In this document: positions 1 through 64,000 of the stretch, one piece after another
How positions within the stretch are numbered: position 1 is the first letter of the stretch
Layout: each line of letters begins with the position of its first letter
Assembly (NCBI RefSeq): GCF_038096175.1
Contig: NZ_CP151099.1
Location: 4,631,484 to 4,695,483, forward strand
DNA: 64,000 nt
Reading direction: 5' to 3'
DNA from: Nostoc sp. UHCC 0302
GTDB lineage: Bacteria > Cyanobacteriota > Cyanobacteriia > Cyanobacteriales > Nostocaceae
The notes under the pieces: generated by a model
What the model saw: the letters and a program-made list of their open reading frames with translations, nothing else
The model's database searches: none
What the model was told of the DNA's origin: nothing
Program-made: the position numbers and the translations under genes

Positions 1-32
1 GCAGTGCAGTAATTGATGAAGATACAGAGTAA
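1..32 (+). CDS. C-terminal end of an upstream gene (partial)
   Basis: One frame runs from the window edge through nine codons (SAVIDEDTE) to a TAA at 30-32. The acidic tail is compatible with a protein C-terminus, but nine codons prove nothing. In cyanobacteria the following type of SWIM gene often sits just downstream of an SNF2-family helicase gene, so that is a reasonable guess for the missing gene. It is an inference from gene order only. Confidence 0.3.
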   Translation, partial: SAVIDEDTE

Positions 33-42
33 GCAAGCTAGT

Positions 43-103
43 TTCGTAATTCGTAATTCGTAATGATGCTCCGCCCCGCTACGCTAACGTAATTCGTAAT
101 TAC
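43..103. repeat. TAATTCG tandem/dispersed repeat
   Basis: The unit TAATTCG is repeated at 43-64 and again at 87-103 in the spacer before the SWIM gene, separated by a GC-rich core (CTCCGCCCCGCTACGCTAAC). The complementary form (ATTACGAATTACG) recurs at 2204-2264 around a different GC-rich core. This is a dispersed, non-coding short repeat typical of filamentous cyanobacterial spacers. Confidence 0.6.
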
Positions 104-228
104 TGTTCTGTAATGGTTTTAAACATTCCAGATGGGTGGCGTGATTGAGCCGCCTTGTACTAGTTTGGTGAAGTTCTAATTTTTAGTTTTTAATTTTTAA
201 TTAATTTTTAATTTGGAGGAAAGCTACT

Positions 229-1065
229 ATGAGCAATTACACCCTTCAAGCAAGTCGAGAATGGTGGTCACAACGTTGGCTTGATTTGCTAGACTCATAT
301 CGCTTTAAAAAGCGTTTAGAACGTGCTAGAAATTATGCTCGTCAAGGCAATGTTTTGAGCATTGAATTTAAAGGGGCAAAAGTATTAGCTAGAGTTCAAG
401 GCAGTGAAGTAGAACCTTATAAAGTTTCTCTTTCTCTTGACCCATTTACTGATGAACAGTGGGGTTATGTAATAGAAACAATGTCTCATAGGGCAATTTT
501 TGCTGCCAAACTGTTAGCAGGAGAAATGCCACAAAATATCGAAGAAGTTTTCACGACTAATGGTCTTTCGTTATTTCCTTTTACACTCTCGGATGTTCAC
601 AGTAAATGCTCTTGTCCTGATAAAGCAAATCCTTGTAAGCATATTGGGGCTATTTACTATCAGTTAGGCGATCGCTTTAGTGAAGATCCGTTCGTACTAT
701 TTCAATTGCGCGGACGCACTAAAGAGCAAATTATTAGTGATTTACGGCATTTACGTAGTATTAGAGTTGAAGCTAACACTACTGAAACATCTGATGTTCA
801 ACAGTCAATTCCTCACAATCAATACTCAGTAAAAATAGATTCTTTCTGGCAATATAATGAGCCATTAGAATCATCTTTAGTAGTGATTGCACCATCAAGT
901 AGCGAGACAATATTAGATGTGTTAGGAACAATTCCTTTAGCTAAGGAAGAGGAAAATGCTGTAAATTTAAATTCTGGTGATGTCGTAATGAACTATTTAA
1001 ATACAGTTTATAAAGATGTTAGCCAGAAAGCCATTTTAGCGGCAATGAATGTTGGGGGGAGTTGA
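229..1065 (+). CDS. SWIM zinc-finger domain protein
   Basis: A 278-residue protein with the SWIM signature CxCx6CxH: Cys127, Cys129, Cys136 and His138 in the stretch CSCPDKANPCKHIGA. SWIM domains bind zinc and are thought to mediate DNA or protein contacts. Bacterial members often accompany SNF2-type helicases. The N-terminal 120 residues are rich in Arg, Lys and Trp, as is usual for this family, and the C-terminal 100 residues are acidic and poorly characterised. The ATG is preceded by a good ribosome binding site, GGAGGA at 215-220. The gene is followed by a structured spacer that may terminate its transcript. Family assignment is firm; the cellular role is unknown. Confidence 0.85.
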   Translation: MSNYTLQASREWWSQRWLDLLDSYRFKKRLERARNYARQGNVLSIEFKGAKVLARVQGSEVEPYKVSLSLDPFTDEQWGYVIETMSHRAIFAAKLLAGEMPQNIEEVFTTNGLSLFPFTLSDVHSKCSCPDKANPCKHIGAIYYQLGDRFSEDPFVLFQLRGRTKEQIISDLRHLRSIRVEANTTETSDVQQSIPHNQYSVKIDSFWQYNEPLESSLVVIAPSSSETILDVLGTIPLAKEEENAVNLNSGDVVMNYLNTVYKDVSQKAILAAMNVGGS

Positions 1066-1418
1066 CTGGTGGGTAATTGACTAATTTTATTGCATATACG
1101 CGCTTAAAAATAAGTATGGCTGCCTTGGACTTGAAACTTGTATTTATTAGAAAGAGCAAAGATGTCAGTCGTCTATAAATTGGAGTCTGGCTTGTGAAGC
1201 AGCCCGGTGGCTCCCGATAAGCGACTGCATCAAGCTTAATAGTGAATGAATAAGTAGGTTTGAGACCCCATCCGAATCGGAGATTTGCAGGTCTTTAATT
1301 AGGTGGGGTCTAAAAACCTCATCTAATTGCATTATCAATTCTGGATTCTGGATTGTGACTTGTTATTCATTACCAATCATTGAATGCTATAAAAGCAGAG
1401 TAATCCAGTCAAATCAAC
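1066..1418 (+). ncRNA. Spacer with strong RNA-like secondary structure (candidate ncRNA)
   Basis: No protein gene is evident in these 353 bases. Two long-range helices can be drawn by eye. The first pairs 1161-1171 (GATGTCAGTCG) with 1222-1231 (CGACTGCATC), ten pairs with one bulged T. It encloses GGAG/CTCC (1182-1185 with 1211-1214) and a GCTT/AAGC hairpin (1191-1201). The second pairs 1263-1270 (AGACCCCA) with 1304-1311 (TGGGGTCT) and extends by a G-T wobble; it contains an inner CCGA/TCGG. The first domain has several nested helices, which favours a structured RNA over a simple terminator. The second hairpin, followed by TAAAAACC, lacks a T-run. Strand is assumed from the flanking genes. 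I cannot match it to a known RNA family. Confidence 0.4.
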
Positions 1419-1718
1419 ATGGAACTCCAAACTAGAATTATTTCGGTAGAACTTGCCGATGGTACAAGTGTCAGAGTTGAAGCTACACCAATTGGTGAGC
1501 GTAAAATAAACTTTCAAACCCGACCTTTTAATGAAGTAACCGTGGGTATAGAATCTCTTACTAAGGAAATTGCAGAAGCATTACACAAAGTTAAGCCTGA
1601 TAGAGCAAGTGTGAAATTTGGTATAGATATTGGTATTGAATCAGGGAAACTCATACCCTTATTAGTCAAAGGTACTTCTACAGCCAATATAGAGATTACT
1701 TTAGAATGGGGTAACTAG
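1419..1718 (+). CDS. Trypco1 (CU044_2847 family) domain protein
   Basis: A 99-residue protein made up almost entirely of one domain. Its pattern (an N-terminal strand with VELADGTSVRVEA, then a central helix TKEIAEALHKVKPDRASVKFGIDIG, given here only as a landmark from about residue 49, and a final strand ending in ITLEW) fits trypsin-co-occurring domain 1. These domains usually appear next to or fused with trypsin-like proteases and other effectors, often in predicted conflict or stress systems. Here it stands alone: the upstream neighbour is a SWIM protein and the downstream gene is on the other strand. No protease lies within several kilobases. Function is unknown; the family call rests on pattern recognition. 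Confidence 0.65.
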   Translation: MELQTRIISVELADGTSVRVEATPIGERKINFQTRPFNEVTVGIESLTKEIAEALHKVKPDRASVKFGIDIGIESGKLIPLLVKGTSTANIEITLEWGN

Positions 1719-1948
1719 CTGCTTTCTAAAGAATACGACTGATCATATTGGCAAACAGTTATTTAGATTTAGCTATGAATACGATAAATTTCCGAAAAAG
1801 CGAACGAGTAATTTTAGTTACTAACTTAACAAAAAGATTGCATTTGTATTAATTAATATTCAGACTAGTAAAAAGGAATTCTTCTGTAAAGCTTATCAAT
1901 AAGTAGAATTATTTTGGCGATCGCAACAATATTGACCGCCAAAATATC

Positions 1949-2143
1949 TCACTGTCCAAACTCAAGCCTAGCCTGTTCAACTAACTCCCCTGTCACAACT
2001 TCTTGCTCTGCTTGACGAGCCAGTTGCTCAATTCGGGCTTTAGCTTGAGCGCGAGCAAAATAGGGAATATTTTTTAATTTTGCCTTAGCTTCCTCTGTCC
2101 ATCGCAAAACATCTATAAAATTGGACTCACTCATAGAATTCAT
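1949..2143 (-). CDS. PCP_red domain protein (ChlB/BchB C-terminal-like)
   Basis: A 64-residue protein consisting only of the PCP_red domain, the small helical module otherwise found at the C-terminus of the BchB/ChlB subunit of light-independent protochlorophyllide reductase. Landmarks are W15 and the run of IPYFAR (28-33), followed by a helix with [11 protein letters not shown] and a closing [10 protein letters not shown]. Stand-alone copies are common in cyanobacteria; in the full enzyme this region helps to form the active site, but free copies have no known activity. It starts at an ATG at 2143; a second in-frame Met follows three codons later. No other chlorophyll gene is adjacent. Confidence 0.75.
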
Positions 2144-2203
2144 ACCTTTATGTAAACGATGATTAAATCACAGATAGGGAACCACTTTTAGCAAGCTTTT
2201 TCG

Positions 2204-2264
2204 AGTAATTACGAATTACGAACCTGTGCTGAGCGACGCCGAAGCATTACGAATTACAAATTAG
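2204..2264. repeat. ATTACGAATTACG dispersed repeat
   Basis: Copies of ATTACGAATTAC occur at 2206-2220 and 2246-2258 around a GC-rich core. It is the complement of the repeat at 43-103 and lies in the spacer between the PCP_red gene and pgi. Confidence 0.55.
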
Positions 2265-2313
2265 TTAAGCATCCCAGTGCCGAAGTTTGCACTTCAAAAC
2301 AAGGATGCTTAAC
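2264..2313 (-). terminator. Hairpin downstream of pgi
   Basis: A perfect 11-bp inverted repeat, GTTAAGCATCC (2264-2274) and GGATGCTTAAC (2303-2313), with an inner GAAGT/ACTTC helix. It lies just past the stop of pgi, which is read leftwards. The T-run on the exit side is weak (TAATTTG), so the terminator role is plausible rather than certain. Confidence 0.45.
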
Positions 2314-2375
2314 CATCAAAAATGTTGCATTAACAACAATTCTGAAACTAGCTTATGATGTAAAATTTATGCCAA

Positions 2376-3962
2376 TCAATTAGCAGAAACTTTCAAACTG
2401 CTGGGCTGTCCGAGATCACCTTGCAAAACTACACCGCGTTGATTAGCGTGCAGATGCCGCAAAATCTTGTAAATTGCCTCAATTTGGTCGGATGCGCCTG
2501 CTTTTTGGGCAAGTTCAGCGATAGAAAGAGCTGTATTTTCTTTTTGCAGAGCCGATACGACTCGTGTTTGCAAATCGAGAATAACGGCAGCAGCTTTTTT
2601 ACCAGCTTCTACCCCTGGTTGATGGTAGGCGTTGATGTTGACTAAGCTTGCATAAAAACCAACAGCGCGTTCATACAAAGCGATTAATGCACCTACAGTG
2701 CGGGCATTAACTTCGGGAATGGTGACTGTAATCGAATCGCGTTGATTTTCATAAAGCGCTTGTCGGGTTCCTTGCAGAAAACCGGAAAGATAATCGCCTG
2801 ATGTAACTCCTGGATCTAATTCAGGGGATGGGCCTTTACGGTCTTCTAAAACTTCAATGAAAGTAGCAAAGAAATTCGGTACACCCTCGCGCAACTGCTG
2901 CACGTAAGCGTGTTGGTCTGTTGAGCCTTTGTTTCCGTAAACGGCGATGCCTTGATGGACAATGTTACCGTCTAAGTCTTTTTCCTTACCCAAGGATTCC
3001 ATTACCAGCTGTTGCAAGTAGCGGCTGAATAACAACAAGCTGTCCTTGTAAGGTAGGACAACCATATCTTTTTCACCACGTCCATTACCAGAAAAATACC
3101 AAGATAAAGCCAACAGGGCAGCTGGGTTCTTTTTTACATCTGGGACGCGGGTGGCGTCATCCATTTCTTTTGCACCTTCGAGCATGGCGCGAACATCGAT
3201 ACCCTGTAATGCAGCTGGTACTAGCCCCACAGCAGATAGTTCTGAGGTGCGTCCTCCCACCCAGTCAAACATGGGAAATCTGGCAAGCCAACCTTCAGAT
3301 TTAGCAACTTTATCAAGGTTACTATCAGGGCTGGTAATGGCTACCGCATATTGGGCAAAGTCCAAATTGTGACCAGCATAGGCTTTTTTAACTTCAATCA
3401 TCCCGTTGCGAGGTTCTGGCGTCCCTCCAGATTTAGAGATCACCAATACCAAAGTGCTAGCTAGGTTGTTTCGCAAATGGTTGAGAACGCGATCAATACC
3501 TGCGGGATCGCTGTTGTCAATAAAGTGAATTTTTAGCGACGGGTAATCAGAAACGAGCGCTTCCGCGACGAATTCGGGGCCGAGGGCGGAACCACCAATA
3601 CCAATAGAGATAATATCGGTGAAGCGGCTGGCTCTGGGAGGATGAATAGCACCTGTTTGGACTTTTTCCGCAAAGGCTTCGATTTGTTCTAGGGTTTGGA
3701 CAATTTCTTGTGTAAGTTCTGGTGTGGGTGCTAAATCAGGATTTCGCAGCCAGTAATGTCCAACCATGCGGTTCTCGTCTGGATTAGCGATCGCACCCTT
3801 CTCCAGTTCCGCCATATCCGCAAACGCCTTGTCAAACTTCGGCCGCAACGATTCCACAAAGGTATCATCGAACCGCATCCGACTCACATCTAGGTACAGT
3901 CCTAATCCCTCGTGGAAATATAACCAATCTTGGTATCGTTGCCAAAGTGCCCTAGCATCCAT
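2376..3962 (-). CDS. pgi: Glucose-6-phosphate isomerase
   Basis: A 528-residue cytosolic enzyme that interconverts glucose-6-phosphate and fructose-6-phosphate, linking glycogen, the oxidative pentose phosphate pathway and the Calvin cycle. Visible landmarks are the phosphate-binding [10 protein letters not shown] (121-130) and SKSGGTPE (176-183), [11 protein letters not shown], the catalytic glutamate in QLVMESLGK, the histidine in [10 protein letters not shown] and the lysine in VEAGKKAA. The length is normal for the cyanobacterial form. The ATG at 3962 opens directly into the expected N-terminal helix ([13 protein letters not shown]). It is transcribed alone; the neighbours are unrelated. 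No damage is seen. Confidence 0.97.
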
Positions 3963-4074
3963 AGGGAAATCTCAAGTAAAGTGTTTTTCAAAAACAAGTT
4001 TAATGTAAGGTAATAGCGATCCCTGCCTAGCCTTATACAGTTTACAGTTTTAAGTGTTTGCTTAACTCCTCACC

Positions 4075-4332
4075 TTAAACATCTGGCATAGGGATGACAC
4101 GCAAAAACTTCACGATTTCACCCCTAATTTCTATGCCTATCAGATAATTATCTAGCGTAAAGCGGTAAAAAATCCCTTCACCATCAAGCTGTCGCAGTTC
4201 TGGTAGTCCATGCAACTGCCACTTTTGGGCAAACTCGACAAACACAAAATCATACACCCGCTCGTAAGCAGCAGGTTCTAAATTTTTCAGGTCTAGCAAA
4301 AAAGACCTTGCATAGCGCACTTCCAGAGTCAC
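4075..4332 (-). CDS. RelE/ParE-superfamily toxin-like protein
   Basis: An 85-residue protein with the RelE/ParE fold pattern: an N-terminal strand, two helices (SFLLDLKNLEPAAYERVYDF), then strands with LPELRQLDGEGIFYRF, the YLIGIEI strand and a closing VKFLRVIPM. RelE-family toxins cleave mRNA or block gyrase. The basic residues usually needed for ribosome-dependent cleavage are sparse apart from R45, R55 and R76, so activity is uncertain. The start is a GTG at 4330-4332. The probable antitoxin gene lies upstream on the same strand, but 234 bases away instead of overlapping. Confidence 0.65.
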   Translation of the reverse strand: MTLEVRYARSFLLDLKNLEPAAYERVYDFVFVEFAQKWQLHGLPELRQLDGEGIFYRFTLDNYLIGIEIRGEIVKFLRVIPMPDV

Positions 4333-4566
4333 TAGGCGTTATACCATTTTGGTTTGGATTTTAGATTTTGCGGAAAGTCTAAGCAAAGGAAGCCTCCACT
4401 CAAACTTTCCAAGACAGATTTTGAATTGTGTTCGCGTAGCGTCTCAAAGAGTAAAGAGCCACTGGATAAGCTTTTAGACGCTCAATTTCTCGCAATCATT
4501 ATTCAAATTGGGTTACGTTAACCAAAACTTTAGGGTTACTGGTACGAACTCGAAACCACTTCTCTA

Positions 4567-4764
4567 TCAGAAAAACATTAAGAGTCGTACCGCTTCATCA
4601 TAGGTTAAGACATCCCACGGTTGCTGCGATTGCTTGACTTGTTGTATTGCCCTTAGCATATAAAAGTCACAGTGTAAAGCTTCGAGAATATCCCAAATGC
4701 TTTGCAAATCCTCATCGGCTAACTGCTCGATTAAGTGATGCATTCTAAGTCGCAGCAAATTCAT
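4567..4764 (-). CDS. Probable antitoxin-like small protein
   Basis: A 65-residue helical protein (LRMHHLIEQLADEDLQSIWDILEALHCDFYMLRAIQQVKQ from about residue 6, cited as a landmark in two halves: LIEQLADEDLQSIWDIL and LHCDFYMLRAIQQ) ending in LTYDEAVRLLMFF. Short proteins of this shape precede RelE-type toxin genes in many cyanobacteria and act as antitoxin; this one precedes the toxin at 4075-4332. The gap of 234 bases between them is longer than usual and contains a fragment of a dispersed repeat (TGTTCGCGTAGCGTCTC at about 4429-4445), which suggests an insertion between the two genes. Assignment is by context and general similarity. Confidence 0.5.
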   Translation of the reverse strand: MNLLRLRMHHLIEQLADEDLQSIWDILEALHCDFYMLRAIQQVKQSQQPWDVLTYDEAVRLLMFF

Positions 4765-5073
4765 ATGTCAATTAAGTAGGTCATAATAATGAACACATTA
4801 AGGTTGGGCATGGGGCATTGTTTTGGAAACAAGCAGTAAACAATCTTTAATTAATTTGCTTTATTTCCGTATACTTACTTATTACCGAAACAAACTAAGA
4901 CCAACAATAAATAGTATTCCCATAAAATTCCCCAGGATTAACGGCAATGCAAGACTATCCTCAAGCTAAACTACCCGTAGAAACTGCGAGTGGTTGAGAG
5001 TGGGAGAAATGAGGCAGATGAGAATGCCCAATGCCCGATACCCAATGCCCTCTTGACAAATAACTAAATTCAT
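4765..5073. other. Spacer upstream of the amino acid transporter genes
   Basis: This 309-bp spacer separates the leftward antitoxin from the rightward permease, so it should hold promoters for both. It is AT-rich with an imperfect CCAATGCCC/CCGATACCC repeat at about 5025-5050, part of the heptamer-like repeats found elsewhere here. No gene is seen. Confidence 0.5.
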
Positions 5074-6207
5074 ATGGCTGACTATCTAATTTTTTTAGCA
5101 ATCTCTACAGCTACTTTTGCTCTATTTGCTCTAGGACTCAACTTACACTGGGGCTTCACAGGGTTAATTAACTTTGGTCATATTGCTTTTATGACGCTTG
5201 GAGCATACACAACTGTGTTGTTAAGCTTAAAGGGCGTTCCCTTATTAATATCGGCAGCGGCTGGGGCAATTGTTGCCGCTCTGTTGGGTTTGATAATTGG
5301 TTTCGCTACTCTGCGCTTACGAGAAGATTATCTGGCAATTGTCACCATCGGTGTTGGGGAACTAATTCGTTTGGTGGTGAATAATCAGGAGTTACCTGTA
5401 GGTGATACCTGGACATCTGGGGCTTTTGGTGTGCAAAGTTATCCCATCCCCCTATCCACAGAACCAAATTTGTTGGTCAGATTTGTGATGATTGGGCTTT
5501 TAACTTTGTTAACTGCTGTCACTTTTTTTACGTTGTGGCGGTGGATTCGCACTACTCAAATATCTCGGACTACTGATTTAGGTAAAAAGTTGACTAGCAA
5601 GCAAGAATTGGCATCGCGCTTGGTAGTAGGAATTTTGTTCGCCCTATTAGCAGCAGCGATTTATGTTTCTGGGGTAATCGCTCTGTATAACTACAACCCA
5701 AAAGCGGGTTTAATGTTGGTGTCGCTGTTAGTATTAGCGTTTGTATTCTGGCGGTTAGAAATTTTGGTACGATCGCCTTGGGGTCGAATCCTCAAAGCCA
5801 TCCGTGAAGATGAAGAAATCCCCAAAGCATTAGGCAAAAACGTCTTTTGGTATAAGTTACAATCTCTCACACTGGGTGGTGCGATCGCAGGTATCGCTGG
5901 TGCTTTATTCGCTTGGCAACTCAGCGCCATTTACCCTGATAATTTTCAACCACAACTCACCTTTGACACCTGGATTATAGTGATTTTAGGTGGCGCTGGT
6001 AACAATGTCGGGACAATTTTAGGTGCAGTAATTTACTTTGCTTACGATGCGATTACGCGGGAAGTCTTACCAAGAATTGTCTCCCTCGATGAAGCGCGTT
6101 TGGGTGCATTTCGGATCATGGTAATCGGTCTCATTTTGATGGTACTGATGATTTGGCGACCTCAAGGTATTTTAGGTAAAAAGGAGGAACTCACCCTTGG
6201 TAAATAA
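5074..6207 (+). CDS. Branched-chain/neutral amino acid ABC transporter permease (LivM/NatD type)
   Basis: A 377-residue inner-membrane permease with about ten hydrophobic segments. Family landmarks are GLNLHWGFTGLINFGHIAF near residue 21, the cytoplasmic coupling loop with SPWGRILKAIREDEE (about 234-248) that meets the ATPase, and GGAGNNVGTILGA near 305. It belongs to the LivM branch of amide/amino acid uptake permeases; in cyanobacteria the nearest characterised relatives are the NatD subunits of the N-II neutral amino acid system. An insert between the second and third conserved blocks (around 165-185) is hydrophilic. It overlaps the ATPase gene by 11 bases, so the two are co-translated. 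No binding protein or second permease gene is present, as is common for the scattered nat genes. Confidence 0.85.
   Translation: MADYLIFLAISTATFALFALGLNLHWGFTGLINFGHIAFMTLGAYTTVLLSLKGVPLLISAAAGAIVAALLGLIIGFATLRLREDYLAIVTIGVGELIRLVVNNQELPVGDTWTSGAFGVQSYPIPLSTEPNLLVRFVMIGLLTLLTAVTFFTLWRWIRTTQISRTTDLGKKLTSKQELASRLVVGILFALLAAAIYVSGVIALYNYNPKAGLMLVSLLVLAFVFWRLEILVRSPWGRILKAIREDEEIPKALGKNVFWYKLQSLTLGGAIAGIAGALFAWQLSAIYPDNFQPQLTFDTWIIVILGGAGNNVGTILGAVIYFAYDAITREVLPRIVSLDEARLGAFRIMVIGLILMVLMIWRPQGILGKKEELTLGK
6181..6187 (+). promoter_or_regulatory. Ribosome binding site fixing the TTG start of the ATPase gene
   Basis: AAGGAGG lies nine bases before a TTG at 6197. No ATG or GTG is available nearby in this frame, so this strong site makes the TTG start credible. 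It sits inside the 3' end of the permease gene. Confidence 0.7.
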
Positions 6208-7000
6208 CCAGTCATCACAACTTCCTCTTGATTCATCGCAACTTCCCTTACTGGTAGCCACTGGACTTTCTAAAAGTTTTGGTGGTATCAAAGCAGTCAA
6301 CGATGCAAAAATCGAAGTTGCTAGAGGCAGCATCACGGGCTTAATTGGCCCTAATGGTGCTGGTAAAACAACTTTATTTAACTTACTCTCAAACTTTATC
6401 CGCTCAGATAAGGGACGGGTAATTTTTGATGGGGAACCAATTCATCACTTACAACCATACCAAATCGCCCAGCAAGGAGTAGTACGCACCTTTCAAGTTG
6501 CTAGGACTCTTTCGCGGTTGTCAGTGTTAGAAAATATGCTGTTAGCAGCACAAAAACAGACAGGTGAGAACTTTTGGCAAGTGCAGTTGCAACCGCACAT
6601 CGTTGCTAAAGAAGAAAAGCAACTCCAAGAGCGAGCAATGTTCTTGTTAGAATCAGTGGGTTTGGCACAAAAGGCTCATGACTACGCTGGTAGTTTGTCT
6701 GGTGGACAACGCAAGCTACTAGAAATGGGACGCGCCTTGATGGCTGATCCGAAGTTAATTTTGTTAGATGAACCAGCGGCTGGGGTGAATCCGAGATTAA
6801 TTGATGATATATGCGATCGCATTATCGCTTGGAACCGCCAAGACGGGATGACGTTTTTAATTATTGAACACAATATGGATGTAATTATGTCTTTGTGCGA
6901 TCGCGTTTGGGTACTTGCAGAAGGACAAAACTTAGCTGATGGTACACCAGCAGAAATTCAAACTAATCCGAAAGTTTTAGAAGCTTATTTAGGTAAATAA
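6197..7000 (+). CDS. Branched-chain/neutral amino acid ABC transporter ATPase (LivG type)
   Basis: A 267-residue ATPase energising the permease encoded immediately upstream. It has Walker A GPNGAGKTT, the ABC signature LSGGQRKLLE, Walker B LILLDEPAAG and the switch histidine in IIEHNMD. The Gly-Val-Asn-Pro after Walker B (AAGVNP) and the region RTFQVARTLSRLSVLENM are typical of LivG-like subunits, as opposed to LivF. The start is TTG at 6197, overlapping the permease stop and preceded by AAGGAGG. The first 16 residues (VNNQSSQLPLDSSQLP) are low-complexity and contain a short duplication (SSQLPL). In cyanobacteria the equivalent subunit of the N-II system is called NatA; I do not assign the symbol. 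Confidence 0.88.
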   Translation: MVNNQSSQLPLDSSQLPLLVATGLSKSFGGIKAVNDAKIEVARGSITGLIGPNGAGKTTLFNLLSNFIRSDKGRVIFDGEPIHHLQPYQIAQQGVVRTFQVARTLSRLSVLENMLLAAQKQTGENFWQVQLQPHIVAKEEKQLQERAMFLLESVGLAQKAHDYAGSLSGGQRKLLEMGRALMADPKLILLDEPAAGVNPRLIDDICDRIIAWNRQDGMTFLIIEHNMDVIMSLCDRVWVLAEGQNLADGTPAEIQTNPKVLEAYLGK

Positions 7001-7040
7001 CTTATCAGCTAGAAACAAGGAAGCTCAGATTGAATCTGAA

Positions 7041-7067
7041 GTAGGGGCGTATTACAAACGCCCCTAC
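7041..7067. terminator. Palindrome between convergent genes (bidirectional terminator-like)
   Basis: Perfect 10-bp inverted repeat GTAGGGGCGT / ACGCCCCTAC with a 7-base loop, lying between the ends of the rightward ATPase gene and the leftward HIT gene. T-runs are poor, but the sequence also resembles a palindrome widely dispersed in Nostoc-type genomes, so it may be a repeat that serves as a terminator. Confidence 0.5.
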
Positions 7068-7071
7068 GAAT

Positions 7072-7563
7072 CTACGAATTACAAATTAGTACAAATTCTT
7101 GGCGGATTTTGGCGGCGGTTTCTGCTGCTTGGGCGTCGCTTACCCACTTGCCTAAACCTAATTGATTCCATAACTTTTTTATCCGTAGATAAATTAATAG
7201 TACTAGGTTTCCTACAGGCATATCTGAGGTGCGAGGAATAACGTGGAAGTGGATGTGTTTGACTTGTTCCCCCCAAGAACAAACATGAATTTTAGCTGGT
7301 TGAACTACCTGTGAAAGTGCTAAACAAGTGCTTTGGATAATTTTACCCAATGCGATCGCCTCTTCTGGTGTAAGTTCTGCTAAATGTTCACAATGTCGTT
7401 TGAGTTTGATAATTAAATATCCTGGTAACAGAACAGGGCTGAGAGAATGTTCTACAACCCAGTAATTATCTTCGTAAATAACTCCCCCAGGCGCTTTTAC
7501 CTTTCCAGCTAGTACATTGCAAGCAAGACACCCTTCCATCAACATAACTAAAACCCACGCCAA
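7072..7563 (-). CDS. HIT-family (histidine triad) hydrolase
   Basis: Up to 163 residues. The catalytic histidine triad is seen as HIHFHV, preceded by VCSWGEQVK, the usual HIT spacing. These small proteins hydrolyse nucleotide-phosphoramidate or dinucleoside bonds; the substrate cannot be told from sequence. A CLAC pair (near residue 13) and a PGYLIIKLKRHCEHLAEL segment complete the fold. The longest frame overlaps the upstream ArsR gene by 16 bases. An ATG three codons further in, or the second Met before EGCLACN (at about 7539), could also be the true start. The genes are likely co-transcribed with the regulator. Confidence 0.85.
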   Translation of the reverse strand: MAWVLVMLMEGCLACNVLAGKVKAPGGVIYEDNYWVVEHSLSPVLLPGYLIIKLKRHCEHLAELTPEEAIALGKIIQSTCLALSQVVQPAKIHVCSWGEQVKHIHFHVIPRTSDMPVGNLVLLIYLRIKKLWNQLGLGKWVSDAQAAETAAKIRQEFVLICNS

Positions 7564-8108
7564 TAAATCCCATTGTTTCGCTGCATTAACTGGTAACCAA
7601 TTAACTCTCGTCGTAAGGTAGCGTAGTCAGCATGATAGCACTTGAGAATTTCATTAACCGTGCGTTCTGGGTACTGAACCCCCACTTCAAACTTGTTCGC
7701 TAACCACTTGAGAATTACTAGGCGCTTTTTGCGGCTAGCGGGAATTTCTTTGAGGTTGTCGCCCTCAAAATAGTTCTTTAAGACTTTAGTTTCCCAAGCT
7801 TCAGTATCCACATCTTCAATCAAAGATGCAATTTGCTCCGGGGCGAAAATTTTCTTGCTGATACTTTGCAAAGCCTCGCTATCCAATTGATATAGACGGC
7901 TATTCCCTTCAGGACGCATAGTTACTAAATTCAATTCCTTGAGTTTTGCCAGATGATGAGATACCGTCGGTTCTTTGAGTTGTAATAGCACCGCCAATTC
8001 TTCGACGCTACACTCCTGGTTCGCTAGAATACCAACAATCTTCAAGCGGCTCTCGTCTGCTAAAGCTTTAAAAAATTGCAGCAGGTTCTGAAATTGTTCT
8101 TTTTTCAT
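7548..8108 (-). CDS. ArsR-type regulator with C-terminal DUF2087
   Basis: A 186-residue protein. Residues about 8-75 form an ArsR winged helix (ALADESRLKIVGILAN, then LKEPTVSHHLAKLKELNL for helix 3 and recognition helix, and the wing RPEGNSRLYQL). Residues about 115-186 are DUF2087 (KKRLVILKWLANKFEVG, YPERTVNEIL, ATLRRELIGYQLMQRNNGIYWR). No CxC metal site of the ArsR/SmtB kind is visible, so a metal ligand is unlikely at the usual helix. Proteins of this arrangement are widespread in cyanobacteria and firmicutes without a known effector. The gene overlaps the HIT hydrolase gene downstream by 16 bases, so it probably controls its own two-gene operon. Confidence 0.85.
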   Translation of the reverse strand: MKKEQFQNLLQFFKALADESRLKIVGILANQECSVEELAVLLQLKEPTVSHHLAKLKELNLVTMRPEGNSRLYQLDSEALQSISKKIFAPEQIASLIEDVDTEAWETKVLKNYFEGDNLKEIPASRKKRLVILKWLANKFEVGVQYPERTVNEILKCYHADYATLRRELIGYQLMQRNNGIYWRGF

Positions 8109-8856
8109 AATTTGTGATAAGCAAATTCGACCTCAATCTAATTAGAAAGAAATCAAATTAATTGTGCTGTCCTCCTCAGACGCAGCATGAGCTTTGTCGT
8201 TGTTTGTTAATTAATGTTAATTCTTAGGTTTTTTCTGTATAAAATTGAGATTTCTTAATTTGTTCTTTACATTTCGCCGTGTTGTATCCCTTATCAGTTA
8301 GAAACACAAGAAGAGGGAGTACTCTTTAACGAGATACTTCGCTTGTACAAGCGGTCAGATTCTTAGGTTTAGACCAAAGTTCGCCGTACATGGCTCTACA
8401 AAAAGACAAATTCCCACTAGTAGAAGAAATGGGCAGACTGTAATTAGTCAAGGAGCTTTAATGAAGTATAGAGCTACAACAAAACCACTCTTATAAGTAA
8501 CTGAAATCTTATTGATTAAAAATCCAAATCTTCTCTACTACTGAGTGTATTTGGATGTGCGATTAGCTTTGTCTGTTGCTTAATCGTTTTTTTTAGAATT
8601 GTTCGGCAACATATGAAAGAGTGTAGGTATTATTAAGCTTATGAGCATTACTCAATAAAAATTAGCTGAAGCGAAAAAGGTAATTACCCATAACCTCAAA
8701 CGTGTTCTCAGACACAACCAAAAATTAGATAAAAATTAAACTTCGATAAGACTAAAAGATTACTGCTAGGTGCTAGGCTAAATTAAAAAATAGCCACACA
8801 CCTAGCAGTAGAATACACATCAAGAAAATCCTTTGGGAATTTATCTCCTGTGATAT
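8109..8856. other. 748-bp spacer with two very short ORFs
   Basis: No ordinary gene is seen. On the + strand are a 17-codon frame (MALQKDKFPLVEEMGRL, 8390-8443) and an 11-codon frame (MKYRATTKPLL, 8461-8496), the second with AAGGAG at 8450-8455 as a good ribosome binding site. These could be part of an expressed leader, but such frames also arise by chance. The right end holds the hemA terminator hairpin. The left end must contain the promoter of the ArsR-HIT pair. Confidence 0.4.
8761..8810 (-). terminator. Terminator-like hairpin after hemA
   Basis: Perfect 12-bp arms TACTGCTAGGTG (8761-8772) and CACCTAGCAGTA (8799-8810), with an inner GGCTA/TAGCC helix (8776-8780, 8791-8795). In the leftward direction it is followed by ATCTTTTAG. 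It lies 46 bases past the hemA stop. Confidence 0.65.
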
Positions 8857-10143
8857 TCAGCTAAACTGTTCCTCGGCATCCAAGTTAAACAACATTTGCA
8901 GCGTCTGCATACAGCGCCGTCTAGCTTCAACATCTTGCTGCGCTCGCAACTGCACCATCGGGTCATGCAAAATTTTATTAACAATTCCTCGTGTTAAAGC
9001 TTCAATTACCTCTTGATGTTTATCTGCAAACTCTGAACCCAATCTCGACAAAGCTTTTTCTAATTCTTGTTCGCGAATAGTTTCGATTTTATTCCGCAGA
9101 CAGCTAATGGTAGTGACAGTCTCTAGACTGCGCCACCAAATATCAAAAGCATCTACTTCTTCATCTAAAAGTCGCTCTGCTTCTTGTGCCATCTTGCGGC
9201 GGCTTTCGTAGTTTTGAGCTACTACCGCCTTCAAATCATCGACATTAAAAGCTTGCACATTTTCTAATTCATTCACGTCCGCATCGACATTACGCGGTAC
9301 AGAAATATCAAATAACATTAGAGAACACTGGGGTTCTAAAACCATTTCCAATTTAGCGCGGTCAAGTATTGGCTCTGTTGCCGAGGTACTTGTAAATACC
9401 AAATCGCTATTAGTAATCACTGACATCATTTCTGAAAGCAGATGAATTTGGATTGGTTGTCCAGGGAAATGCTTTGCCAATTCGACAGCGCGATCGCGAG
9501 AGCGATTTACAATACTAATTTCTACAGCACCCTTAGAAAGCAGATGTTGCACCAGTAACCGTGACATTTTACCAGCACCGAGAATTGCCACTCGGCAAGC
9601 TGCTAAATTTGCGACTTTCATCTGCGCTAACTCTACAGCTGCCGAACTAATGGAAACTGCACCAGTGCCAATACTGGTTTCAGTGCGAACTCGCTTACCA
9701 GCAGTAATTGCTTGTTTAAATAATCGATTCAAAATGGTTTTTATACCGTTATATTGCTGCCCCAGTTTATGAGTAGTTTTCACCTGAGCCAGAATTTGAC
9801 CTTCTCCGAGTACCAAACTATCTAACCCTGCGGATACTCGCATCATATGCATGACGGCATCATCATGCAGCAGCATAAACAGGTGTTGCCTTAGAGAAGG
9901 CACAGGTAATTTACTGTATTCCGAAAGGAACTGAGTGACTTCCCGAATACCTTGGTCTGCTTCGCTGGTAACAATATAAATTTCCAGCCGATTACAAGTG
10001 CTAAGGATTGCGACTTCATCAATATGAGGATAGCTGATCAGATGAGCGATCGCGCTTTCGGTTTGTGGTTCTGGAATGCTCAGCTTTTCCCGGACTTCAA
10101 CTGGGGCTGTTTTATGGCTTAACCCCACCACTGCAATATTCAT
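8857..10143 (-). CDS. hemA: Glutamyl-tRNA reductase
   Basis: A 428-residue NADPH-dependent enzyme that reduces glutamyl-tRNA(Glu) to glutamate-1-semialdehyde, the committed step of tetrapyrrole synthesis for heme, chlorophyll and bilins. The N-terminal domain opens [19 protein letters not shown]; the catalytic cysteine is Cys50 in [20 protein letters not shown], the NADPH-binding GAGKMSRLL (near 190) and the C-terminal dimerisation helix follow. The length is normal for cyanobacteria. It lies downstream of glpX on the same strand, separated by 102 bases that contain a 17-bp palindrome, an arrangement well known in cyanobacteria. No truncation is seen. Confidence 0.96.
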
Positions 10144-10178
10144 TTCTTATCAATAATTGGTAATGGGTTATTAATTTC

Positions 10179-10234
10179 TAGGGAGTGGTGAGTAGGGCGT
10201 AGGGAATAGAGAACTCACTACTCACCACTCCCTA
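10179..10234. repeat. 17-bp palindrome between glpX and hemA
   Basis: TAGGGAGTGGTGAGTAG (10179-10195) and its exact complement CTACTCACCACTCCCTA (10218-10234) form a long hairpin in the short spacer between two co-directional genes. The unit resembles the TAGGGA-rich repeats dispersed elsewhere in the window. It could attenuate read-through into hemA or protect a processed 3' end; neither is shown. Confidence 0.75.
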
Positions 10235-10245
10235 CTCCCTAACTA

Positions 10246-11283
10246 CTAGTGCAATTGCACTACTTTAGGCTGCTCAAACAAATGAATAGTATCCACAAAA
10301 CGAGCAGTTTGTGACTGGCTGGAAATAACCAAGCTTTGAGTCCTAGCACCACCTTTAAAGAAGCGTACACCTTGCATGAGGTTACCACTGGTAATGCCGC
10401 TCGCAGCAAACAGTACATCTTTACCAGATGCAAGTTCATGAGCATCGTAAACCTTATCAGGGTCATTGATACCCATAGACTTCAAACGGTCAACGTTGGC
10501 TTGTCTGCTTTCTCCAATTAAACCTGTTTTGACTACTTCTGGATCGTAGATCAATTGACCTTGGAAGTGTCCACCTAAAGCACGCATTGCAGCTGCAGAA
10601 ATTACACCTTCAGGTGCAGCACCGATACCCATGAGTGCATGAATATTAGTCCCAGCAAAACCACAAGATATTGCTGCACCTACGTCACCATCGGAAATCA
10701 GTTGCACTCTGGCGCCAGCGTCGCGGATTTCTTTGATTAAATCGTTGTGGCGATCGCGCTTCATTACTACTACCACAAGTTCATCAATCCCGCGGTCTAG
10801 CGCCTCGGAGAGAATCTTCAGATTTTCTGTGGCTGATTTGTTGATGTCAACTTTGCCCTTGGCTGCTGGAGGTGCTGCTAATTTCTTCATGTAGAAGTCA
10901 GGCGCAGCAAATAATCCACCTTTTTGAGAAATTGCCAAAACAGCCATCGAACCAGGTTGTCCGTATGCTACTAAGTTTGTACCTTCACAAGGGTCAACTG
11001 CAATGTCAATTTCAATTAGTTCATCCGGGTTACAGAAGTTTTTGGCATCTGGTTGAGTACAGATACCGACTTCTTCTCCAATGTAGAGCATCGGAGCATC
11101 ATCACGTTCCCCTTCCCCAATTACAATGCGACCGCGCATATAAATTTTATTCATCCGCTCCCGCATAGCTTCGACTGCTACTTGGTCAGCGGTGTTCTTT
11201 TCGCCTTTGCCCATCCACTTTGCGGACGCGATCGCGGCTTGCTCTACTACCTCAATAATCTCTAACCCAAGTGTATTTTCCAC
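10246..11283 (-). CDS. glpX: Class II fructose-1,6-/sedoheptulose-1,7-bisphosphatase
   Basis: A 345-residue GlpX-type phosphatase. In cyanobacteria this enzyme is the main bifunctional FBPase/SBPase of the Calvin cycle. Landmarks are [15 protein letters not shown] (around 57), the metal-binding [14 protein letters not shown] (about 98), [34 protein letters not shown] and the C-terminal [14 protein letters not shown]. Start ATG at 11283; the N-terminus [21 protein letters not shown] matches the family. It is probably the first gene of a glpX-hemA pair read leftwards. No defects seen. Confidence 0.95.
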
Positions 11284-11590
11284 AGAGTCCGCCCTCTCAA
11301 ACTGCTTGAATTTCCGTCGTTTTATCTGGCTATTTCAGTTTTCAAGTCTACCAAAGGGCGGATACACGTGGCGGAAAGTTAAGTTTTACTGCTAAGTGGT
11401 TACAAAAGTGCCAGTTATGACATTCTTATTTTTACTTCTACTTTATACAGCGTAGTTCATCTTCAAGCTGAGGGTTGCATAACCCATCTACTTAAGTATT
11501 GTGTATAAATAAAAACAATTTATTAAATAAAATTGGTAAAATTATTTAAAAAACTAGCTCAACCCAGAAGGACTTTTAACGAGGTTAATC
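11284..11590. other. Divergent promoter region between glpX and the DUF981 gene
   Basis: This 307-bp spacer separates two divergently transcribed genes and should hold both promoters. It is AT-rich on the right (TTTATTAAATAAAATTGG). GAGG lies eight bases before the DUF981 ATG. No gene, RNA or clear operator is visible. Confidence 0.45.
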
Positions 11591-12163
11591 ATGTTTATTG
11601 ACTACATCACACTCATGTTGATCAATATGGTAGCTGGTTTAGTTCTACTGGCTGACTATGTGAATCGTGGAATAGATAGCGCTTATCAGAAAAAATGGAT
11701 TCCGGGATTTGGGATAACAGGTGCGATCGCATTAACAACTGGTCTACACATGAGTTTCACCTGGCCTATCACTGGTAGCTTTAACATTGCTTTCGGTGAG
11801 ACAAGTATCCTATTTGGTGTCTTATTCGTTGCAGCTGCGATTTCTCTGTCTCAAGGTTGGGATTTGCTGACAATAGCAATTTATGCTTTCTTCGCTGGTT
11901 TAGTGGCAGTCTTAATCGGTATCCGCATCATCAACTTAAATATGACAAAACAACCGCTTTTGTCAGGAGTAGGTTTTATTCTTACTGGATTAGCAGGTAT
12001 CTGCGCTGCACCAACTCTCTACTGGAAGACGAACCGAACTTGGCGGCTAATTGGTGCAGCTGTGCTGGTAGTAGCTGCTCTAATTTGGGCATTGACTGGA
12101 TATTTAGCTTATTGGAATCATCTAGAGAGTTTTCAGAAGTGGGTTCCAGCGCCAATGCGATAA
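11591..12163 (+). CDS. DUF981 membrane protein
   Basis: A 190-residue integral membrane protein with about six hydrophobic helices and little else. The pattern (FIDYITLMLINMVAGLVLLA at the N-terminus, GLHMSFTWPITGSFNIAFGE around 56, and a C-terminal YLAYWNHLESFQKWVP) fits DUF981, a family in bacteria and archaea with no known activity. The conserved His/Trp/Pro and Gly/Glu in the second helix are present. The start ATG has GAGG upstream. It is monocistronic; the following grxC starts 54 bases later on the same strand and may share its transcript. Confidence 0.8.
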   Translation: MFIDYITLMLINMVAGLVLLADYVNRGIDSAYQKKWIPGFGITGAIALTTGLHMSFTWPITGSFNIAFGETSILFGVLFVAAAISLSQGWDLLTIAIYAFFAGLVAVLIGIRIINLNMTKQPLLSGVGFILTGLAGICAAPTLYWKTNRTWRLIGAAVLVVAALIWALTGYLAYWNHLESFQKWVPAPMR

Positions 12164-12217
12164 CAACACCAGCAATGATCTAGGCTAGAGATAGTTAAAA
12201 TCTCTTTTAAAATCAAT

Positions 12218-12532
12218 ATGCTGGATTTTCTCAACCCTCTGTTAAATCGCCATCCAGAGCAAGTAAAAGCCAACGTAGAAATTTATACTTGGCAAACTTG
12301 TCCTTACTGTATCCGTGCCAAGTTGCTGCTGTGGTGGAAAGGTGTAAAATTCACTGAGTACAAAATCGACGGGAACGAAGCTGCCAGAGCTAAAATGGCA
12401 GAACGTGCCAATGGACGCCGCACCGTACCACAAATTTTTATCAACAATCAGCACGTTGGCGGCTGTGATGACCTTTATCAACTAGATACACAAGGTCAAC
12501 TAGACCCACTTTTAACCCAAGCTACTATTTAG
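12218..12532 (+). CDS. grxC: Glutaredoxin 3 (dithiol)
   Basis: A 104-residue dithiol glutaredoxin with CPYC at 28-31, the conserved TVPQIFI cis-proline strand and GGCDDL, which binds glutathione. It reduces protein disulfides and mixed disulfides with glutathione. The N-terminal 20 residues (MLDFLNPLLNRHPEQVKANV) are a short extension relative to E. coli Grx3 and are conserved in cyanobacterial homologues. A second, monothiol glutaredoxin occurs in this window (grxD), as is usual. The gene ends just before a cluster of dispersed repeats. Confidence 0.93.
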   Translation: MLDFLNPLLNRHPEQVKANVEIYTWQTCPYCIRAKLLLWWKGVKFTEYKIDGNEAARAKMAERANGRRTVPQIFINNQHVGGCDDLYQLDTQGQLDPLLTQATI

Positions 12533-12599
12533 AAGTTTTCAAAGGAACTGGGATTGGAGATGAGGCAGGAGAAGGCAAGGGAGCAGAAGGAGAAATAAC

Positions 12600-12690
12600 T
12601 GTACAGACGCGATTAATCGCGTCTCCTGACTTTTGTACAGACGCGTAGACGCTCGAAGAGCGGCTTCTCGTAAGAGTATAATCGCGTCTC
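12600..12690. repeat. Simple and composite copies of a nested palindromic repeat
   Basis: At 12600-12625 lies a simple palindrome: TGTACAGACGCG, then ATTAATCGCGTCTC. At 12634-12690 the same outer arms (TGTACAGACGCG and AATCGCGTCTC) are split by an insert carrying GCTCGAAGAGC and TCTCGTAAGAG. The composite recurs at 30448-30507 in the opposite orientation and at 61982-62038 in this orientation. A simple copy occurs at 21368-21394. The pair of forms side by side shows that one repeat has been inserted into another and the product then dispersed. Confidence 0.8.
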
Positions 12691-12756
12691 CTGACTCCTT
12701 TATTCATCCAAGAATCGCTATAATCTTGAGCCTTGCAATTTTTTAGCGATAAGATT

Positions 12757-13242
12757 ATGTTATCTAGTTACACAGAATATCTTATACACCGCCAATGGAT
12801 GAATCGTGCCATAGAATTGGCACAATCAGCAGGTGAAGCAGGTGAAGTCCCTGTTGGTGCTGTTATAATTGATTCAGCAGGCAATTTGCTTGCTGAAGGA
12901 GAAAACAGAAAAGAACGCGACAAAGACCCCACGGCTCATGCGGAAATTCTTGCTCTCAAGACAGCTGGTAAAAGTTTACAAAATTGGCACCTTAATGAAT
13001 GCACCCTCTATGTAACTCTAGAACCTTGCCCGATGTGTGCAGGTGCTATCGTACAAGCACGTCTTGGACTACTTGTATACGGAGTGGACGATACAAAAAC
13101 TGGCGCAATTCGTACGGTTACTAACATACCTGATAGCGCCGCTTCTAATCACCGCCTAAAAGTAATCGGAGGCATTCTAGAGTCAGCTTGTCGGCAGCAG
13201 TTGCAAGATTGGTTTGCTACCAAACGACGTCAGAGAAATTAG
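12757..13242 (+). CDS. tadA: tRNA-specific adenosine deaminase
   Basis: Converts adenosine to inosine at the wobble position of tRNA-Arg(ACG). The zinc site and proton shuttle are seen in HAEILAL (His and Glu) and in PCPMCAGA (two Cys). The active-site region GEVPVGAVI and NWHLNECTLYVTLEPC also match. The frame is open from a TTG at 12733, but the ATG at 12757 (MLSSYTEYLIHRQWMNRAIELA) is preferred as the start; this gives 161 residues. It follows grxC on the same strand after a repeat cluster. Ends with the basic TKRRQRN. Confidence 0.93.
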   Translation: MLSSYTEYLIHRQWMNRAIELAQSAGEAGEVPVGAVIIDSAGNLLAEGENRKERDKDPTAHAEILALKTAGKSLQNWHLNECTLYVTLEPCPMCAGAIVQARLGLLVYGVDDTKTGAIRTVTNIPDSAASNHRLKVIGGILESACRQQLQDWFATKRRQRN

Positions 13243-13362
13243 AGAAATTAACAGACAGAGGTCAAACTGTCCAGCTGTGCAACAAAACTTACGCAAGAGA
13301 ATCTACGGTGTAACTAGTCAGGCTTTTCGTTAAATTTTACTAGACAATCAGCTGCCACTGTC

Positions 13363-14130
13363 ATGATGGAATTTTATTCTTCATCAAATCCCTGTCAGTA
13401 CGCACCAGTGAAGACTCCAGCAAATACTAAGGCGGCTCCGACTACTTCGGGGGTTTCTCCTTGGTTAAGCCCTCTGGCGTATTTATTGGGGCATCACTGC
13501 CTATTACCATTATTCTTTGGACGGATTAGAATAACCGGACAAAAAAATATTCCCACAAATGGGCCGGTTATCCTTGCTCCTACCCATCGGGCGCGTTGGG
13601 ATTCATTGCTTTTACCCTACGCCACTGGTCGTTACGTGACAGGTCGAGACCTGCAATTCATGGTAACTATCGATGAGTGCCAAGGTCTGCAAGGCTGGTT
13701 TGTCCGTCGTATGGGTGGATTTCCTGTAGATTCTCAGCGTCCAGCTATCACTACTCTGCGTCATACAGTTGAATTACTTCAACGCAGAGAAATGTTGGTT
13801 ATTTATCCAGAAGGTAATATTTTCCGTGATGGTGAACTTCACCCCTTAAAGCCAGGAATTGCCCGCTTGTCTTTAACTGCTGAAGTTAGTCAGCCAAGGC
13901 TGGGAATTAAAATTATACCTGTAGGCATCAATTACAGCGAACCTTATCCTAATTGGGGTACAGATGTCACCATTCACATTGGTAGCCCAATAAATGTAGC
14001 AGATTATAAGTATGGCAAGATTAAAGAAAATTCCAAACGCCTCACAGATGATTTAGCAAAAGCACTAAAACAATTAAGCTATCAACAATCAGAAATCGCC
14101 CAGAAGCAGACAGTACTGAGTAATCAGTAG
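13363..14130 (+). CDS. plsC: 1-acyl-sn-glycerol-3-phosphate acyltransferase
   Basis: A 255-residue membrane-associated acyltransferase. The catalytic Hx4D is in APTHRARWDSLLLP and the substrate-binding block is YPEGNIFRDGELHPLKPG, with GGFPVDSQRP before it and VGINYSEPYP after it. These fit the PlsC family that makes phosphatidic acid from lysophosphatidate. The first 35 residues are low-complexity (SSNPCQYAPVKTPANTKAAPT) and probably not part of the fold. The start could therefore be a downstream codon, though two ATGs open the frame at 13363 and 13366. No partner gene is adjacent. Confidence 0.85.
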   Translation: MMEFYSSSNPCQYAPVKTPANTKAAPTTSGVSPWLSPLAYLLGHHCLLPLFFGRIRITGQKNIPTNGPVILAPTHRARWDSLLLPYATGRYVTGRDLQFMVTIDECQGLQGWFVRRMGGFPVDSQRPAITTLRHTVELLQRREMLVIYPEGNIFRDGELHPLKPGIARLSLTAEVSQPRLGIKIIPVGINYSEPYPNWGTDVTIHIGSPINVADYKYGKIKENSKRLTDDLAKALKQLSYQQSEIAQKQTVLSNQ

Positions 14131-14235
14131 TTATTTGTCATTTGTCATTTGTACTTTGTCATTAGCTCAAATTTCTCTCTACGCCTGGAGTGCCTCTACG
14201 TAAGACAAAAAATATTTGTGTAACAAGTCTGATGA

Positions 14236-16338
14236 TTAATAACTAATGACTAATTCCCAAGTATTTAATCTCCCGATATCTTGCGGTGCATAATCAATGA
14301 GCCACAACTGCCAGTTTCCTTTAGTTGGTAGAGAGAGGAACTGCTTGAGTGCTGGGTACGATCGCATTGTATAAGTTGTTTGTAAACTGGTGCGACGCCC
14401 TAAAGTGCGACTTTGTAACAAGACTTGCTGATTACCAGGGGCAATTAAATAAATTTCTAAGTCGCCTAAAAAATCGTGAGTAATGTTAAGTGTTACCTGA
14501 ATATCTTTGACTAAGCTAGTTTCTGCGATCGCAATTCCACTCTTTATCCCTCGCTGATCGTTATCAGAAATCTCTACCGGATTTGAATTTGCTCCCTGTA
14601 CCTGTCTTTTTGCACTTGATACAGTCACATCCAACTGCTGCGCTGCTTGCACTGCCCGCGCTGCATTTACCTTGCCATAACCAAACCACTGGCAATGACC
14701 ACTACCATCATAAGTACCTGCACGTAAACCAAGCTGGGGGTCGGGGTCAGGGTCAACAATCTTATCAGCGGTTTCTTCAAGGATACGTTTGACCTGCTGC
14801 GCTGTTAAGTCAGGATTTGCTGACAAAACTAGTGCAGCGACACCTGCAACTACCGGAGTGGCACTTGAAGTGCCGCCAAAGTTGCTGGTAAAGTCGCCAG
14901 CATCATAGCCAACGGCTCCTAATTGGTCGGTGGTAAACATTCCCAATCCTGGAAGGGCAGAGGCGATCGCCGGTTGTGTGTAAACAAAACCCGTCTCCTG
15001 AAAAGATATTCCCGGTGGGGCATTGTTACTAGGGGCGCACACCGAAATATTTACCCCCCAATTGCTGTAAGCAGCCTTTTTATTCAAGCTAGTGGAAGCA
15101 GCAACGGCAATTACATCTGGATGTATCGCGAAACCACTTAACCAGTCTGTATCACCATTTAAAATATTTTTCGGCCAATTTTTCTCATTCACAGTACCGT
15201 TTACTGGGCGGTTAGCATTTCCGGCAGCAAATAAAATCACACAACCTTTGCCATTGCGACCTTTGGTGGCAGCACGAGTGATAGCAGCACGTTGGCGCAA
15301 AGAAAGCGGGAAGTAAACAGCCGATGCTCCCCAACTGCAAGAAATGACACTGGCTCCTTTGTCGATTGCCCAGTTAAATATATTCTCAATTGATTCATCA
15401 TCTAAAAATCCTGTGCTGCGAATTGGCATTAATGCACAACCAGGGGCAACTCCGGCAATTCCTGTACCATTTTCTTCTGCTAGCGCTATCCCAGCACAAG
15501 CTGTACCATGACTAGCTTCCTTCTCGTTCGGCAGGGGTAAAAAGTCATTTTCTTTTAAATCTCTAGGTGCAACAATTTTTCCACTACCTTGAAAATCTGG
15601 ATGGTTCAAATCAAAAGAATCATCCACAACAGCCACAATCACAGAACGCAACCCGCGAGTTACATCCCAGGCTTTCTCTACAGAAATATGAGAAGCCGCT
15701 GCCAATTCTTTACCACCGTTGTGGTTGAGATACCACTGTTGAGAATAAAGAGGGTCGCGGGGTTTGTAATGTCGCTCAGTTTGCACCAGTATGTTAGGTT
15801 CAGCAGCTAAGACCTCTGGTATCTTTTGTAACTGGTTGGCGATTTTGATGGGATTTTCTGTTGCTTGTTTGCTGACAAGAAACACAAAAGCATTAGGAAG
15901 ACCAAGGACTGGTTTTTCTTGGACTAAGTTGAATGAGGTTGCTATGGTATCAATCTTGGCATTGTTTACTGAATTAGCAAATTGAATTGTGATTTGGTCA
16001 TTGAGATAAACAAAAGTGCCAGGATTATCCTTAAGTTTATAAATATGACTGGCAAAAACAACATTTTGGTCAGCGCGTGATCGAGACATCGCCGTTTCTA
16101 ACTGGTTTGGTGCAATCGTGAATAGTTCTAGCTGTGCTTGAGGAATACTCCAGCGCCAAATAGCCCAACTAACCTGAGATAATTGTTGGGGAGGAAAGTC
16201 GGCAGTCAAACGGACGGTGAAGCGGTCTAAAGCTTTTTCTAAAATCAGCTCTTCACCACCGCGTTGTAAAACTAATCCCAAGCTGCTTGCTGGTACACCT
16301 GTGGTTGAAAAATCAGAGGAATTGATTCGATCGCTCAT
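14236..16338 (-). CDS. Subtilisin-like serine protease with P domain (S8 family)
   Basis: A 700-residue protease. The S8 triad is intact: Asp239 in AVVDDSFDLNHPDF, His277 in SHGTACAGIA and Ser491 in GGTSSATPVVAG, with oxyanion Asn374 in FAAGN. The last 130 residues form a proprotein-convertase P domain (LVKDIQVTLNITHDFLGDL, then GNWQLWLIDYAPQD and LNTWELVI). The first 190 residues lack a signal peptide and probably act as prodomain. Calcium-dependent proteases of this design (PrcA of Anabaena) cleave after basic residues; this protein resembles them in layout, but I do not claim orthology. Monocistronic and divergent from the next gene. Confidence 0.92.
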   Translation of the reverse strand: MSDRINSSDFSTTGVPASSLGLVLQRGGEELILEKALDRFTVRLTADFPPQQLSQVSWAIWRWSIPQAQLELFTIAPNQLETAMSRSRADQNVVFASHIYKLKDNPGTFVYLNDQITIQFANSVNNAKIDTIATSFNLVQEKPVLGLPNAFVFLVSKQATENPIKIANQLQKIPEVLAAEPNILVQTERHYKPRDPLYSQQWYLNHNGGKELAAASHISVEKAWDVTRGLRSVIVAVVDDSFDLNHPDFQGSGKIVAPRDLKENDFLPLPNEKEASHGTACAGIALAEENGTGIAGVAPGCALMPIRSTGFLDDESIENIFNWAIDKGASVISCSWGASAVYFPLSLRQRAAITRAATKGRNGKGCVILFAAGNANRPVNGTVNEKNWPKNILNGDTDWLSGFAIHPDVIAVAASTSLNKKAAYSNWGVNISVCAPSNNAPPGISFQETGFVYTQPAIASALPGLGMFTTDQLGAVGYDAGDFTSNFGGTSSATPVVAGVAALVLSANPDLTAQQVKRILEETADKIVDPDPDPQLGLRAGTYDGSGHCQWFGYGKVNAARAVQAAQQLDVTVSSAKRQVQGANSNPVEISDNDQRGIKSGIAIAETSLVKDIQVTLNITHDFLGDLEIYLIAPGNQQVLLQSRTLGRRTSLQTTYTMRSYPALKQFLSLPTKGNWQLWLIDYAPQDIGRLNTWELVISY

Positions 16339-16511
16339 AAAGACGATTTTAGTTAATTAGTATACAGGGGCGATGGGAACTCTATTGAACCGATTTTCGG
16401 TCTAAATCAAAGAAACTTAGGATATAGCTTTGCTTTGTCCGAGACGAAAACAGAGTTAAGATACCCAAAGTTAAATACCTTTTCTATATAGTTGTCACAC
16501 TAATTGACCCC

Positions 16512-17114
16512 ATGAACACTGCTGCCGCTGTTACCTTGATGCGCTTGACTTCTCTATCAGTCATAGCAGCCTTCAGTCTGCTATTACCTGCTAATGCTCA
16601 GGTATCACAGTTACCAGGCACCACTAGCCAACCACAACCAATCGACCCCAACAATCCCAATAACCTGCGTCCTGTAACTCAAAGTAACAGCGTTTTGAGC
16701 ATTGAAGGAGGCGATCGCCTCATGAAAGACGCAGATCAAGCTGTTTCTGCTCAAAACTACCCCTTAGCTGCCAAGAAACTCCAAGAAGCACGTCAAGTTT
16801 ACAATCAGCTATCTAATTTTTATCAAGAGTTAAACTCTAGCTTTTCTGGAATTGACAATCGAGTTTCCGATTCCCAACGTCAAAAAGCACTATTAACCGC
16901 CCAAAAGCGAGATGAAGCCACCTATCAGTTAGCATTGGTACATAGAGCGCAAAATCAGCCAGAATTAGCCGTACCTTTGTTGATCCAAATTGTTAAAAGT
17001 CAAAACCCGACGCGGGATTTAGGTAAAAAAGCCTATCAACAGTTATTGGAGTTAGGTTTTGTTGATGCTCCTTATCCCCGACAAGGTGGTTCATCTTCCT
17101 CATCGCAAAAATAA
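16512..17114 (+). CDS. Exported hypothetical protein, helical/TPR-like
   Basis: A 200-residue protein with a clear signal peptide (MNTAAAVTLMRLTSLSVIAA, then LLLPANAQVS, with cleavage likely after ANA). After a Pro/Asn-rich linker (PIDPNNPNNLRP) the rest is helical, with YPLAAKKLQEARQVYNQLSNFYQ and ATYQLALVHRAQNQPELAVPLL, which resemble tetratricopeptide helices. Residues 180-200 are Ser-rich. It is a periplasmic or thylakoid-lumen protein of unknown function, found in many cyanobacteria as far as I recognise. It is divergent from the protease gene, with 173 bases of shared promoter. Confidence 0.75.
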   Translation: MNTAAAVTLMRLTSLSVIAAFSLLLPANAQVSQLPGTTSQPQPIDPNNPNNLRPVTQSNSVLSIEGGDRLMKDADQAVSAQNYPLAAKKLQEARQVYNQLSNFYQELNSSFSGIDNRVSDSQRQKALLTAQKRDEATYQLALVHRAQNQPELAVPLLIQIVKSQNPTRDLGKKAYQQLLELGFVDAPYPRQGGSSSSSQK

Positions 17115-17124
17115 GCAAACGGGT

Positions 17125-17330
17125 AGTGGGGAAGGTGGGGCCCCCTTTGGGGATAAGGGGTAATGGGGGTTAGGGACTAGGGACTAGGGACTGGGAACTA
17201 AATAAACAAGTATTTTTATACTTTGTACACAACAAAGTATACGGCTGTCTATCTTCAAAATTGGTCACTGGTCATAGTTATTAATTTTTTTCCCTAGCTT
17301 CCCTCACTCCCCTACTCCCCACTCCCTTTG
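17125..17330. repeat. Low-complexity repeat spacer (TAGGGAC units)
   Basis: This spacer holds GGGG-rich sequence and three tandem TAGGGAC heptamers at 17171-17191, then a matching C-rich stretch (CTCCCCTACTCCCCACTCCC) at about 17309-17328 that could fold back on the G-rich side. Such heptamer repeats are common in Nostocales spacers. No gene is seen. Confidence 0.6.
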
Positions 17331-17406
17331 CTAAAACCAGAAATTGGCAGAGGCATTTGTTATATATCTGTTAATAATAGAAAAGTAAGTTTTTTCAGGA
17401 ATTGCG

Positions 17407-17664
17407 ATGATTAGTCCGCAGCAGGTTGAGGCAATGATCAAGGCGGAACTACCAGACGCCCAGGTTCAGGTGCAAGACTTGACTGGTGGCGGTGACCACT
17501 ATCAGGTGACAGTAGTCTCATTGCACTTTGCGGGTAAGGGACTAGTGCAACAACACCAGTTAGTTTACGGTGCGTTACAGCAAGCATTGTCTACTGAAGC
17601 AATACACGCTTTGGCAGTAAAAACATATACTCCTGAAGCTTGGCAGACAGCAGCCGTTTCGTAA
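17407..17664 (+). CDS. BolA-family protein
   Basis: An 85-residue protein with the BolA fold: residues up to [14 protein letters not shown] make the first strands, followed by the motif [17 protein letters not shown] and the closing [14 protein letters not shown]. BolA proteins bind monothiol CGFS glutaredoxins through a shared [2Fe-2S] cluster. The monothiol glutaredoxin gene lies 83 bases downstream on the same strand, which supports a working BolA-Grx pair in iron-sulfur trafficking or iron sensing. Conserved histidines at the C-terminal motif are present. The start ATG at 17407 is the only good one. Confidence 0.88.
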
Positions 17665-17747
17665 AGTTAAGAGTTAAGAGTTATGAATTTTTAACTCCTC
17701 ACTCTTCATTCCTCATTCTTGAACGCAACATAGGAAACAGAAAAACC

Positions 17748-18071
17748 ATGACGCCAGAACTTAAAGAGAAAATTGATAACTTGGTAACACAAAACAAGAT
17801 TTTGGTTTTCATGAAGGGAAACAAGTTGATGCCGCAATGTGGTTTCTCCAACAACGTTGTGCAAATTCTCAATACATTGGGAGTTCCCTTTGAGACAGTT
17901 GATGTTCTATCAGACTCTGAAATCCGTCAAGGAATTAAAGAATATTCCAATTGGCCAACAATTCCCCAAGTGTACATTGATGGTGAATTTATCGGTGGTT
18001 CAGATGTCTTAATTGAACTTTATCAGAAAGGCGAATTGCAACAAAAGGTAGAAGTAGCGCTAGCTTCCTAA
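17748..18071 (+). CDS. grxD: Monothiol glutaredoxin (CGFS, Grx4 family)
   Basis: A 107-residue monothiol glutaredoxin: Cys31 in MPQCGFSNN is the only active-site cysteine, and the glutathione/cluster-binding TIPQVYIDGEFIGGSDVL is intact. These proteins carry a [2Fe-2S] cluster as homodimers or with BolA. The open frame extends 36 codons further upstream through the bolA-grxD spacer, but MTPELKEKIDNLVTQN matches the family N-terminus, so the ATG at 17748 is the likely start. It is probably co-transcribed with the bolA gene before it. A terminator follows at 18151-18203. Confidence 0.95.
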   Translation: MTPELKEKIDNLVTQNKILVFMKGNKLMPQCGFSNNVVQILNTLGVPFETVDVLSDSEIRQGIKEYSNWPTIPQVYIDGEFIGGSDVLIELYQKGELQQKVEVALAS

Positions 18072-18150
18072 AATTCCCTTTACTGGGTAAGCTTTGGTTT
18101 GCTGCTGACTTTTTGCCTACTAGCTATAGAGCTTATCTAGTGTTTGTAGC

Positions 18151-18203
18151 ACCCTTGAAAACTGGGATAATTGTCGTGTTGTCCTAATTTTCGAGGGTTT
18201 TTT
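18151..18203 (+). terminator. Terminator after grxD
   Basis: Arms ACCCTTGAAAA (18151-18161) and TTTTCGAGGGT (18188-18198) pair over 11 positions with one G-T wobble and are followed by TTTTTTG. It ends the bolA-grxD transcript. Confidence 0.75.
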
Positions 18204-18705
18204 GATTTTAATATATTTATACTACAAATACTTGACTTATCCTACAATTAGTAAATTTTAGGTAGGGTTGTTATGGCATTAGCCTAACACACTGTTATAT
18301 ACAGCAGATTTCAACTTAGCGATTAAACGATTTTCGTATTTGTAAAAAAGTGAGAAATAAATGCCAAGCTTCAGCCAGAGCTTGACTAATCATATTTAGG
18401 CTTTGCAAATATAGCGATCGCTACACCAGTAAATAATGTCGATAATTTTGCAAGATTTTTTAATATTACTTGTATTACTTAATTATTGTAAAATTTATAT
18501 CAAATATTTTACTAGTAAATAATATTTATAAGATTGCTATAAACTCAGTAAAAATTATGTTATTGCTTGTTTTTAATGATTTAACGTACAACTAGATGAG
18601 AAAAATAGCAATGTAATGTTTTTATAAAGAGTACATCTTGTTCTTGTCTTTAGTTATAAATACTGAGAGCATTTAACTAGCAAAAGACTTTTGTAACAAC
18701 CAACC
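18204..18705. other. AT-rich spacer before the PEP-CTERM gene
   Basis: About 500 bases of very AT-rich DNA containing one HIP1 site (18416-18423). No coding frame stands out. It probably contains the promoter and leader of the PEP-CTERM gene. Lack of GC-rich structure argues against a stable RNA. Confidence 0.45.
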
Positions 18706-19344
18706 ATGTTCAATAGATTACCTTGGCAAAAGTTATCTCAAGCTAGTGCCACAACAGCGCTAAGTTTTGCTATTTTGGCTGCTGTAGGAACAATAAAAGC
18801 TAATGCTGTAACACTAAAAACATACAGTTTTTCTGGAACATTTGGGGATGCAAGTTACATAAAACCCGCAGAGCCAGATTATGAGATTCCAGATGTAGTA
18901 AGTGGTTCATTTGATGGAACATTCACAGTAGATGTAGAACAACTACCTGTTACTACGTATGGTACAAGTGTTGATATAGAAAGTCGGGATGTGAGACTAC
19001 GGAATTCTAGTGGCGCTATTGTTGCTGATTTCTCTACCTACGCTCCTAGTAGTGTATTTTATGATACTGTGAGGTTCGGATCTGATGCCGGGTATAGTTC
19101 CTTATCTTTATTTGTCGAAAATGGCAGCTTTATACCAAGCGCATTCGATGTGGGTCTAGAAACTCCTATTTATGGAGTATATGAGCGGGTTAATGATAAA
19201 TACTCCCCATTCAAAGGAGTATATGTGACTTCTTTTAGTATTAAACCAGTTCCCGAACCTTTTACTCTTGGTGGTGCAGTAGTTGCTGGTGCTATGGGAT
19301 TATGGCTGAAGCGTAAAAAGCAAACAAGTTCTCAATCAGTCTAG
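18706..19344 (+). CDS. PEP-CTERM sorting-domain protein
   Basis: A 212-residue exported protein. An N-terminal signal segment (LSFAILAAVGTIKANA, with cleavage near residue 34) is followed by a beta-rich body (YSFSGTFGD, VSGSFDGTFTVD, DVRLRNSSGAIVADFSTY). The C-terminus is a PEP-CTERM tag: PVPEPFTLGGAVVAGAMGLW then LKRKKQ. Such tags direct proteins to exosortase processing. No exosortase or exopolysaccharide gene is nearby, so the processing enzyme must be encoded elsewhere. The body resembles many Nostocales PEP-CTERM proteins of unknown function. Followed by a very strong terminator. Confidence 0.88.
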   Translation: MFNRLPWQKLSQASATTALSFAILAAVGTIKANAVTLKTYSFSGTFGDASYIKPAEPDYEIPDVVSGSFDGTFTVDVEQLPVTTYGTSVDIESRDVRLRNSSGAIVADFSTYAPSSVFYDTVRFGSDAGYSSLSLFVENGSFIPSAFDVGLETPIYGVYERVNDKYSPFKGVYVTSFSIKPVPEPFTLGGAVVAGAMGLWLKRKKQTSSQSV

Positions 19345-19381
19345 TTTGGTTTTTGTATACTGTTTCAGGGTGTTCTAACTC

Positions 19382-19422
19382 AAAAAAGATGCCATTAACC
19401 AAAAACTAATGGCATCTTTTTT
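19382..19422 (+). terminator. Strong terminator after the PEP-CTERM gene
   Basis: Perfect 16-bp arms AAAAAAGATGCCATTA (19382-19397) and TAATGGCATCTTTTTT (19407-19422) around a 9-base loop. It works on the + strand by sequence and could also act on the opposite strand. Confidence 0.9.
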
Positions 19423-19451
19423 GTGCAGGCAAAAACAGGTAAATCAAAAAC

Positions 19452-19490
19452 CCCCTCAGTCTTCTTGGTTTTACCAAGAAGACTGAGGGG
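19452..19490 (-). terminator. 18-bp perfect hairpin, terminator for the leftward DUF6761 gene
   Basis: CCCCTCAGTCTTCTTGGT (19452-19469) and its exact complement (19473-19490) with a three-base loop. On the minus strand it is followed by GTTTTTGATTT, so it most likely ends the leftward gene at 19615-19863. Together with the preceding terminator it isolates the convergent units. Confidence 0.8.
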
Positions 19491-19614
19491 AAGCGTTTTA
19501 TCAATACAATAACTCCAAAATTTCACACCACTGCAACCCGTTGCTTACTACAGATAATATGTTATGATCATCTGCGGCAATGTACGGTTACTATAAACTA
19601 CCGAAGCAAGGGCA

Positions 19615-19863
19615 TTAGTAGTAATCGTGTTGTCGCTGTGGCTGCGTCACAGCAAAATTTGATGCATCGTACAAGTAGCGGCTGGCTTCCTCTTCTAGAC
19701 GATGAATTAAAAGCGGTTCAATGGCATTACCATGTCGCAGTGCGGCTAAATATCCATCCAAATACATCCGCATATCATCCGTACGATAACCGCGATTCCA
19801 CAACTCGACGAAGGCGTCGGTAATTCTTTGGTAATAGCGGATGGTTTGTGTGTCTTGGAGCAT
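19615..19863 (-). CDS. DUF6761 family protein
   Basis: An 82-residue soluble protein (MLQDTQTIRYYQRITDAF, then ELWNRGYRTDDMRMYLDGYL and IEPLLIHRLEEEASRYLYD). The pattern matches a small protein conserved in cyanobacteria that I recognise as DUF6761; function is unknown. The His/Gln-rich C-terminus (QPQRQHDYY) varies. It is monocistronic, flanked downstream by a strong hairpin at 19452-19490. The start ATG at 19863 is the natural one. Confidence 0.75.
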   Translation of the reverse strand: MLQDTQTIRYYQRITDAFVELWNRGYRTDDMRMYLDGYLAALRHGNAIEPLLIHRLEEEASRYLYDASNFAVTQPQRQHDYY

Positions 19864-20398
19864 AACTGCTGTATTAATCTCTTTGGAATGAGAATTGTAA
19901 ATGATTCACGCCAAAATGTGAAGTCTTAATTTCACATTGGCATCGATTCAAAGTTATTAACTTGACTTTAGATAACACTCCCAGCAGCTACAATCTAGTT
20001 AAATCGTATTCCAGAAAACTTGGAATATGATTATTTTACTCAGCTTTTCTTATGATTTTATCTGTCAACAGCCTGATTAGATAGGAGTATGCAGGATTAA
20101 TTTCTGCACAATGAAATGTATTTTAGCTATGGGCTAAAAGATGCTTTTGGTGGCATTTAGTCAATTAGGTTACATAACTTGTTAGTATCAAGCGATGTAC
20201 CTTAAAGAACTTTTGATAAGTCTAACAAAAATTTAAGAATATTACTAATCGGCTTTTGGCAAGGCTCCGATTAAAGATATTGCCACTCTTTCTATAAGGA
20301 AATGTAAAGATAATAGCAATTGAAGTAACAAAGACTACAAAACCTTGAGCATGGGCTTGTTACTTTGAAAATCATCGACGCTAAGGGGTCTTGCCACC
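19864..20398. other. Spacer between DUF6761 and response regulator genes
   Basis: A 535-bp divergent spacer that should contain promoters of both genes. It is AT-rich with no obvious gene, RNA hairpin or known operator. A possible stem (TTAATCTGG/CCGATTAAAG-like segments near 20240-20280) is too weak to call. Confidence 0.4.
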
Positions 20399-21166
20399 GT
20401 GGGTTCGGTTTGTATTGAAATCGTTGAGGGGAATCCCCATCTAAGGTCGTTGCTGGGTTGGCACTTGCAACAACTGGAATACCGGGTGCATCAAGCCGCC
20501 AGCATTTATCAAGCAAGGGAAGTATTTTTAACTCATCAACCTACACTGGTCATCTTGGATGCTGACCTACCTGATGGTGATGGGATTGAATTTTGTCGTT
20601 GGTTGCATCGCCAGCAGCAGCCTCTGATTTTAATGCTATCAGCTCGTAATAATGAAGCTGATATCGTTGCAGGTTTAAAGGCGGGTGCAGATGACTATCT
20701 GTGCAAACCTTTTGGAATGCAAGAGTTTTTAGCAAGGGTAGAGGCATTAATTCGCCGCAAGCGGACACCTACTGCACCAGCTTATTTAGATTATGGAACT
20801 TTGCAAATCGATTTAGTACAGCGCCGCGTTCGTTTTCAGGGGGAGTTCATCGACTTAACACCGCAGGAATTTAGTTTGCTGTACGTTTTAGCACAAGCTG
20901 GGGGAGTGCCTTTAAGTAGATCGGAATTGTTGCGTCGTGCTTGGCCTGACGCCATTGATAATCCGCGTACCATTGATACTCACGTTTTATCGCTGCGGAA
21001 AAAGGTTGAACTTGATCCCCGACAACCTAGTTTGATTCAAACTATCCGTAATGTAGGATATCGATTTAACATGGAAATTTTGAATGTCAATATTCCACAA
21101 CCACAAACAAAGTTAACGAAAGAAAGATTTAGTAATCAACGTTCAACGCTTAGTACTCAAGTTTGA
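20399..21166 (+). CDS. OmpR-family response regulator
   Basis: A 255-residue regulator: receiver domain (about 4-118) and winged-helix DNA-binding domain (about 128-225). The phosphorylated aspartate is Asp54 in LVILDADLPDGDG, and the switch residues Ser (LMLSARN) and Lys (CKPFG) are present. The usual acidic pair near the N-terminus is altered: where most have EDD, this has Glu10-Gly11-Asn12, so metal binding may be weakened. The output domain has FIDLTPQEFSLLYVLAQ and the recognition end TIDTHVLSLRKKVE. The start is a GTG at 20399. No kinase gene is adjacent. The last 25 residues are a polar tail. Confidence 0.88.
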   Translation: MGSVCIEIVEGNPHLRSLLGWHLQQLEYRVHQAASIYQAREVFLTHQPTLVILDADLPDGDGIEFCRWLHRQQQPLILMLSARNNEADIVAGLKAGADDYLCKPFGMQEFLARVEALIRRKRTPTAPAYLDYGTLQIDLVQRRVRFQGEFIDLTPQEFSLLYVLAQAGGVPLSRSELLRRAWPDAIDNPRTIDTHVLSLRKKVELDPRQPSLIQTIRNVGYRFNMEILNVNIPQPQTKLTKERFSNQRSTLSTQV

Positions 21167-21174
21167 ATGGGGCA

Positions 21175-21395
21175 TAGGGCATGGGGGAGGCAGTATGGTC
21201 TTCTCCCAAGGGGAGAGGCTAGCGCCTGCCGTAGGATGCCCTTACCCCTATGGGGAAGCAAGCTACGCGGAGCGTCTCCTTTAGGAGAAGGACTGTAGGG
21301 GTTTCCCCAAGTGGAGTAACTGCCGTCATGGGGCATAGGAGAGATAAGGGAGATAAATACTAACTCTTGTACAGACGCGATTAATCGCGTCTCTA
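21175..21395. repeat. Repeat-rich spacer with a simple copy of the ACAGACGCG palindrome
   Basis: Contains GGGGCATAGG(A/G) units, the segment CTACGCGGAGCGTCTCC with flanking CTCCTTTAGGAGAAGG hairpin near 21265-21290, and at 21368-21394 the simple palindrome TGTACAGACGCGATTAATCG. The last is the uninterrupted form of the composite repeat at 12634, 30448 and 61982. No gene is seen. Confidence 0.65.
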
Positions 21396-21430
21396 CCCTT
21401 GACTCTTGACTTTTAACCCCTGTCTCTTCT

Positions 21431-22210
21431 CTAAAATCCAAAATCGTTTTGGGCTTCTGCTTGCATCAAACTTTGTTGTAAATTCAGCCAGTCTATCTCA
21501 GAGATTCTTTGATTTGCTAATAAATGTCCCTGTTGTAGGTGTAATAATCGCGTGCAAAACATCTGGACTAGCTCCAGTTGGTTATTTACCATCAAAATCG
21601 TAGTTTGATGTGTTTGGTTCATCTCGATTAAGACTTGCATCACACGTGAAGCTGTACCAGCATCCAGGGCAGAGGTTGGCTCGTCTAATAGTAGAATTTT
21701 AGGCTGGATGACTAAACTACGAGCGATCGCAACTAGCTGTCTTTGTCCAACTGAAAGTTGCACCTCAGTCCGCCCCAACCATTCACTAGGAATGTGTAGT
21801 TGTTCTATCCAGTGACTGACTCGTTGCTCAATTATATCTTTGGGCAAACCACGCAAAACCAAGGGATAAGCTAAGGCTTGCCCAACTGTCATCCCTAATA
21901 ACTTCGACTCTTGCAATCCAAGTGCCACCATTTGGCGTAGTTGAAGAACAGGAATTTGGCGATATTCTTGATTTTCTAGATATATTTTACCGCTGCTAGG
22001 CTCTATTAGGCGGTTGAGGAGGCGTAATAACGAGGTTTTCCCAGCACCGGATGAACCGACAATTGCAATGCGATCGCCCTGGAATACCTCAAAGGAAATA
22101 TCCTGCAACATGGGGTAACCATGCTGATTACCCGGAAGTTGGGTTTTCAGTTTTGCATACAGATTTACTTGTTCTAGCCGTAGTATGGCTGTTGCTGTGG
22201 CATTTTCCAA
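21431..22210 (-). CDS. ABC transporter ATP-binding protein
   Basis: An ATPase of about 259 residues: Walker A VGSSGAGKTSLL, Q-loop GLQESKLLG, signature LSVGQRQLVAIARSL, Walker B ILLLDEPTSALDAG. The signature has Val instead of the usual Gly-Gly (LSVGQ), a tolerated variant. The switch position reads MVNNQLELVQMF, where His is replaced by Gln or Asn. The frame is open further upstream (to 22288), but that extension lies in a repeat-like C-rich stretch; a TTG at 22208-22210 (opening LENATATAILRLEQV) is a better start. No permease gene is adjacent, although a membrane protein follows upstream. The substrate is unknown. Confidence 0.8.
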   Translation of the reverse strand: MENATATAILRLEQVNLYAKLKTQLPGNQHGYPMLQDISFEVFQGDRIAIVGSSGAGKTSLLRLLNRLIEPSSGKIYLENQEYRQIPVLQLRQMVALGLQESKLLGMTVGQALAYPLVLRGLPKDIIEQRVSHWIEQLHIPSEWLGRTEVQLSVGQRQLVAIARSLVIQPKILLLDEPTSALDAGTASRVMQVLIEMNQTHQTTILMVNNQLELVQMFCTRLLHLQQGHLLANQRISEIDWLNLQQSLMQAEAQNDFGF

Positions 22211-22297
22211 GGGGACTGGGGATTGGGTACTGGCGATTAGGGACTGGGGAGTAAAAGAGTGGGGGATGAGGGGAATAACAAATGACAAATGACAATT

Positions 22298-22864
22298 TTA
22301 AGTTAATTGTGCAGTCGTTAGGGCTGTGGCGATCGTCCAGCCATCGATTAATAGTAGCAGCAGGGTGAATCCTAGTAAAATTAGGTACATCCACGGCTGC
22401 GCTAAAGGGCGAACATCTGTGGTGTCGATGCCTGTCTTTGCTTGCACAATTTGTACAAAACGGGCAAATCCAGCTACACGCATCGGTAATAAATAAGCCT
22501 TACCATCTTCGCTAAGGAAATAATAAACTAGCCCTCCTTGACCTGTGGTGCGGGGTTTTAATGCTTTGACTTCTGACCAAGGTAAGAACCAACCTTTACG
22601 AAAGAAGCGAGGAACCCAAGCAGGGTAAGTAACTTGAATTCCTTGGTCATCTACTGTTACTCGTTCAGTCAATATCGCATACAGGGCGACTAAGCCGATG
22701 CTAATCCCTATCCACAATAATTCTGGTGGTACAGGTGCAGCTGTTACCTGCGCTAAGAAAGGCAATGGAACTGTAAGTGCTACATACAGACTCAACAGGG
22801 TAATCCGAATTAAGGGAGAAAGGCGAAAAACAGAAGCTGAAATATTGGCTGAATTTTCTGTCAC
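22298..22864 (-). CDS. Conserved cyanobacterial membrane protein
   Basis: A 188-residue protein with two hydrophobic segments near the N-terminus (ITLLSLYVALTVPLPFLA and LLWIGISIGLVALYAIL), a soluble middle domain (TVDDQGIQVTYPAWVPRF, LPWSEVKALKPRTTGQGG, AYLLPMRVAGFARFVQIVQ) resembling a pleckstrin-like bacterial PH domain, and a final membrane helix (MYLILLGFTLLLLLIDGW). I recognise the type but not a named family. It is co-directional with the ABC ATPase, 10 bases before the longest possible reading frame of that gene, so they may be co-transcribed. Confidence 0.7.
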   Translation of the reverse strand: MTENSANISASVFRLSPLIRITLLSLYVALTVPLPFLAQVTAAPVPPELLWIGISIGLVALYAILTERVTVDDQGIQVTYPAWVPRFFRKGWFLPWSEVKALKPRTTGQGGLVYYFLSEDGKAYLLPMRVAGFARFVQIVQAKTGIDTTDVRPLAQPWMYLILLGFTLLLLLIDGWTIATALTTAQLT

Positions 22865-22977
22865 GGCTCAATCACTATGCTTTTCTTTATTGTAAAGTAG
22901 GTGTTTGGCTTACCCCGCCTGCTGCCTATATGGTGTTTCTCATTCAGCAGATATTTAGTAAAGGCGCAGTATTTAAA

Positions 22978-23439
22978 TTAAGGCAAATATTTTTGTACTA
23001 CAGTCCAACCAGTTAAAGACACCCAGGCAAAGCCTACAAACAGAACAACATTTATACCAATATGTAAAGGTCTAGCCCAAAGTCGTCTGGCACGAATTTG
23101 CGTAGCACTCAAAGCAGACAGTAAAACTAACACTACCACTATTAACCCAGCTACTAAGTGAGACGAGTGTCCTAAAGAACCAAAGTGTCCCAAAGTGCCA
23201 ACAATGCCAATTGCCAGCAGTAGCAGCACTAAACTAACCATGCTGATGCCGATTATATAGTGAAGCGATCGCGCCTTATTACTTCCACCGATAAATGAGA
23301 AAAATAAAGGGTACTCCTGCAAAGTTCTCGCCCGAAACATCAAAACGCCAGTGACAGCTAACATCAAATACGCCAACAGGGACAACCCCATCGACCAAGC
23401 GGCTATTTTCCATAACCAGAGAAAAGAAGGCAAATTCAT
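22978..23439 (-). CDS. DUF4079 membrane protein
   Basis: A 153-residue integral membrane protein with four hydrophobic helices, a pattern matching DUF4079, common in cyanobacteria and plant plastids (landmarks: MNLPSFLWLWKIAAWSMG; ARSLHYIIGISMVSLV; SHLVAGLIVVVLVLLSALSA; ARPLHIGINVVLFVGFAWVS). The conserved histidines in LHYIIG, SHLVAG and LHIGIN could bind a heme or metal. Function is unknown. The frame is open for a further 50 codons upstream, but those lie wholly within a heptamer tandem repeat, so the ATG at 23437-23439 is the real start. Confidence 0.85.
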   Translation of the reverse strand: MNLPSFLWLWKIAAWSMGLSLLAYLMLAVTGVLMFRARTLQEYPLFFSFIGGSNKARSLHYIIGISMVSLVLLLLAIGIVGTLGHFGSLGHSSHLVAGLIVVVLVLLSALSATQIRARRLWARPLHIGINVVLFVGFAWVSLTGWTVVQKYLP

Positions 23440-23494
23440 AATGATGATTTTAGACGGAAAGTGGAGGAGGGGGAGATGAGGGGGAATAAAAAAG

Positions 23495-23590
23495 GACAAT
23501 GACCAATGACCAATGACCAATGCCCAATAACCAATGCCCAATAACCAATGCCCAATGACCAATGACCAATAACCAATGACAAATAACAAA
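23495..23590. repeat. Heptamer tandem repeat (CCAATGA / CCAATAA / CCAATGC)
   Basis: Some 13 heptamers with the core CCAAT(G/A)(A/C) run through the spacer before the DUF4079 gene. This is a short tandemly repeated sequence (STRR) of the kind long known in filamentous cyanobacteria. Read on the minus strand it makes an artificial hydrophobic reading frame (IGHWSLGIGYW-like) that must not be taken for coding sequence. Confidence 0.9.
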
Positions 23591-23600
23591 TAATAAAAAA

Positions 23601-23620
23601 GGTTGCTGAATTCAGCAACC
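23601..23620 (-). terminator. Terminator of the DUF1830 gene
   Basis: The 20-bp perfect palindrome GGTTGCTGAATTCAGCAACC, followed on the minus strand by TTTTTTATTATTTG, 30 bases beyond the DUF1830 stop. A textbook intrinsic terminator. Confidence 0.9.
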
Positions 23621-23649
23621 CTCTAATTAAGCAAAATTGTTTTTTTTAA

Positions 23650-24045
23650 TTAATCAACTGATGCGAAACCAGCAACTTGTAAGGGTTTTGTACTATCTCC
23701 AGCTTTTGTATTAATTGTTTGTACCAATGGTTTGGTATTAATCTGGTCTTTTACTGCTAATGAGTTTGTATCAAACTCATAACTGCCAGGTTCTTCGAGC
23801 ATAAGGCGCTCACATGGAATCCTATCGGATAAAATTGCGCTTGCCATCATACCCGTATGAATCTCCATATTGGCTTTGAGTGGAGCTTCAAACACAAGGC
23901 GCTGCCCTGGAAAAACAACGCGTTCAAAGTACCAATTGGGAATATTGGAGATGCGAGCCACCTGTATTTTGCTCGTGGCATTAATATAGCAGCAGAGAAT
24001 CTTCCCCGATTGCTCAGGTGGTAGAGAGTCTAATATTTGAGCCAT
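23650..24045 (-). CDS. DUF1830 protein
   Basis: A 131-residue protein with the DUF1830 core in the first 90 residues: ILCCYINATSKIQVARI, then NIPNWYFERVVFPGQRLVFEA and ARLEVHTG-like ANMEIHTGMMASAIL. This family is restricted to cyanobacteria and its function is unknown; the CC pair near residue 18 is conserved. The C-terminal 40 residues (DTNSLAVKDQINTKPLVQTI) are polar and variable. It is monocistronic with a clear terminator at 23601-23620. Confidence 0.88.
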   Translation of the reverse strand: MAQILDSLPPEQSGKILCCYINATSKIQVARISNIPNWYFERVVFPGQRLVFEAPLKANMEIHTGMMASAILSDRIPCERLMLEEPGSYEFDTNSLAVKDQINTKPLVQTINTKAGDSTKPLQVAGFASVD

Positions 24046-24632
24046 AACTGCTGAGGAGCTTTACGCCACAATTTTAAATTACACTAGCCAAGCCTAACAC
24101 TGACTGATCCCAGTTGCTGTAACTCCGACTACCATCTGAACCTTTAGAGATTATTTCTATCTAAAGATTTATCTAAGTTATAAAATTTTTGTAAATATAT
24201 TTGCTACCCGTAAAATAATACACTATAAATGAAAATTTTTGATATTTTTTTCTGTTCAAAAAGCTTGAATTTCCAGAAAGCAAAGAGTCAAGCGATCGCG
24301 ATCGTGTCGATCCCTTAATTCTTTGTCCATCTAGCGAGTGAGTTTTTCCATTCCATCTATCCTATGACTAATAGGCTGGGATCATCGCTTAATGAATGAA
24401 CTCAGTGTTATGGTAAAGCTATATGAAAAATTTCTTCATAAAGCCTCTCTATTAGATGCCATGCATATTTTATGCACAGCAATATTAGTGTTTTCCACAG
24501 TTGTTTGGAGAATGTCTTTATTTATCAAAAATCGGCTGGAATGTCAAGCATGATGATGATGATTGAGAAAAGCAAACAAACAACAGCTTTAAGAAAAGAT
24601 ATTTATCGAGCTTTCTCCTGAAGATTGGCAAG
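24046..24632. other. 587-bp spacer with one possible small gene
   Basis: Divergent spacer between the DUF1830 and radical SAM genes. It contains HIP1-like sequence at 24294-24302 and the possible 53-codon frame at 24392-24553 described separately. Otherwise AT-rich without recognisable features. Confidence 0.4.
24392..24553 (+). CDS. Possible 53-residue membrane microprotein
   Basis: An ATG-initiated frame of 54 codons including the stop. It opens MNELSVMVKLYEKFLHKASL and has one likely membrane helix (AMHILCTAILVFSTVVW) followed by basic residues (RMSLFIKNRLE). This amphipathic-then-membrane layout is typical of genuine microproteins, but no ribosome binding site is evident and the frame could be chance. 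It precedes the radical SAM gene by 100 bases on the same strand. I do not recognise a family. Confidence 0.3.
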   Translation: MNELSVMVKLYEKFLHKASLLDAMHILCTAILVFSTVVWRMSLFIKNRLECQA

Positions 24633-24653
24633 ATGGAAGTTAAAACACGCACA

Positions 24654-26222
24654 ATGGAAAATCGAATTCTTTACGTTCGCCTTCCCTGTAACCCCATCTT
24701 TCCCATTGGGGTTATCTACCTGAGTGATCACGTTCACAAGTTATTTCCTGCAATCGAACAGCGGATTTTTGATTTGGGAACAGTGCCACCTTTAGACTAC
24801 GCCAAGGCGTTAGACCGTTGTATCGATGAATTCAAGCCCACGCTACTAGTCTATTCGTGGCGCGATATTCAAATTTATGCTCCTGTCGGTGGACGTGGTG
24901 GTAACCCGCTGCAAAACGCCTTTGAATTTTACTATGCCAAGAATCCCCTTTTAAAATTACGTGGGGGTTTGGGCGGGTTACGAATCTTCATCGCTTACTA
25001 CCAAGAGTTGTGGCGCAACCAAGCATTAATCAAACGCGGTTTAAAACGCGCCCAACAATATCACTCCGATGCGCGTGTAGTTGTGGGTGGTGGTGCTGTC
25101 AGCGTCTTTTACGAACAACTGGGCAAAAGCTTACCCCAACAGACAATTATTTCTGTGGGTGAAGGGGAAACTCTGCTGGAAAAACTTTTAAGTGGCAGAG
25201 AGTTTCGAGATGAACGCTGTTATGTTGTGGGAGAAAATCAACCACGACAGCGTTTGATCCACGAACAACCCACACCAATAGAGAAAACAGCTTGTAACTA
25301 CGACTATATCGAAAGTATCTGGCCGGAATTTAACTATTACCTCCAAGACCAAGACTTCTATATCGGCGTACAAACTAAGCGCGGTTGTCCCCACAATTGC
25401 TGTTATTGTGTCTACACAGTTGTTGAAGGTAAACAGGTACGCATCAATCCAGCAGATGAAGTTGTTGCTGAGATGCGCCAATTATATGATCGTGGTATTC
25501 GCAACTTCTGGTTTACCGACGCCCAATTCATCCCAGCGCGAAAATTTATCGATGATGCTGTAGAACTATTACAGAAAATCGTTGATTCGGGTATGACTGA
25601 TATCCACTGGGCAGCATACATTAGAGCCGATAACCTAACACCAGAGTTGTGTGAGTTGATGGCAAAAACCGGGATGAATTACTTTGAAATTGGTATTACC
25701 AGTGGTTCTCAAGAACTAGTACGGAAAATGCGGATGGGGTACAATCTGCGAACCGTCTTGCAAAACTGTCGCGACTTGAAAGCAGCTGGCTTCAACGATT
25801 TAGTTTCCGTCAATTACTCATTTAACGTCATTGACGAACGCCCCGAAACCATCCGCCAAACTATCGCCTATCATCGCGAACTAGAACGGATTTTTGGTGC
25901 AGATAAAGTTGAACCTGCCATATTCTTCATTGGGCTACAACCCCATACCCATTTAGAAGAATATGCTTTTAAAGAAGGCATCCTCAAACCTGGTTATGAT
26001 CCAATGAGCTTGATGCCGTGGACAGCTAAAAAACTTCTCTGGAATCCCGAACCCCTTGGTTCATTCTTTGGAGAAGTCTGCTTGCAAGCTTGGCAACAAA
26101 ACCCTAATGACTTCGGACGGGAAGTCATGAAAATCTTAGAAGAAAAACTGGGTTGTGCCGACTTAGAAGCCGCTCTTTGTGCGCCAATGGAAACAAAAAA
26201 CAAACAGTTAGCAGCTGTTTGA
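24654..26222 (+). CDS. Radical SAM protein (high-light acclimation type)
   Basis: A protein of 522 residues from the preferred ATG at 24654 (MENRILYVRLPCNP); another ATG lies seven codons upstream. The 4Fe-4S cluster motif CxxxCxxC is CPHNCCYC near residue 248. The N-terminal 200 residues resemble the cobalamin-binding domain of B12-dependent radical SAM enzymes (RVVVGGGAVS; SVGEGETLLEKLL). Cyanobacterial proteins of this length and pattern are annotated in databases as a photosystem II high-light acclimation radical SAM protein; I recall the name but cannot check it. The reaction is unknown. It is followed by the DICT gene 97 bases later on the same strand. Confidence 0.8.
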   Translation: MENRILYVRLPCNPIFPIGVIYLSDHVHKLFPAIEQRIFDLGTVPPLDYAKALDRCIDEFKPTLLVYSWRDIQIYAPVGGRGGNPLQNAFEFYYAKNPLLKLRGGLGGLRIFIAYYQELWRNQALIKRGLKRAQQYHSDARVVVGGGAVSVFYEQLGKSLPQQTIISVGEGETLLEKLLSGREFRDERCYVVGENQPRQRLIHEQPTPIEKTACNYDYIESIWPEFNYYLQDQDFYIGVQTKRGCPHNCCYCVYTVVEGKQVRINPADEVVAEMRQLYDRGIRNFWFTDAQFIPARKFIDDAVELLQKIVDSGMTDIHWAAYIRADNLTPELCELMAKTGMNYFEIGITSGSQELVRKMRMGYNLRTVLQNCRDLKAAGFNDLVSVNYSFNVIDERPETIRQTIAYHRELERIFGADKVEPAIFFIGLQPHTHLEEYAFKEGILKPGYDPMSLMPWTAKKLLWNPEPLGSFFGEVCLQAWQQNPNDFGREVMKILEEKLGCADLEAALCAPMETKNKQLAAV

Positions 26223-26319
26223 TAAAATTCGCAGAATCAGACAAGAGCATATTTAATCTCCTTGTCTCTCTTCTGCTCCCTGCCATACTTTCCCTCTGCG
26301 ATTCTTTTCACCCAATCCC

Positions 26320-27717
26320 ATGTTAGAAGGTTCAATTCTACAACAGTTAGAAATAGCTCATCGCCATAGTACCAGGCCAATTCGATTTGGAGTGTACTAC
26401 AAAAATACCCTAGTTTCTCTTTGCCATGCCTTAGAAGACCACATCTTAACCAATGATGGTGAGCCTTTGGTCATCACAGCCTTTCAACAGGGCAAATGGT
26501 ATTTGCAAGAAGCTCAACGATATGCAGACATCGCCCAGCACAGCCACAAAATTGCCATCATGGCTGCCCTTGATTCTGGGTTTAGTGAACATTCTACTAG
26601 TCAACTAGACAACGTAGAGTTAGTAGGATTAAATCCAGATGATCCAGTAGCGCAAGAGTGGCATTTGATTATCCTGTCGCCAAACTACACAGCTATGGTA
26701 ATTTGTCAAGAGTTATCAGAAGCTGATTATGGCAGTACTGGAGTACCAACATCAGACTTAGAGCGTAAATTCTATGGATTGTGGACATTTGAGCCACAGT
26801 TAGTGCAAGAGACAGCACAAATAGCGATCGCCCACATTAAACAATACAATCCAGAATTAGCAGAAAAACTTACAGCATATAAACAAGAAATTGTACCATC
26901 TATTACCAGAGCTGAAAACTTGAGTGCAGTTGTCTCCCGCGTAGTAGATTACCTCCAAACTGGACAGGATAGTTTATCCTTACCCACAGCGCTTAGCCAA
27001 CAAGCCCTAGACCGTAACTTGGTTTCTAACGAAATCCAAGCATTTTTGCGGATGGCGCAACTGATGGATATGGCAGATGTCAACAATCCAATGGCAGCAA
27101 CGGAAGTAGTAGTACTTTCTGAAGCAATGGGACAGCTTTTGGATCTTCCGGCATGGCAGATTAAAAGATTGCGATTGGCAGCTTTACTGCATCGCATAGA
27201 TCCACTACAAAAAGCAGAAAGCGTCCTCGCACCTGGTACAGCTACACGCTATCAGGAAGATGCCCCTAGTACTCCCTTAACTTGTCCCTTAGTACCGGGG
27301 GCGCAAGTATTGCGAACTATGCCACGACTGCGAGCAGTTGCTCAAATAATTACTCACCAAACCGAGTGGTGGAATGGCACAGGGCAACCAGCAGGTTTAG
27401 CTGGAGATGAAATTCCCCTAGAGTCGAGAATGTTGTCATTATTGGCAGACTTTCAGTGGCGATTAAATCAGCGAAAATTGTCAAATCAGAGCCGAGAACA
27501 GATATTTACTGAAGCTTTGGATGAGTGCAGACAACAACAATCCACCCGCTTTGACCCTAAACTTGTAGATACCCTAGCTTTGTTAGTCATGGGCTTGCAG
27601 CAGGGACTCGACTTACCGCTAATGACACCCAAATTCAGCGCCGGTATTTGGCTACTTGATTCCCGATGGGATAGCCACAGCAAGACTAGTGAAGAGATTG
27701 GTAGTTACCCCAAATGA
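26320..27717 (+). CDS. DICT sensory domain protein with degenerate HD domain
   Basis: A 465-residue protein. Residues about 20-185 are a DICT domain (IRFGVYYKNTLVSLCHALED, QEWHLIILSPNYTAMVICQE, LERKFYGLWTF), a light- or phytochrome-associated sensory domain of cyanobacteria. Residues about 245-430 resemble an HD-GYP phosphodiesterase, but the catalytic residues are lost: LLHRID stands where LLHDIG is expected, and HQTEWWNGTGQP replaces the usual HExxDGxGYP. It is therefore probably a non-catalytic binding or scaffolding domain. The stop overlaps the start of the pentapeptide gene (ATGA), indicating translational coupling. Confidence 0.82.
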   Translation: MLEGSILQQLEIAHRHSTRPIRFGVYYKNTLVSLCHALEDHILTNDGEPLVITAFQQGKWYLQEAQRYADIAQHSHKIAIMAALDSGFSEHSTSQLDNVELVGLNPDDPVAQEWHLIILSPNYTAMVICQELSEADYGSTGVPTSDLERKFYGLWTFEPQLVQETAQIAIAHIKQYNPELAEKLTAYKQEIVPSITRAENLSAVVSRVVDYLQTGQDSLSLPTALSQQALDRNLVSNEIQAFLRMAQLMDMADVNNPMAATEVVVLSEAMGQLLDLPAWQIKRLRLAALLHRIDPLQKAESVLAPGTATRYQEDAPSTPLTCPLVPGAQVLRTMPRLRAVAQIITHQTEWWNGTGQPAGLAGDEIPLESRMLSLLADFQWRLNQRKLSNQSREQIFTEALDECRQQQSTRFDPKLVDTLALLVMGLQQGLDLPLMTPKFSAGIWLLDSRWDSHSKTSEEIGSYPK

Positions 27718-28352
27718 ATATTGAAGCCATTAGATTAGGAAAGCTAAAACAACTCCCAGGAGCCAATTTAGAAGACGAGGAACTCTCCCAACTTGATTTA
27801 AGCCGGATTAATCTGGCTGGCGCTACTCTTGTTGGGGCTAATTTCAATGCTTCCAAACTTGAAGGTGGGCATTTAGAGGGAGCGAACTTAATGGGGGCGA
27901 ACCTCCAAGAAGCTGACTTGCGGGCGAACCTGATGGGAGCAAACCTGATGCAAGCAGATTTAACAGGTGCTGACTTGCGGGGTAGCAACTTGCGGGGCGC
28001 TAACTTGATGGGAGCGAGACTCAGCGATGTATCCTTGGCGGGTGCTTTCTTGAGTGGCGCGAATTTGATGAACGTCAACTTACAAGGCGTGGACTTGCGA
28101 GGCGCTGACTTGCGGGGTGCAAACCTGACGGGGGCAAATCTCAAAGGTGCAGACTTGAGTCGCGCTGATTTGCAAGGGACTTTGTTGAGTGAAGCAAATC
28201 TCGAAGAAACTGACTTGCGGGGGGCGAATTTAGCAGGGGCGAATTTGACAGGGGCGAATTTGCTCTGTGCAGAGTTAGAAGGTGCAAATTTGAATGGCGT
28301 TAATTTGAATAAGGTATGTTTAGTGGGTACAGTGCTTGAGAGGGATTCGTAA
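27714..28352 (+). CDS. Pentapeptide-repeat protein
   Basis: A 212-residue protein of nearly continuous A(D/N)LxG pentapeptides from about residue 28 on, folding as a right-handed quadrilateral beta-helix. The register is broken at residues 67-70, where ADLR is followed directly by ANLMG. One residue is missing, as if one codon was deleted at 27923/27924. A second irregularity near residue 118 (GADLRGANLTG is regular) is absent, so the break is unique. The start overlaps the DICT gene stop. Pentapeptide proteins act as binding platforms or DNA mimics; the partner is unknown. No membrane segment is seen. Confidence 0.88.
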   Translation: MNIEAIRLGKLKQLPGANLEDEELSQLDLSRINLAGATLVGANFNASKLEGGHLEGANLMGANLQEADLRANLMGANLMQADLTGADLRGSNLRGANLMGARLSDVSLAGAFLSGANLMNVNLQGVDLRGADLRGANLTGANLKGADLSRADLQGTLLSEANLEETDLRGANLAGANLTGANLLCAELEGANLNGVNLNKVCLVGTVLERDS

Positions 28353-28401
28353 TTGGGAAAAGTGCAGTATCTTTTACAGGAGACGGCATAAGTAAAATAA
28401 A

Positions 28402-28431
28402 AGCGATCGCCTTTTATAAAAAGCGATCGCT
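28402..28431. repeat. Paired HIP1 hairpin
   Basis: Two HIP1 octamers (GCGATCGC at 28403-28410 and 28423-28430) form the arms of a 9-bp hairpin, AGCGATCGC/GCGATCGCT, between convergent genes. It may serve as a terminator, though no T-run follows. Confidence 0.55.
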
Positions 28432-28469
28432 ACAACTTTACAAATTCAACTCAAATTGGATACAACTCT

Positions 28470-29294
28470 TTAATTTTTCACTGTCCGTCCCCGTACCCCC
28501 AATGCCAGCACACTCATCAACACGACCCCCATCAATCCTTGAAGGGGATTATTATTTACACCAGTCACCCAATCAGCAACCTGACCAGAAGATTTTGTTA
28601 TTCCGCCAACATTAATAATGTAATAGCCCCAAACTAAACCACAATGTAGACCAATTGGTAAACCTAAGCGTCCACGACGCCACCGCTTGGCCCATACTTG
28701 CGTTAACCCAAGCAGTACTAAAGCTGGGAATTGTGGCAGTGTGTGAATAATTGCCTCCAGCGGCTTGATAAAATGCAATGTAGCAAATGCGATCGCATTT
28801 GTCCACAGTGCCACACCCGGCTTGTAATCCCGCTGTAACTCATCTAGCAACCAGCCTCGAAATAATAATTCTTCGGCAAATCCAATACCTAAGCCAACAA
28901 GTAAACCCTCTAAAATTATTTTCAACAAGAAAACTTTCGGTTGTTGCCAAACCAGCCAACCCAATAAACCTTGTATGCCAAAAAGTATGAGAATATTAAT
29001 TATTCCCATAGCCAAACCACGCACTAAATCCACACCATTTTGTCGCGTGAATTCTAAGCCATAAGTTCGCAGTATTTGCGGCTGTTGGTAGACATACTTA
29101 CCCCATAACGTAAGTAAGAAAATAAACTCCACATATAACACAACCATTGTCAAAATACTTACTAAGTTTGAATCATCCACCAGTAAGTAAATTGGTGCAG
29201 CCAAGGGCAACCATAGCAGCAATAACATTAAAATAAAACAACCCAGCCTGATAGGGGCAGGGCGCTGGGCTAAATGGAAAATGTTTATTTTCAT
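28470..29294 (-). CDS. CPBP-family intramembrane glutamic protease
   Basis: A 274-residue membrane protein, about eight hydrophobic segments, of the CPBP (Abi/CAAX protease) family. The catalytic motif EELLFRGWL (EExxxR) is in the expected membrane segment, with the second-site histidine in FATLHFIKPLE and the third motif near GLPIGLHCGLVWGYY. Such proteases act on membrane or prenylated proteins, or as immunity factors against peptides. A GTG at 29315 could also start the frame, but the ATG at 29294 (MKINIFHLAQRP) is preferred. It is downstream of clpS on the same strand, separated by a tandem repeat. No bacteriocin-like gene was found nearby. Confidence 0.85.
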   Translation of the reverse strand: MKINIFHLAQRPAPIRLGCFILMLLLLWLPLAAPIYLLVDDSNLVSILTMVVLYVEFIFLLTLWGKYVYQQPQILRTYGLEFTRQNGVDLVRGLAMGIINILILFGIQGLLGWLVWQQPKVFLLKIILEGLLVGLGIGFAEELLFRGWLLDELQRDYKPGVALWTNAIAFATLHFIKPLEAIIHTLPQFPALVLLGLTQVWAKRWRRGRLGLPIGLHCGLVWGYYIINVGGITKSSGQVADWVTGVNNNPLQGLMGVVLMSVLALGVRGRTVKN

Positions 29295-29387
29295 AGTAAA
29301 TAAGTCAACAATCACCAGTCAATTTCTTGTGGAAATTCAAAATTGAATACCCCACATATAAATCAGTTGGACTCCAGACTATGGCTA

Positions 29388-29423
29388 TTGACTCTTGACT
29401 CTTGACTCTTGACTCTTGACTAT
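29388..29423. repeat. TGACTCT heptamer tandem repeat
   Basis: About five copies of the heptamer TGACTCT in the spacer between clpS and the protease gene, reaching to within a few bases of the clpS stop. An STRR of the same class as that at 23495-23590 but with a different unit. Confidence 0.85.
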
Positions 29424-29701
29424 TCGTCAGGTTCAATTGTGCTGCTTAAACCATGACTTTTCAATGTTTCGGAATAGAACTCAGCGTGTTCCTGGGCGCA
29501 AGTAATGACTAAAGCTAACCCGTTAGTGTGGGCTTCCATCATAATACTAACAGCCTGGGGCTGGGTAAGGTTCGGCACAGTGGTTATCAGTACCTGCACT
29601 ACATACTCCATAGGGTTGTAGTCGTCGTTATGGAGCAAAACGCGATACCGAGGCGCGAGCTTACGGGATGTGGAACGCTTTTCAATGGTTTCAACTGACA
29701 C
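29420..29701 (-). CDS. clpS: Clp protease adaptor ClpS
   Basis: A 93-residue adaptor that delivers N-degron substrates to ClpAP/ClpCP. The family landmarks are APRYRVLLHNDDYNPMEYVVQ (18-38), with the conserved Asn-Asp-Asp, and the helix VSIMMEAHTNGLALVITCAQEHAE. Residues in the N-degron pocket (Asn and Asp in HNDD, and the His of EAHTNG) are present. The open start is ATG at 29701. Cyanobacteria usually encode two ClpS forms; which one this is cannot be told. Read leftwards into a CPBP protease gene. Confidence 0.93.
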   Translation of the reverse strand: MSVETIEKRSTSRKLAPRYRVLLHNDDYNPMEYVVQVLITTVPNLTQPQAVSIMMEAHTNGLALVITCAQEHAEFYSETLKSHGLSSTIEPDE

Positions 29702-30057
29702 TGCTCTTTGCTCTTTTCTCGTAGATTTACTACAACAAAATTCCTGCCAAGCGATCGCTTAACAGTTATTTACTTATTGTATAGTATTTCTATCCAAATA
29801 CGCTGACACTAGAGTTTTTTACTGCCAGAATTTGAGTACAGCAGTATTATCCAGGAATTTATAGACGTATGTCTAAGATAGTGTTAGTGAGACAATGTTA
29901 CCCTAATTTAACAGAAGTTTACTAAAAAGTAGCGTCTTCTTTACCCTTGCCTTTTTGCGTTACAGGAGTTTGCCTTGAGCTTAGTGCATTCTCGCTTTTA
30001 AAATTAAGGAAACTGCTAAACAATCCTTGCCGTTGCCCAAGCTGCGTAATGATTCAT
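29702..30057. other. Divergent spacer upstream of clpS
   Basis: A 356-bp AT-rich spacer with one HIP1-like site (29752-29757). It should carry the clpS promoter and that of the following gene. An open frame extends through its right half in phase with the next gene (29947-30057), but its composition looks non-coding. Confidence 0.4.
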
Positions 30058-30414
30058 ATGAGCCTAGATTTTCAACCGGGACAAATTGTGTCTTTAGAGC
30101 ATGGCGACAGTAACCTGTATGCAGAAGTCATTCAAGTTGTAGTTTCCCGCCAATCGTGTTGGGTGCGTCCTTTAGTGCTTGTAACTCACATCCAAGAACC
30201 ACCTATAATCACCGATTTGCGAGATGCTTCTGACTTACTTTGGCCATTACATTTATTTCGTCCAGCCATAGACACAGAAGTAATTACTTTTTTGAGTCAA
30301 GTTTTGGCAAAAGAACCAAAAAATGAACCTGACTCAGTTGCTAAACTGCAATTAAATCAGTTTATTCAGCAATTTTGGCAAGCATATCAACAGGGACTGG
30401 GAGTTGGGGATTAG
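30058..30414 (+). CDS. Conserved hypothetical protein
   Basis: A 118-residue soluble protein, MSLDFQPGQIVSLEHGDSNL at the N-terminus. It begins with a short strand-rich domain (QIVSLEHGDSNLYAEVIQVV, SCWVRPLVLV) that resembles a small beta-barrel, followed by LWPLHLFRPAIDTEVI and a helical C-terminus (AKLQLNQFIQQFWQAYQQG). I recognise the pattern from cyanobacterial genomes without a name. The longer frame from 29947 is not preferred because its first 30 residues look like translated spacer. The gene ends in a composite-repeat region. Confidence 0.65.
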   Translation: MSLDFQPGQIVSLEHGDSNLYAEVIQVVVSRQSCWVRPLVLVTHIQEPPIITDLRDASDLLWPLHLFRPAIDTEVITFLSQVLAKEPKNEPDSVAKLQLNQFIQQFWQAYQQGLGVGD

Positions 30415-30447
30415 GTATGGGGCATGGAGAGTGCTGAGTTAGGAGTC

Positions 30448-30507
30448 GTACAGACGCGATTATACTCTTACGAGAAGCCGCTCTTCGAGCGTCTACGCGT
30501 CTTTACA
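30448..30507. repeat. Composite nested repeat, inverted copy
   Basis: Same composite element as at 12634-12690 and 61982-62038, in reverse orientation: GTACAGACGCGATTATACTC at the left, GAGAAGCCGCTCTTCGAGC in the middle, GTCTACGCGTC at the right. It sits next to a decayed aminotransferase gene. Confidence 0.85.
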
Positions 30508-30564
30508 AGAGTCAAGAGCTAGTTTTCTTATCCCGCTTACCCTAACTCCCCAGTTCCCAATCAC

Positions 30565-31399
30565 TCATGAGCCGTAACGAATACCGATATATTTCATCCA
30601 TTGGATGCCTTCTTCTAGCCGTTCATCAGGGATAGTTAAAGCGATCCGAGAAAATCCCTTCCTGGATGCACAAAAGTGCCACATTTGTCAAGCAACAGAG
30701 ATACAAATTCTGTTGAAGTATATCCTGGTGGAACAGGTGTCCACACGTAAAGGGTAGCTTTAGGCGGCTCAAGTGGCCAACCTAGAGATTGCAATCGTTT
30801 AACTGTGATGTCGCGGCGACTTTGGTAAGCTGACATCACTGCCTAGAGTTCTGCTTCAGTAATGCTAAAGTAAGCAGCGATCGCACAGGCTTAAATTTCT
30901 TTAAACACACCAGTTCTTTAAACACACCAGAATCAACGTTGCTTTTTACCTGTGTCAACCCAATAATAGCGATCGCATTACCAACAACAAAACCAACGCG
31001 CCAGTCTGTCATATTGTATGACTTGGACAAACTGTGAAACTCAACCGCCACATCCTTTCCGCCTGGAACTTATAACACACTTGGTGCTTTGTAGGCATCG
31101 TATGCCATTTCTGAGTAGGCGTGGTTATGACATAGCAAAATATCGTACTGCTTACAGAAAGCTACTAATTCCTCAAAAAAATCTAGCGTTGCCACTGCCC
31201 CAGTAGGATTATTGGGGTAGTTAATCCACAACAATTTTGCCTGCCGGGCAACTTCTTCCGGAATCATGTTCAAGTCAGGCAAATAATTATTGTCCGCCTT
31301 CAGGGGCATAGCAAAAGACTCACCACCCACGAAAATTGTTGAAGTGCGGTACACAGGATAATCAGGATCTGTTACTAACGTGTAGTCTCCTGCTTCCAC
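30565..31399 (-). pseudogene. Decayed LL-diaminopimelate-aminotransferase-like gene
   Basis: Reading the minus strand in three frames reconstructs the C-terminal two thirds of a class I/II PLP aminotransferase: [29 protein letters not shown], the PLP-binding [15 protein letters not shown], then SAYQSRRDITVKRLQSLGWP, VHPGRD and finally IALTIPDERLEEGIQWMKYI. It is broken by a 17-bp tandem duplication at 30897-30930, CAA-to-TAA and CAG-to-TAG stops nearby (the [10 protein letters not shown] and EAEL*AVMS positions), and a deletion near 30655. The N-terminal third, which should lie beyond 31399, is missing. It was a homologue of DapL or a related transaminase. Now non-functional. Confidence 0.88.
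30897..30930. repeat. 17-bp tandem duplication inside the aminotransferase pseudogene
   Basis: TTCTTTAAACACACCAG occurs twice in direct succession (30897-30913 and 30914-30930). Seventeen is not a multiple of three, so the duplication shifts the frame of the decayed aminotransferase. Confidence 0.9.
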
Positions 31400-31485
31400 A
31401 AAGACTAAGAAAGTAAAGTAGTAGGATTATTCTTGAGTAAACTAACTGCATTTAGGTAAAAACCTTGATTGCAAATCAATTAAGA

Positions 31486-31686
31486 TTAGTATCCCCAGCT
31501 GGGAACCAGCTGCACTCGACCAGCATCCATCTCTGCCATTAATAATTCCAATGCTTCATAGTCAACATCAGATATGTAACCCAATTCCGTCAATTCTGAA
31601 TTGATTTCATTTTCTATTTCTGGAGTTAGCTTTTTAATATCAAGAGCTTTTTCTACTAATTGACGAATAACGTACTTAGTTCTCAT
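31486..31686 (-). CDS. Small hypothetical protein
   Basis: A 66-residue acidic protein (MRTKYVIRQLVEKALDIKKL, EIENEINSELTELGYISDVD, YEALELLMAEMDAGRV) ending in QLVPSWGY. The frame is open 35 codons further upstream, but the ATG at 31686 gives the helical, Glu-rich protein typical of small cyanobacterial antitoxin-like or regulatory proteins. It lies close to the aminotransferase pseudogene, and a toxin partner is not present. No family recognised. Confidence 0.55.
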   Translation of the reverse strand: MRTKYVIRQLVEKALDIKKLTPEIENEINSELTELGYISDVDYEALELLMAEMDAGRVQLVPSWGY

Positions 31687-31791
31687 AGGTAATGAACCAA
31701 TTATATATAATACTAAATTATCCTCGATTATCCTCGATAAGCGTAAGTATAAATTGTGATCCAATATCAAAACTTTAGTGATTAAGATCAC

Positions 31792-32171
31792 AATCTACTT
31801 TAATAATTCACTTGTTATCAAGGCTGTAATCTGGCATTGGTAACTATGATTATGAAAGCATTTAACCTACACCTAGCTTTAGTTAAATCGGCTTGAGTGA
31901 TAGACTAAGCAAGCTTTCTCAGCATAGTTACGGATAATTTGTTGACTTAATGGCTGTCTATGTTGATTGTTTTTGAACTCTGGTAAAAAAAAAGTATATA
32001 TAAATACATTTCAAACTGTATTTAGGACAATCTTTAAATAGAACCACTAAAGCAATAAAGATTCAGCAAAGAGACTTAAGACGTATGGTCGATGCAATAG
32101 AAAAGAGTTTATGTTCAAATAAACTTCAGGTTGACGCTTCAATAACTTTTAATAGGTAATAGGATGTAGCT
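31792..32171. other. Spacer upstream of the STAS gene
   Basis: A 380-bp AT-rich divergent spacer with an A-run (AAAAAAAAAGT at about 31985-31995). It should contain the promoter of the STAS gene. No gene or clear hairpin is visible. Confidence 0.4.
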
Positions 32172-32525
32172 ATGCAAGCAGTACTTAAATATCCCAAAAT
32201 TGCAGTTATTCGTCCCCACGGCGCTCTCAACGCTGCTAACGCCTTGGAATTTGAACGAGATTTGACCACAGCTTTGGCACAAGATGGAATTTCCGTCTTG
32301 GTAGTGAATCTAGCGGCAGTAGAATCTTTAGATAGCGCAGGCTTGATGGCATTGGTCTCTGCACTCAAGCTGGCTGGAAGTTTAGGACGGGGTTTCCAGC
32401 TTTGCTCTATTTCTCCGACTCTGAGAATTATTTTTGAAATGACTCAACTCGATAGGATTTTTGAAATATTGGAAGACGAAACTGAGTTACCAACAGAAAA
32501 TCTCACAAGCGGCTTGTGCCGTTAG
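32172..32525 (+). CDS. STAS-domain anti-sigma factor antagonist
   Basis: A 117-residue single-domain protein of the SpoIIAA/RsbV class: VIRPHGALNAANALEFERDL at the N-terminus and the phosphoserine loop VESLDSAGLMALVSALK, in which Ser follows Asp as required for phosphorylation by an anti-sigma kinase. It would bind an anti-sigma factor when unphosphorylated. The partner kinase/anti-sigma gene and PP2C phosphatase are not in the window. The C-terminus (ELPTENLTSGLCR) is polar. Stand-alone, with a start ATG at 32172. Confidence 0.87.
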   Translation: MQAVLKYPKIAVIRPHGALNAANALEFERDLTTALAQDGISVLVVNLAAVESLDSAGLMALVSALKLAGSLGRGFQLCSISPTLRIIFEMTQLDRIFEILEDETELPTENLTSGLCR

Positions 32526-32729
32526 CCAATCTCCTAGCTTAATGAGGCTGAGAAGTTTTGTTACATAAATTAATGCCTTTATACCCAAGAGTGAATATAT
32601 AACTTTTGCAAAGCTGGAGTAAGGAGCATACTTTATGTAAATTTGCACGATTTAACTCTGTTGGGAGACCTAATCAATGCTAAGGTTGGAGGTGAGTAGC
32701 TGTAATTAAGGTAGCTAGAAGATAGCACA

Positions 32730-35459
32730 GTGGCTGTTGCAGTTGAACAATTAATAACATCGGATATTTTAAAACCAGCGCGTTACCTGGGTAACGAACG
32801 CTTAGCTGTACACAAACCTTGGGACACAGCAGCAATCCGCTGGGTGTTAACCTACCCAGAAGTGTATGAAGTCGGTGCATCCAATCTGGGGCATATCATT
32901 CTCTATAACGTTTTGAATGCCCAGCCGCGTCAATTATGCGATCGCGCTTACCTACCAGGCCCAGACTTGGCAGAGAAGCTACGCGCAACAAATACACCCT
33001 TATTTGCCGTAGAGTCAAAGCGATGGCTCACGGAATTTGACATTTTAGGCTTTAGCCTCAGTTACGAACTAGGAGCAACCAATATTTTAGAAATGTTGGA
33101 TTTAGCCGGAATTCCTCTGACGTGGCGAGAGAGGCAAGGGGGCAGAGGAGCAGAGGAGCAAGGGGGCAGAGGGGAAGAAATTCCCAATACCCATTCCTCC
33201 TTATCCTCAGTTACTAGCCCCCAGTCCCCATTTCCCTTGATTTTTGCGGGTGGACAAACGGCAACATCGAATCCTGAACCTTACGCTGACTTCTTTGACT
33301 TTTTTGCCCTTGGAGATGGGGAAGAATTGCTGCCTGAGATTGGCTTGGTGTTAGAAGAAGGCAAACAAGCAGGATTAAGTCGAGAACAAGTACTACTGGA
33401 CTTGGCACAAATACCAGGCGTATATGTACCCCAGTTTTACGACATGGCAGAAGATGGCTCAGTTCATCCGAATCGCCCAGATGTGCCAAAACGAGTTCTA
33501 CGAAGGGTTGCAACGCCCATACCAGCCTATTCCATTGGGCTAGTTCCTTATGTGGAAACCGTGCATGACCGCTTAACAATCGAAATCCGGCGCGGTTGCA
33601 CTCGCGGCTGTCGCTTTTGTCAACCAGGAATGCTCACCCGACCGGCACGAGATGTAGAGCCAGATAAAGTAGTAGAAGCAATTGAAAAGGGGATGCGGGA
33701 AACTGGTTACAATGAGTTTTCCCTACTATCTCTAAGTTGTTCCGATTATTTGTCCCTACCAGCGGTGGGGATGGAAATTAAAAATCGTCTCAAAAATGAA
33801 AATATTTCTCTGACTTTACCAAGCCAGCGGGTAGACAGATTTGATAAGAATATTGCCAATATCCTTGGCGGTACACGTCAAGCTGGACTGACCTTTGCTC
33901 CAGAAGCTGGAACCCAGCGGATGCGAGATATAGTCAATAAGGGTCTGACAAATGAAGAATTACTACGGGGTGTAAAAACTGCCTGGGAGCAAGGCTGGGA
34001 TAAAATCAAGTTGTATTTTATGATTGGCTTGCCGGGGGAGACAGATGGCGATGTTTTGGGTATTGTGGAAACGGTAAGCTGGCTACAACGAGAATGTCGA
34101 GGCAAAGGCAGAAAACCTCTAAACTTTAACTTGACAATATCTAACTTTACGCCTAAACCCCATACGCCTTTTCAGTGGCACTCAGTTTCTACCACTGAGT
34201 TTAAGCGCAAGCAAAGCCTACTGCGGCAAGAATTCCGCCGCATCAAGGGAGTAAAGGTGAATTTCACCGATGTTCGCATTTCGGCAATGGAGGACTTTAT
34301 TGGACGAGGCGATCGCACTCTTGGCAAAGTGCTACGCCGTGCCTGGGAATTGGGTGCAGGAATGGATTCCTGGTATGACAATGTAGATAAGGCTTTTACA
34401 GCTTGGGGAAGTGCGATCGCCCAAGCTGATCTAGACTGGAAATACCGCCAAGTAGAAAACGGCGAGTGGAATCTTTTTCACGCAGAGGCGCAGAGGCGCA
34501 GAGGAGATGGGGGAGATGAGGGAGTAGTATCTTCCTCATCCCCCTTATCCCCCTCACTCAATGCTCCCTTGCCTTGGGATCATATTGATACAGGAATTGA
34601 CAAAAAGTGGCTGCAAGAAGACTTGCAACGCGCTCTAGAAGCGGCAATTGTACCAGATTGCTCTTTTGACGGCTGTTCTCACTGTGGCGTCTGCGGTACT
34701 GATTTCGGACATAATATTGTTATCGAAGCGCCTGCTATTCCAGAATTTGCTGGTGATTTTGTTCCCAACACAACTAAAGCACAACGACTGCGAGTTTGGT
34801 TTGGTAAGCTAGGCAATATGGCTTTGCTTAGTCATCTAGATTTGCTACGCTTGTTTGACCGAGTTGTGCGACGAGCAGGTTTACCAGTCGCTTATACTGG
34901 TGGGTTTCATCCTTTACCGCGAATTTCTGTGGCAACTGCCCTCGCTTTAGGAGCTACCAGTAGTGGCGAAATTGTGGATTTTGAGTTAACTGTACCAGTG
35001 GAAGTCGATACTTTCCGGGAACAGCTAGCAAGCCTTCTGCCAACTGATATACCTGTGTATCATGTAGCACAATTGGATTTAAAAGCTAGTGCTGCTTCCC
35101 AACTGCTAGCAACAGCAGAGTATTTGATCACCGTAGCAGCAGATAATGAAACCACACCTGCACAATGGCAAGAGTGGGTTGATGCAATCAAAGCTAAAGA
35201 GGAGATGTGGTACGAGCAAACAACTAAGTCAGGCAAGAGCCAGTTAATAAATCTGCGCGATCGCTTATTTGAACTGGAATTAGTAGAAACCCACAGCAAC
35301 AAAGCAGAGTCCATATCTGTGATGCGTTATGTAGGTAGCTATCGCCAAGATGGTTTGATATTGCGTCCCGAACAAATGCTGTCTATGCTACAAATTATCG
35401 CTAGTGCAGATTTTCAACTCATACACATTCACCGCAATCGGTTAGTTTTAGGTGTATAA
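32730..35459 (+). CDS. TIGR03960-type radical SAM protein fused to a DUF2344 domain
   Basis: A 909-residue protein from a GTG at 32730. The N-terminal 650 residues are a B12-binding-like radical SAM enzyme: TNILEMLDLAGIPLTWRER, and the cluster motif CTRGCRFC near residue 291, followed by LPSQRVDRFDKNI and IKLYFMIGLPGETDGDV. The C-terminal 230 residues are DUF2344 (TIGR03936): LRVWFGKLGNMALLSHLDLL, AYTGGFHPLPRISVATALALGA, VDFEL. The fused protein is common in cyanobacteria; its role is unknown, although the radical SAM part relates to rRNA/tRNA-modifying enzymes. Two in-frame stretches of repeat-like sequence (about 33129-33237 and 34476-34572) interrupt it. Confidence 0.9.
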   Translation: MAVAVEQLITSDILKPARYLGNERLAVHKPWDTAAIRWVLTYPEVYEVGASNLGHIILYNVLNAQPRQLCDRAYLPGPDLAEKLRATNTPLFAVESKRWLTEFDILGFSLSYELGATNILEMLDLAGIPLTWRERQGGRGAEEQGGRGEEIPNTHSSLSSVTSPQSPFPLIFAGGQTATSNPEPYADFFDFFALGDGEELLPEIGLVLEEGKQAGLSREQVLLDLAQIPGVYVPQFYDMAEDGSVHPNRPDVPKRVLRRVATPIPAYSIGLVPYVETVHDRLTIEIRRGCTRGCRFCQPGMLTRPARDVEPDKVVEAIEKGMRETGYNEFSLLSLSCSDYLSLPAVGMEIKNRLKNENISLTLPSQRVDRFDKNIANILGGTRQAGLTFAPEAGTQRMRDIVNKGLTNEELLRGVKTAWEQGWDKIKLYFMIGLPGETDGDVLGIVETVSWLQRECRGKGRKPLNFNLTISNFTPKPHTPFQWHSVSTTEFKRKQSLLRQEFRRIKGVKVNFTDVRISAMEDFIGRGDRTLGKVLRRAWELGAGMDSWYDNVDKAFTAWGSAIAQADLDWKYRQVENGEWNLFHAEAQRRRGDGGDEGVVSSSSPLSPSLNAPLPWDHIDTGIDKKWLQEDLQRALEAAIVPDCSFDGCSHCGVCGTDFGHNIVIEAPAIPEFAGDFVPNTTKAQRLRVWFGKLGNMALLSHLDLLRLFDRVVRRAGLPVAYTGGFHPLPRISVATALALGATSSGEIVDFELTVPVEVDTFREQLASLLPTDIPVYHVAQLDLKASAASQLLATAEYLITVAADNETTPAQWQEWVDAIKAKEEMWYEQTTKSGKSQLINLRDRLFELELVETHSNKAESISVMRYVGSYRQDGLILRPEQMLSMLQIIASADFQLIHIHRNRLVLGV
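33129..33237. repeat. In-frame repeat-like insertion in the radical SAM gene (first)
   Basis: The segment carries GAGGCAAGGGGGCAGAGGAG-like units and then ACCCATTCCTCC..CCCCAGTCCCCA, identical in character to spacer repeats of this genome. Translated it gives a low-complexity stretch (GGRGAEEQGGRGEE, then SSVTSPQSPF) that interrupts the B12-binding-like domain without breaking the frame. Confidence 0.75.
34476..34572. repeat. In-frame repeat-like insertion in the radical SAM gene (second)
   Basis: CACGCAGAGGCGCAGAGGCG followed by GGGGGAGATGAGGGAGTAG and CTTCATC-rich complement. It folds back on itself and translates to HAEAQRRRGDGGDEG then SSSSPLSPSLN, a surface-loop-like stretch between two conserved blocks. 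The CACGCAGAGGCGCAGAG motif is a widespread Nostocales spacer repeat. Confidence 0.75.
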
Positions 35460-36277
35460 TCCATAAAGGGTAACTTGCTGGTAGTTGCCTCTGATGTGGC
35501 ACATCATGGGAATTGATTTTTAGCAAGGTTGCGTTAGAATGGGGTGAAGAGAAATTTTCTGGCGCTGCATTGAACAAACTGATTCAATACCCTCGTACAT
35601 AAGAGGGCGATAGCAAAGATATTAGAGTGCAACTTCTAGGATTTTATTCCAGACAAAAAGTAAGCAGATTAAAGAACACTCTCTTTATAGCTACCTAGTG
35701 AATCAGTAATCAACAACAGTCTCCGTCAGCTTCTCTAACTCTATGTTTTTTAAAACAACTGCTGAATGCCTAATCCACAGTAGTGCTGAGTATTGAGTCA
35801 CGGAACTTCTGAGCAGCAAAAGCCGCTTCAGATGCTTCTCGCTGAGTTACCGAACTTCAACAGCCCGCGTTAGCCGCCGCTTGGAGTTCTTGCTGAGTGA
35901 AACCCTTAAGGATGAATGAATCCGGGGAATAGAAGACAGAACTAGTTTCTTTTTCTAAACGACTACAGTCGGTTGCTCTAAAAACAAGCGTGCTGAGTCA
36001 AAAGTTCACTCAGGACTTTGAACTTACAACTCAGGACTCTCTTCGGTGAGAGTATTGCATCAAAAATCAACCACGGACGGTTGATTTAATTGCTTAAACA
36101 ATATGCAGCCGTTCTGGAATAATCAGTCGTGTAAACCAATCACAACCTCAGTAGCTCTTTAACTTTGAGCTTAGATACGCAATTTTTATTATCAGTAGCG
36201 CCTTTTAGGGCTGGCAGGGGCGAGAGGCATAACGAACCTCCAAGCCTATTGGTGCTGCCAATTTTTGAGGAAATTGA
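35460..36277 (+). promoter_or_regulatory. Long leader region of rne
   Basis: These 818 bases between the radical SAM gene and rne contain no credible gene. On the + strand, the right half can fold into several hairpins, for example AAGTTCA/TGAACTT (about 36002-36025) and ACTCTC/GAGAGT with a TTCGGT loop (about 36034-36051). Cyanobacterial and other rne genes have long 5' untranslated leaders through which RNase E limits its own synthesis. The location and length fit that, but the transcription start is not known. The HIP1 octamer is absent here, unusual for 800 bases of this genome. Confidence 0.55.
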
Positions 36278-38368
36278 ATGCCAAAACAAATTATTATCGC
36301 GGAGCAGCATCAAATTGCTGCCGTATTTTCTGAAGATCAAATACAGGAACTCGTAGTTGCTACAGGACATCACCAAATAGGTGATATCTATTTAGGTGTA
36401 GTAGAAAACGTATTACCAGGGATAGATGCCGCTTTTGTTAATATCGGAGATCCCGAACGTAATGGTTTTATTCATGTAACTGACTTGGGGCCGTTAAAAC
36501 TCAAGCGCACCGCTGCGGCAATTACGGAACTATTAGCACCACAGCAAAAAGTTTTGGTGCAAGTGATGAAAGAGCCGACGGGGACAAAAGGCCCCAGGCT
36601 AACAGGTAACATTACTTTACCTGGACGTTACGTAGTATTAATGCCCTATGGCAGAGGTGTAAATTTATCCCGGCGGATTAAAAGTGAAAGTGAGCGTAAC
36701 CGCTTACGGGCGCTGGCGATTTTGATCAAGCCGGCGGGGATGGGTTTGCTAGTGCGTACAGAAGCAGAAGGCAAACCAGAAGAAGCGATTATGGAAGATT
36801 TGGAAGTGCTGCAAAAGCAATGGGAAGCCATTCAGCAGGAAGCACATTCCACCCGTGCGCCAGCACTGCTTAACCGGGACGACGATTTTATCCAGCGCGT
36901 ATTGCGGGATATGTACGGCGCAGATGTCAATCGGATTGTCGTAGATTCCAGTACTGGTTTGAAGCGGGTAAAACAGTATTTGCAGAATTGGAGTGGAGGT
37001 CAGACACCGCAGGGATTGTTAATTGACCACCATCGCGATCGCTCTCCGATTTTAGAATACTTCAGGATCAATGCTGCGATTAGAGAAGCCTTAAGACCCA
37101 GAGTAGACTTGCCTTCTGGGGGCTACATCATTATCGAGCCGACTGAAGCATTAACCGTAATTGATGTCAACTCCGGTTCCTTTACGCGATCAGCAACAGC
37201 TAGAGAAACAGTACTGTGGACAAACTGCGAAGCCGCAACAGAAATCGCTCGCCAGTTGCGTCTGCGAAATATTGCCGGGGTAATCGTTGTAGATTTCATT
37301 GATATGGAATCACGGCGCGACCAACTTCAAGTCCTCGAACACTTTAACAAAGCACTCAAAGCAGATAAAGCTCGTCCTCAAATTGCCCAACTGACTGAAC
37401 TCGGTTTAGTAGAATTGACCCGCAAGCGTCAGGGACAAAACATTTACGAATTGTTTGGTGACACTTGCCCCACCTGTGGCGGTTTAGGGCATACAGTACG
37501 TCTGCCAGGAGAAAACGACAACAGACTGCCAATACCAGTAGAAATACCAGAGCGTTTTGTATCAGTACCTCACAGAGAACCACGTCAGCCAGTTGCCCGG
37601 ACTCCAGAACCACGAGAAACTTATGATGGTTTTGGCGAACCATTCGATGGCGACTCAGAATTGGGTAACCTAAATCTAATCAACCATCCTAGCTATCAAG
37701 AACTTGGCGATAACAACAAACGCCGTACCCGTAATCGTCGGCATCGCATTGGCATCAATGGGGTGAATGGGAAAGATGAAGGGCGGGTTAGTGCCAATCC
37801 CTTAGCTTTTGTTAACGAGCCAGACTTAGACCTTGATAACGAAGTCGAACTAGGAGTAACACCAGAGATACCTGCACCCACCCTAGGTAAATCAGGTTGG
37901 AGTGAAAGATCAGAGCGTACTAAAGTTATTAAGACAGACCCAGTAAAACCAGTGGTAGAACCACCGGAGATTAGGACTGTAGAGATGACGCTGCCTGAAC
38001 AGGATATCTTTGCCTTAATGGGAGTCTCTCCTTTAGTGAAGTTAGAGCAAGAGGTCAAAAATCCCAAGTCTGTGATTATTAACGTCATTCAGCCTGGGCA
38101 ATCAGCGACAACGACGCCAACTGAATCAAACTTAGACTCGATTGTTCATGAAAGGGTAAGCACAGAAGTAACCACAAGCAGGATACCTGTACCAAAGGTT
38201 GTTGAGCAACCAGAACAGAAATCTTTCTTGCCAGAGATAACTGAGCCATCAGGATTTACCACCAACTCTTCAGAACAGTTCAGCAACGAGGATGAAAATG
38301 AAGCCAACAGCGCTTCCACTGCTAACCGTCGCCGCCGCCGTCGTTCCTCAGCGAGTGACGAAAGTTAA
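36278..38368 (+). CDS. rne: Ribonuclease E/G
   Basis: A 696-residue endoribonuclease. The S1 domain with inserted sensor lies in about 36-120 (GDIYLGVVENVLPGIDAAFV). The catalytic magnesium aspartates are Asp296 in VIDVNSGSF and Asp339 in VVDFIDM. The zinc-link CPTC is at 397-400. The C-terminal part (about 420-680) is acidic and disordered, and the chain ends RRRRRRSSASDES (684-696), the cyanobacterial nonapeptide RRRRRRSSA that binds polynucleotide phosphorylase. It initiates mRNA decay and rRNA processing. It is co-transcribed with rnhB, which starts nine bases after the stop. Complete and normal for Nostocales. Confidence 0.96.
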   Translation: MPKQIIIAEQHQIAAVFSEDQIQELVVATGHHQIGDIYLGVVENVLPGIDAAFVNIGDPERNGFIHVTDLGPLKLKRTAAAITELLAPQQKVLVQVMKEPTGTKGPRLTGNITLPGRYVVLMPYGRGVNLSRRIKSESERNRLRALAILIKPAGMGLLVRTEAEGKPEEAIMEDLEVLQKQWEAIQQEAHSTRAPALLNRDDDFIQRVLRDMYGADVNRIVVDSSTGLKRVKQYLQNWSGGQTPQGLLIDHHRDRSPILEYFRINAAIREALRPRVDLPSGGYIIIEPTEALTVIDVNSGSFTRSATARETVLWTNCEAATEIARQLRLRNIAGVIVVDFIDMESRRDQLQVLEHFNKALKADKARPQIAQLTELGLVELTRKRQGQNIYELFGDTCPTCGGLGHTVRLPGENDNRLPIPVEIPERFVSVPHREPRQPVARTPEPRETYDGFGEPFDGDSELGNLNLINHPSYQELGDNNKRRTRNRRHRIGINGVNGKDEGRVSANPLAFVNEPDLDLDNEVELGVTPEIPAPTLGKSGWSERSERTKVIKTDPVKPVVEPPEIRTVEMTLPEQDIFALMGVSPLVKLEQEVKNPKSVIINVIQPGQSATTTPTESNLDSIVHERVSTEVTTSRIPVPKVVEQPEQKSFLPEITEPSGFTTNSSEQFSNEDENEANSASTANRRRRRRSSASDES

Positions 38369-38377
38369 TATTACCTT

Positions 38378-39040
38378 ATGGTAAAGACAGAGCAAACTGA
38401 CGCTGCTCTTTTGTCACCTATACCTTCAAGTGAATCCTGCTGGCTGGAGTTTTCCACCTTGTCAGGTCTTCAAGGGCTGGTTACAGGCGTGGATGAAGTA
38501 GGGCGAGGCGCTCTCTTTGGCCCTGTAGTTGCAGCAGCTGTAATACTGCCAGCTGATGCTTTGCCAAAACTGATAGCAGCTGAAATCAAAGACAGTAAAA
38601 AACTCTCTAGTTCTCGTAGAACTCTGCTAGCGCAGCAAATTTGTGGGCTGGCGACAGACTGGAAAATTGGCTTTGCTTCAACTGCTGAAATTGACCAGAT
38701 GAATATTTTGCAGGCAACACTGTTAGCGATGAAGCGGGCTGTGCTGAAGCTCTCCGTACAGCCTGCTGTCTGTTGGGTTGATGGCAATCAGCGAGTAAAA
38801 GACTTACTAATACCACAACAAACGATCGTGAAGGGGGATGAGCGATCGCTTACTATTGCTTCTGCTAGCATTGTTGCTAAAGTTTGGCGTGATGATTTGG
38901 TGCTGCGTCTGGCATCAAAGTACCCAATGTACGACTTGGCTCGTAACAAAGGTTATGGCAGTCCGCGGCATTTACTAGCTCTACAACAGTATGGCCCCTC
39001 TCCTCTACATCGCAAGTCTTTTCGTCCTTGTCAAACTTAG
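38378..39040 (+). CDS. rnhB: Ribonuclease HII
   Basis: A 220-residue enzyme that removes ribonucleotides and RNA primers from DNA. Acidic active-site residues are seen in VTGVDEVGRGALFGPVVAAA (Asp-Glu) and in VCWVDGNQ, with the DSKKLSS motif in between and GYGSPRHL near the end. It has an N-terminal extension of about 35 residues (TEQTDAALLSPIPSSES) before the fold, usual in filamentous cyanobacteria. ATG start at 38378. Forms an operon with rne. Confidence 0.94.
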   Translation: MVKTEQTDAALLSPIPSSESCWLEFSTLSGLQGLVTGVDEVGRGALFGPVVAAAVILPADALPKLIAAEIKDSKKLSSSRRTLLAQQICGLATDWKIGFASTAEIDQMNILQATLLAMKRAVLKLSVQPAVCWVDGNQRVKDLLIPQQTIVKGDERSLTIASASIVAKVWRDDLVLRLASKYPMYDLARNKGYGSPRHLLALQQYGPSPLHRKSFRPCQT

Positions 39041-39146
39041 TGCTGAGGAGGCAGCGCAACTCCGTTGGACGGGTTTCTCGGTTGTGGAGCAAGTGCCGTC
39101 GCCTTTGTAGACTTAAAGCAACTGGCGTTGCTGAGTGATTAAATTA

Positions 39147-39734
39147 TTACTCAGGATTCAAAATGGGTAATTCTGCACTGCCATCGTCAAGGTTTGTGAA
39201 TTTAGTTTGTGATATTACCCAATGACGATAATCTGCCAGAAGTTGATGTAGTAATCGTTGCTTGACCGTCAGTAGTACACTCTTGAGTAGCCCATTGCCA
39301 GTGGCTTCTAAAATTGGCTTGGGAGTGAATGAAAATGGCGGTGGTAGCTCAACCTGTACTTCTAAATCTGCTCTTCCTTGTAAACGAGTGCCGCTGCTTG
39401 TTTGATGGGGAGACAAATAGCCTTTTAAATCTAAGGAAAAGCGCTGATTAATATATTCGAAACCACGGATTTCACAACCTAGCGATCGCAAACAAATCGT
39501 TCCATTTGATTCTGCCCAGACTCTCATGTCTACAGTTGGTTGAATACTCAGTGACATAAAAGTCAACGGACGCATTTTCAAGCGAAATACTTCCTCTGAA
39601 ATGGCTTTTATGCGGCTATTATCGACCAAAGCCTTAACCAGACGTTCAGGCTGACGCAAGTAGTGCTGAATAGGGATAGGCTGCTGTGGTACAGCAATTT
39701 CCACCGATTGAGAGGCAGTAAACTTGGTAGCCAT
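39147..39734 (-). CDS. DUF1997 protein
   Basis: A 195-residue protein matching DUF1997, a family of cyanobacteria and plastids with a SRPBCC/polyketide-cyclase-like fold: IQHYLRQPERLVKALVDNSR, then RLKMRPLTFMSLSIQPTVDM and GFEYINQRFSLDLKGYLSPH. The C-terminus contains LKSVLLTVKQRLLHQLLADY. Membrane segments are absent. The function is unknown. It is convergent with rnhB and divergent from the glycosyltransferase. Confidence 0.85.
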   Translation of the reverse strand: MATKFTASQSVEIAVPQQPIPIQHYLRQPERLVKALVDNSRIKAISEEVFRLKMRPLTFMSLSIQPTVDMRVWAESNGTICLRSLGCEIRGFEYINQRFSLDLKGYLSPHQTSSGTRLQGRADLEVQVELPPPFSFTPKPILEATGNGLLKSVLLTVKQRLLHQLLADYRHWVISQTKFTNLDDGSAELPILNPE

Positions 39735-40242
39735 GAGGTGAATTAAAGGAAGTAATTGTTTGATACTTCTATTATTAATTATTTTTTTATATTTATATTT
39801 TTATTTAGTGGAAAAAATATTTATTATACCTATCTGATTTGAAAAACTATATTTTTTTATAGTTATCCTTCACTATTGAGATAGTTTTAAAAATTGTGTG
39901 GACTATCTTGAGAAAGATAAATTATATCAATGAACAGGTACTTGTTTAGCTTAAATAGCCAAGATTCTTTGAAAAATACTTGAAAACTAGGATTTCTTAG
40001 ACTTTGCATTACCTTAATATCAGGTAGACTAGCCTAATGCAAGTAATTGGATAAAAGAACCCGATCAATTAAATAAAGCAAGTAATAAATAGTACATTGC
40101 AAGCTTTTTATTACGGTTGCATATTTATATCTTTATCTAATTATTGTTCATTAAGGAATTAAATTGGCTTGTATTTTTTTAGGACTGATTTCTTTTAGAC
40201 CTTTAATAAATTGTTAGATGTAAATCAACTGACATCGCGTTC
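39735..40242. other. AT-rich divergent spacer
   Basis: A 508-bp spacer between the DUF1997 and glycosyltransferase genes. Its left 200 bases are strikingly A/T-rich (TTTTTTATATTTATATTTTT). Promoters for both genes must lie here. No gene, RNA hairpin or repeat was recognised. Confidence 0.45.
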
Positions 40243-41964
40243 ATGAAGAACCGCTATCACATACTTTTACTACTGCTATGGTTAGCGATTGGCACTAGTC
40301 TACGCTTTGGGCGTCTAGCATCTCTACCCCCTTGGACTGATGAGTGTGCCACGTTAGTTTTTAGCTTGGGCAATAGTTTTCGCACAGTACCACTCAATCA
40401 GATCATTAGTTCAGATGTTCTTTTGCAACCATTGCAACCTATCCCAATAGCTGGGATTAGCACAGTTATTAAACACTTATTTAATGAGAGTACTCATCCA
40501 CCGTTCTATTTTGTGCTAGCTCATTTCTGGATGAAAATGTTTTCGCCTATAGGTGAACTAGCCTCAATCTGGGTGGCGCGATCGCTCAGTGCTTTTTTCG
40601 GGGTAGTATCAATACCTGCCATGTTTGGCTTTGGCTATTTAGCCTTTCGCTCAAAGTTGGTAGCTCAGATAGCAGCAGCAATGATGGCAGTTTCGCCCTA
40701 CACTGTTTTCTTGGGTAAAGAAGCCCGTCATTACACTTTAGCAATTTTGTTGGTGATTGCTTCTTTATGTTGCTTTATTAAAGCAATTCAGGCTATCCAT
40801 CGACAGCAATCTCTGCAAATGTGGGTAGTATTCACCTGGGTAATCATCAATAGTTTAGGAGTGGCAACTCATTATTTTTTCACCCTAACTTTGTGTGCTG
40901 AAGGCTTTGTATTGTTAAAGCAATTTTGGCTAACAATCAAGCAGAGAAAATTTGCCCTAGTGCAATCTAATTGGTGGCGTATCTTGATAGTTGCTATGGG
41001 TACTCTGATTGGTTGCCTCGTCTGGATACCTACTTTGCAAAATATTCCTGGTAATGAACTTACAACCTGGATTGTAGCTAGTAATACTTATACTAGATGG
41101 ATAGAACCAATAGGGCGATTACTACTTTGGATTATGAGTATTCTCTTACTATTACCTTCAGCAATTACAAACTTACCTTTGGCGATTGTAGTTGTTTCTG
41201 GTGTAGTAACAATGCTATTTTTACTTTGGAGCTTGCCTAATCTCATTCATGGATTAAAACTCCAGCAGCAAGATGCTGATTCTCATCTAGCTATTCAAAT
41301 TTTAAATGAGTATGTTATCGGGGCGATCGCTTTGTGTTTGTGTTTTACCTACATTCTAGGTAAAGACTTAACTTTAGCTGCTCGTTTCCAATTTTTCTAT
41401 ACTCCGGCAATAATTTTACTCTTGAGCGCTGCATTAGCTGGCTGCTGGAACCAAGTACAGAATTTAAACAAGTATCACCATAAATTCTGGTTTCTGAGAG
41501 ATAGGAAAGTTGCGGTGAGCATAATTTGGTTAATGGCAGTGCTTGGAGGAGTGACAGCAACCTGGAATCTAGGCTACCTGCAAAATCAACGTCCTGATAT
41601 CCTCGCATCTATTATCCAAAAAGCATCTCAAGGCGATGTGCTAATTGCTACTACCCACTTGCACCACGGGCAAACTGGGAGAATGATGGGCTTAGCTTGG
41701 GAGTTTCAAAATTTGCCTGCCCAAAATTTACAGTTTTTCCTGGCTCATAAAGATTCAGAAACTAAAACTTATACTCAAGCTTTGCAAGTATTTCAAGAAA
41801 AACTATCAGTAATCCCACGACCTCTAGACTTGTGGTTAGTTGAATTCCGCACTAAAGTCGATCTGGAATCTCAGCACTGTGTTGCAGACAAGCAATACGG
41901 AAAATCTGCTGGTGAATACAGCTACAAACTGTATCATTGTGCTACCCAAAAGCAAAGTACGTAG
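40243..41964 (+). CDS. Membrane glycosyltransferase (GT39/ArnT-like)
   Basis: A 573-residue polytopic protein with about a dozen hydrophobic segments. The N-terminal first loop contains the acidic WTDECATLVFS motif (Asp-Glu) and ESTHPPFYFVLAHFW, diagnostic of the GT-C fold of the dolichyl/undecaprenyl-phosphate sugar mannosyltransferase-like superfamily. KEARHYTLAILLVIA follows. The C-terminal 120 residues are a periplasmic domain (LIATTHLHHGQTGRMMG). It would move a sugar from a lipid carrier to a protein or lipid outside the membrane; donor and acceptor are unknown. No linked polysaccharide genes. ATG start at 40243. Confidence 0.8.
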   Translation: MKNRYHILLLLLWLAIGTSLRFGRLASLPPWTDECATLVFSLGNSFRTVPLNQIISSDVLLQPLQPIPIAGISTVIKHLFNESTHPPFYFVLAHFWMKMFSPIGELASIWVARSLSAFFGVVSIPAMFGFGYLAFRSKLVAQIAAAMMAVSPYTVFLGKEARHYTLAILLVIASLCCFIKAIQAIHRQQSLQMWVVFTWVIINSLGVATHYFFTLTLCAEGFVLLKQFWLTIKQRKFALVQSNWWRILIVAMGTLIGCLVWIPTLQNIPGNELTTWIVASNTYTRWIEPIGRLLLWIMSILLLLPSAITNLPLAIVVVSGVVTMLFLLWSLPNLIHGLKLQQQDADSHLAIQILNEYVIGAIALCLCFTYILGKDLTLAARFQFFYTPAIILLLSAALAGCWNQVQNLNKYHHKFWFLRDRKVAVSIIWLMAVLGGVTATWNLGYLQNQRPDILASIIQKASQGDVLIATTHLHHGQTGRMMGLAWEFQNLPAQNLQFFLAHKDSETKTYTQALQVFQEKLSVIPRPLDLWLVEFRTKVDLESQHCVADKQYGKSAGEYSYKLYHCATQKQST

Positions 41965-42196
41965 TCATAAGTTGAAGAATTCAGAATGCTTTTCCGTTGT
42001 GGATTCTGGCATAGCCACTGGTTATTTTGCACCAGATCAAAAATTTGGTAAAGGATTTAAATCCGTTCATTCATCCATCAGTTGTACAGAATTTATGATT
42101 TATGCTGAATTCTGACTACTGAATTCCTTGTTATTAAAAAAGGCTGGGTTTACCCACAAGATAGTTTATAAATTTAACAGATAACTCATAAATATT

Positions 42197-43069
42197 ATGA
42201 CTACATCCATTGCTCATTTAGGGCCTCCAGGCACTTATGCAGAACAAGCAACTGTTTTTTATGCCAACTGGCTAGTCAACAAGACGGGAATTGAAACTGT
42301 CTTATGCCCTTATCCCAGCATTGCCCAGTCACTCCAAGCTGTTGCTCAAGAACAAACCCAGTTAGCTGTTGTGCCAGTAGAAAATTCTATTGAAGGAAGT
42401 GTAACCATGACAATGGATACACTATGGCAGTTAGAGAGTTTGCGAATTCAGTTGGCTTTAGTCATGCCGATCGCCCATACATTAATTTCTTACGCCACTG
42501 ATTTAGATGGCATTAAAACTGTATATTCTCACCCGCAAGCACTGGCACAATGTCAGGGGTGGTTAGAGATGTTTCTTCCAAGTGTCCAGCTGATTCCAAC
42601 TAATTCCACAACAGAGTCGTTACAACAACTGGAAAGCAATAGAACCGCAGCAGTAATCGCATCTAGCAGAGCCGCTCAACTGTACAATCTGCCCATACTT
42701 GCCAACGGCATTAATGACTATCCAGAAAACTGTACTCGCTTTTGGGTAGTAAGTAAGGCTGATGCAGACACTAACTACTACATATCTTCAGCAGGTGCTA
42801 GCCATACGTCAATAGCTTTTAGCGTGCCTAAAAATGTACCAGGAGCGCTGCTTAAGCCCTTGCAAGTATTTGCTCAATTAGGGATTAACCTTAGCCGAAT
42901 TGAATCTCGTCCAACGAAGCGATCGCTAGGGGAATACTTATTTTTTGTTGATTTAGAATCAGATGTAGCCACACCACAAATGAAATCTGCTTTAGCAGAT
43001 TTATCCTCATACACAGAAATTTTAAAAATTTTTGGCGCTTACAATGTCTTATCAATCAGCCCTCTTTAA
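42197..43069 (+). CDS. pheA: Prephenate dehydratase
   Basis: A 290-residue enzyme converting prephenate to phenylpyruvate in phenylalanine synthesis. Landmarks are IAHLGPPGTYAEQAT, VVPVENSIEGSV, PIAHTLI, the TRF motif in ENCTRFWVVS and, in the C-terminal ACT regulatory domain, GALLKPLQVFAQLGINLSRI with ESRPTKRSLGEYLFF. The ACT domain should give feedback inhibition by phenylalanine. No chorismate mutase domain is present, as in other cyanobacteria. A 10-bp inverted repeat (AGTCAATAGT, 43075-43084 and 43103-43112) follows the stop. Confidence 0.95.
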   Translation: MTTSIAHLGPPGTYAEQATVFYANWLVNKTGIETVLCPYPSIAQSLQAVAQEQTQLAVVPVENSIEGSVTMTMDTLWQLESLRIQLALVMPIAHTLISYATDLDGIKTVYSHPQALAQCQGWLEMFLPSVQLIPTNSTTESLQQLESNRTAAVIASSRAAQLYNLPILANGINDYPENCTRFWVVSKADADTNYYISSAGASHTSIAFSVPKNVPGALLKPLQVFAQLGINLSRIESRPTKRSLGEYLFFVDLESDVATPQMKSALADLSSYTEILKIFGAYNVLSISPL

Positions 43070-43161
43070 TCAGTAGTCAATAGTCATCTAATCTCACTAA
43101 TAACTATTGACTCTGGGGGTATCTTCTTTTCCTATCAGAACACACAAATGAATACTAACTA

Positions 43162-43809
43162 TCAATCCTGATTAAAAGTGTCTTTGAGTACAGAGCGAGC
43201 TGCCAAGTGATTACGAGTAGAAGTTAAAATTTCTGCTTCCCGTTCTAGACGAGCGGCAGTATCTTGCATCTCTAGCAATGACTGCTGCTCTGCCGCAACA
43301 CCGTAGAGGTTGCTCGCTACCCAATAAGATAGCTCTGTTGGCAAATCCGGTAAATCTTCTGGTAATTCGATGTTTTGTTCAGTTAATTTAGCGGATAGCC
43401 GCACTACGTCTCGCAGCAGCTGTTCAACCTCAGAAGACAAAGGGCGCAAATCTTTGGTAGGCGTATGGTCTTCAATCCACTCAACTAAGCCAACGCGGTA
43501 TGGCTTTTCCCGAACATACTCTAATACTCGAAATCTTTGCTGCCCCAGTGTCAACATCTTCATGCGGTCATCTGGTAGCCGTTGGTGGTGAATTATTTCT
43601 GCACAGCAACCAATCTGTGCAATCGAGCCTTTTGTTCGATCTTCCATCAAGACCCCGAACCTGCGATCGCTCTCCAAAATCGTGTTCATCATGATTCGGT
43701 AGCGAAATTCAAATATATGTAGGGGTAATGGTCTTGTGGGAAACAGAACTACTTCGGGTAGCGGGAACAGAGGTAGTTCGCGAACTGCAATTTTAGAAGA
43801 TGATGCCAT
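43162..43809 (-). CDS. Lon protease N-terminal (substrate-binding) domain protein
   Basis: A 215-residue protein made of the Lon substrate-binding (PUA-like) N-domain without ATPase or protease: LPLFPLPEVVLFPTRPLPLH and IFEFRYRIMM, then GVLMEDRTKGSIAQIGCCAE and QRFRVLEYVREKPYRVGLVEW. Free N-domain proteins are widespread in cyanobacteria and plastids; their role is unknown. Located downstream of the str cluster, on the same strand, beyond the terminator after rpsJ; this position is often conserved in cyanobacteria. ATG at 43809. Confidence 0.9.
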   Translation of the reverse strand: MASSSKIAVRELPLFPLPEVVLFPTRPLPLHIFEFRYRIMMNTILESDRRFGVLMEDRTKGSIAQIGCCAEIIHHQRLPDDRMKMLTLGQQRFRVLEYVREKPYRVGLVEWIEDHTPTKDLRPLSSEVEQLLRDVVRLSAKLTEQNIELPEDLPDLPTELSYWVASNLYGVAAEQQSLLEMQDTAARLEREAEILTSTRNHLAARSVLKDTFNQD

Positions 43810-43905
43810 TGTTACTTTAGTATAAATTTAATCTTTAAAATTTATTCTTCTCTGCTTTTCCCGTACTCTTATTACATCTTATCATTTGTTTTACGGCTAA
43901 TAAAA

Positions 43906-43932
43906 AGCCCTGAGATAAATTTCTTCAGGGCT
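43906..43932 (-). terminator. Terminator after rpsJ (end of the str cluster)
   Basis: Arms AGCCCTGA (43906-43913) and TCAGGGCT (43925-43932). On the minus strand the hairpin is followed by TTTTTATTAG, about 95 bases past the rpsJ stop. A clear intrinsic terminator for the leftward cluster. Confidence 0.85.
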
Positions 43933-44027
43933 AGGTAAATATTCATACAAAAATTGAGATTTAAAAATCAAGAGTAAAGAAGTTATAACTCTAGACTCTT
44001 GACCATTGACACTTGACTAATAACTAA

Positions 44028-44345
44028 TTAAAGTTTGACTTCGATATCTACACCTGATGGCAGATCGAGTTTCATCAAGGCATCAATAGTTTTAGAAGAA
44101 GGCTGATAGATGTCAATAATCCGTCGATGGGTACGGGTTTCAAAGTGTTCCCGTGAATCCTTATCTACGTGAGGCGATCGCAGCACACAGTAAATCCGCC
44201 GTTTAGTTGGTAAAGGAATTGGGCCTATTGCTGTAGCATTGGTACGATTAGCTGTGTCTACAATCTTCTCGCAAGATGTATCCAATAGGCGTCGGTCAAA
44301 AGCTTGTAAGCGAATTCTAATTTTCTGCTGCTGTAGAGTTGCCAT
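44028..44345 (-). CDS. rpsJ: Ribosomal protein S10
   Basis: A 105-residue small-subunit protein. Landmarks: [40 protein letters not shown] (with the NusB/NusG-binding loop following) and [15 protein letters not shown]. The frame is open for 29 more codons upstream, but that region is a repeat-like spacer and [13 protein letters not shown] is the conserved start. In cyanobacteria rpsJ follows tuf at the end of the str cluster, as here. The spacer from tuf is unusually long (178 bases) and contains a strong hairpin. Confidence 0.97.
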
Positions 44346-44461
44346 CTTTAATTGTCCAGGTTCGGAGTAATGGGGGGACTGGGGACTGGTGACTAGGGAT
44401 TGGGGATTGGGAAACCAATCTTTAATTCCCAATGCTCAGTATCTATATATTGAAGGAAGAG

Positions 44462-44499
44462 AAAGGAGCAGAGAGGCACTATACCATCTCTGCTCCTTT
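44462..44499 (-). terminator. 13-bp hairpin between tuf and rpsJ
   Basis: Perfect arms AAAGGAGCAGAGA (44462-44474) and TCTCTGCTCCTTT (44487-44499). On the minus strand it is followed by CTCTTCC, on the plus strand by TTTC. It lies 25 bases past the tuf stop and may partly terminate tuf, so that rpsJ is expressed from read-through or from its own promoter in the remaining spacer. Confidence 0.75.
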
Positions 44500-44523
44500 T
44501 TTCTCAGAGCAAAAAGGTGCTAT

Positions 44524-45753
<1,230 letters not shown>

Positions 45754-45776
45754 GAATGCTCATTTCCTTATTTTAA

Positions 45777-47855
45777 CTAAGCGTTCCCTTTGCTTTTTGC
45801 AATGATAGTTTCAGCTACGCTGCGAGGCACTTCTTCGTAGTGGCTGAACTCCATTGTGAAGATACCCCGACCTTGGGTCTTCGACCGGATATCAGTGGCG
45901 TAGCCAAACATGGTCGCCAGTGGAACTTTGGATGCCACCTTAGCGAGTCCCTGTTCAGTGCTTTGGCTTTCAATCTGCCCCCGACGGGAGATGAGGTCGC
46001 CAATGACGTTCCCGATAAAGTCTTCAGGAACTTCAACCTCAACTTTCATCATAGGCTCTAAAAGGACGGGTGAAGCTTTCAACACTGCCTCTTTCATCGC
46101 CATTGAACCAGCGATTTTGAAAGCCATTTCTGAAGAGTCTACATCGTGGTATGACCCATCAACTAGCGTTGCTTTCACATCAATCAGTGGATATCCAGCT
46201 AAAACACCGGATTCACAGCTTTCTTTCATTCCCTGTTCTGCGGGGCCTACGTACTCTTTAGGTACTGTACCACCGACAATCTTGGAAACAAATTCAAAGC
46301 CCGTACCAGGTTCTCCTGGCTCCAAATCGATCACGACGTGACCATACTGACCTTTACCACCGCTTTGGCGAATAAATTTGCCTTCAACTTTGTTGACGGC
46401 TTTGCGAATCGTTTCGCGGTAAGCTACTTGCGGCGCACCAACATTCGCTTCCACTTTAAATTCGCGTAACATCCGGTCTACGAGAATTTCTAAGTGTAGC
46501 TCTCCCATCCCTGCAATCACGGTTTGGTTGGTTTCCGGATCGACGCTGACGCGGAAGGTGGGATCTTCTTCAGACAAGGATTGCAAAGCTTTAGATAGCT
46601 TATCCATGTCGTTTTTGGTTTTGGGTTCAACCGCTACCGAGATCACAGGCTCAGGAATGAATAGAGATTCCAGAATCACTGGTGATCCTTCATCACTAAG
46701 TGTGTCACCTGTTAAGGTGTCTTTCAATCCCAATGCAGCACCCAAATCACCCGCCCGCATTTCATCAACGTCAAGTCGTTCATCCGCTTTTAAAATCACC
46801 AGACGGGAAATCCGTTCTTTCTTGTTCTTGGTAGCGTTGAGAACGTAACTACCTTTTTTCAGAACACCAGAATAAACGCGAACGAAGGTGAGGCGACCGT
46901 ATGGGTCAGCCATAATCTTGAATGCCAGAGCAGATAAAGGCTCATTGTCATCCGCGTGGCGCTCAACAGTATCGCCATTTGGCAATGTGCCTTGAATTGC
47001 TGGTACATCAATTGGTGCAGGCAGGTAATCTACAACTGCATCCAGCATTAACTGTACGCCTTTGTTTTTAAATGCTGATCCACAAAGTACTGGCACAATC
47101 GTACCGGCAACTGTACCCTTACGTAAGGCAGAACGGATTTCATCTTCTGTAAGTTCTTCGCCCTCGAAGTACTTAGTCATTAGATCGTCATCGGTTTCTG
47201 CCACCGCTTCTACAAGCTTGGTGCGGTATTCTTCTGCTTGTTCTTGCAATTCTGCCGGAATATCCGTTTCTTCGATATCGGTTCCTTGGTCGTTGTTGTA
47301 AATGTATGCACGCAACCGCACCAAGTCAACAATGCCCTTGAAGTCGTTTTCACTACCAATTGGTAGCTGAATGGCGATCGCATTTGCCCGCAAGCGATCA
47401 CGCAACTGATCGTGAACTCTGTAGAAGTTCGCTCCTGTGCGATCCATCTTGTTGATGAAGGCGATCCGAGGTACTTTGTAACGGTCTGCTTGCCGCCACA
47501 CTGTCTCGGATTGTGGTTGTACACCGCCCACAGAACAAAATACTGCGATTACACCATCCAACACACGCATGGAACGTTCAACTTCAATTGTGAAGTCTAC
47601 GTGGCCAGGAGTATCGATAATGTTAATTTGATGATCTTTCCAACTGGTACTGATAGCTGCAGCAGTAATGGTGATTCCCCGTTCCCGCTCTTGCTCCATC
47701 CAGTCCGTTACAGCGGTTCCTTCATGAACTTCGCCGATTTTATGAATTATTCCAGAGTAAAACAATATTCTCTCTGTTGTCGTGGTTTTGCCCGCATCTA
47801 TATGCGCCGCAATCCCAATGTTGCGTACTCTCTCTAGCGGGATCGTACGTGCCAC
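45777..47855 (-). CDS. fusA: Elongation factor G
   Basis: A 692-residue translocase GTPase. G1 [16 protein letters not shown]3 [12 protein letters not shown]4 NKMDRTG, then domain III-V landmarks ([56 protein letters not shown]). Third gene of the leftward str cluster, 139 bases after rpsG. The order and sequence are ordinary for a cyanobacterium. ATG start at 47855. Confidence 0.98.
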
Positions 47856-47994
47856 AGCTGCCTCCTATAATTTTTGCCTCATGATATCTTGTATATTACT
47901 CTTTGTTAAGATTCTATACTTTTACGGAAAACCGCCTTTTCTTCAGAGATACACGATATACCGCTTTGGAAAGGGCGATATATCGCTTTTCTAC

Positions 47995-48465
47995 TTAGTA
48001 ACGATAATGAGCAAATGCTTTATTTGCTTCCGCCATCCGGTGCGTTTCTTCACGCTTCCGAATCGCATTTCCAGTTTCGTTGGCAGCGTCCATTAACTCA
48101 TTTGCCAGCCTGCTGGCCATTGTGCGTCCTGGTCTAGACCGAGAAAATTGCACTAGCCAACGCAGTGCTAGGGTAGTACCCCGTTCTGAACGAACTTCCA
48201 TTGGTACTTGATAGGTTGCTCCGCCAACTCGCCGAGCTTTTACTTCTACCAAAGGCGTTGCATTCCGCACTGCTCTTTCAAAGGTTTCTAAGGCATTACC
48301 GCCAGTGCGTTCCTCAATAGTTTTCAATGCCTCATACACAATCCGCGCGGCAAGTGATTTCTTGCCATGACGCATGATCCGCCTGATAATCATGCTTACA
48401 AGGCGACTGTTATACACTGAGTCAGACGGAACTGGGCGCCTTTGAATAACACCACGACGAGACAT
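47995..48465 (-). CDS. rpsG: Ribosomal protein S7
   Basis: A 156-residue small-subunit protein that organises the 16S rRNA 3' domain: [52 protein letters not shown]. Length is standard. It follows rpsL after an unusually long 393-bp spacer. ATG at 48465. Confidence 0.98.
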
Positions 48466-48858
48466 ACTTCACCTTTAAATCGGATTTGGCAACGAAATTA
48501 TATGCTATCAAACACCGGAAACTAAAAGCGACGGGTTCCACCGCTTTATAGGTTTCTCAATTTTGTCTTTCTTTAAGTTGCAGCGATGCTGACCTATGGA
48601 ATTGCTACCTGCAACTAAACACACAATACGACCACAGTATAAACTTTAATATTTAAATTAAAATCTGTTGTCGCTTACAGGATTCTGCTTAAAACTTGAT
48701 GCACTTGCTCGCTTAGTGCCGTGTGTGACTTAGTTTTTTGAAACAGACGCAACAGCTTTCATGACTGTTTTTCCAAAGCCAACGCTGAGCTTTTTCTATT
48801 ACTCAGCGTTTTTGAAGAACGACGATTAGCCGCATTGAATGCGATTAATCGCCTAATC
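48466..48858. other. Long rpsL-rpsG intercistronic spacer with hairpins
   Basis: A 393-bp spacer within the str cluster contains a perfect 9-bp hairpin, AACGCTGAG (48781-48789) with CTCAGCGTT (48802-48810), and the palindrome GCGATTAATCGC close to rpsL. This can attenuate or process the rpsL mRNA, or contain a separate promoter for rpsG. No gene was found. Confidence 0.55.
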
Positions 48859-49245
48859 CTACTTTTTCGCCCCTTCTTTCGGACGCTTGGTTCCATACTT
48901 GGAACGACCTTGCTTGCGGTCTTTGACTCCGGCTGTATCTAAGGTGCCGCGGATAATGTGGTATCTCACGCCCGGTAAGTCCTTAACCCGACCGCCACGA
49001 ATCATTACAACTGAGTGTTCTTGCAAGTTGTGGCCAATTCCTGGGATGTAAGCTGTAACTTCAAACCCAGAAGTTAGCCGTACTCTTGCTACTTTACGTA
49101 GAGCTGAGTTAGGCTTTTTAGGTGTGGTCGTGTATACTCTGGTACAAACCCCCCGACGTTGAGGGCATTGCTTCAGAGCTGGGGACTTTGTTTTCTGACG
49201 CGCTTTTTCGCGTTCGTTCCGTATTAGCTGCTGTATGGTTGGCAT
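48859..49245 (-). CDS. rpsL: Ribosomal protein S12
   Basis: A 128-residue protein of the decoding centre. Landmarks: [39 protein letters not shown] (Lys42-equivalent region involved in streptomycin action) and [16 protein letters not shown]. The residues there are the ordinary sensitive-type ones. First gene of the leftward cluster, normal length. ATG at 49245. Confidence 0.98.
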
Positions 49246-49355
49246 GAGTTACAGCGCGTAAAGCTGCTTAGGGTCTAAGTTTTAACAAATCCTAATTATA
49301 ACTTTTTTTATGGTTTTATGTCAATTATCATTTTATTCTTTGTAAATACCAATGA

Positions 49356-49682
49356 CTAATGACTAATGCTGAAGGAATTGCCACAACCACAGGTGGCGAT
49401 CGCTTGGGGATTGTGGAAGCGAAAACCACCACCCATCAAATCCTCTGAATAATCTAGTGTCAAACCGTTGATGTAATTCAAGCTTTGGGCGTCTATGACT
49501 ACTTGAATCCCATCCAAATCAAAAACGCGATCGCTAACTTCTTCTGCTTGAGCAAATGACATTTCGTAGAACCATCCGGAACAGCCACCAGACTTAACAG
49601 CCAATCGAAATAAAAGGTTTGGCTGCTGCTTAGATTTTATTCGCCCGATTTCACTTGCGGCTGCTTGACTCAGATGAATCAT
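49356..49682 (-). CDS. IscA/SufA (HesB-type) iron-sulfur assembly protein
   Basis: A 108-residue A-type carrier/scaffold for iron-sulfur clusters. The three conserved cysteines are Cys34 in SGGCSGWFYEM and those in CGCGNSF near the C-terminus. In full-length relatives these bind a 2Fe-2S or 4Fe-4S cluster or iron. It starts at ATG 49682 with MIHLSQAAASEIGRI. It lies upstream of rpsL on the same strand with a 110-bp gap. Which of the cyanobacterial A-type proteins (IscA or SufA) it is cannot be settled by eye. Confidence 0.88.
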   Translation of the reverse strand: MIHLSQAAASEIGRIKSKQQPNLLFRLAVKSGGCSGWFYEMSFAQAEEVSDRVFDLDGIQVVIDAQSLNYINGLTLDYSEDLMGGGFRFHNPQAIATCGCGNSFSISH

Positions 49683-49979
49683 GGAATTAGTTTTTTGCCA
49701 TATAGTAAATCATTTTGTTTTCCATCAGTTTGGGAGTGTTTGTATGTTCACTCTCCACTTGGATGAGTATCGCTAATCCCGGCTATAGCTATGTATTATT
49801 TTGATTTGCACATCTACATTTATCTAGTAGATAATTATTTTAGCACTATGATGCAACAAGTTCCCACCTTAACCAGGCAGGAACTTCTTGTGTGCAGAAG
49901 TTATAAAGTACTTGCTTGCACAAAAATATATTCAGTTTTAAATAAAAGCCTTTTTTGCTTTAGTAGAGCTTTGTTGATT

Positions 49980-50399
49980 TTAATCCTTAGTACGGGCGTA
50001 GTCATCTTGGTAGCGGATGATATCATCTTCACCTAGATACTCGCCATTTTGGACTTCAATCAATACTAAGGGAATCACTCCAGGATTCTCTAAACGATGA
50101 GCTGTACACTGAGGTACATAAGTTGACTGATTGTTGCCTAGCAATATTTCTTGCTCACCACAAACAACTCTAGCTGTACCAGAGACGACAATCCAATGTT
50201 CGCTACGGTGGTGGTGCATTTGCAGACTGAGGCGGTGTCCAGACTTAACTTCTATGCGTTTAATTTTATATCCACGTCCTTCTTCCAATACTGTGAAAGA
50301 ACCCCAAGGACGCAACTCAGTTGCCGCAACTCCTCTGGAAGTGATAGCTGAAGGTAGGTGTAGAGTGTTATTCTGTGTGGTTTCTTGATATTGAGCCAT
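49980..50399 (-). CDS. Cupin-domain protein (mannose-6-phosphate isomerase type II C-terminal-like)
   Basis: A 139-residue protein starting at ATG 50399 (MAQYQETTQNN), seven codons inside the longest frame; GAGG lies six bases upstream. The cupin metal-binding motif is HHHRSEHWIVVSGTARVV, and PWGSFTVLEEGRGYKIKRIEV matches the second-motif start of type II phosphomannose isomerase/GDP-mannose pyrophosphorylase. It has only the isomerase half, not the nucleotidyl transferase domain. It probably isomerises mannose-6-phosphate or a related sugar phosphate. Solo gene. Confidence 0.85.
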   Translation of the reverse strand: MAQYQETTQNNTLHLPSAITSRGVAATELRPWGSFTVLEEGRGYKIKRIEVKSGHRLSLQMHHHRSEHWIVVSGTARVVCGEQEILLGNNQSTYVPQCTAHRLENPGVIPLVLIEVQNGEYLGEDDIIRYQDDYARTKD

Positions 50400-50420
50400 A
50401 ATTACCTCATTTGGAGACAT

Positions 50421-50814
50421 AACAAACCGTTCGTACTCTTAAGTATTGATGAAAAAATCTTGTTTGGCGCTATCGTGCAACCTTGAAAATCAGCAATCTA
50501 ATCCCACCTCGATAAAGATAGCAAAAGCAGACCTGATGGTGTAAACCACTACTACTAAAACTGTTAAGTCTATACCAAGTCTTCATTAAGTTAAATGACA
50601 GCTTAGTCTAAACTTTAAAAAAGTATGAGGCATTGAGAGTGCTGAGTTAGGAGTTAGGAGTTAAGAGTCAAGAGTAAGTTATTTCTCCCCCTGCTCCCCG
50701 GTCACTGAGCGTAGCCGTAAAGCCTGCGGCATAGCTGCGCTTAGGGCGCAGCCTCTCGTAGAGAAGTGCTGCCCCCTGCCTCTGTGTCCCTCAATCTCCC
50801 TAATCCTCAATACC
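50421..50814. repeat. Spacer with AGGAGTTAGGAGTTA and GTAAAGCCT-type repeats
   Basis: After about 200 AT-rich bases come tandem GAGTTAG units (about 50640-50680), then a GC-rich palindromic repeat (50708-50765) with GTAAAGCCTGCGGCATAGC and the hairpin GCTGCGC/GCGCAGC. The sequence GTAAAGCCTnnGGCATAGC recurs at about 59783-59801. No gene is seen. Confidence 0.65.
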
Positions 50815-52914
50815 TCATGGCTGCTGTTGTAGGAAAATACCAATGCCGTTGTGAACGCGAGCAGCAGTATTAGGGGAACGGTCGAGTAGTTGCCCTCCTA
50901 AGTAAAGACTAGTAGAACTACCACCGTCCAAATTTAGGGCATCCACACATCCTAGCAACTGCATGAGTTGGGCGTGTTCTGCTAAGGTAGGGCCATAACC
51001 ACCAGCGCGATTGTGTACGGCAGCAATCATCAAAGTGCCTGTTGAGGTTGTGCAAATACCGCTACGAATAGCCTTTTCTGCAATAAAGGCAGGACTGAAT
51101 TTTTCGCTTTTGGCATCGAGAACAATTTGACCGTTTTGCACTAACAACGGCCCAGCTCCGACAATGTAAGGGTAACGGCTAAAATTAGCCGGAGTAGTGG
51201 CGCTAGTAATACTTACTGCTGTGCCAATAGGTAGCTGTGAAACAGTAGTGGCAGCGTTGCCGCGTAAGGTTAGCAAATAGCCATCGTGGGGAATGGGAAA
51301 GGCAGTCTGTCCTCCTTTGCCACCTGGTAACTGATTGATAATTTGGTTGTTCTGGACAACAAGAATGATTTCGTTATCTGTCAGGGATGTGTAGGTTGCT
51401 CCCCAAACTGGTGTATAACGAGCAATACCAGCCTGCACATAACCGCTGTTGAGAAATAAAATTGGTAATCGCAGGTTATTTGCAACGAGCAATGTTTCTT
51501 CTAAGGTAAGGCGACCAAAGTAAAATTGTCCAGAATCATTCCAGGCGATCGCACCTCGGTTAAGAATCGGGCCTGATAACCACTGCCCATCTCGACGAAT
51601 CGCACCTAAGGGTAATCTGTTATTGCGGTTAAAGTAACCACCGTTAATTGCAGCTACCGCTAAGTAGCGTTGTGCTGTTTGAATTAAGGGAGCAGTACCA
51701 GTAAGAGTATCAAGGTTAGTCCATATGGGTTTCAGCGTCAGCCCAAATTTGCGGGGATTGACTTCCAACCAAACCACAGGGAAGCGGTCTGTACCTAACT
51801 TGATAAAATGCTGTCGCCAACGTAACCCTGTTGCCCAAGTTATATCTCGCTCTTGTAGGGCATCAGGTCGAATATTAATAATCAGACGATTGGGGTTAGC
51901 TACAGTATTAATTTGAGGAGATTGACCAAAGGGAACGCTTAGATGAATAACTGTTCGGTTGTTAACTACCTCCACTTGTGTAATTAGTGGTTCAGGGGCT
52001 GGTGATGATGGGATTACTGGTGCTGGTGTAACTGGTAATAATTGTTTGAGCTGGTCTGGCAGTGATGGAGGCGGTGCTACTGGTGCTATTGGCGGCAATG
52101 GGGTATAGCGTTCTATTAAAGCAGTATCGGCTATTCCATCTAGGGTAATTGTCCACTCTCTATTTGGTGGTGCAGTTGATTGAGAGGTTGGCGTGTCTGG
52201 ATCTTGTGATTGAGTTTGCTGTTTTTTAATTGGTAAACCTTGTGTAAGTTGCCACGCAGTTGGACGATCTAAATCGACGACAACACGAGCCGTTTGTAAA
52301 GTCGCAACATCTGCATCTGAAGCTAGGGGACTCTGAACAATATTTGTCACTCTCGCTTTTGGGGCGACAATCACCAAAGTGTTAGCATTGGGTTGTATCT
52401 GCCATCCTACAGTTTGAGCAAAATTACTAATATCTAGATATCGATATGCTCCTAACAGGCGGGTGGCTAAAACCAGCGGTTTTGTCACTGAAGAGAACCA
52501 CTGTACTGGTTGTTTAGCTGGATTATTGCTGTTTAAAAAATCTACCCCTATTAACTGCCTAAATACCCCGTCACTAAGATGTGTTGTTACTTGCTTACTA
52601 GTTCCACGTTGCTGTAACCAAGCTCCTGGTAAAGTGCGACCATTAAAAGAAATTTGATTGCCAGAATATAGCACCCCCGGTAAAGAAGATGCAGGTGATC
52701 GCGTGGCGGGCAGTGTCGAAGGCGATCGCGGAGTCACAATTGGTAATGGTTTGGTATTAGTTGGAGGTTCTTGGGCGTTAGTAGCACAGGTAGCAGTTAA
52801 GCACAGTGTTGTTAAAAATATTGGTGATACAGTAGCCTGAAATAACTTGCTATTACCAATAAGGGCAATAATATTGAAATATTCTTGTCTGCAACAATTT
52901 AGCATTTTTACCAT
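50815..52914 (-). CDS. Exported phosphodiester glycosidase family protein
   Basis: A 699-residue exported protein. A hydrophobic segment near 30-45 (ATVSPIFLTTLCLTATCA) is a signal sequence; the true start may be a later Met (MLNCC at the fourth codon). Residues about 60-300 contain AMIN-like beta domains (QTARVVVDLDRPTAWQLTQ; TVIHLSVPFGQSPQINTV). The C-terminal 300 residues are the NAGPA-type phosphodiester glycosidase domain: VAAINGGYFNRNNRLPLGAI, then LNLDGGSSTSLYLGG and a final VHNGIGIF. Such enzymes trim or detach exopolysaccharide or cell-wall sugars. No linked polysaccharide genes. Confidence 0.85.
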   Translation of the reverse strand: MVKMLNCCRQEYFNIIALIGNSKLFQATVSPIFLTTLCLTATCATNAQEPPTNTKPLPIVTPRSPSTLPATRSPASSLPGVLYSGNQISFNGRTLPGAWLQQRGTSKQVTTHLSDGVFRQLIGVDFLNSNNPAKQPVQWFSSVTKPLVLATRLLGAYRYLDISNFAQTVGWQIQPNANTLVIVAPKARVTNIVQSPLASDADVATLQTARVVVDLDRPTAWQLTQGLPIKKQQTQSQDPDTPTSQSTAPPNREWTITLDGIADTALIERYTPLPPIAPVAPPPSLPDQLKQLLPVTPAPVIPSSPAPEPLITQVEVVNNRTVIHLSVPFGQSPQINTVANPNRLIINIRPDALQERDITWATGLRWRQHFIKLGTDRFPVVWLEVNPRKFGLTLKPIWTNLDTLTGTAPLIQTAQRYLAVAAINGGYFNRNNRLPLGAIRRDGQWLSGPILNRGAIAWNDSGQFYFGRLTLEETLLVANNLRLPILFLNSGYVQAGIARYTPVWGATYTSLTDNEIILVVQNNQIINQLPGGKGGQTAFPIPHDGYLLTLRGNAATTVSQLPIGTAVSITSATTPANFSRYPYIVGAGPLLVQNGQIVLDAKSEKFSPAFIAEKAIRSGICTTSTGTLMIAAVHNRAGGYGPTLAEHAQLMQLLGCVDALNLDGGSSTSLYLGGQLLDRSPNTAARVHNGIGIFLQQQP

Positions 52915-53639
52915 TATTTACTACGTACTTTTGAAAGTTATCACTGAAGTTGCAAGCTGACTAATTATTTGAAGATATTAAGAAATCATGATTTTGCTTT
53001 TGAATAAATGTGATATCTTATATGTTGGATTGCTATCTCTTTTAAAGCAAACAAGCAATTTTACTAATAAAGCACTCCCACTAGGTGTTTTAACTATTAC
53101 TAATTTCAACCAAACATGGTTGCTACTTCAGTGAAGTTTAGTTAGTAGTAAGACAGGTGGCAACACGTAAGCAGCAAAAATAAAAATCTAGACGACAACA
53201 GAGATATTTGGGAATTGTCAAATGGGTATATAGTGTAATACGCTGAATTTTGTTGCAGAATCATGATTATTGCGGCACTCATTAGAGTCAAGCGTTCAGT
53301 TTAAATTCTGTTTTAGGTAAGCAGTGACAGGCTCTACCAGACTATCAGGATGCATCTGGAATAAGGGAATTGAGAAAATACTTAGCTTCACGATATAAAT
53401 AGAAGACTACCAGGGCAATAAGATTGTCCGGGCGTAGGTGTTTTGTCTAACACCGCATAAACACATAAAAAATAACGCAATAATTTTAACACGGGTGTAC
53501 CAAAAAGCAAATCCGAAGTTAAAATTTTTTTTCCCTAAATTTCAGTCGTTGTGTATTTCTCTATAACTAAATTTAGTTAGAAATTTTTCTCATAAGCAGC
53601 GGCAAAATTGGTAACTCAACATTTCATCAGGAACAGGGT
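52915..53639. other. Upstream region of glutamate synthase
   Basis: A 725-bp divergent spacer. A hairpin GGTGTT/AACACC (53437-53442 with 53449-53454) and an A/T-rich stretch before the ATG are visible. Cyanobacterial glutamate synthase genes are often under nitrogen control, but I did not find a convincing NtcA site (GTA-N8-TAC) by eye. No gene was seen. Confidence 0.5.
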
Positions 53640-56600
53640 ATGAATAATAAACAGATGCATCAAGATCAAACCGTTACGGAGGATATTTACTCAAAAGATA
53701 CTTACCAAGGGCAAAGGTGGTTAGTAGAAGAAAGAGATGCCTGTGGTGTAGGTTTTATTGCTCATCGCCAGAATCAAGCCAGCCATGAAATTGTGGTAAA
53801 AGCTTTAGCTGCTTTAACTTGTTTAGAACACCGCGGAGGTTGTAGCGCAGATCAAGATTCTGGTGATGGTGCGGGAATATTGACAGCAATCCCTTGGGAG
53901 TTGTTCCAACAAGACTATAGCCAAAGAGGGCAGGAAGTTTCATCCACTGATAATGTGGCTGTAGGAATGATTTTTCTACCACAGAATCAAGAAGCAGCAC
54001 AAAGAGCTAAAGCAAAAGTTGAGCAAGTAGCTGCCGAAGAAAAATTAACTGTACTGGGTTGGCGAGTAGTGCCAGTGCAGCCACATTTGCTAGGGGTACA
54101 AGCTAGAGAAAATCAACCCCAGATAGAACAAGTTTTTCTAGCTTCTGAAAATAAAAGCGGTGATGAACTAGAAAGGCAGTTGTATCTTACCCGCCGCCGC
54201 ATTAGTAAAGCTGCATACGATATTTCAGAAGAATTTTATATCTGCTCTTTGTCAAGCCGCACAATTGTCTACAAAGGCATGGTGCGTTCCGCTGTGTTAG
54301 GCGAGTTTTACGACGATTTAAAAAACCCAGCTTATAAGAGCGCTTTTGTCGTCTATCACCGACGTTTTAGTACCAACACGATGCCCAAGTGGCCTTTGGC
54401 GCAACCGATGCGGCTTTTGGGACACAATGGCGAAATCAATACTTTGTTAGGTAACATCAACTGGATGATGGCCAGAGAAGCCAGCTTGAATCATCCAGTC
54501 TGGGGCGATCGCATTAATGACCTCAAGCCATTAGTCCATATCGACAACAGCGACTCAGCCACCTTAGATAATGTCTTGGAATTACTGGTGCGTTCTGGAC
54601 GCAGCCCCTTGGAAGCCTTGATGATTATGGTTCCAGAGGCTTACCAAAATCAGCCGTCTTTGCGTGATCATCCAGAAATTGTTGATTTTTACGAATATTA
54701 CAGTGGTCTGCAAGAAGCGTGGGATGGGCCAGCACTGTTGGTATTCAGCGATGGGAAAAAAGTCGGTGCAACACTAGACCGTAATGGCTTAAGACCAGCT
54801 CGCTACTTTATCACCAAAGATGATTACATTGTGGTAGCTTCCGAAGCTGGTGTAGTGGAATTCCCAGAAGCCAATATCATTGAGAAAGGCAGACTTGGGC
54901 CGGGGCAAATGATTGCTGTGGATTTGCAAAGCCATGAAGTGCTGAAAAATTGGGAAATTAAGCAGCGGATAGCCAAAGAACAACCTTATGGTACATGGTT
55001 GCAACAAAACCGCCAAGAATTAAAGTCATTGATTGGTCATTCATCATCCGTAAATGGCAATGGTAATGGCAATGGCAATGGTAAAGGACAAATAACTGAT
55101 TACACCGAACAAGCAACAATCGACAAACCAACCTTACTTCGTCATCAAATTGCCTCTGGCTACACCTCAGAAGATGTAGAAATGGTGATTGAAAAAATGG
55201 CAGAGCAAGGCACAGAGCCAACTTTCTGCATGGGAGATGATATTCCCTTAGCTGTGCTGTCAGAAAAGACCCACCTGCTCTATGACTACTTCAAACAGCG
55301 CTTTGCTCAGGTGACAAACCCAGCTATTGATCCCTTGCGGGAAAAGCTAGTGATGTCGTTGAAAGTCGAACTGGGTGAACGGGGTAACTTATTGGAACCA
55401 AAGCCAGAATATGCCCGGAGATTGAAACTAGAATCGCCAGTGTTGACCGAGGCAGAATTGGACGCTATCAAGCTGTCAGGATTTGCCACAGCTGAGTTGC
55501 CAACTCTCTTTGCAATTGCTGACGGGCCAGAAGGGTTGAAAGCAGCTGTGCAGTCATTGCAAGCACAAGCAGCGGAGTCAGTGCGGGCAGGTGCAAAGAT
55601 TTTAATATTAAGCGATCGCTCTTCACTCAGCCCTGAGTATACTTACATTCCTCCTATGTTAGCGGTGGGTGCTGTGCATCATCACCTGATTCGCGAAGGG
55701 TTGCGAATGAAAACATCCCTGATTGTCGATACGGCCCAGTGCTGGAGTACCCATCACTTTGCTTGTCTGATTGGCTATGGTGCTGGTGCAGTTTGTCCAT
55801 ATATGGCTTTGGACACGGTACGTGATTGGTGGTTAGACCCCAAAACAAAAGATTTTATGCAGCGGGGCAAAATTAAACCCCTCACCCTAGAGCAATCTTT
55901 AGGCAACTATCGCAAATCCATCGAGTCAGGGTTGTTAAAAATTCTCTCCAAAATGGGAATTTCTTTACTCTCCAGCTATCAAGCAGCGCAAATTTTTGAA
56001 GCGATTGGCATCGGTGGAGATTTATTAGAACTGGGATTCCGTGGTACAACTTCCCGGATTGGTGGTTTGAGTATCAAAGAACTTGCAGGTGAAGTACTTA
56101 CCTTCCATAACAAGGCTTTCCCGGATCTGACTGCCAAAAAGTTAGAAAACTTGGGCTTTGTCAATTACTTTCCCAAGGGTGAGTATCACATGAACAACCC
56201 GCAATTGGCGAAGGCATTGCATAAAGCTGTAGAAAGCAAGAACTACGACCACTACGAAGTTTACAAAAAATATCTCCAAGGTAGACCTGTTACAGCCTTG
56301 CGTGACTTGTTGGACTTTCAAGGCGATCGCTCACCAATTCCTGTAGAAGAAGTGGAGTCGGTAACGGAGATTGTCAAACGCTTCTGCACTGGTGGAATGT
56401 CTTTGGGCGCTTTGTCACGAGAAGCCCATGAAGTACTAGCGATCGCCATGAACCGGATTGGCGGTAAATCCAACTCTGGGGAAGGTGGTGAAGATCCAGT
56501 GCGTTATACAGTGCTGGATGACGTTGATGAGTCTGGCCACTCAGCCACATTACCGCATTTAAACGGATTGCGGAATGGTGACACTGCTTCTAGCGCTATC

Positions 56601-58337
56601 AAGCAAGTTGCGTCAGGGCGCTTTGGTGTGACACCAGGGTATTTGAGCAGCGCCAGACAAATTGAAATCAAAATCGCCCAAGGTGCTAAGCCTGGAGAAG
56701 GCGGACAGCTACCAGGGCCAAAGGTGAGCAATTACATTGCAATGTTAAGACGCTCCAAGCCAGGTGTAACGCTGATTTCACCGCCACCGCACCACGATAT
56801 CTATTCGATTGAAGACTTAGCACAGCTGATTTTTGACCTGCACCAAATTAACCCGAAAGCGCAAGTCTCAGTGAAGCTAGTTGCAGAAGTCGGCATCGGT
56901 ACAATTGCCGCTGGTGTAGCCAAAGCCAACGCTGATATCATCCAGATTTCTGGGCATGATGGTGGCACAGGAGCATCACCACTCAGTTCAATTAAGCACG
57001 CTGGTTCACCTTGGGAACTCGGTTTAAGCGAAGTCCATCGCGTTTTGATGGAAAACAGCCTACGCGATCGCGTGGTTTTGCGCGTAGATGGCGGCTTTAA
57101 GAGTGGCTGGGATGTAGTAATGGGTGCATTGATGGGTGGTGAAGAATTCGGTTTCGGCTCCATCGCCATGATTGCTGAGGGTTGTATCATGGCACGGATA
57201 TGCCACACTAATAACTGTCCCGTCGGTGTCGCTTCCCAAAAAGAAGAACTCCGCAAGCGTTTCACAGGCATACCAGAACACGTCGTTAACTTTTTCTATT
57301 TCATTGCGGAAGAAGTGCGGAGTTTATTAGCAAAACTCGGCTACCGTTCTTTGACTGAAATCATTGGACGCGCAGATTTGTTGAAAGTATCCCCAGAGGC
57401 AAAGGCGAAAGTTAGCAAAACGCAAGCCTTGAACCTTAACTGTTTACTTCAACTACCAGATACTAGAGAAAACCGTAGCTGGTTGGTACATGAACAAGTC
57501 CATAGCAACGGTGCAGTTTTGGATGACCAATTGCTTGCAGATCCAGATATCCAAGCTGCTATTAGCAAACAATCTACCGTCACCAAGTCTTTACGGATAG
57601 TCAACACCGATAGAACAGTAGGTGCAAGGTTAGCAGGAGCGATCGCATCCCAGTATGGTGATAGCGGCTTTAAAGGACAAATTAATCTCAAGTTTCAAGG
57701 CAGTGTTGGACAAAGCTTTGGTGCATTCAACCTCCCTGGCATAATTCTGACGCTGGAGGGAGAAGCAAACGACTACGTAGGTAAAGGGATGCACGGTGGT
57801 GAAATCATCATTAAACCCCCGTCTGAGGCTACCTATGATCCTGCACAAAATGTAATTGTTGGCAATACCTGTCTTTATGGTGCTACTGGCGGCGTCTTGT
57901 TTGCCAATGGTCTAGCGGGAGAACGCTTCGCTGTGCGTAACTCTAAAGGCATTGCAGTGATTGAAGGCGCAGGCGACCACTGCTGCGAGTACATGACTGG
58001 TGGTGTGATTGTCGTACTAGGCAAAGTTGGACGTAACGTAGCCGCTGGGATGACTGGAGGACTGGCATACTTCTTAGATGAAGACGGCTTTTTCCCTGAA
58101 TTAGTCAATCAGGAAATCGTCAAACTCCAGCGGGTAATTACCGAAGCTGGCGAAAGACAGCTGCAAGAGTTAATCGAAACTCACCTAGAACGCACTGGTT
58201 CACCAAAAGCGAAGAAGATTCTGCAAAATTGGCAAGAATTTTTGCCAAAGTTCTGGCAGTTAGTACCGCCTTCGGAGGCTGATGGGCCAGAAGCAAGTCC
58301 CCCAGATGTCACACAAAGACAGCTAAGTCCTGTTTAG
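53640..58337 (+). CDS. gltB: Glutamate synthase large subunit (probably ferredoxin-dependent)
   Basis: A 1565-residue protein. The N-terminal amidotransferase begins at Cys35 in ERDACGVGF after a 34-residue propeptide that is cleaved to expose the nucleophile. Then come the central domain, the FMN-binding synthase domain ([47 protein letters not shown]), the 3Fe-4S cysteines in [17 protein letters not shown], and the GXGXG beta-helix ([22 protein letters not shown]). No gltD small-subunit gene is adjacent, which favours the ferredoxin-dependent form (GlsF/GltS) of photosynthetic cells. An [11 protein letters not shown] microsatellite at about 55056-55085 forms a linker between amidotransferase and central domains. 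Confidence 0.95.
55056..55085. repeat. GGCAAT/GGTAAT microsatellite in the glutamate synthase gene
   Basis: Tandem GGCAAT or GGTAAT hexamers encode alternating Asn-Gly between the amidotransferase and central domains. The in-frame six-base unit makes the linker length free to vary without frame loss. Confidence 0.8.
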
Positions 58338-59318
58338 TTCTTTAGGTCATTAGTCAATTTATAAAGTTAATAGTGACTAATGACTAATTGAGAGCTAACT
58401 TCTAATGAACTACACCCTGCTAGCTTTGGCTGATACCAATTCTCCAAAAACTTGCCTTAACGATTATTCCTTCCCAATGGGCGGTTCGTTGAATCAATAT
58501 TAAGTGCAGCTTTTATGGAGAATTAGTATGAGCAGGATGTAGTTACAAAATCGAAAAGCTTATGGGTTGCACGGCTTTGATTTCAGGATCACATTTGCTG
58601 CCATTGATGCGAATTTTGCTATATAGCCTACAAAAGCATCAAAATATTGCCTAAATGGCAACACCGCTAACCAAAATTTGGTTATTCTCTATTTTAAGTC
58701 TATCTTCTTTTCACTTTACATTTATCCTTGGTTCTTTAAGTAAGGATTTTTGTATAAAAAACTACATTAGTTAGCTAATACTCAATAGCTTAAATCTCAA
58801 ATTTGTACAGTTATCTAGACAACTCGGTATTTTCCGAGAAAGACTTGGTATGTCCAATCATTAGCAAATACCAAATCTATATTAAAGTACACACAATTTA
58901 ATCACCTAAAGAATCAGTACTAAAACGACGAAAAAAGGTGATAGAGCCTGCAATAGCAACGAGTTTGCCTGCTGATTAACTGTAAAAACTTAATCTGTAG
59001 CTTTTCTGCACTTGACTAGTGCTAGATTTAAGTTACTCTTAAAACGGATTGCTGCCAGTAAAAATCTACTTCTGACAGAACTGTATAAAGAAATTATTAA
59101 ACTTAGTGATTCTGTCTGAGATTTTGAATCAGCAAAGTGAATAGTTTGATACGGCAGACAGGATAGTTATCAACTACCCTAAGCAAGGTAGTCTATTTAA
59201 TGACTCCTTAAGCATCCGGTAATTGTAATGAATAGTTTACAATACCAATGGATGGGAAAATCTAAAGAAAATATAAAAGAGACTTAACTCAAATCACAGT
59301 GGTGTCTGGAGGACTAAC
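58338..59318. other. Spacer downstream of glutamate synthase
   Basis: A 981-bp spacer with no gene. It contains the fold-back element at 58408-58544, otherwise AT-rich. Its right end, about 100 bases before the DUF1815 GTG, should hold that gene's promoter. Confidence 0.45.
58408..58544. mobile_element. MITE-like fold-back element
   Basis: The outer arms AACTACACCCTGCT (58408-58421) and AGCAGGATGTAGTT (58531-58544) are complementary with one mismatch, and the inner arms ATACCAATTCTCCA (near 58433-58446) and TGGAGAATTAGTAT (58516-58529) pair with one mismatch. The left arm has an extra AGCTTTGGCTG between the two. The element is 137 bp, carries no gene and is like non-autonomous inverted-repeat elements of Nostocales. 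Confidence 0.65.
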
Positions 59319-59663
59319 GTGTTTCTGAGACTAGCACATCAACACAGACAATTTGTCCAAGACTTGGTAATGAATCTACAAGCCTTGGCAATCGTACTAG
59401 AACGGCGTGGATATCCTGCTTCCTGCTATACCTGTGGCGACCAGATGAATAGTGCATCATTTATGGTTAGCTTGGGTGATAACCACCTAATTCGGTTTCT
59501 AGTATCCGATTATGGGATTACTTGGACGGAAATGCGGGATGACCGCGAATTAATGAAGCTAGAAGGAGCTGAGGCAATTAACCAACTTCAGGAACTGGCC
59601 AACCTTGTCAAGCAATCTATGCAACCTGGTACAGGCTCCAAAACCCTTGCTAAGAAGTGTTAA
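59319..59663 (+). CDS. DUF1815 protein
   Basis: A 114-residue protein starting at a GTG at 59319, preceded by GGAGG at about 59308-59312. The core (FLRLAHQHRQFVQDLVMNLQ, LAIVLERRGYPASCYTCGDQ, SASFMVSLGDNHLIRFLVSD, YGITWTEMRDDRELMKLEGA) matches DUF1815, a cyanobacteria-specific family without known function. Two cysteines near residue 40 are a CxxC (CYTC). No neighbours on the same strand. The spacer after it is repeat-rich. Confidence 0.85.
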   Translation: MFLRLAHQHRQFVQDLVMNLQALAIVLERRGYPASCYTCGDQMNSASFMVSLGDNHLIRFLVSDYGITWTEMRDDRELMKLEGAEAINQLQELANLVKQSMQPGTGSKTLAKKC

Positions 59664-59734
59664 GGTTCCGAAGGTCAACGCTAAGTTGCGAATTAATCAT
59701 CGGTAATTGGTGAGCCAGTGCGTTGCGGTGAATC

Positions 59735-59920
59735 AGCGCTGCTGGAGGGTTTCCCTCCGCAGGGGACTGTGTTAGCGCAGCGTAAAGCCTTTGGCATAGC
59801 TTCTCTACGAGACCGAAGGCGAACGCTTAGAGTGACGCAGGAGCGTCACCTGAAGGAAGGTTCGCCTCCGTTGTAGCAACTGGGGTGACTCCTACGGAGA
59901 AGCTCTCGCTTAATGCCTGG
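59735..59920. repeat. GC-rich composite repeat cluster
   Basis: Successive hairpins: GGAGGGTTTCCCTCC, GTAAAGCCTTTGGCATAGC with TCTCTACGAGA, GTGACGCAGGAGCGTCAC, and ACTCCTACGGAG. The GTAAAGCCTnnGGCATAGC part is shared with 50725-50745 in another spacer. This is a cluster of Nostocales-type dispersed palindromes with no coding content. Confidence 0.75.
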
Positions 59921-60379
59921 TATGTGCTTTGCGCTCACCCAGAGGCTAATTTGTAATACTGGCTTTGTAAAAGATCGCCCATTACCGTTAAGAGATTGGC
60001 TCATGCAGAGGCTGTCACATTTTTGTGTGTGCCAAAACCTCACCGGAAAAATTTTGAGCTTTAAGTAGTAAAGATATTAAAACGCATTGCTAATCAAAGA
60101 CAAAAGTGCCAAATAGCACAGATGACTGAGGTTAAATTTGCGAGTCATCAGAGTGATATACGCTTTGGTCAGGGCTTCTACTTTGTGAACTTGCCAGTTG
60201 AGTGTGTAGTAAAAAATAATTTATACAAGCTATTAGCTATTTATTTATAGGCAATAGCTAGCTTTGCTTCAGCCTTTTAAACTAATATGGCAGGCGATCG
60301 CTCTTGCCAAGCAAATCATACAGTCTTCCAGCTTACCCACCACACATCAGCATTGACTAGGAACCTTGGGAAGGTTCAC

Positions 60380-61085
60380 CTAAAGTCCATTGCCAATCTA
60401 AATGAATGATCCCCAATATTATAGGTGATTAAAGTTAGTAGTGCTTACTACAGGTAACTTTTGATTTTTCGCCTTTAGGTTTCCAGTAATCAAAGCAATT
60501 TGTCTTTGCTCTAAGGCTTCAGCTTTTGTTAAAATCCCTAAGTGTAGCGTAGCACAAAAAGCACTAATCAATGCTTGTGTACCACCAGTATCTACAGCCT
60601 ACAAGGAAATTATCGCTGACCCAGGGCCCGTTTATTTACATTTGGTAGCTAAAGCCATAAAATTTCTCGTTGCTCAACCTGCTCACCAAACAGGTTTCGT
60701 AGGTACTTAGAACTACCAAATCCACAACAGGGAATGTTTAGCTCACCTTTAAGATCAACGCGATCGCCATTGTCAAATAAAATAGATGAGTCTTCGGCTT
60801 ACCCACTACAAACAAGGCTTGTTGATAGAATTAAAGTGCTTGCGAATACTGTCACTGATTTTGGTATAGTTGCTTGATGTTATTAATGTTACAACTTTTT
60901 AAGAACTATCTCTTAGTTCTGTGCTAATAGCTAATGCTGTTGCTAATCTTTGTAATGCTTCGAAAAACCCACCTTGCTGAGATTGTTTAATAGCTGATTG
61001 CTTGAGCTTTTGAATCTCAGATTAGCTATTGTTTTTGGGTAAAGTCTGAGCTTTTTCTCCAGAGACATATGCAAGTTTTGATTTG
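60380..61085 (-). pseudogene. Decayed TPR-CHAT (caspase-like) gene
   Basis: Minus-strand frames, joined, show a TPR-like N-part (IKQSQQGGFFEALQRLATAL at about 60905-60990), the middle of a CHAT domain (EDSSILFDNGDRVDLKGEL near 60750-60810) and its C-terminal part: SL-stop-AVDTGGTQALISAF, TLHLGILTKAEALEQRQIAL, and NFNHL-stop-YWGSFI-stop-IGNGL. In intact CHAT proteins these read SLWAVDDGGT, KAEALRQAQIAL and HPYYWAPFILIGNGL. Premature stops (TGG to TAG, and others), frame changes and loss of most of the expected 800-900 residues mark a pseudogene. The region for the catalytic Cys is missing. Confidence 0.78.
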
Positions 61086-61297
61086 AGATTACTTACTTAT
61101 TTACTAGTGAGAGTATCCAAAAACCTAGTAGACTAAGTACATGTAAAGTTACAACAGTAATACCACGAAGATTAGGCTGCATAACAAAACACTCCATGTA
61201 TACAGAAGTGTAAATCTTAAATCAATAAGTTATGCAATGCAATTAATTTTTTAGCTGCTCCAGATGTAAAAAATTCATAGCTGTTTAGGACTTGAAG

Positions 61298-61795
61298 ATG
61301 TCAGAAGAAAAATCAAGCCAACCAAAACTACCAACAAGCGCCCTTGACACTCCATCGAGTTATGAATTTGAGAATTGGTTTGAATATCCTGTAAGAGTGC
61401 AACCCCATCACACTGATTATGCAGGTATTGTCTGGCACGGTTCTTATCTAGCTTGGATGGAAGAAGCGCGGATAGAATGCTTGCGATCAATAGGTATTGA
61501 ATTTGCTGATTTAGTAGCTTTAGGCTGTGATTTACCAGTTGTGGAATTGTCGGTGCGTTATCACCGTTCAATTCAATTAGGAATGGCAGTGGTGGTAAAA
61601 ACACGGATGGCTGAAGTTACTGGTGTTCGCCTTAATTGGGATTATGCGATCGCTTCAACTGATGGACAAGAATTATATGTTACTGCCAAGGTGACTTTAG
61701 TGGCATTAGATCGCGAAAGAGGCAAAATTATGCGTCAATTGCCTGCAAGCGTTAAAGACGCACTGGCAAAGGTTTCAGCATTACATCAAGGATGA
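61298..61795 (+). CDS. Hotdog-fold acyl-CoA thioesterase
   Basis: A 165-residue thioesterase starting at ATG 61298 (a TTG two codons earlier is possible). The 4-hydroxybenzoyl-CoA-thioesterase-like active site is HHTDYAGIVWHGSYLAWMEE, where Asp-Tyr-Ala-Gly is diagnostic and Asp is the catalytic residue. LPVVELSVRYHRSIQLGMAV follows. In cyanobacteria such enzymes include the DHNA-CoA hydrolase of phylloquinone synthesis, but several paralogues exist, so substrate is uncertain. The first 25 residues are polar and variable. No neighbours in operon. Confidence 0.87.
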   Translation: MSEEKSSQPKLPTSALDTPSSYEFENWFEYPVRVQPHHTDYAGIVWHGSYLAWMEEARIECLRSIGIEFADLVALGCDLPVVELSVRYHRSIQLGMAVVVKTRMAEVTGVRLNWDYAIASTDGQELYVTAKVTLVALDRERGKIMRQLPASVKDALAKVSALHQG

Positions 61796-61871
61796 AATTT
61801 TTACACAAAATGTACTGAGTCAAGAGTCCAAAGTCAAAGTTATTAGTTATTCTTCCCCTACTTCTCTTCTA

Positions 61872-61975
61872 ATACCATTTCACTTTAAGAATGATACAAA
61901 TACTTTGGTAGGGATACGGCAATGCCGTGTCCCTACGAGAAATCTATATGTATCAAGATTTTCGTGAATTGGTAT
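61872..61975. mobile_element. MITE-like fold-back element with inner palindrome
   Basis: Ends ATACCATTTCAC (61872) and GTGAATTGGTAT (ending 61975) are complementary with one mismatch, followed inward by TGATACA/TGTATCA. The core 61908-61936 is a nested palindrome, GTAGGGATACGGCA / TGCCGTGTCCCTAC (one G-T wobble). It is 104 bp without coding capacity and resembles small Nostocales inverted-repeat elements. The related ATACCA end motif also occurs in the element at 58408-58544. Confidence 0.7.
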
Positions 61976-61981
61976 AACTCC

Positions 61982-62038
61982 TGTACAGATGCGTAGACGC
62001 TCGAAGAGCGGCTTCTCGTAAGAGTATAATCGCGTCTC
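61982..62038. repeat. Composite nested repeat, third copy
   Basis: Nearly identical to 12634-12690, with one base changed in the left arm (ACAGATGCG instead of ACAGACGCG). It lies directly after the fold-back element, so several repeats have accumulated in the same spacer. Confidence 0.85.
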
Positions 62039-62062
62039 TACTACTCCTGAATTCTAATTCTC

Positions 62063-62260
62063 TTACTTACTCCCACGAATTTGTGACAGAGTGTTACCAA
62101 ACTGAATTATTTGATGCCAAATATCTTGGGGAGTAATACCAAAACCAATATTTAACAAGACGAGGATTGCAGCAATAGTCAATGCATTGCTCACAGTAGT
62201 TTTTAATACTTTCCATAATATTGTGAAGATGATCCAAGCCACAATCAAGGTAACAATCAT
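62063..62260 (-). CDS. Small membrane protein
   Basis: A 65-residue protein with two hydrophobic segments (MIVTLIVAWIIFTILWKVLK and ALTIAAILVLLNIGFGI), then a polar tail ITPQDIWHQIIQFGNTLS. I recognise this type as a conserved cyanobacterial small protein without known role. ATG at 62260. It is downstream of the composite repeat and convergent with the thioesterase gene. Confidence 0.65.
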   Translation of the reverse strand: MIVTLIVAWIIFTILWKVLKTTVSNALTIAAILVLLNIGFGITPQDIWHQIIQFGNTLSQIRGSK

Positions 62261-62540
62261 ATATCAATTCCTTGAGAATTGCTTTTAGTAAAAAGCCTAT
62301 TTATTCAAAAATGGTAAATCTTTCTCTTGGTAATAACTAATGCTACAAAAGCTTTTGCACGTAGGTTTTAGTAGTTACTAGAGTTAGGACTTAAATGTTA
62401 AAATTTTTTGGTAGCACCCGTCTCAATAATTATACCAAAAAGTGGCACAAAAATTTGTGTGTGATGCAGCTTTTTTATGAATTTTCTAACCGACATTCCG
62501 CGCCCAGAAGTGGCACAAAACAAAGTAGTAAGTAAATCAA

Positions 62541-62785
62541 GGTAAGTAGTAAAAATCGGGCGTGTAACCGTTTTCCGAAAGTGTAAATTTGATTATAAGC
62601 TTACCTTTACCTGTCCTAATTTTGGATGGTTTACTTTAATGTCACCATGTTTACTAAATAGCCCTTGCCAGAATATGGTAGCAGTGCGCCCCATTAATAC
62701 AAGTTTGAACGCAAACTTACTAGAATATCTGCTTTGAGTTGGCTGTCTTCAAAACGAAAGGAGCGCACCCATACTCACTATCCCA
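62541..62785 (-). pseudogene. Transposase remnant
   Basis: Hand translation of the minus strand gives, in two frames, DSEYGCAPFVLKTA, then RFEDSQLKADILVSLRSNLY, GALLPYSGKG and NHPKLGQVKVSL. In intact DDE transposases of Nostocales these parts form a continuous chain (DxxYG..F, LRSN, PYSGKGRP, DHPKLG). Here frame changes and stops (TAA after SNLY) break it, and both ends are missing. It is the relic of an IS element, perhaps the source of the AAGTGGCACAAAA repeats to the left. The exact IS family is not certain. Confidence 0.7.
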
Positions 62786-62856
62786 AATTGAAATTGGTCT
62801 AGTTGATCATCTCCTATTTTTTCTTTGAAATTGTCTATCTAGTCTGAACTCTAATA

Positions 62857-62911
62857 AAACGGGGTTCATAATGAAAATATTTATGTCCAAAATATTTTCA
62901 TTATGCCGTTT
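62857..62911. repeat. Long AT-rich palindrome upstream of aqpZ
   Basis: Inner arms CATAATGAAAATATTT (62867-62882) and AAATATTTTCATTATG (62890-62905) are perfectly complementary over 16 bp. Outer arms AAACGG (62857-62862) and CCGTTT (62906-62911) add six more pairs with a four-base bulge. It lies 226 bases before aqpZ and next to the transposase remnant, so it may be an IS end or a terminator. Confidence 0.8.
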
Positions 62912-63136
62912 AAGCTTAAACTTTGGTACAAATCGTTGAAACTAATTTGTTGCAGGCAGCGGTAGAGACTCCACTGCGCCGCCTATTTGTTAAGAGTTGC
63001 TGAGTTACTGTTGGGATGTATAAAAGCTGATAAGTTTAACGGTGTTGAGGCTAAATCTGTAGTAAGAGATTTAAAAAAATTTCTTAACGCTTAGTTTATA
63101 ACGCTTTCAATCAGTTGCTTAAGCAAGGAGCTGTTT

Positions 63137-63922
63137 ATGATATCACTTTTAACACGATGTCTTGCGGAATTCGTTGGGACATTTGTGCTAGTTCTTGGTG
63201 GATGTGGAAGTGCTGTTTTTGCAGCAGCATTTCCAGATGCAAAAGCCAATGAATTAGGAATTGGCTTTGTAGGTGTTTCTCTGGCTTTTGGTTTAACAGT
63301 GCTAATTATGGCCTATGCAGTTGGTCATATTTCCGGCGCTCATTTTAACCCAGCTGTATCATTTGGTCTTTGGTCAGGAAAGCGTTTTCCAGCCTCAGAA
63401 TTGCTTCCGTACATTATTGCTCAGGTATTGGGAGCAATACTAGCCGCAGGTCTAGTTTATTTAATTGCCACTGGTAAACCAGGATTTACGCTTTCTGGTT
63501 CCAATCCATTAGCGACAAATGGTTTTGGAGAACATTCTCCTGGAGGCTATTCGCTGGCTGCTAGTTTCATTACAGAGGTCGTACTTACCTTCATTTTTTT
63601 AATTGTGATCTTAGGTGCAACAGATGGTCGTGCGCCAAAGGGCTTTGCACCAATTGCTATTGGTTTAGCATTAACACTAATTCATTTGATCAGCATACCT
63701 ATAACGAATACATCGGTTAATCCTGCTCGTAGTACTGGCCCAGCACTTTTTGCTGGTGTAGAACTGTTTAAGCAAGTATGGCTATTTTGGGTAGCTCCAA
63801 TTTTAGGTGCGATATTGGCAGGTCTATTCTATTCAAAGGCTTTAGGTGAATCAGGCGCACCAGTTGTAGGTGAGGCAGAACGTGAAGTTTCGCCCGGTGC
63901 GGATGATTTTTCGCGACGATAG
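63137..63922 (+). CDS. aqpZ: Aquaporin Z
   Basis: A 261-residue water channel with six membrane helices and two NPA half-helices: [15 protein letters not shown] (NPA at 71-73) and [16 protein letters not shown] (NPA at 195-197). The selectivity filter residues His183, Thr192 and Arg198 correspond to those of AqpZ rather than GlpF, indicating water over glycerol. The C-terminal 25 residues ([22 protein letters not shown]) are charged and cytoplasmic. The gene starts at ATG 63137 with AAGGAG upstream and stands alone. Confidence 0.95.
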
Positions 63923-64000
63923 TAAAGAAAAAGCAGCCCAAGAAATAATTAAGACAGTCAGTTGAATATAGTAGCGCGATCGCAAAAATTACTGTTGCGA
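63923..64000. other. Right edge of the window
   Basis: 78 bases past aqpZ with one HIP1 site (GCGATCGC, 63975-63982). Nothing else is recognised. Confidence 0.5.

Follow-up and report, generated by a model that had tools for sequence, protein, structure and literature searches.

A cyanobacterial DICT protein with a degenerate HD-GYP domain and its co-occurring pentapeptide-repeat protein

Genes at the locus and loci compared

The stretch of DNA analysed in this work (referred to as the window) consists of 64,000 nt of the 9.6-Mb genome of Nostoc sp. UHCC 0302 (NZ_CP151099.1, positions 4,631,484-4,695,483). Three genes on its + strand are considered here, viz. one for a radical SAM/B12-binding protein (24633-26222), one for a protein of 465 aa combining DICT, CHASE6_C and HD_5 domains (26320-27717), which is referred to as DICT-HD, and one for a pentapeptide-repeat protein of 212 aa (27714-28352), which is abbreviated as PPR. 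The first of these proteins matches the NCBIfam model for the slr0320 family (NF045585, 'photosystem II high light acclimation radical SAM protein') with 1077.2 bits vs a cut-off of 775 bits over model positions 2-511 of 511, and 97 bp separate the end of its gene (26222) from the start of DICT-HD (26320). In DICT-HD, the Pfam domains DICT (7.6e-46, residues 5-131), CHASE6_C (2.4e-29, residues 146-219) and HD_5 (2.5e-24, residues 235-415) were identified, the match to DICT (PF10069) amounting to 155.7 bits vs a gathering cut-off of 23.8 and extending over model positions 2-128 of 129, and the pentapeptide repeats of PPR are matched at 2.1e-55. The stop codon of DICT-HD and the start codon of PPR overlap in an ATGA (27714-27717, + strand; caaATGAatattg). 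The two open reading frames, this overlap and the radical SAM gene 97 bases upstream all lie where a preliminary description of this DNA had placed them. An inverted repeat of 13 pairs (28402-28431), which consists of two GCGATCGC palindromes and is terminator-like on the - strand, is found 3' of the PPR gene.

The presence of DICT-HD was called at E <= 1e-60 in 291 genomes of the class, and 169 DICT-HD loci were brought together for comparison, viz. 30 loci from the search of these 291 genomes, 80 named contigs, which were the top-ranking ones among 203 confirmed, and 59 distant loci selected from the match list of the 291-genome search. The residue counts given below for DICT-HD are based on an alignment of the 169 members. 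The stretches in the 30-locus set extend 1.5 kb upstream only, and those used for comparing the neighbours of the 59 distant loci extend about 6 kb each way.

Catalytic residues and predicted fold of DICT-HD

The HD-GYP-like domain of DICT-HD comprises residues 235-425 (27022-27594, + strand), and its kinship to HD-GYP domains is indicated, besides the HD_5 match, by phmmer matches to 5z7c, 4r8z and 4mcw and by structural alignments of the HD part using VIA-align (Z 10.2 with DvhD and 8.7 with Bd1817), for which the AF2 model is poor. In the window protein, the HD diad reads H291-R292, with the histidine kept and the aspartate lost, and the GYP motif reads G355-Q356-P357, with the tyrosine lost and the G and P kept. 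The preliminary description had claimed the loss of both the HD pair and the GYP-type motif, and it had named intact HD residues in close homologues as the observation that would speak against it. The diad is intact in 0/169 loci, and the claim of its loss is thus borne out for the family as a whole. Position 291 is occupied by H in 154 loci, F in 11, Y in three and S in one, and position 292 by R in 168 loci, A in one and D in none. The GYP tyrosine is found in only seven loci, while G353, G355 and P357 are present in all 169.

The family was also aligned with three motif-keeping HD-GYP proteins of the sampled genomes (among them a protein encoded in the genome to which the window belongs), and nine landmarks of PmGH were followed in this alignment, viz. 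D222, K225, H189, H250, H276, H277, Y285, D305 and D308. None of the nine is kept in 157 of the 169 loci, one is kept in 10 and two are kept in two. In addition to the aspartate of the HD diad and the tyrosine of GYP, five more metal-ligand positions are altered. The position of H189 is A in 155/169 loci, that of H250 is P in 136, that of H276 is Q in 152, that of D308 is Q in 165 and that of K225 is P in 122. The position of D305 is A in 137/169, its placement possibly being off by one residue (82/169 have a D at position 377), and that of H277 is T or S in 137/169, one of the three comparison proteins also having Q at this place. Of the eight metal ligands of PmGH, six have been substituted in nearly every member, H221 is kept in 154/169, and E185 lies outside the comparison. 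The substitute residues are themselves highly conserved (R292 in 168, H346 in 166, E349 in 169, W351 in 169 and Q379 in 165 of the 169 loci), which argues that the domain is retained for something other than its old chemistry.

In the portion of PMC4159591 that deals with PmGH, an alanine in place of H189, D222, H250, H276, H277, K225 or D308 is reported to essentially abolish the activity or to cut it similarly, whereas altering the G, Y or P of the GYP motif hardly lowers it. Due to this tolerance, the loss of the GYP tyrosine should not by itself be interpreted as proof of inactivity. However, with no intact diad among the 169 loci and with every landmark missing from 157 of them, the HD-GYP domain of this family is, to judge from its residues, a conserved pseudoenzyme rather than a product of recent decay, and DICT-HD, although counted among the c-di-GMP phosphodiesterases, most likely hydrolyses nothing. 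The AF2 model of DICT-HD, for which 54 sequences from the set of 80 named relatives were used, is poor in the HD domain (mean pLDDT 59.9), and for this reason the geometry of the HD-GYP pocket is not readable from it.

The N-terminal sensor region (residues 1-178; 26320-26853, + strand) includes DICT and the start of CHASE6_C. The AF2 model of this region is of moderate confidence (pLDDT 58-94 per block of 10 residues), and its residues 18-178 aligned by VIA-align with PLD-like folds at Z 10.5-12.4 over 123-150 residues in the best 15 rows, which include TrmBL2 (12.4), TrmB (12.2), human PLD1 (12.0), NucT (11.7) and FAM83B (10.8). A Foldseek search with the DICT-HD model gave no match at E <= 0.001, its first row being Bd1817 (3tm8) at E 1.2e-3, and the statements on fold made here therefore rest on VIA-align. 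Because the aligned region spans DICT and the start of CHASE6_C, the model suggests that these two Pfam domains may form a single PLD-like domain. The HKD motif of PLD enzymes includes a lysine and an aspartate, and neither is conserved in this family, position 117 being I, M, V or L in 167/169 loci and position 122 being variable. Domains of the TrmB type bind ligands without catalysis. The likeness of DICT to the sugar-binding, PLD-like domain of TrmB is one of predicted fold. A membrane span is also unlikely in DICT-HD, as its hydropathy over 19 residues peaks at 1.16, and the CHASE6_C part is thus probably not extracellular. In the text available from PMC8846402, DICT and CHASE6_C are listed among the sensory domains lacking a discernible purpose.

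The C-terminal end of DICT-HD (residues 430-465) is a predicted low-confidence tail with pLDDT below 50. It contains a linear motif, P-K-x3-G-x-W-L-L-D (residues 437-447; 27628-27660, + strand), which is a candidate docking peptide and in which W444 is present in 157, K438 in 145 and G442 in 137 of the 169 loci.

Association of DICT-HD with PPR

Most of the cyanobacteria sampled carry DICT-HD (168/291 genomes of the class). A PPR gene in the same orientation, starting no more than about 300 bp downstream, was found, by a pentad criterion under which intervening short open reading frames were passed over, in 29/30, 80/80 and 54/59 loci of the three sets, i.e. in 163/169 in total. In the remaining six loci (L027, L121, L123, L141, L151 and L153), an orthologue is present elsewhere in the genome in every case, with family-profile scores of 298 bits in G190, 201 in G266, 267 in G003, 277 in G075, 289 in G133 and 309 in G155. 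In G190 (L027), it lies about 11 kb from DICT-HD.

When the window PPR was used as the query, matches at 2e-36 or better, a threshold chosen after the gap in the values had been seen, were found in 161 of the 168 genomes with DICT-HD and in 0/123 of the others. The family profile added orthologues in G005 (237 bits), G059 (194 bits) and G266 (201 bits), thereby raising the count from 161 to 164, and the four DICT-HD genomes in which the profile found none (G061, G086, G247 and G285) are drafts of 350-900 contigs. The same profile was applied to all 123 genomes lacking DICT-HD, with scoring confined to the 61 to 65 top preliminary candidates in those richest in pentapeptide proteins, and only G271 has an orthologue (198 bits), the other matches listed scoring at most 156 bits. 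PPR is thus present in 164/168 genomes with DICT-HD vs 1/123 without it, although kinship among the genomes inflates any test of such co-occurrence. In G271, whose assembly consists of 280 contigs, PPR is present without DICT-HD, and in G266, from the same genus, both genes are present at unlinked places. Of the negative genomes, 16 gave weak PPR matches (1e-30 to 2e-35) that might have been orthologues; except for that of G271, these were rejected, since their profile scores were those of the background.

The DICT-HD family profile likewise gave no full-length match in any of the 123 negative genomes, the best match (2.1e-54) covering positions 22-241. These matches, among which divergent forms of DICT-HD were looked for, proved to be different DICT proteins with lengths mostly between 650 and 740 aa. 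In 68 genomes from other classes of the phylum, no full-length DICT-HD was found (best E no better than 5.1e-32), and the matches listed from outside the class fall in the HD part (positions 166-449). No fusion of DICT-HD with PPR was seen among the matches listed in the 291-genome search, in which the longest open frame is of 586 aa.

Seven families contain genomes of both kinds, and in these DICT-HD and PPR are present or absent together. The numbers of genomes with both present and both absent are 16/1 in f1, 1/4 in f5 (plus the exception G271), 2/6 in f15, 5/1 in f24, 26/7 in f26, 31/1 in f34 (plus two with DICT-HD only) and 9/20 in f36. Large genomes are also found among those lacking the pair (viz. 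G222 of 8.1 Mb, which has 34 other PPR matches, and G252 of 7.0 Mb, which has 29), and its absence is therefore not a matter of genome size alone. Further, in a distance (mirror-tree) test covering 59 of 112 rows with radical SAM as the one control protein, the correlation between DICT-HD and PPR after removal of radical SAM was 0.69, a value reached in 0/999 permutations. The two remaining pairs gave 0.41 and 0.27. The pair is also present, with the motif H-R or F-R, in the four genomes G013, G033, G047 and G094 (L128, L136, L137 and L144). The first three of these may be Gloeobacter and the last Anthocerotibacter, and if this is so, the pair and its dead site would be placed at the base of the crown cyanobacteria.

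PPR itself is modelled by AF2 as a confident single solenoid (mean pLDDT 95.2), in which a step of four residues at 68-72 is seen both in the model and in the RANL motif of both locus groups, and its net charge is -9 (median -8 over 161 relatives). In an alignment of the 161 sequences of sufficient length, window PPR included, L163 and C185 are present in all 161, E164, L184 and G205 in 160, R70 and T206 in 159, and E165, N182 and C202 in 158. The signatures of the family are R70-A-N-L73, L163-E-E165, N182-L-L-C-A186, C202, G205 and T206, and its sequence, as far as such conservation can tell, is more than generic repeats.

The neighbours of DICT-HD behave differently from one another. In the 59 distant loci (the comparison leaving out two ORFs that lie antisense within the radical SAM gene and the PPR gene), PPR is retained in 54, radical SAM in 27, a DUF1830 gene in 19, the gene at 22978-23589 in 16, and most others in 0-6. 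The retention of PPR thus exceeds what chance would give. The radical SAM gene adjoins DICT-HD in the same orientation, at a distance of no more than 700 bp, in 26/30, 72/80 and 26/59 loci, and it scores over the cut-off in 262/291 genomes, including those lacking the pair. As it is near-universal, occurs also without the pair and is adjacent in just 26/59 distant loci, the radical SAM gene is read as a frequent, perhaps co-transcribed, neighbour and not as an obligate member. The preliminary description had joined all three genes into one unit and had proposed conserved gene order as its check. The order proved to be conserved for the most part; of the proposed unit, the association of DICT-HD with PPR has become stronger, whereas that with radical SAM has weakened. 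Its further suggestion that the overlapping stop and start cause the two proteins to be made in fixed ratio finds no support, because a start at -4 is available in 14/30, 64/80 and just 10/59 loci, i.e. mainly in closer relatives, and an overlap alone sets no ratio.

Proposed role and alternative explanations

We consider it rather probable that DICT-HD is a soluble, cytosolic receptor devoid of catalysis, whose output consists of binding or releasing its dedicated PPR. In such a scheme, the DICT domain would bind a signal, and the old HD-GYP pocket might perhaps bind a nucleotide or another ligand. Binding of the ligand would alter the shape of DICT-HD so that PPR is bound or released, with no hydrolysis taking place. 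The HD-GYP relic together with the tail would offer the binding face, and PPR would be the output protein that passes the effect on to a further target. The observations as a whole point to an old, undescribed two-protein switch. That the two proteins form a physical complex is also somewhat probable, and the best candidates for the contact would be the W-L motif of the DICT-HD tail (W444) and the near-invariant LEE/LLC patch of PPR, which, from its place in the pentads, would face outward. A broader proposal, which we put forward only tentatively, is that an ancient crown-cyanobacterial receptor made of a PLD-like DICT domain and an HD-GYP domain, both being ligand-sensing pseudoenzymes, controls a dedicated pentapeptide solenoid, and that the HD-GYP pocket may be a receptor for a cyclic dinucleotide. 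According to a 2021 source (PMC8682488), sequence similarity had not led to the identification of any c-di-GMP receptor in Anabaena.

It could alternatively be argued that DICT-HD is still a phosphodiesterase, in which a rearranged metal site (H291, H346, E349 and, in half of the loci, D377) acts on another substrate with PPR as its regulator. The near-invariance of H346 (166/169) and E349 (169/169) agrees with this, the poor AF2 model of the HD part leaves room for a rearranged active site, and the literature, as far as the consulted portions extend, contains statements of the same tendency: the Microcystis form is called a PDE, even though its motifs are reported as YR-GVP (PMC7063779), residues that have migrated may serve some pseudoenzymes (PMC10211241), and changes in GYP alone leave PmGH active (PMC4159591). 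However, six of the eight PmGH metal ligands together with K225 and D308 are replaced in nearly all members, and single changes at most of these positions stop PmGH (PMC4159591, the part on mutants), and a phosphodiesterase of this kind is for us quite improbable. Shared ancestry of an old operon, with no function in common, could also produce neighbouring genes, and all the DICT-HD genomes found do belong to one class, so that related genomes are not independent of each other. Yet the pair is kept in 6/6 cases where adjacency was lost, it is jointly absent in part of the seven families, and most other neighbours are gone from most of the distant loci, all of which makes descent alone a very improbable explanation.

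A further possibility is that the three genes form a single photosystem II or high-light unit, in which DICT-HD and PPR would sense light and control the radical SAM enzyme, whose role would be to modify a cofactor or a protein. The radical SAM gene is located directly upstream on the same strand more often than other neighbours are, the + strand between it and DICT-HD has no terminator-like site, and high light is reported to severely reduce the growth of the slr0320 mutant (PMC8065906). However, radical SAM is not found in the stretches of 32/59 distant loci, its occurrence in genomes lacking the pair has been noted above, and adjacency may reflect nothing but shared transcription; we regard such a unit as unlikely. 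Light had also entered the preliminary description, and what remains of that idea is the high-light phenotype of Slr0320 and the prediction that DICT acts in the light response (PMC8612252, as far as its text was available). Both are indirect, and a link of DICT-HD and PPR to light or to photosystem II acclimation, which would follow from them, is doubtful although conceivable.

Several known systems resemble DICT-HD or PPR in part. Bd1817, an unconventional HD-GYP protein of Bdellovibrio (3tm8), has the HD-GYP fold but no c-di-GMP PDE activity, and it has lost the GYP tyrosine; it contains, however, a di-iron centre, and the HD diad belongs to its metal-binding residues (PMC4159591, the section on Bd1817), whereas in DICT-HD the D is replaced by R and most other ligands are also replaced. 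A DICT-HD-GYP protein from Microcystis shares the architecture and the degenerate HD-GYP of DICT-HD, and its published motif, YR ... EFExxDGxGVP, is present in L121 of G266, a member of the DICT-HD family; this protein is counted as a phosphodiesterase, and the word 'pentapeptide' is absent from the main text (PMC7063779). Thus, the earlier view that the system had not been described holds for the pairing and not for the degenerate motif, which was already known from Microcystis: in the literature searched, with most subscription journals and all bioRxiv preprints outside its scope, we found no description of the pairing of DICT-HD with PPR and no work joining pentapeptide repeats, HD-GYP and cyanobacteria.

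With regard to PPR, HetL (3du1) is among the closest solved structures and is likewise a single-domain pentapeptide solenoid, and it binds another protein, HetR, this being called the second known PPR complex in the part of PMC7476756 that was available. However, PPR scores 137.8 bits vs the NCBIfam cut-off of 260 for HetL, and it has its own signatures and its own partner gene. The gyrase-binding proteins MfpA and Qnr resemble it in the pentapeptide solenoid and the negative net charge, and its scores again lie below the Qnr/MfpA cut-offs (73.6 vs 240 and 68.5 vs 360 bits). The Alr5209 family model gives 127.3 vs 125 bits, but this is a repeat model of 113 positions matched by three stretches, and repeats can inflate such a score. 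All4303 of Anabaena, a protein of 213 aa that came into consideration as a counterpart of PPR, also interacts with HetR, and Nostoc PCC 7120 has 31 pentapeptide proteins besides HetL (PMC7476756, same part). A different PPR module is the subject of PMC5862535, where DICT is not named in the text available, and AM1_0882 of Acaryochloris (PMC11633204, also available in part) could not be linked to the DICT-HD/PPR family.

Cyanobacteria have many pentapeptide proteins, of which partners are known for very few (PMC7476756, as above). The tie of one PPR to one receptor by near-obligate co-occurrence makes partner and function testable at once. The finding also questions the annotation of DICT-HD as a c-di-GMP phosphodiesterase, and should a nucleotide still be bound in the old pocket, a receptor would have been found in organisms whose receptors have proved hard to recognise.

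Some minor observations concern other genes. A second DICT protein, mostly of 650-740 aa and seen at L002, L173 and other loci, occurs also in many genomes lacking DICT-HD, and the one in the window's own genome (L002) appears, by eye, to consist of DICT, GAF and a histidine kinase. The DUF1830 gene (23650-24045) and a further gene on the opposite strand, at 22978-23589, are found near DICT-HD more often than the other neighbours of the pair except radical SAM. As listed, the open reading frame at 22978-23589 (- strand) opens with a low-complexity stretch (VIGYWSLVIGHW ...), and because stretches of this kind are common in Nostoc intergenic DNA, its real start probably lies further in.
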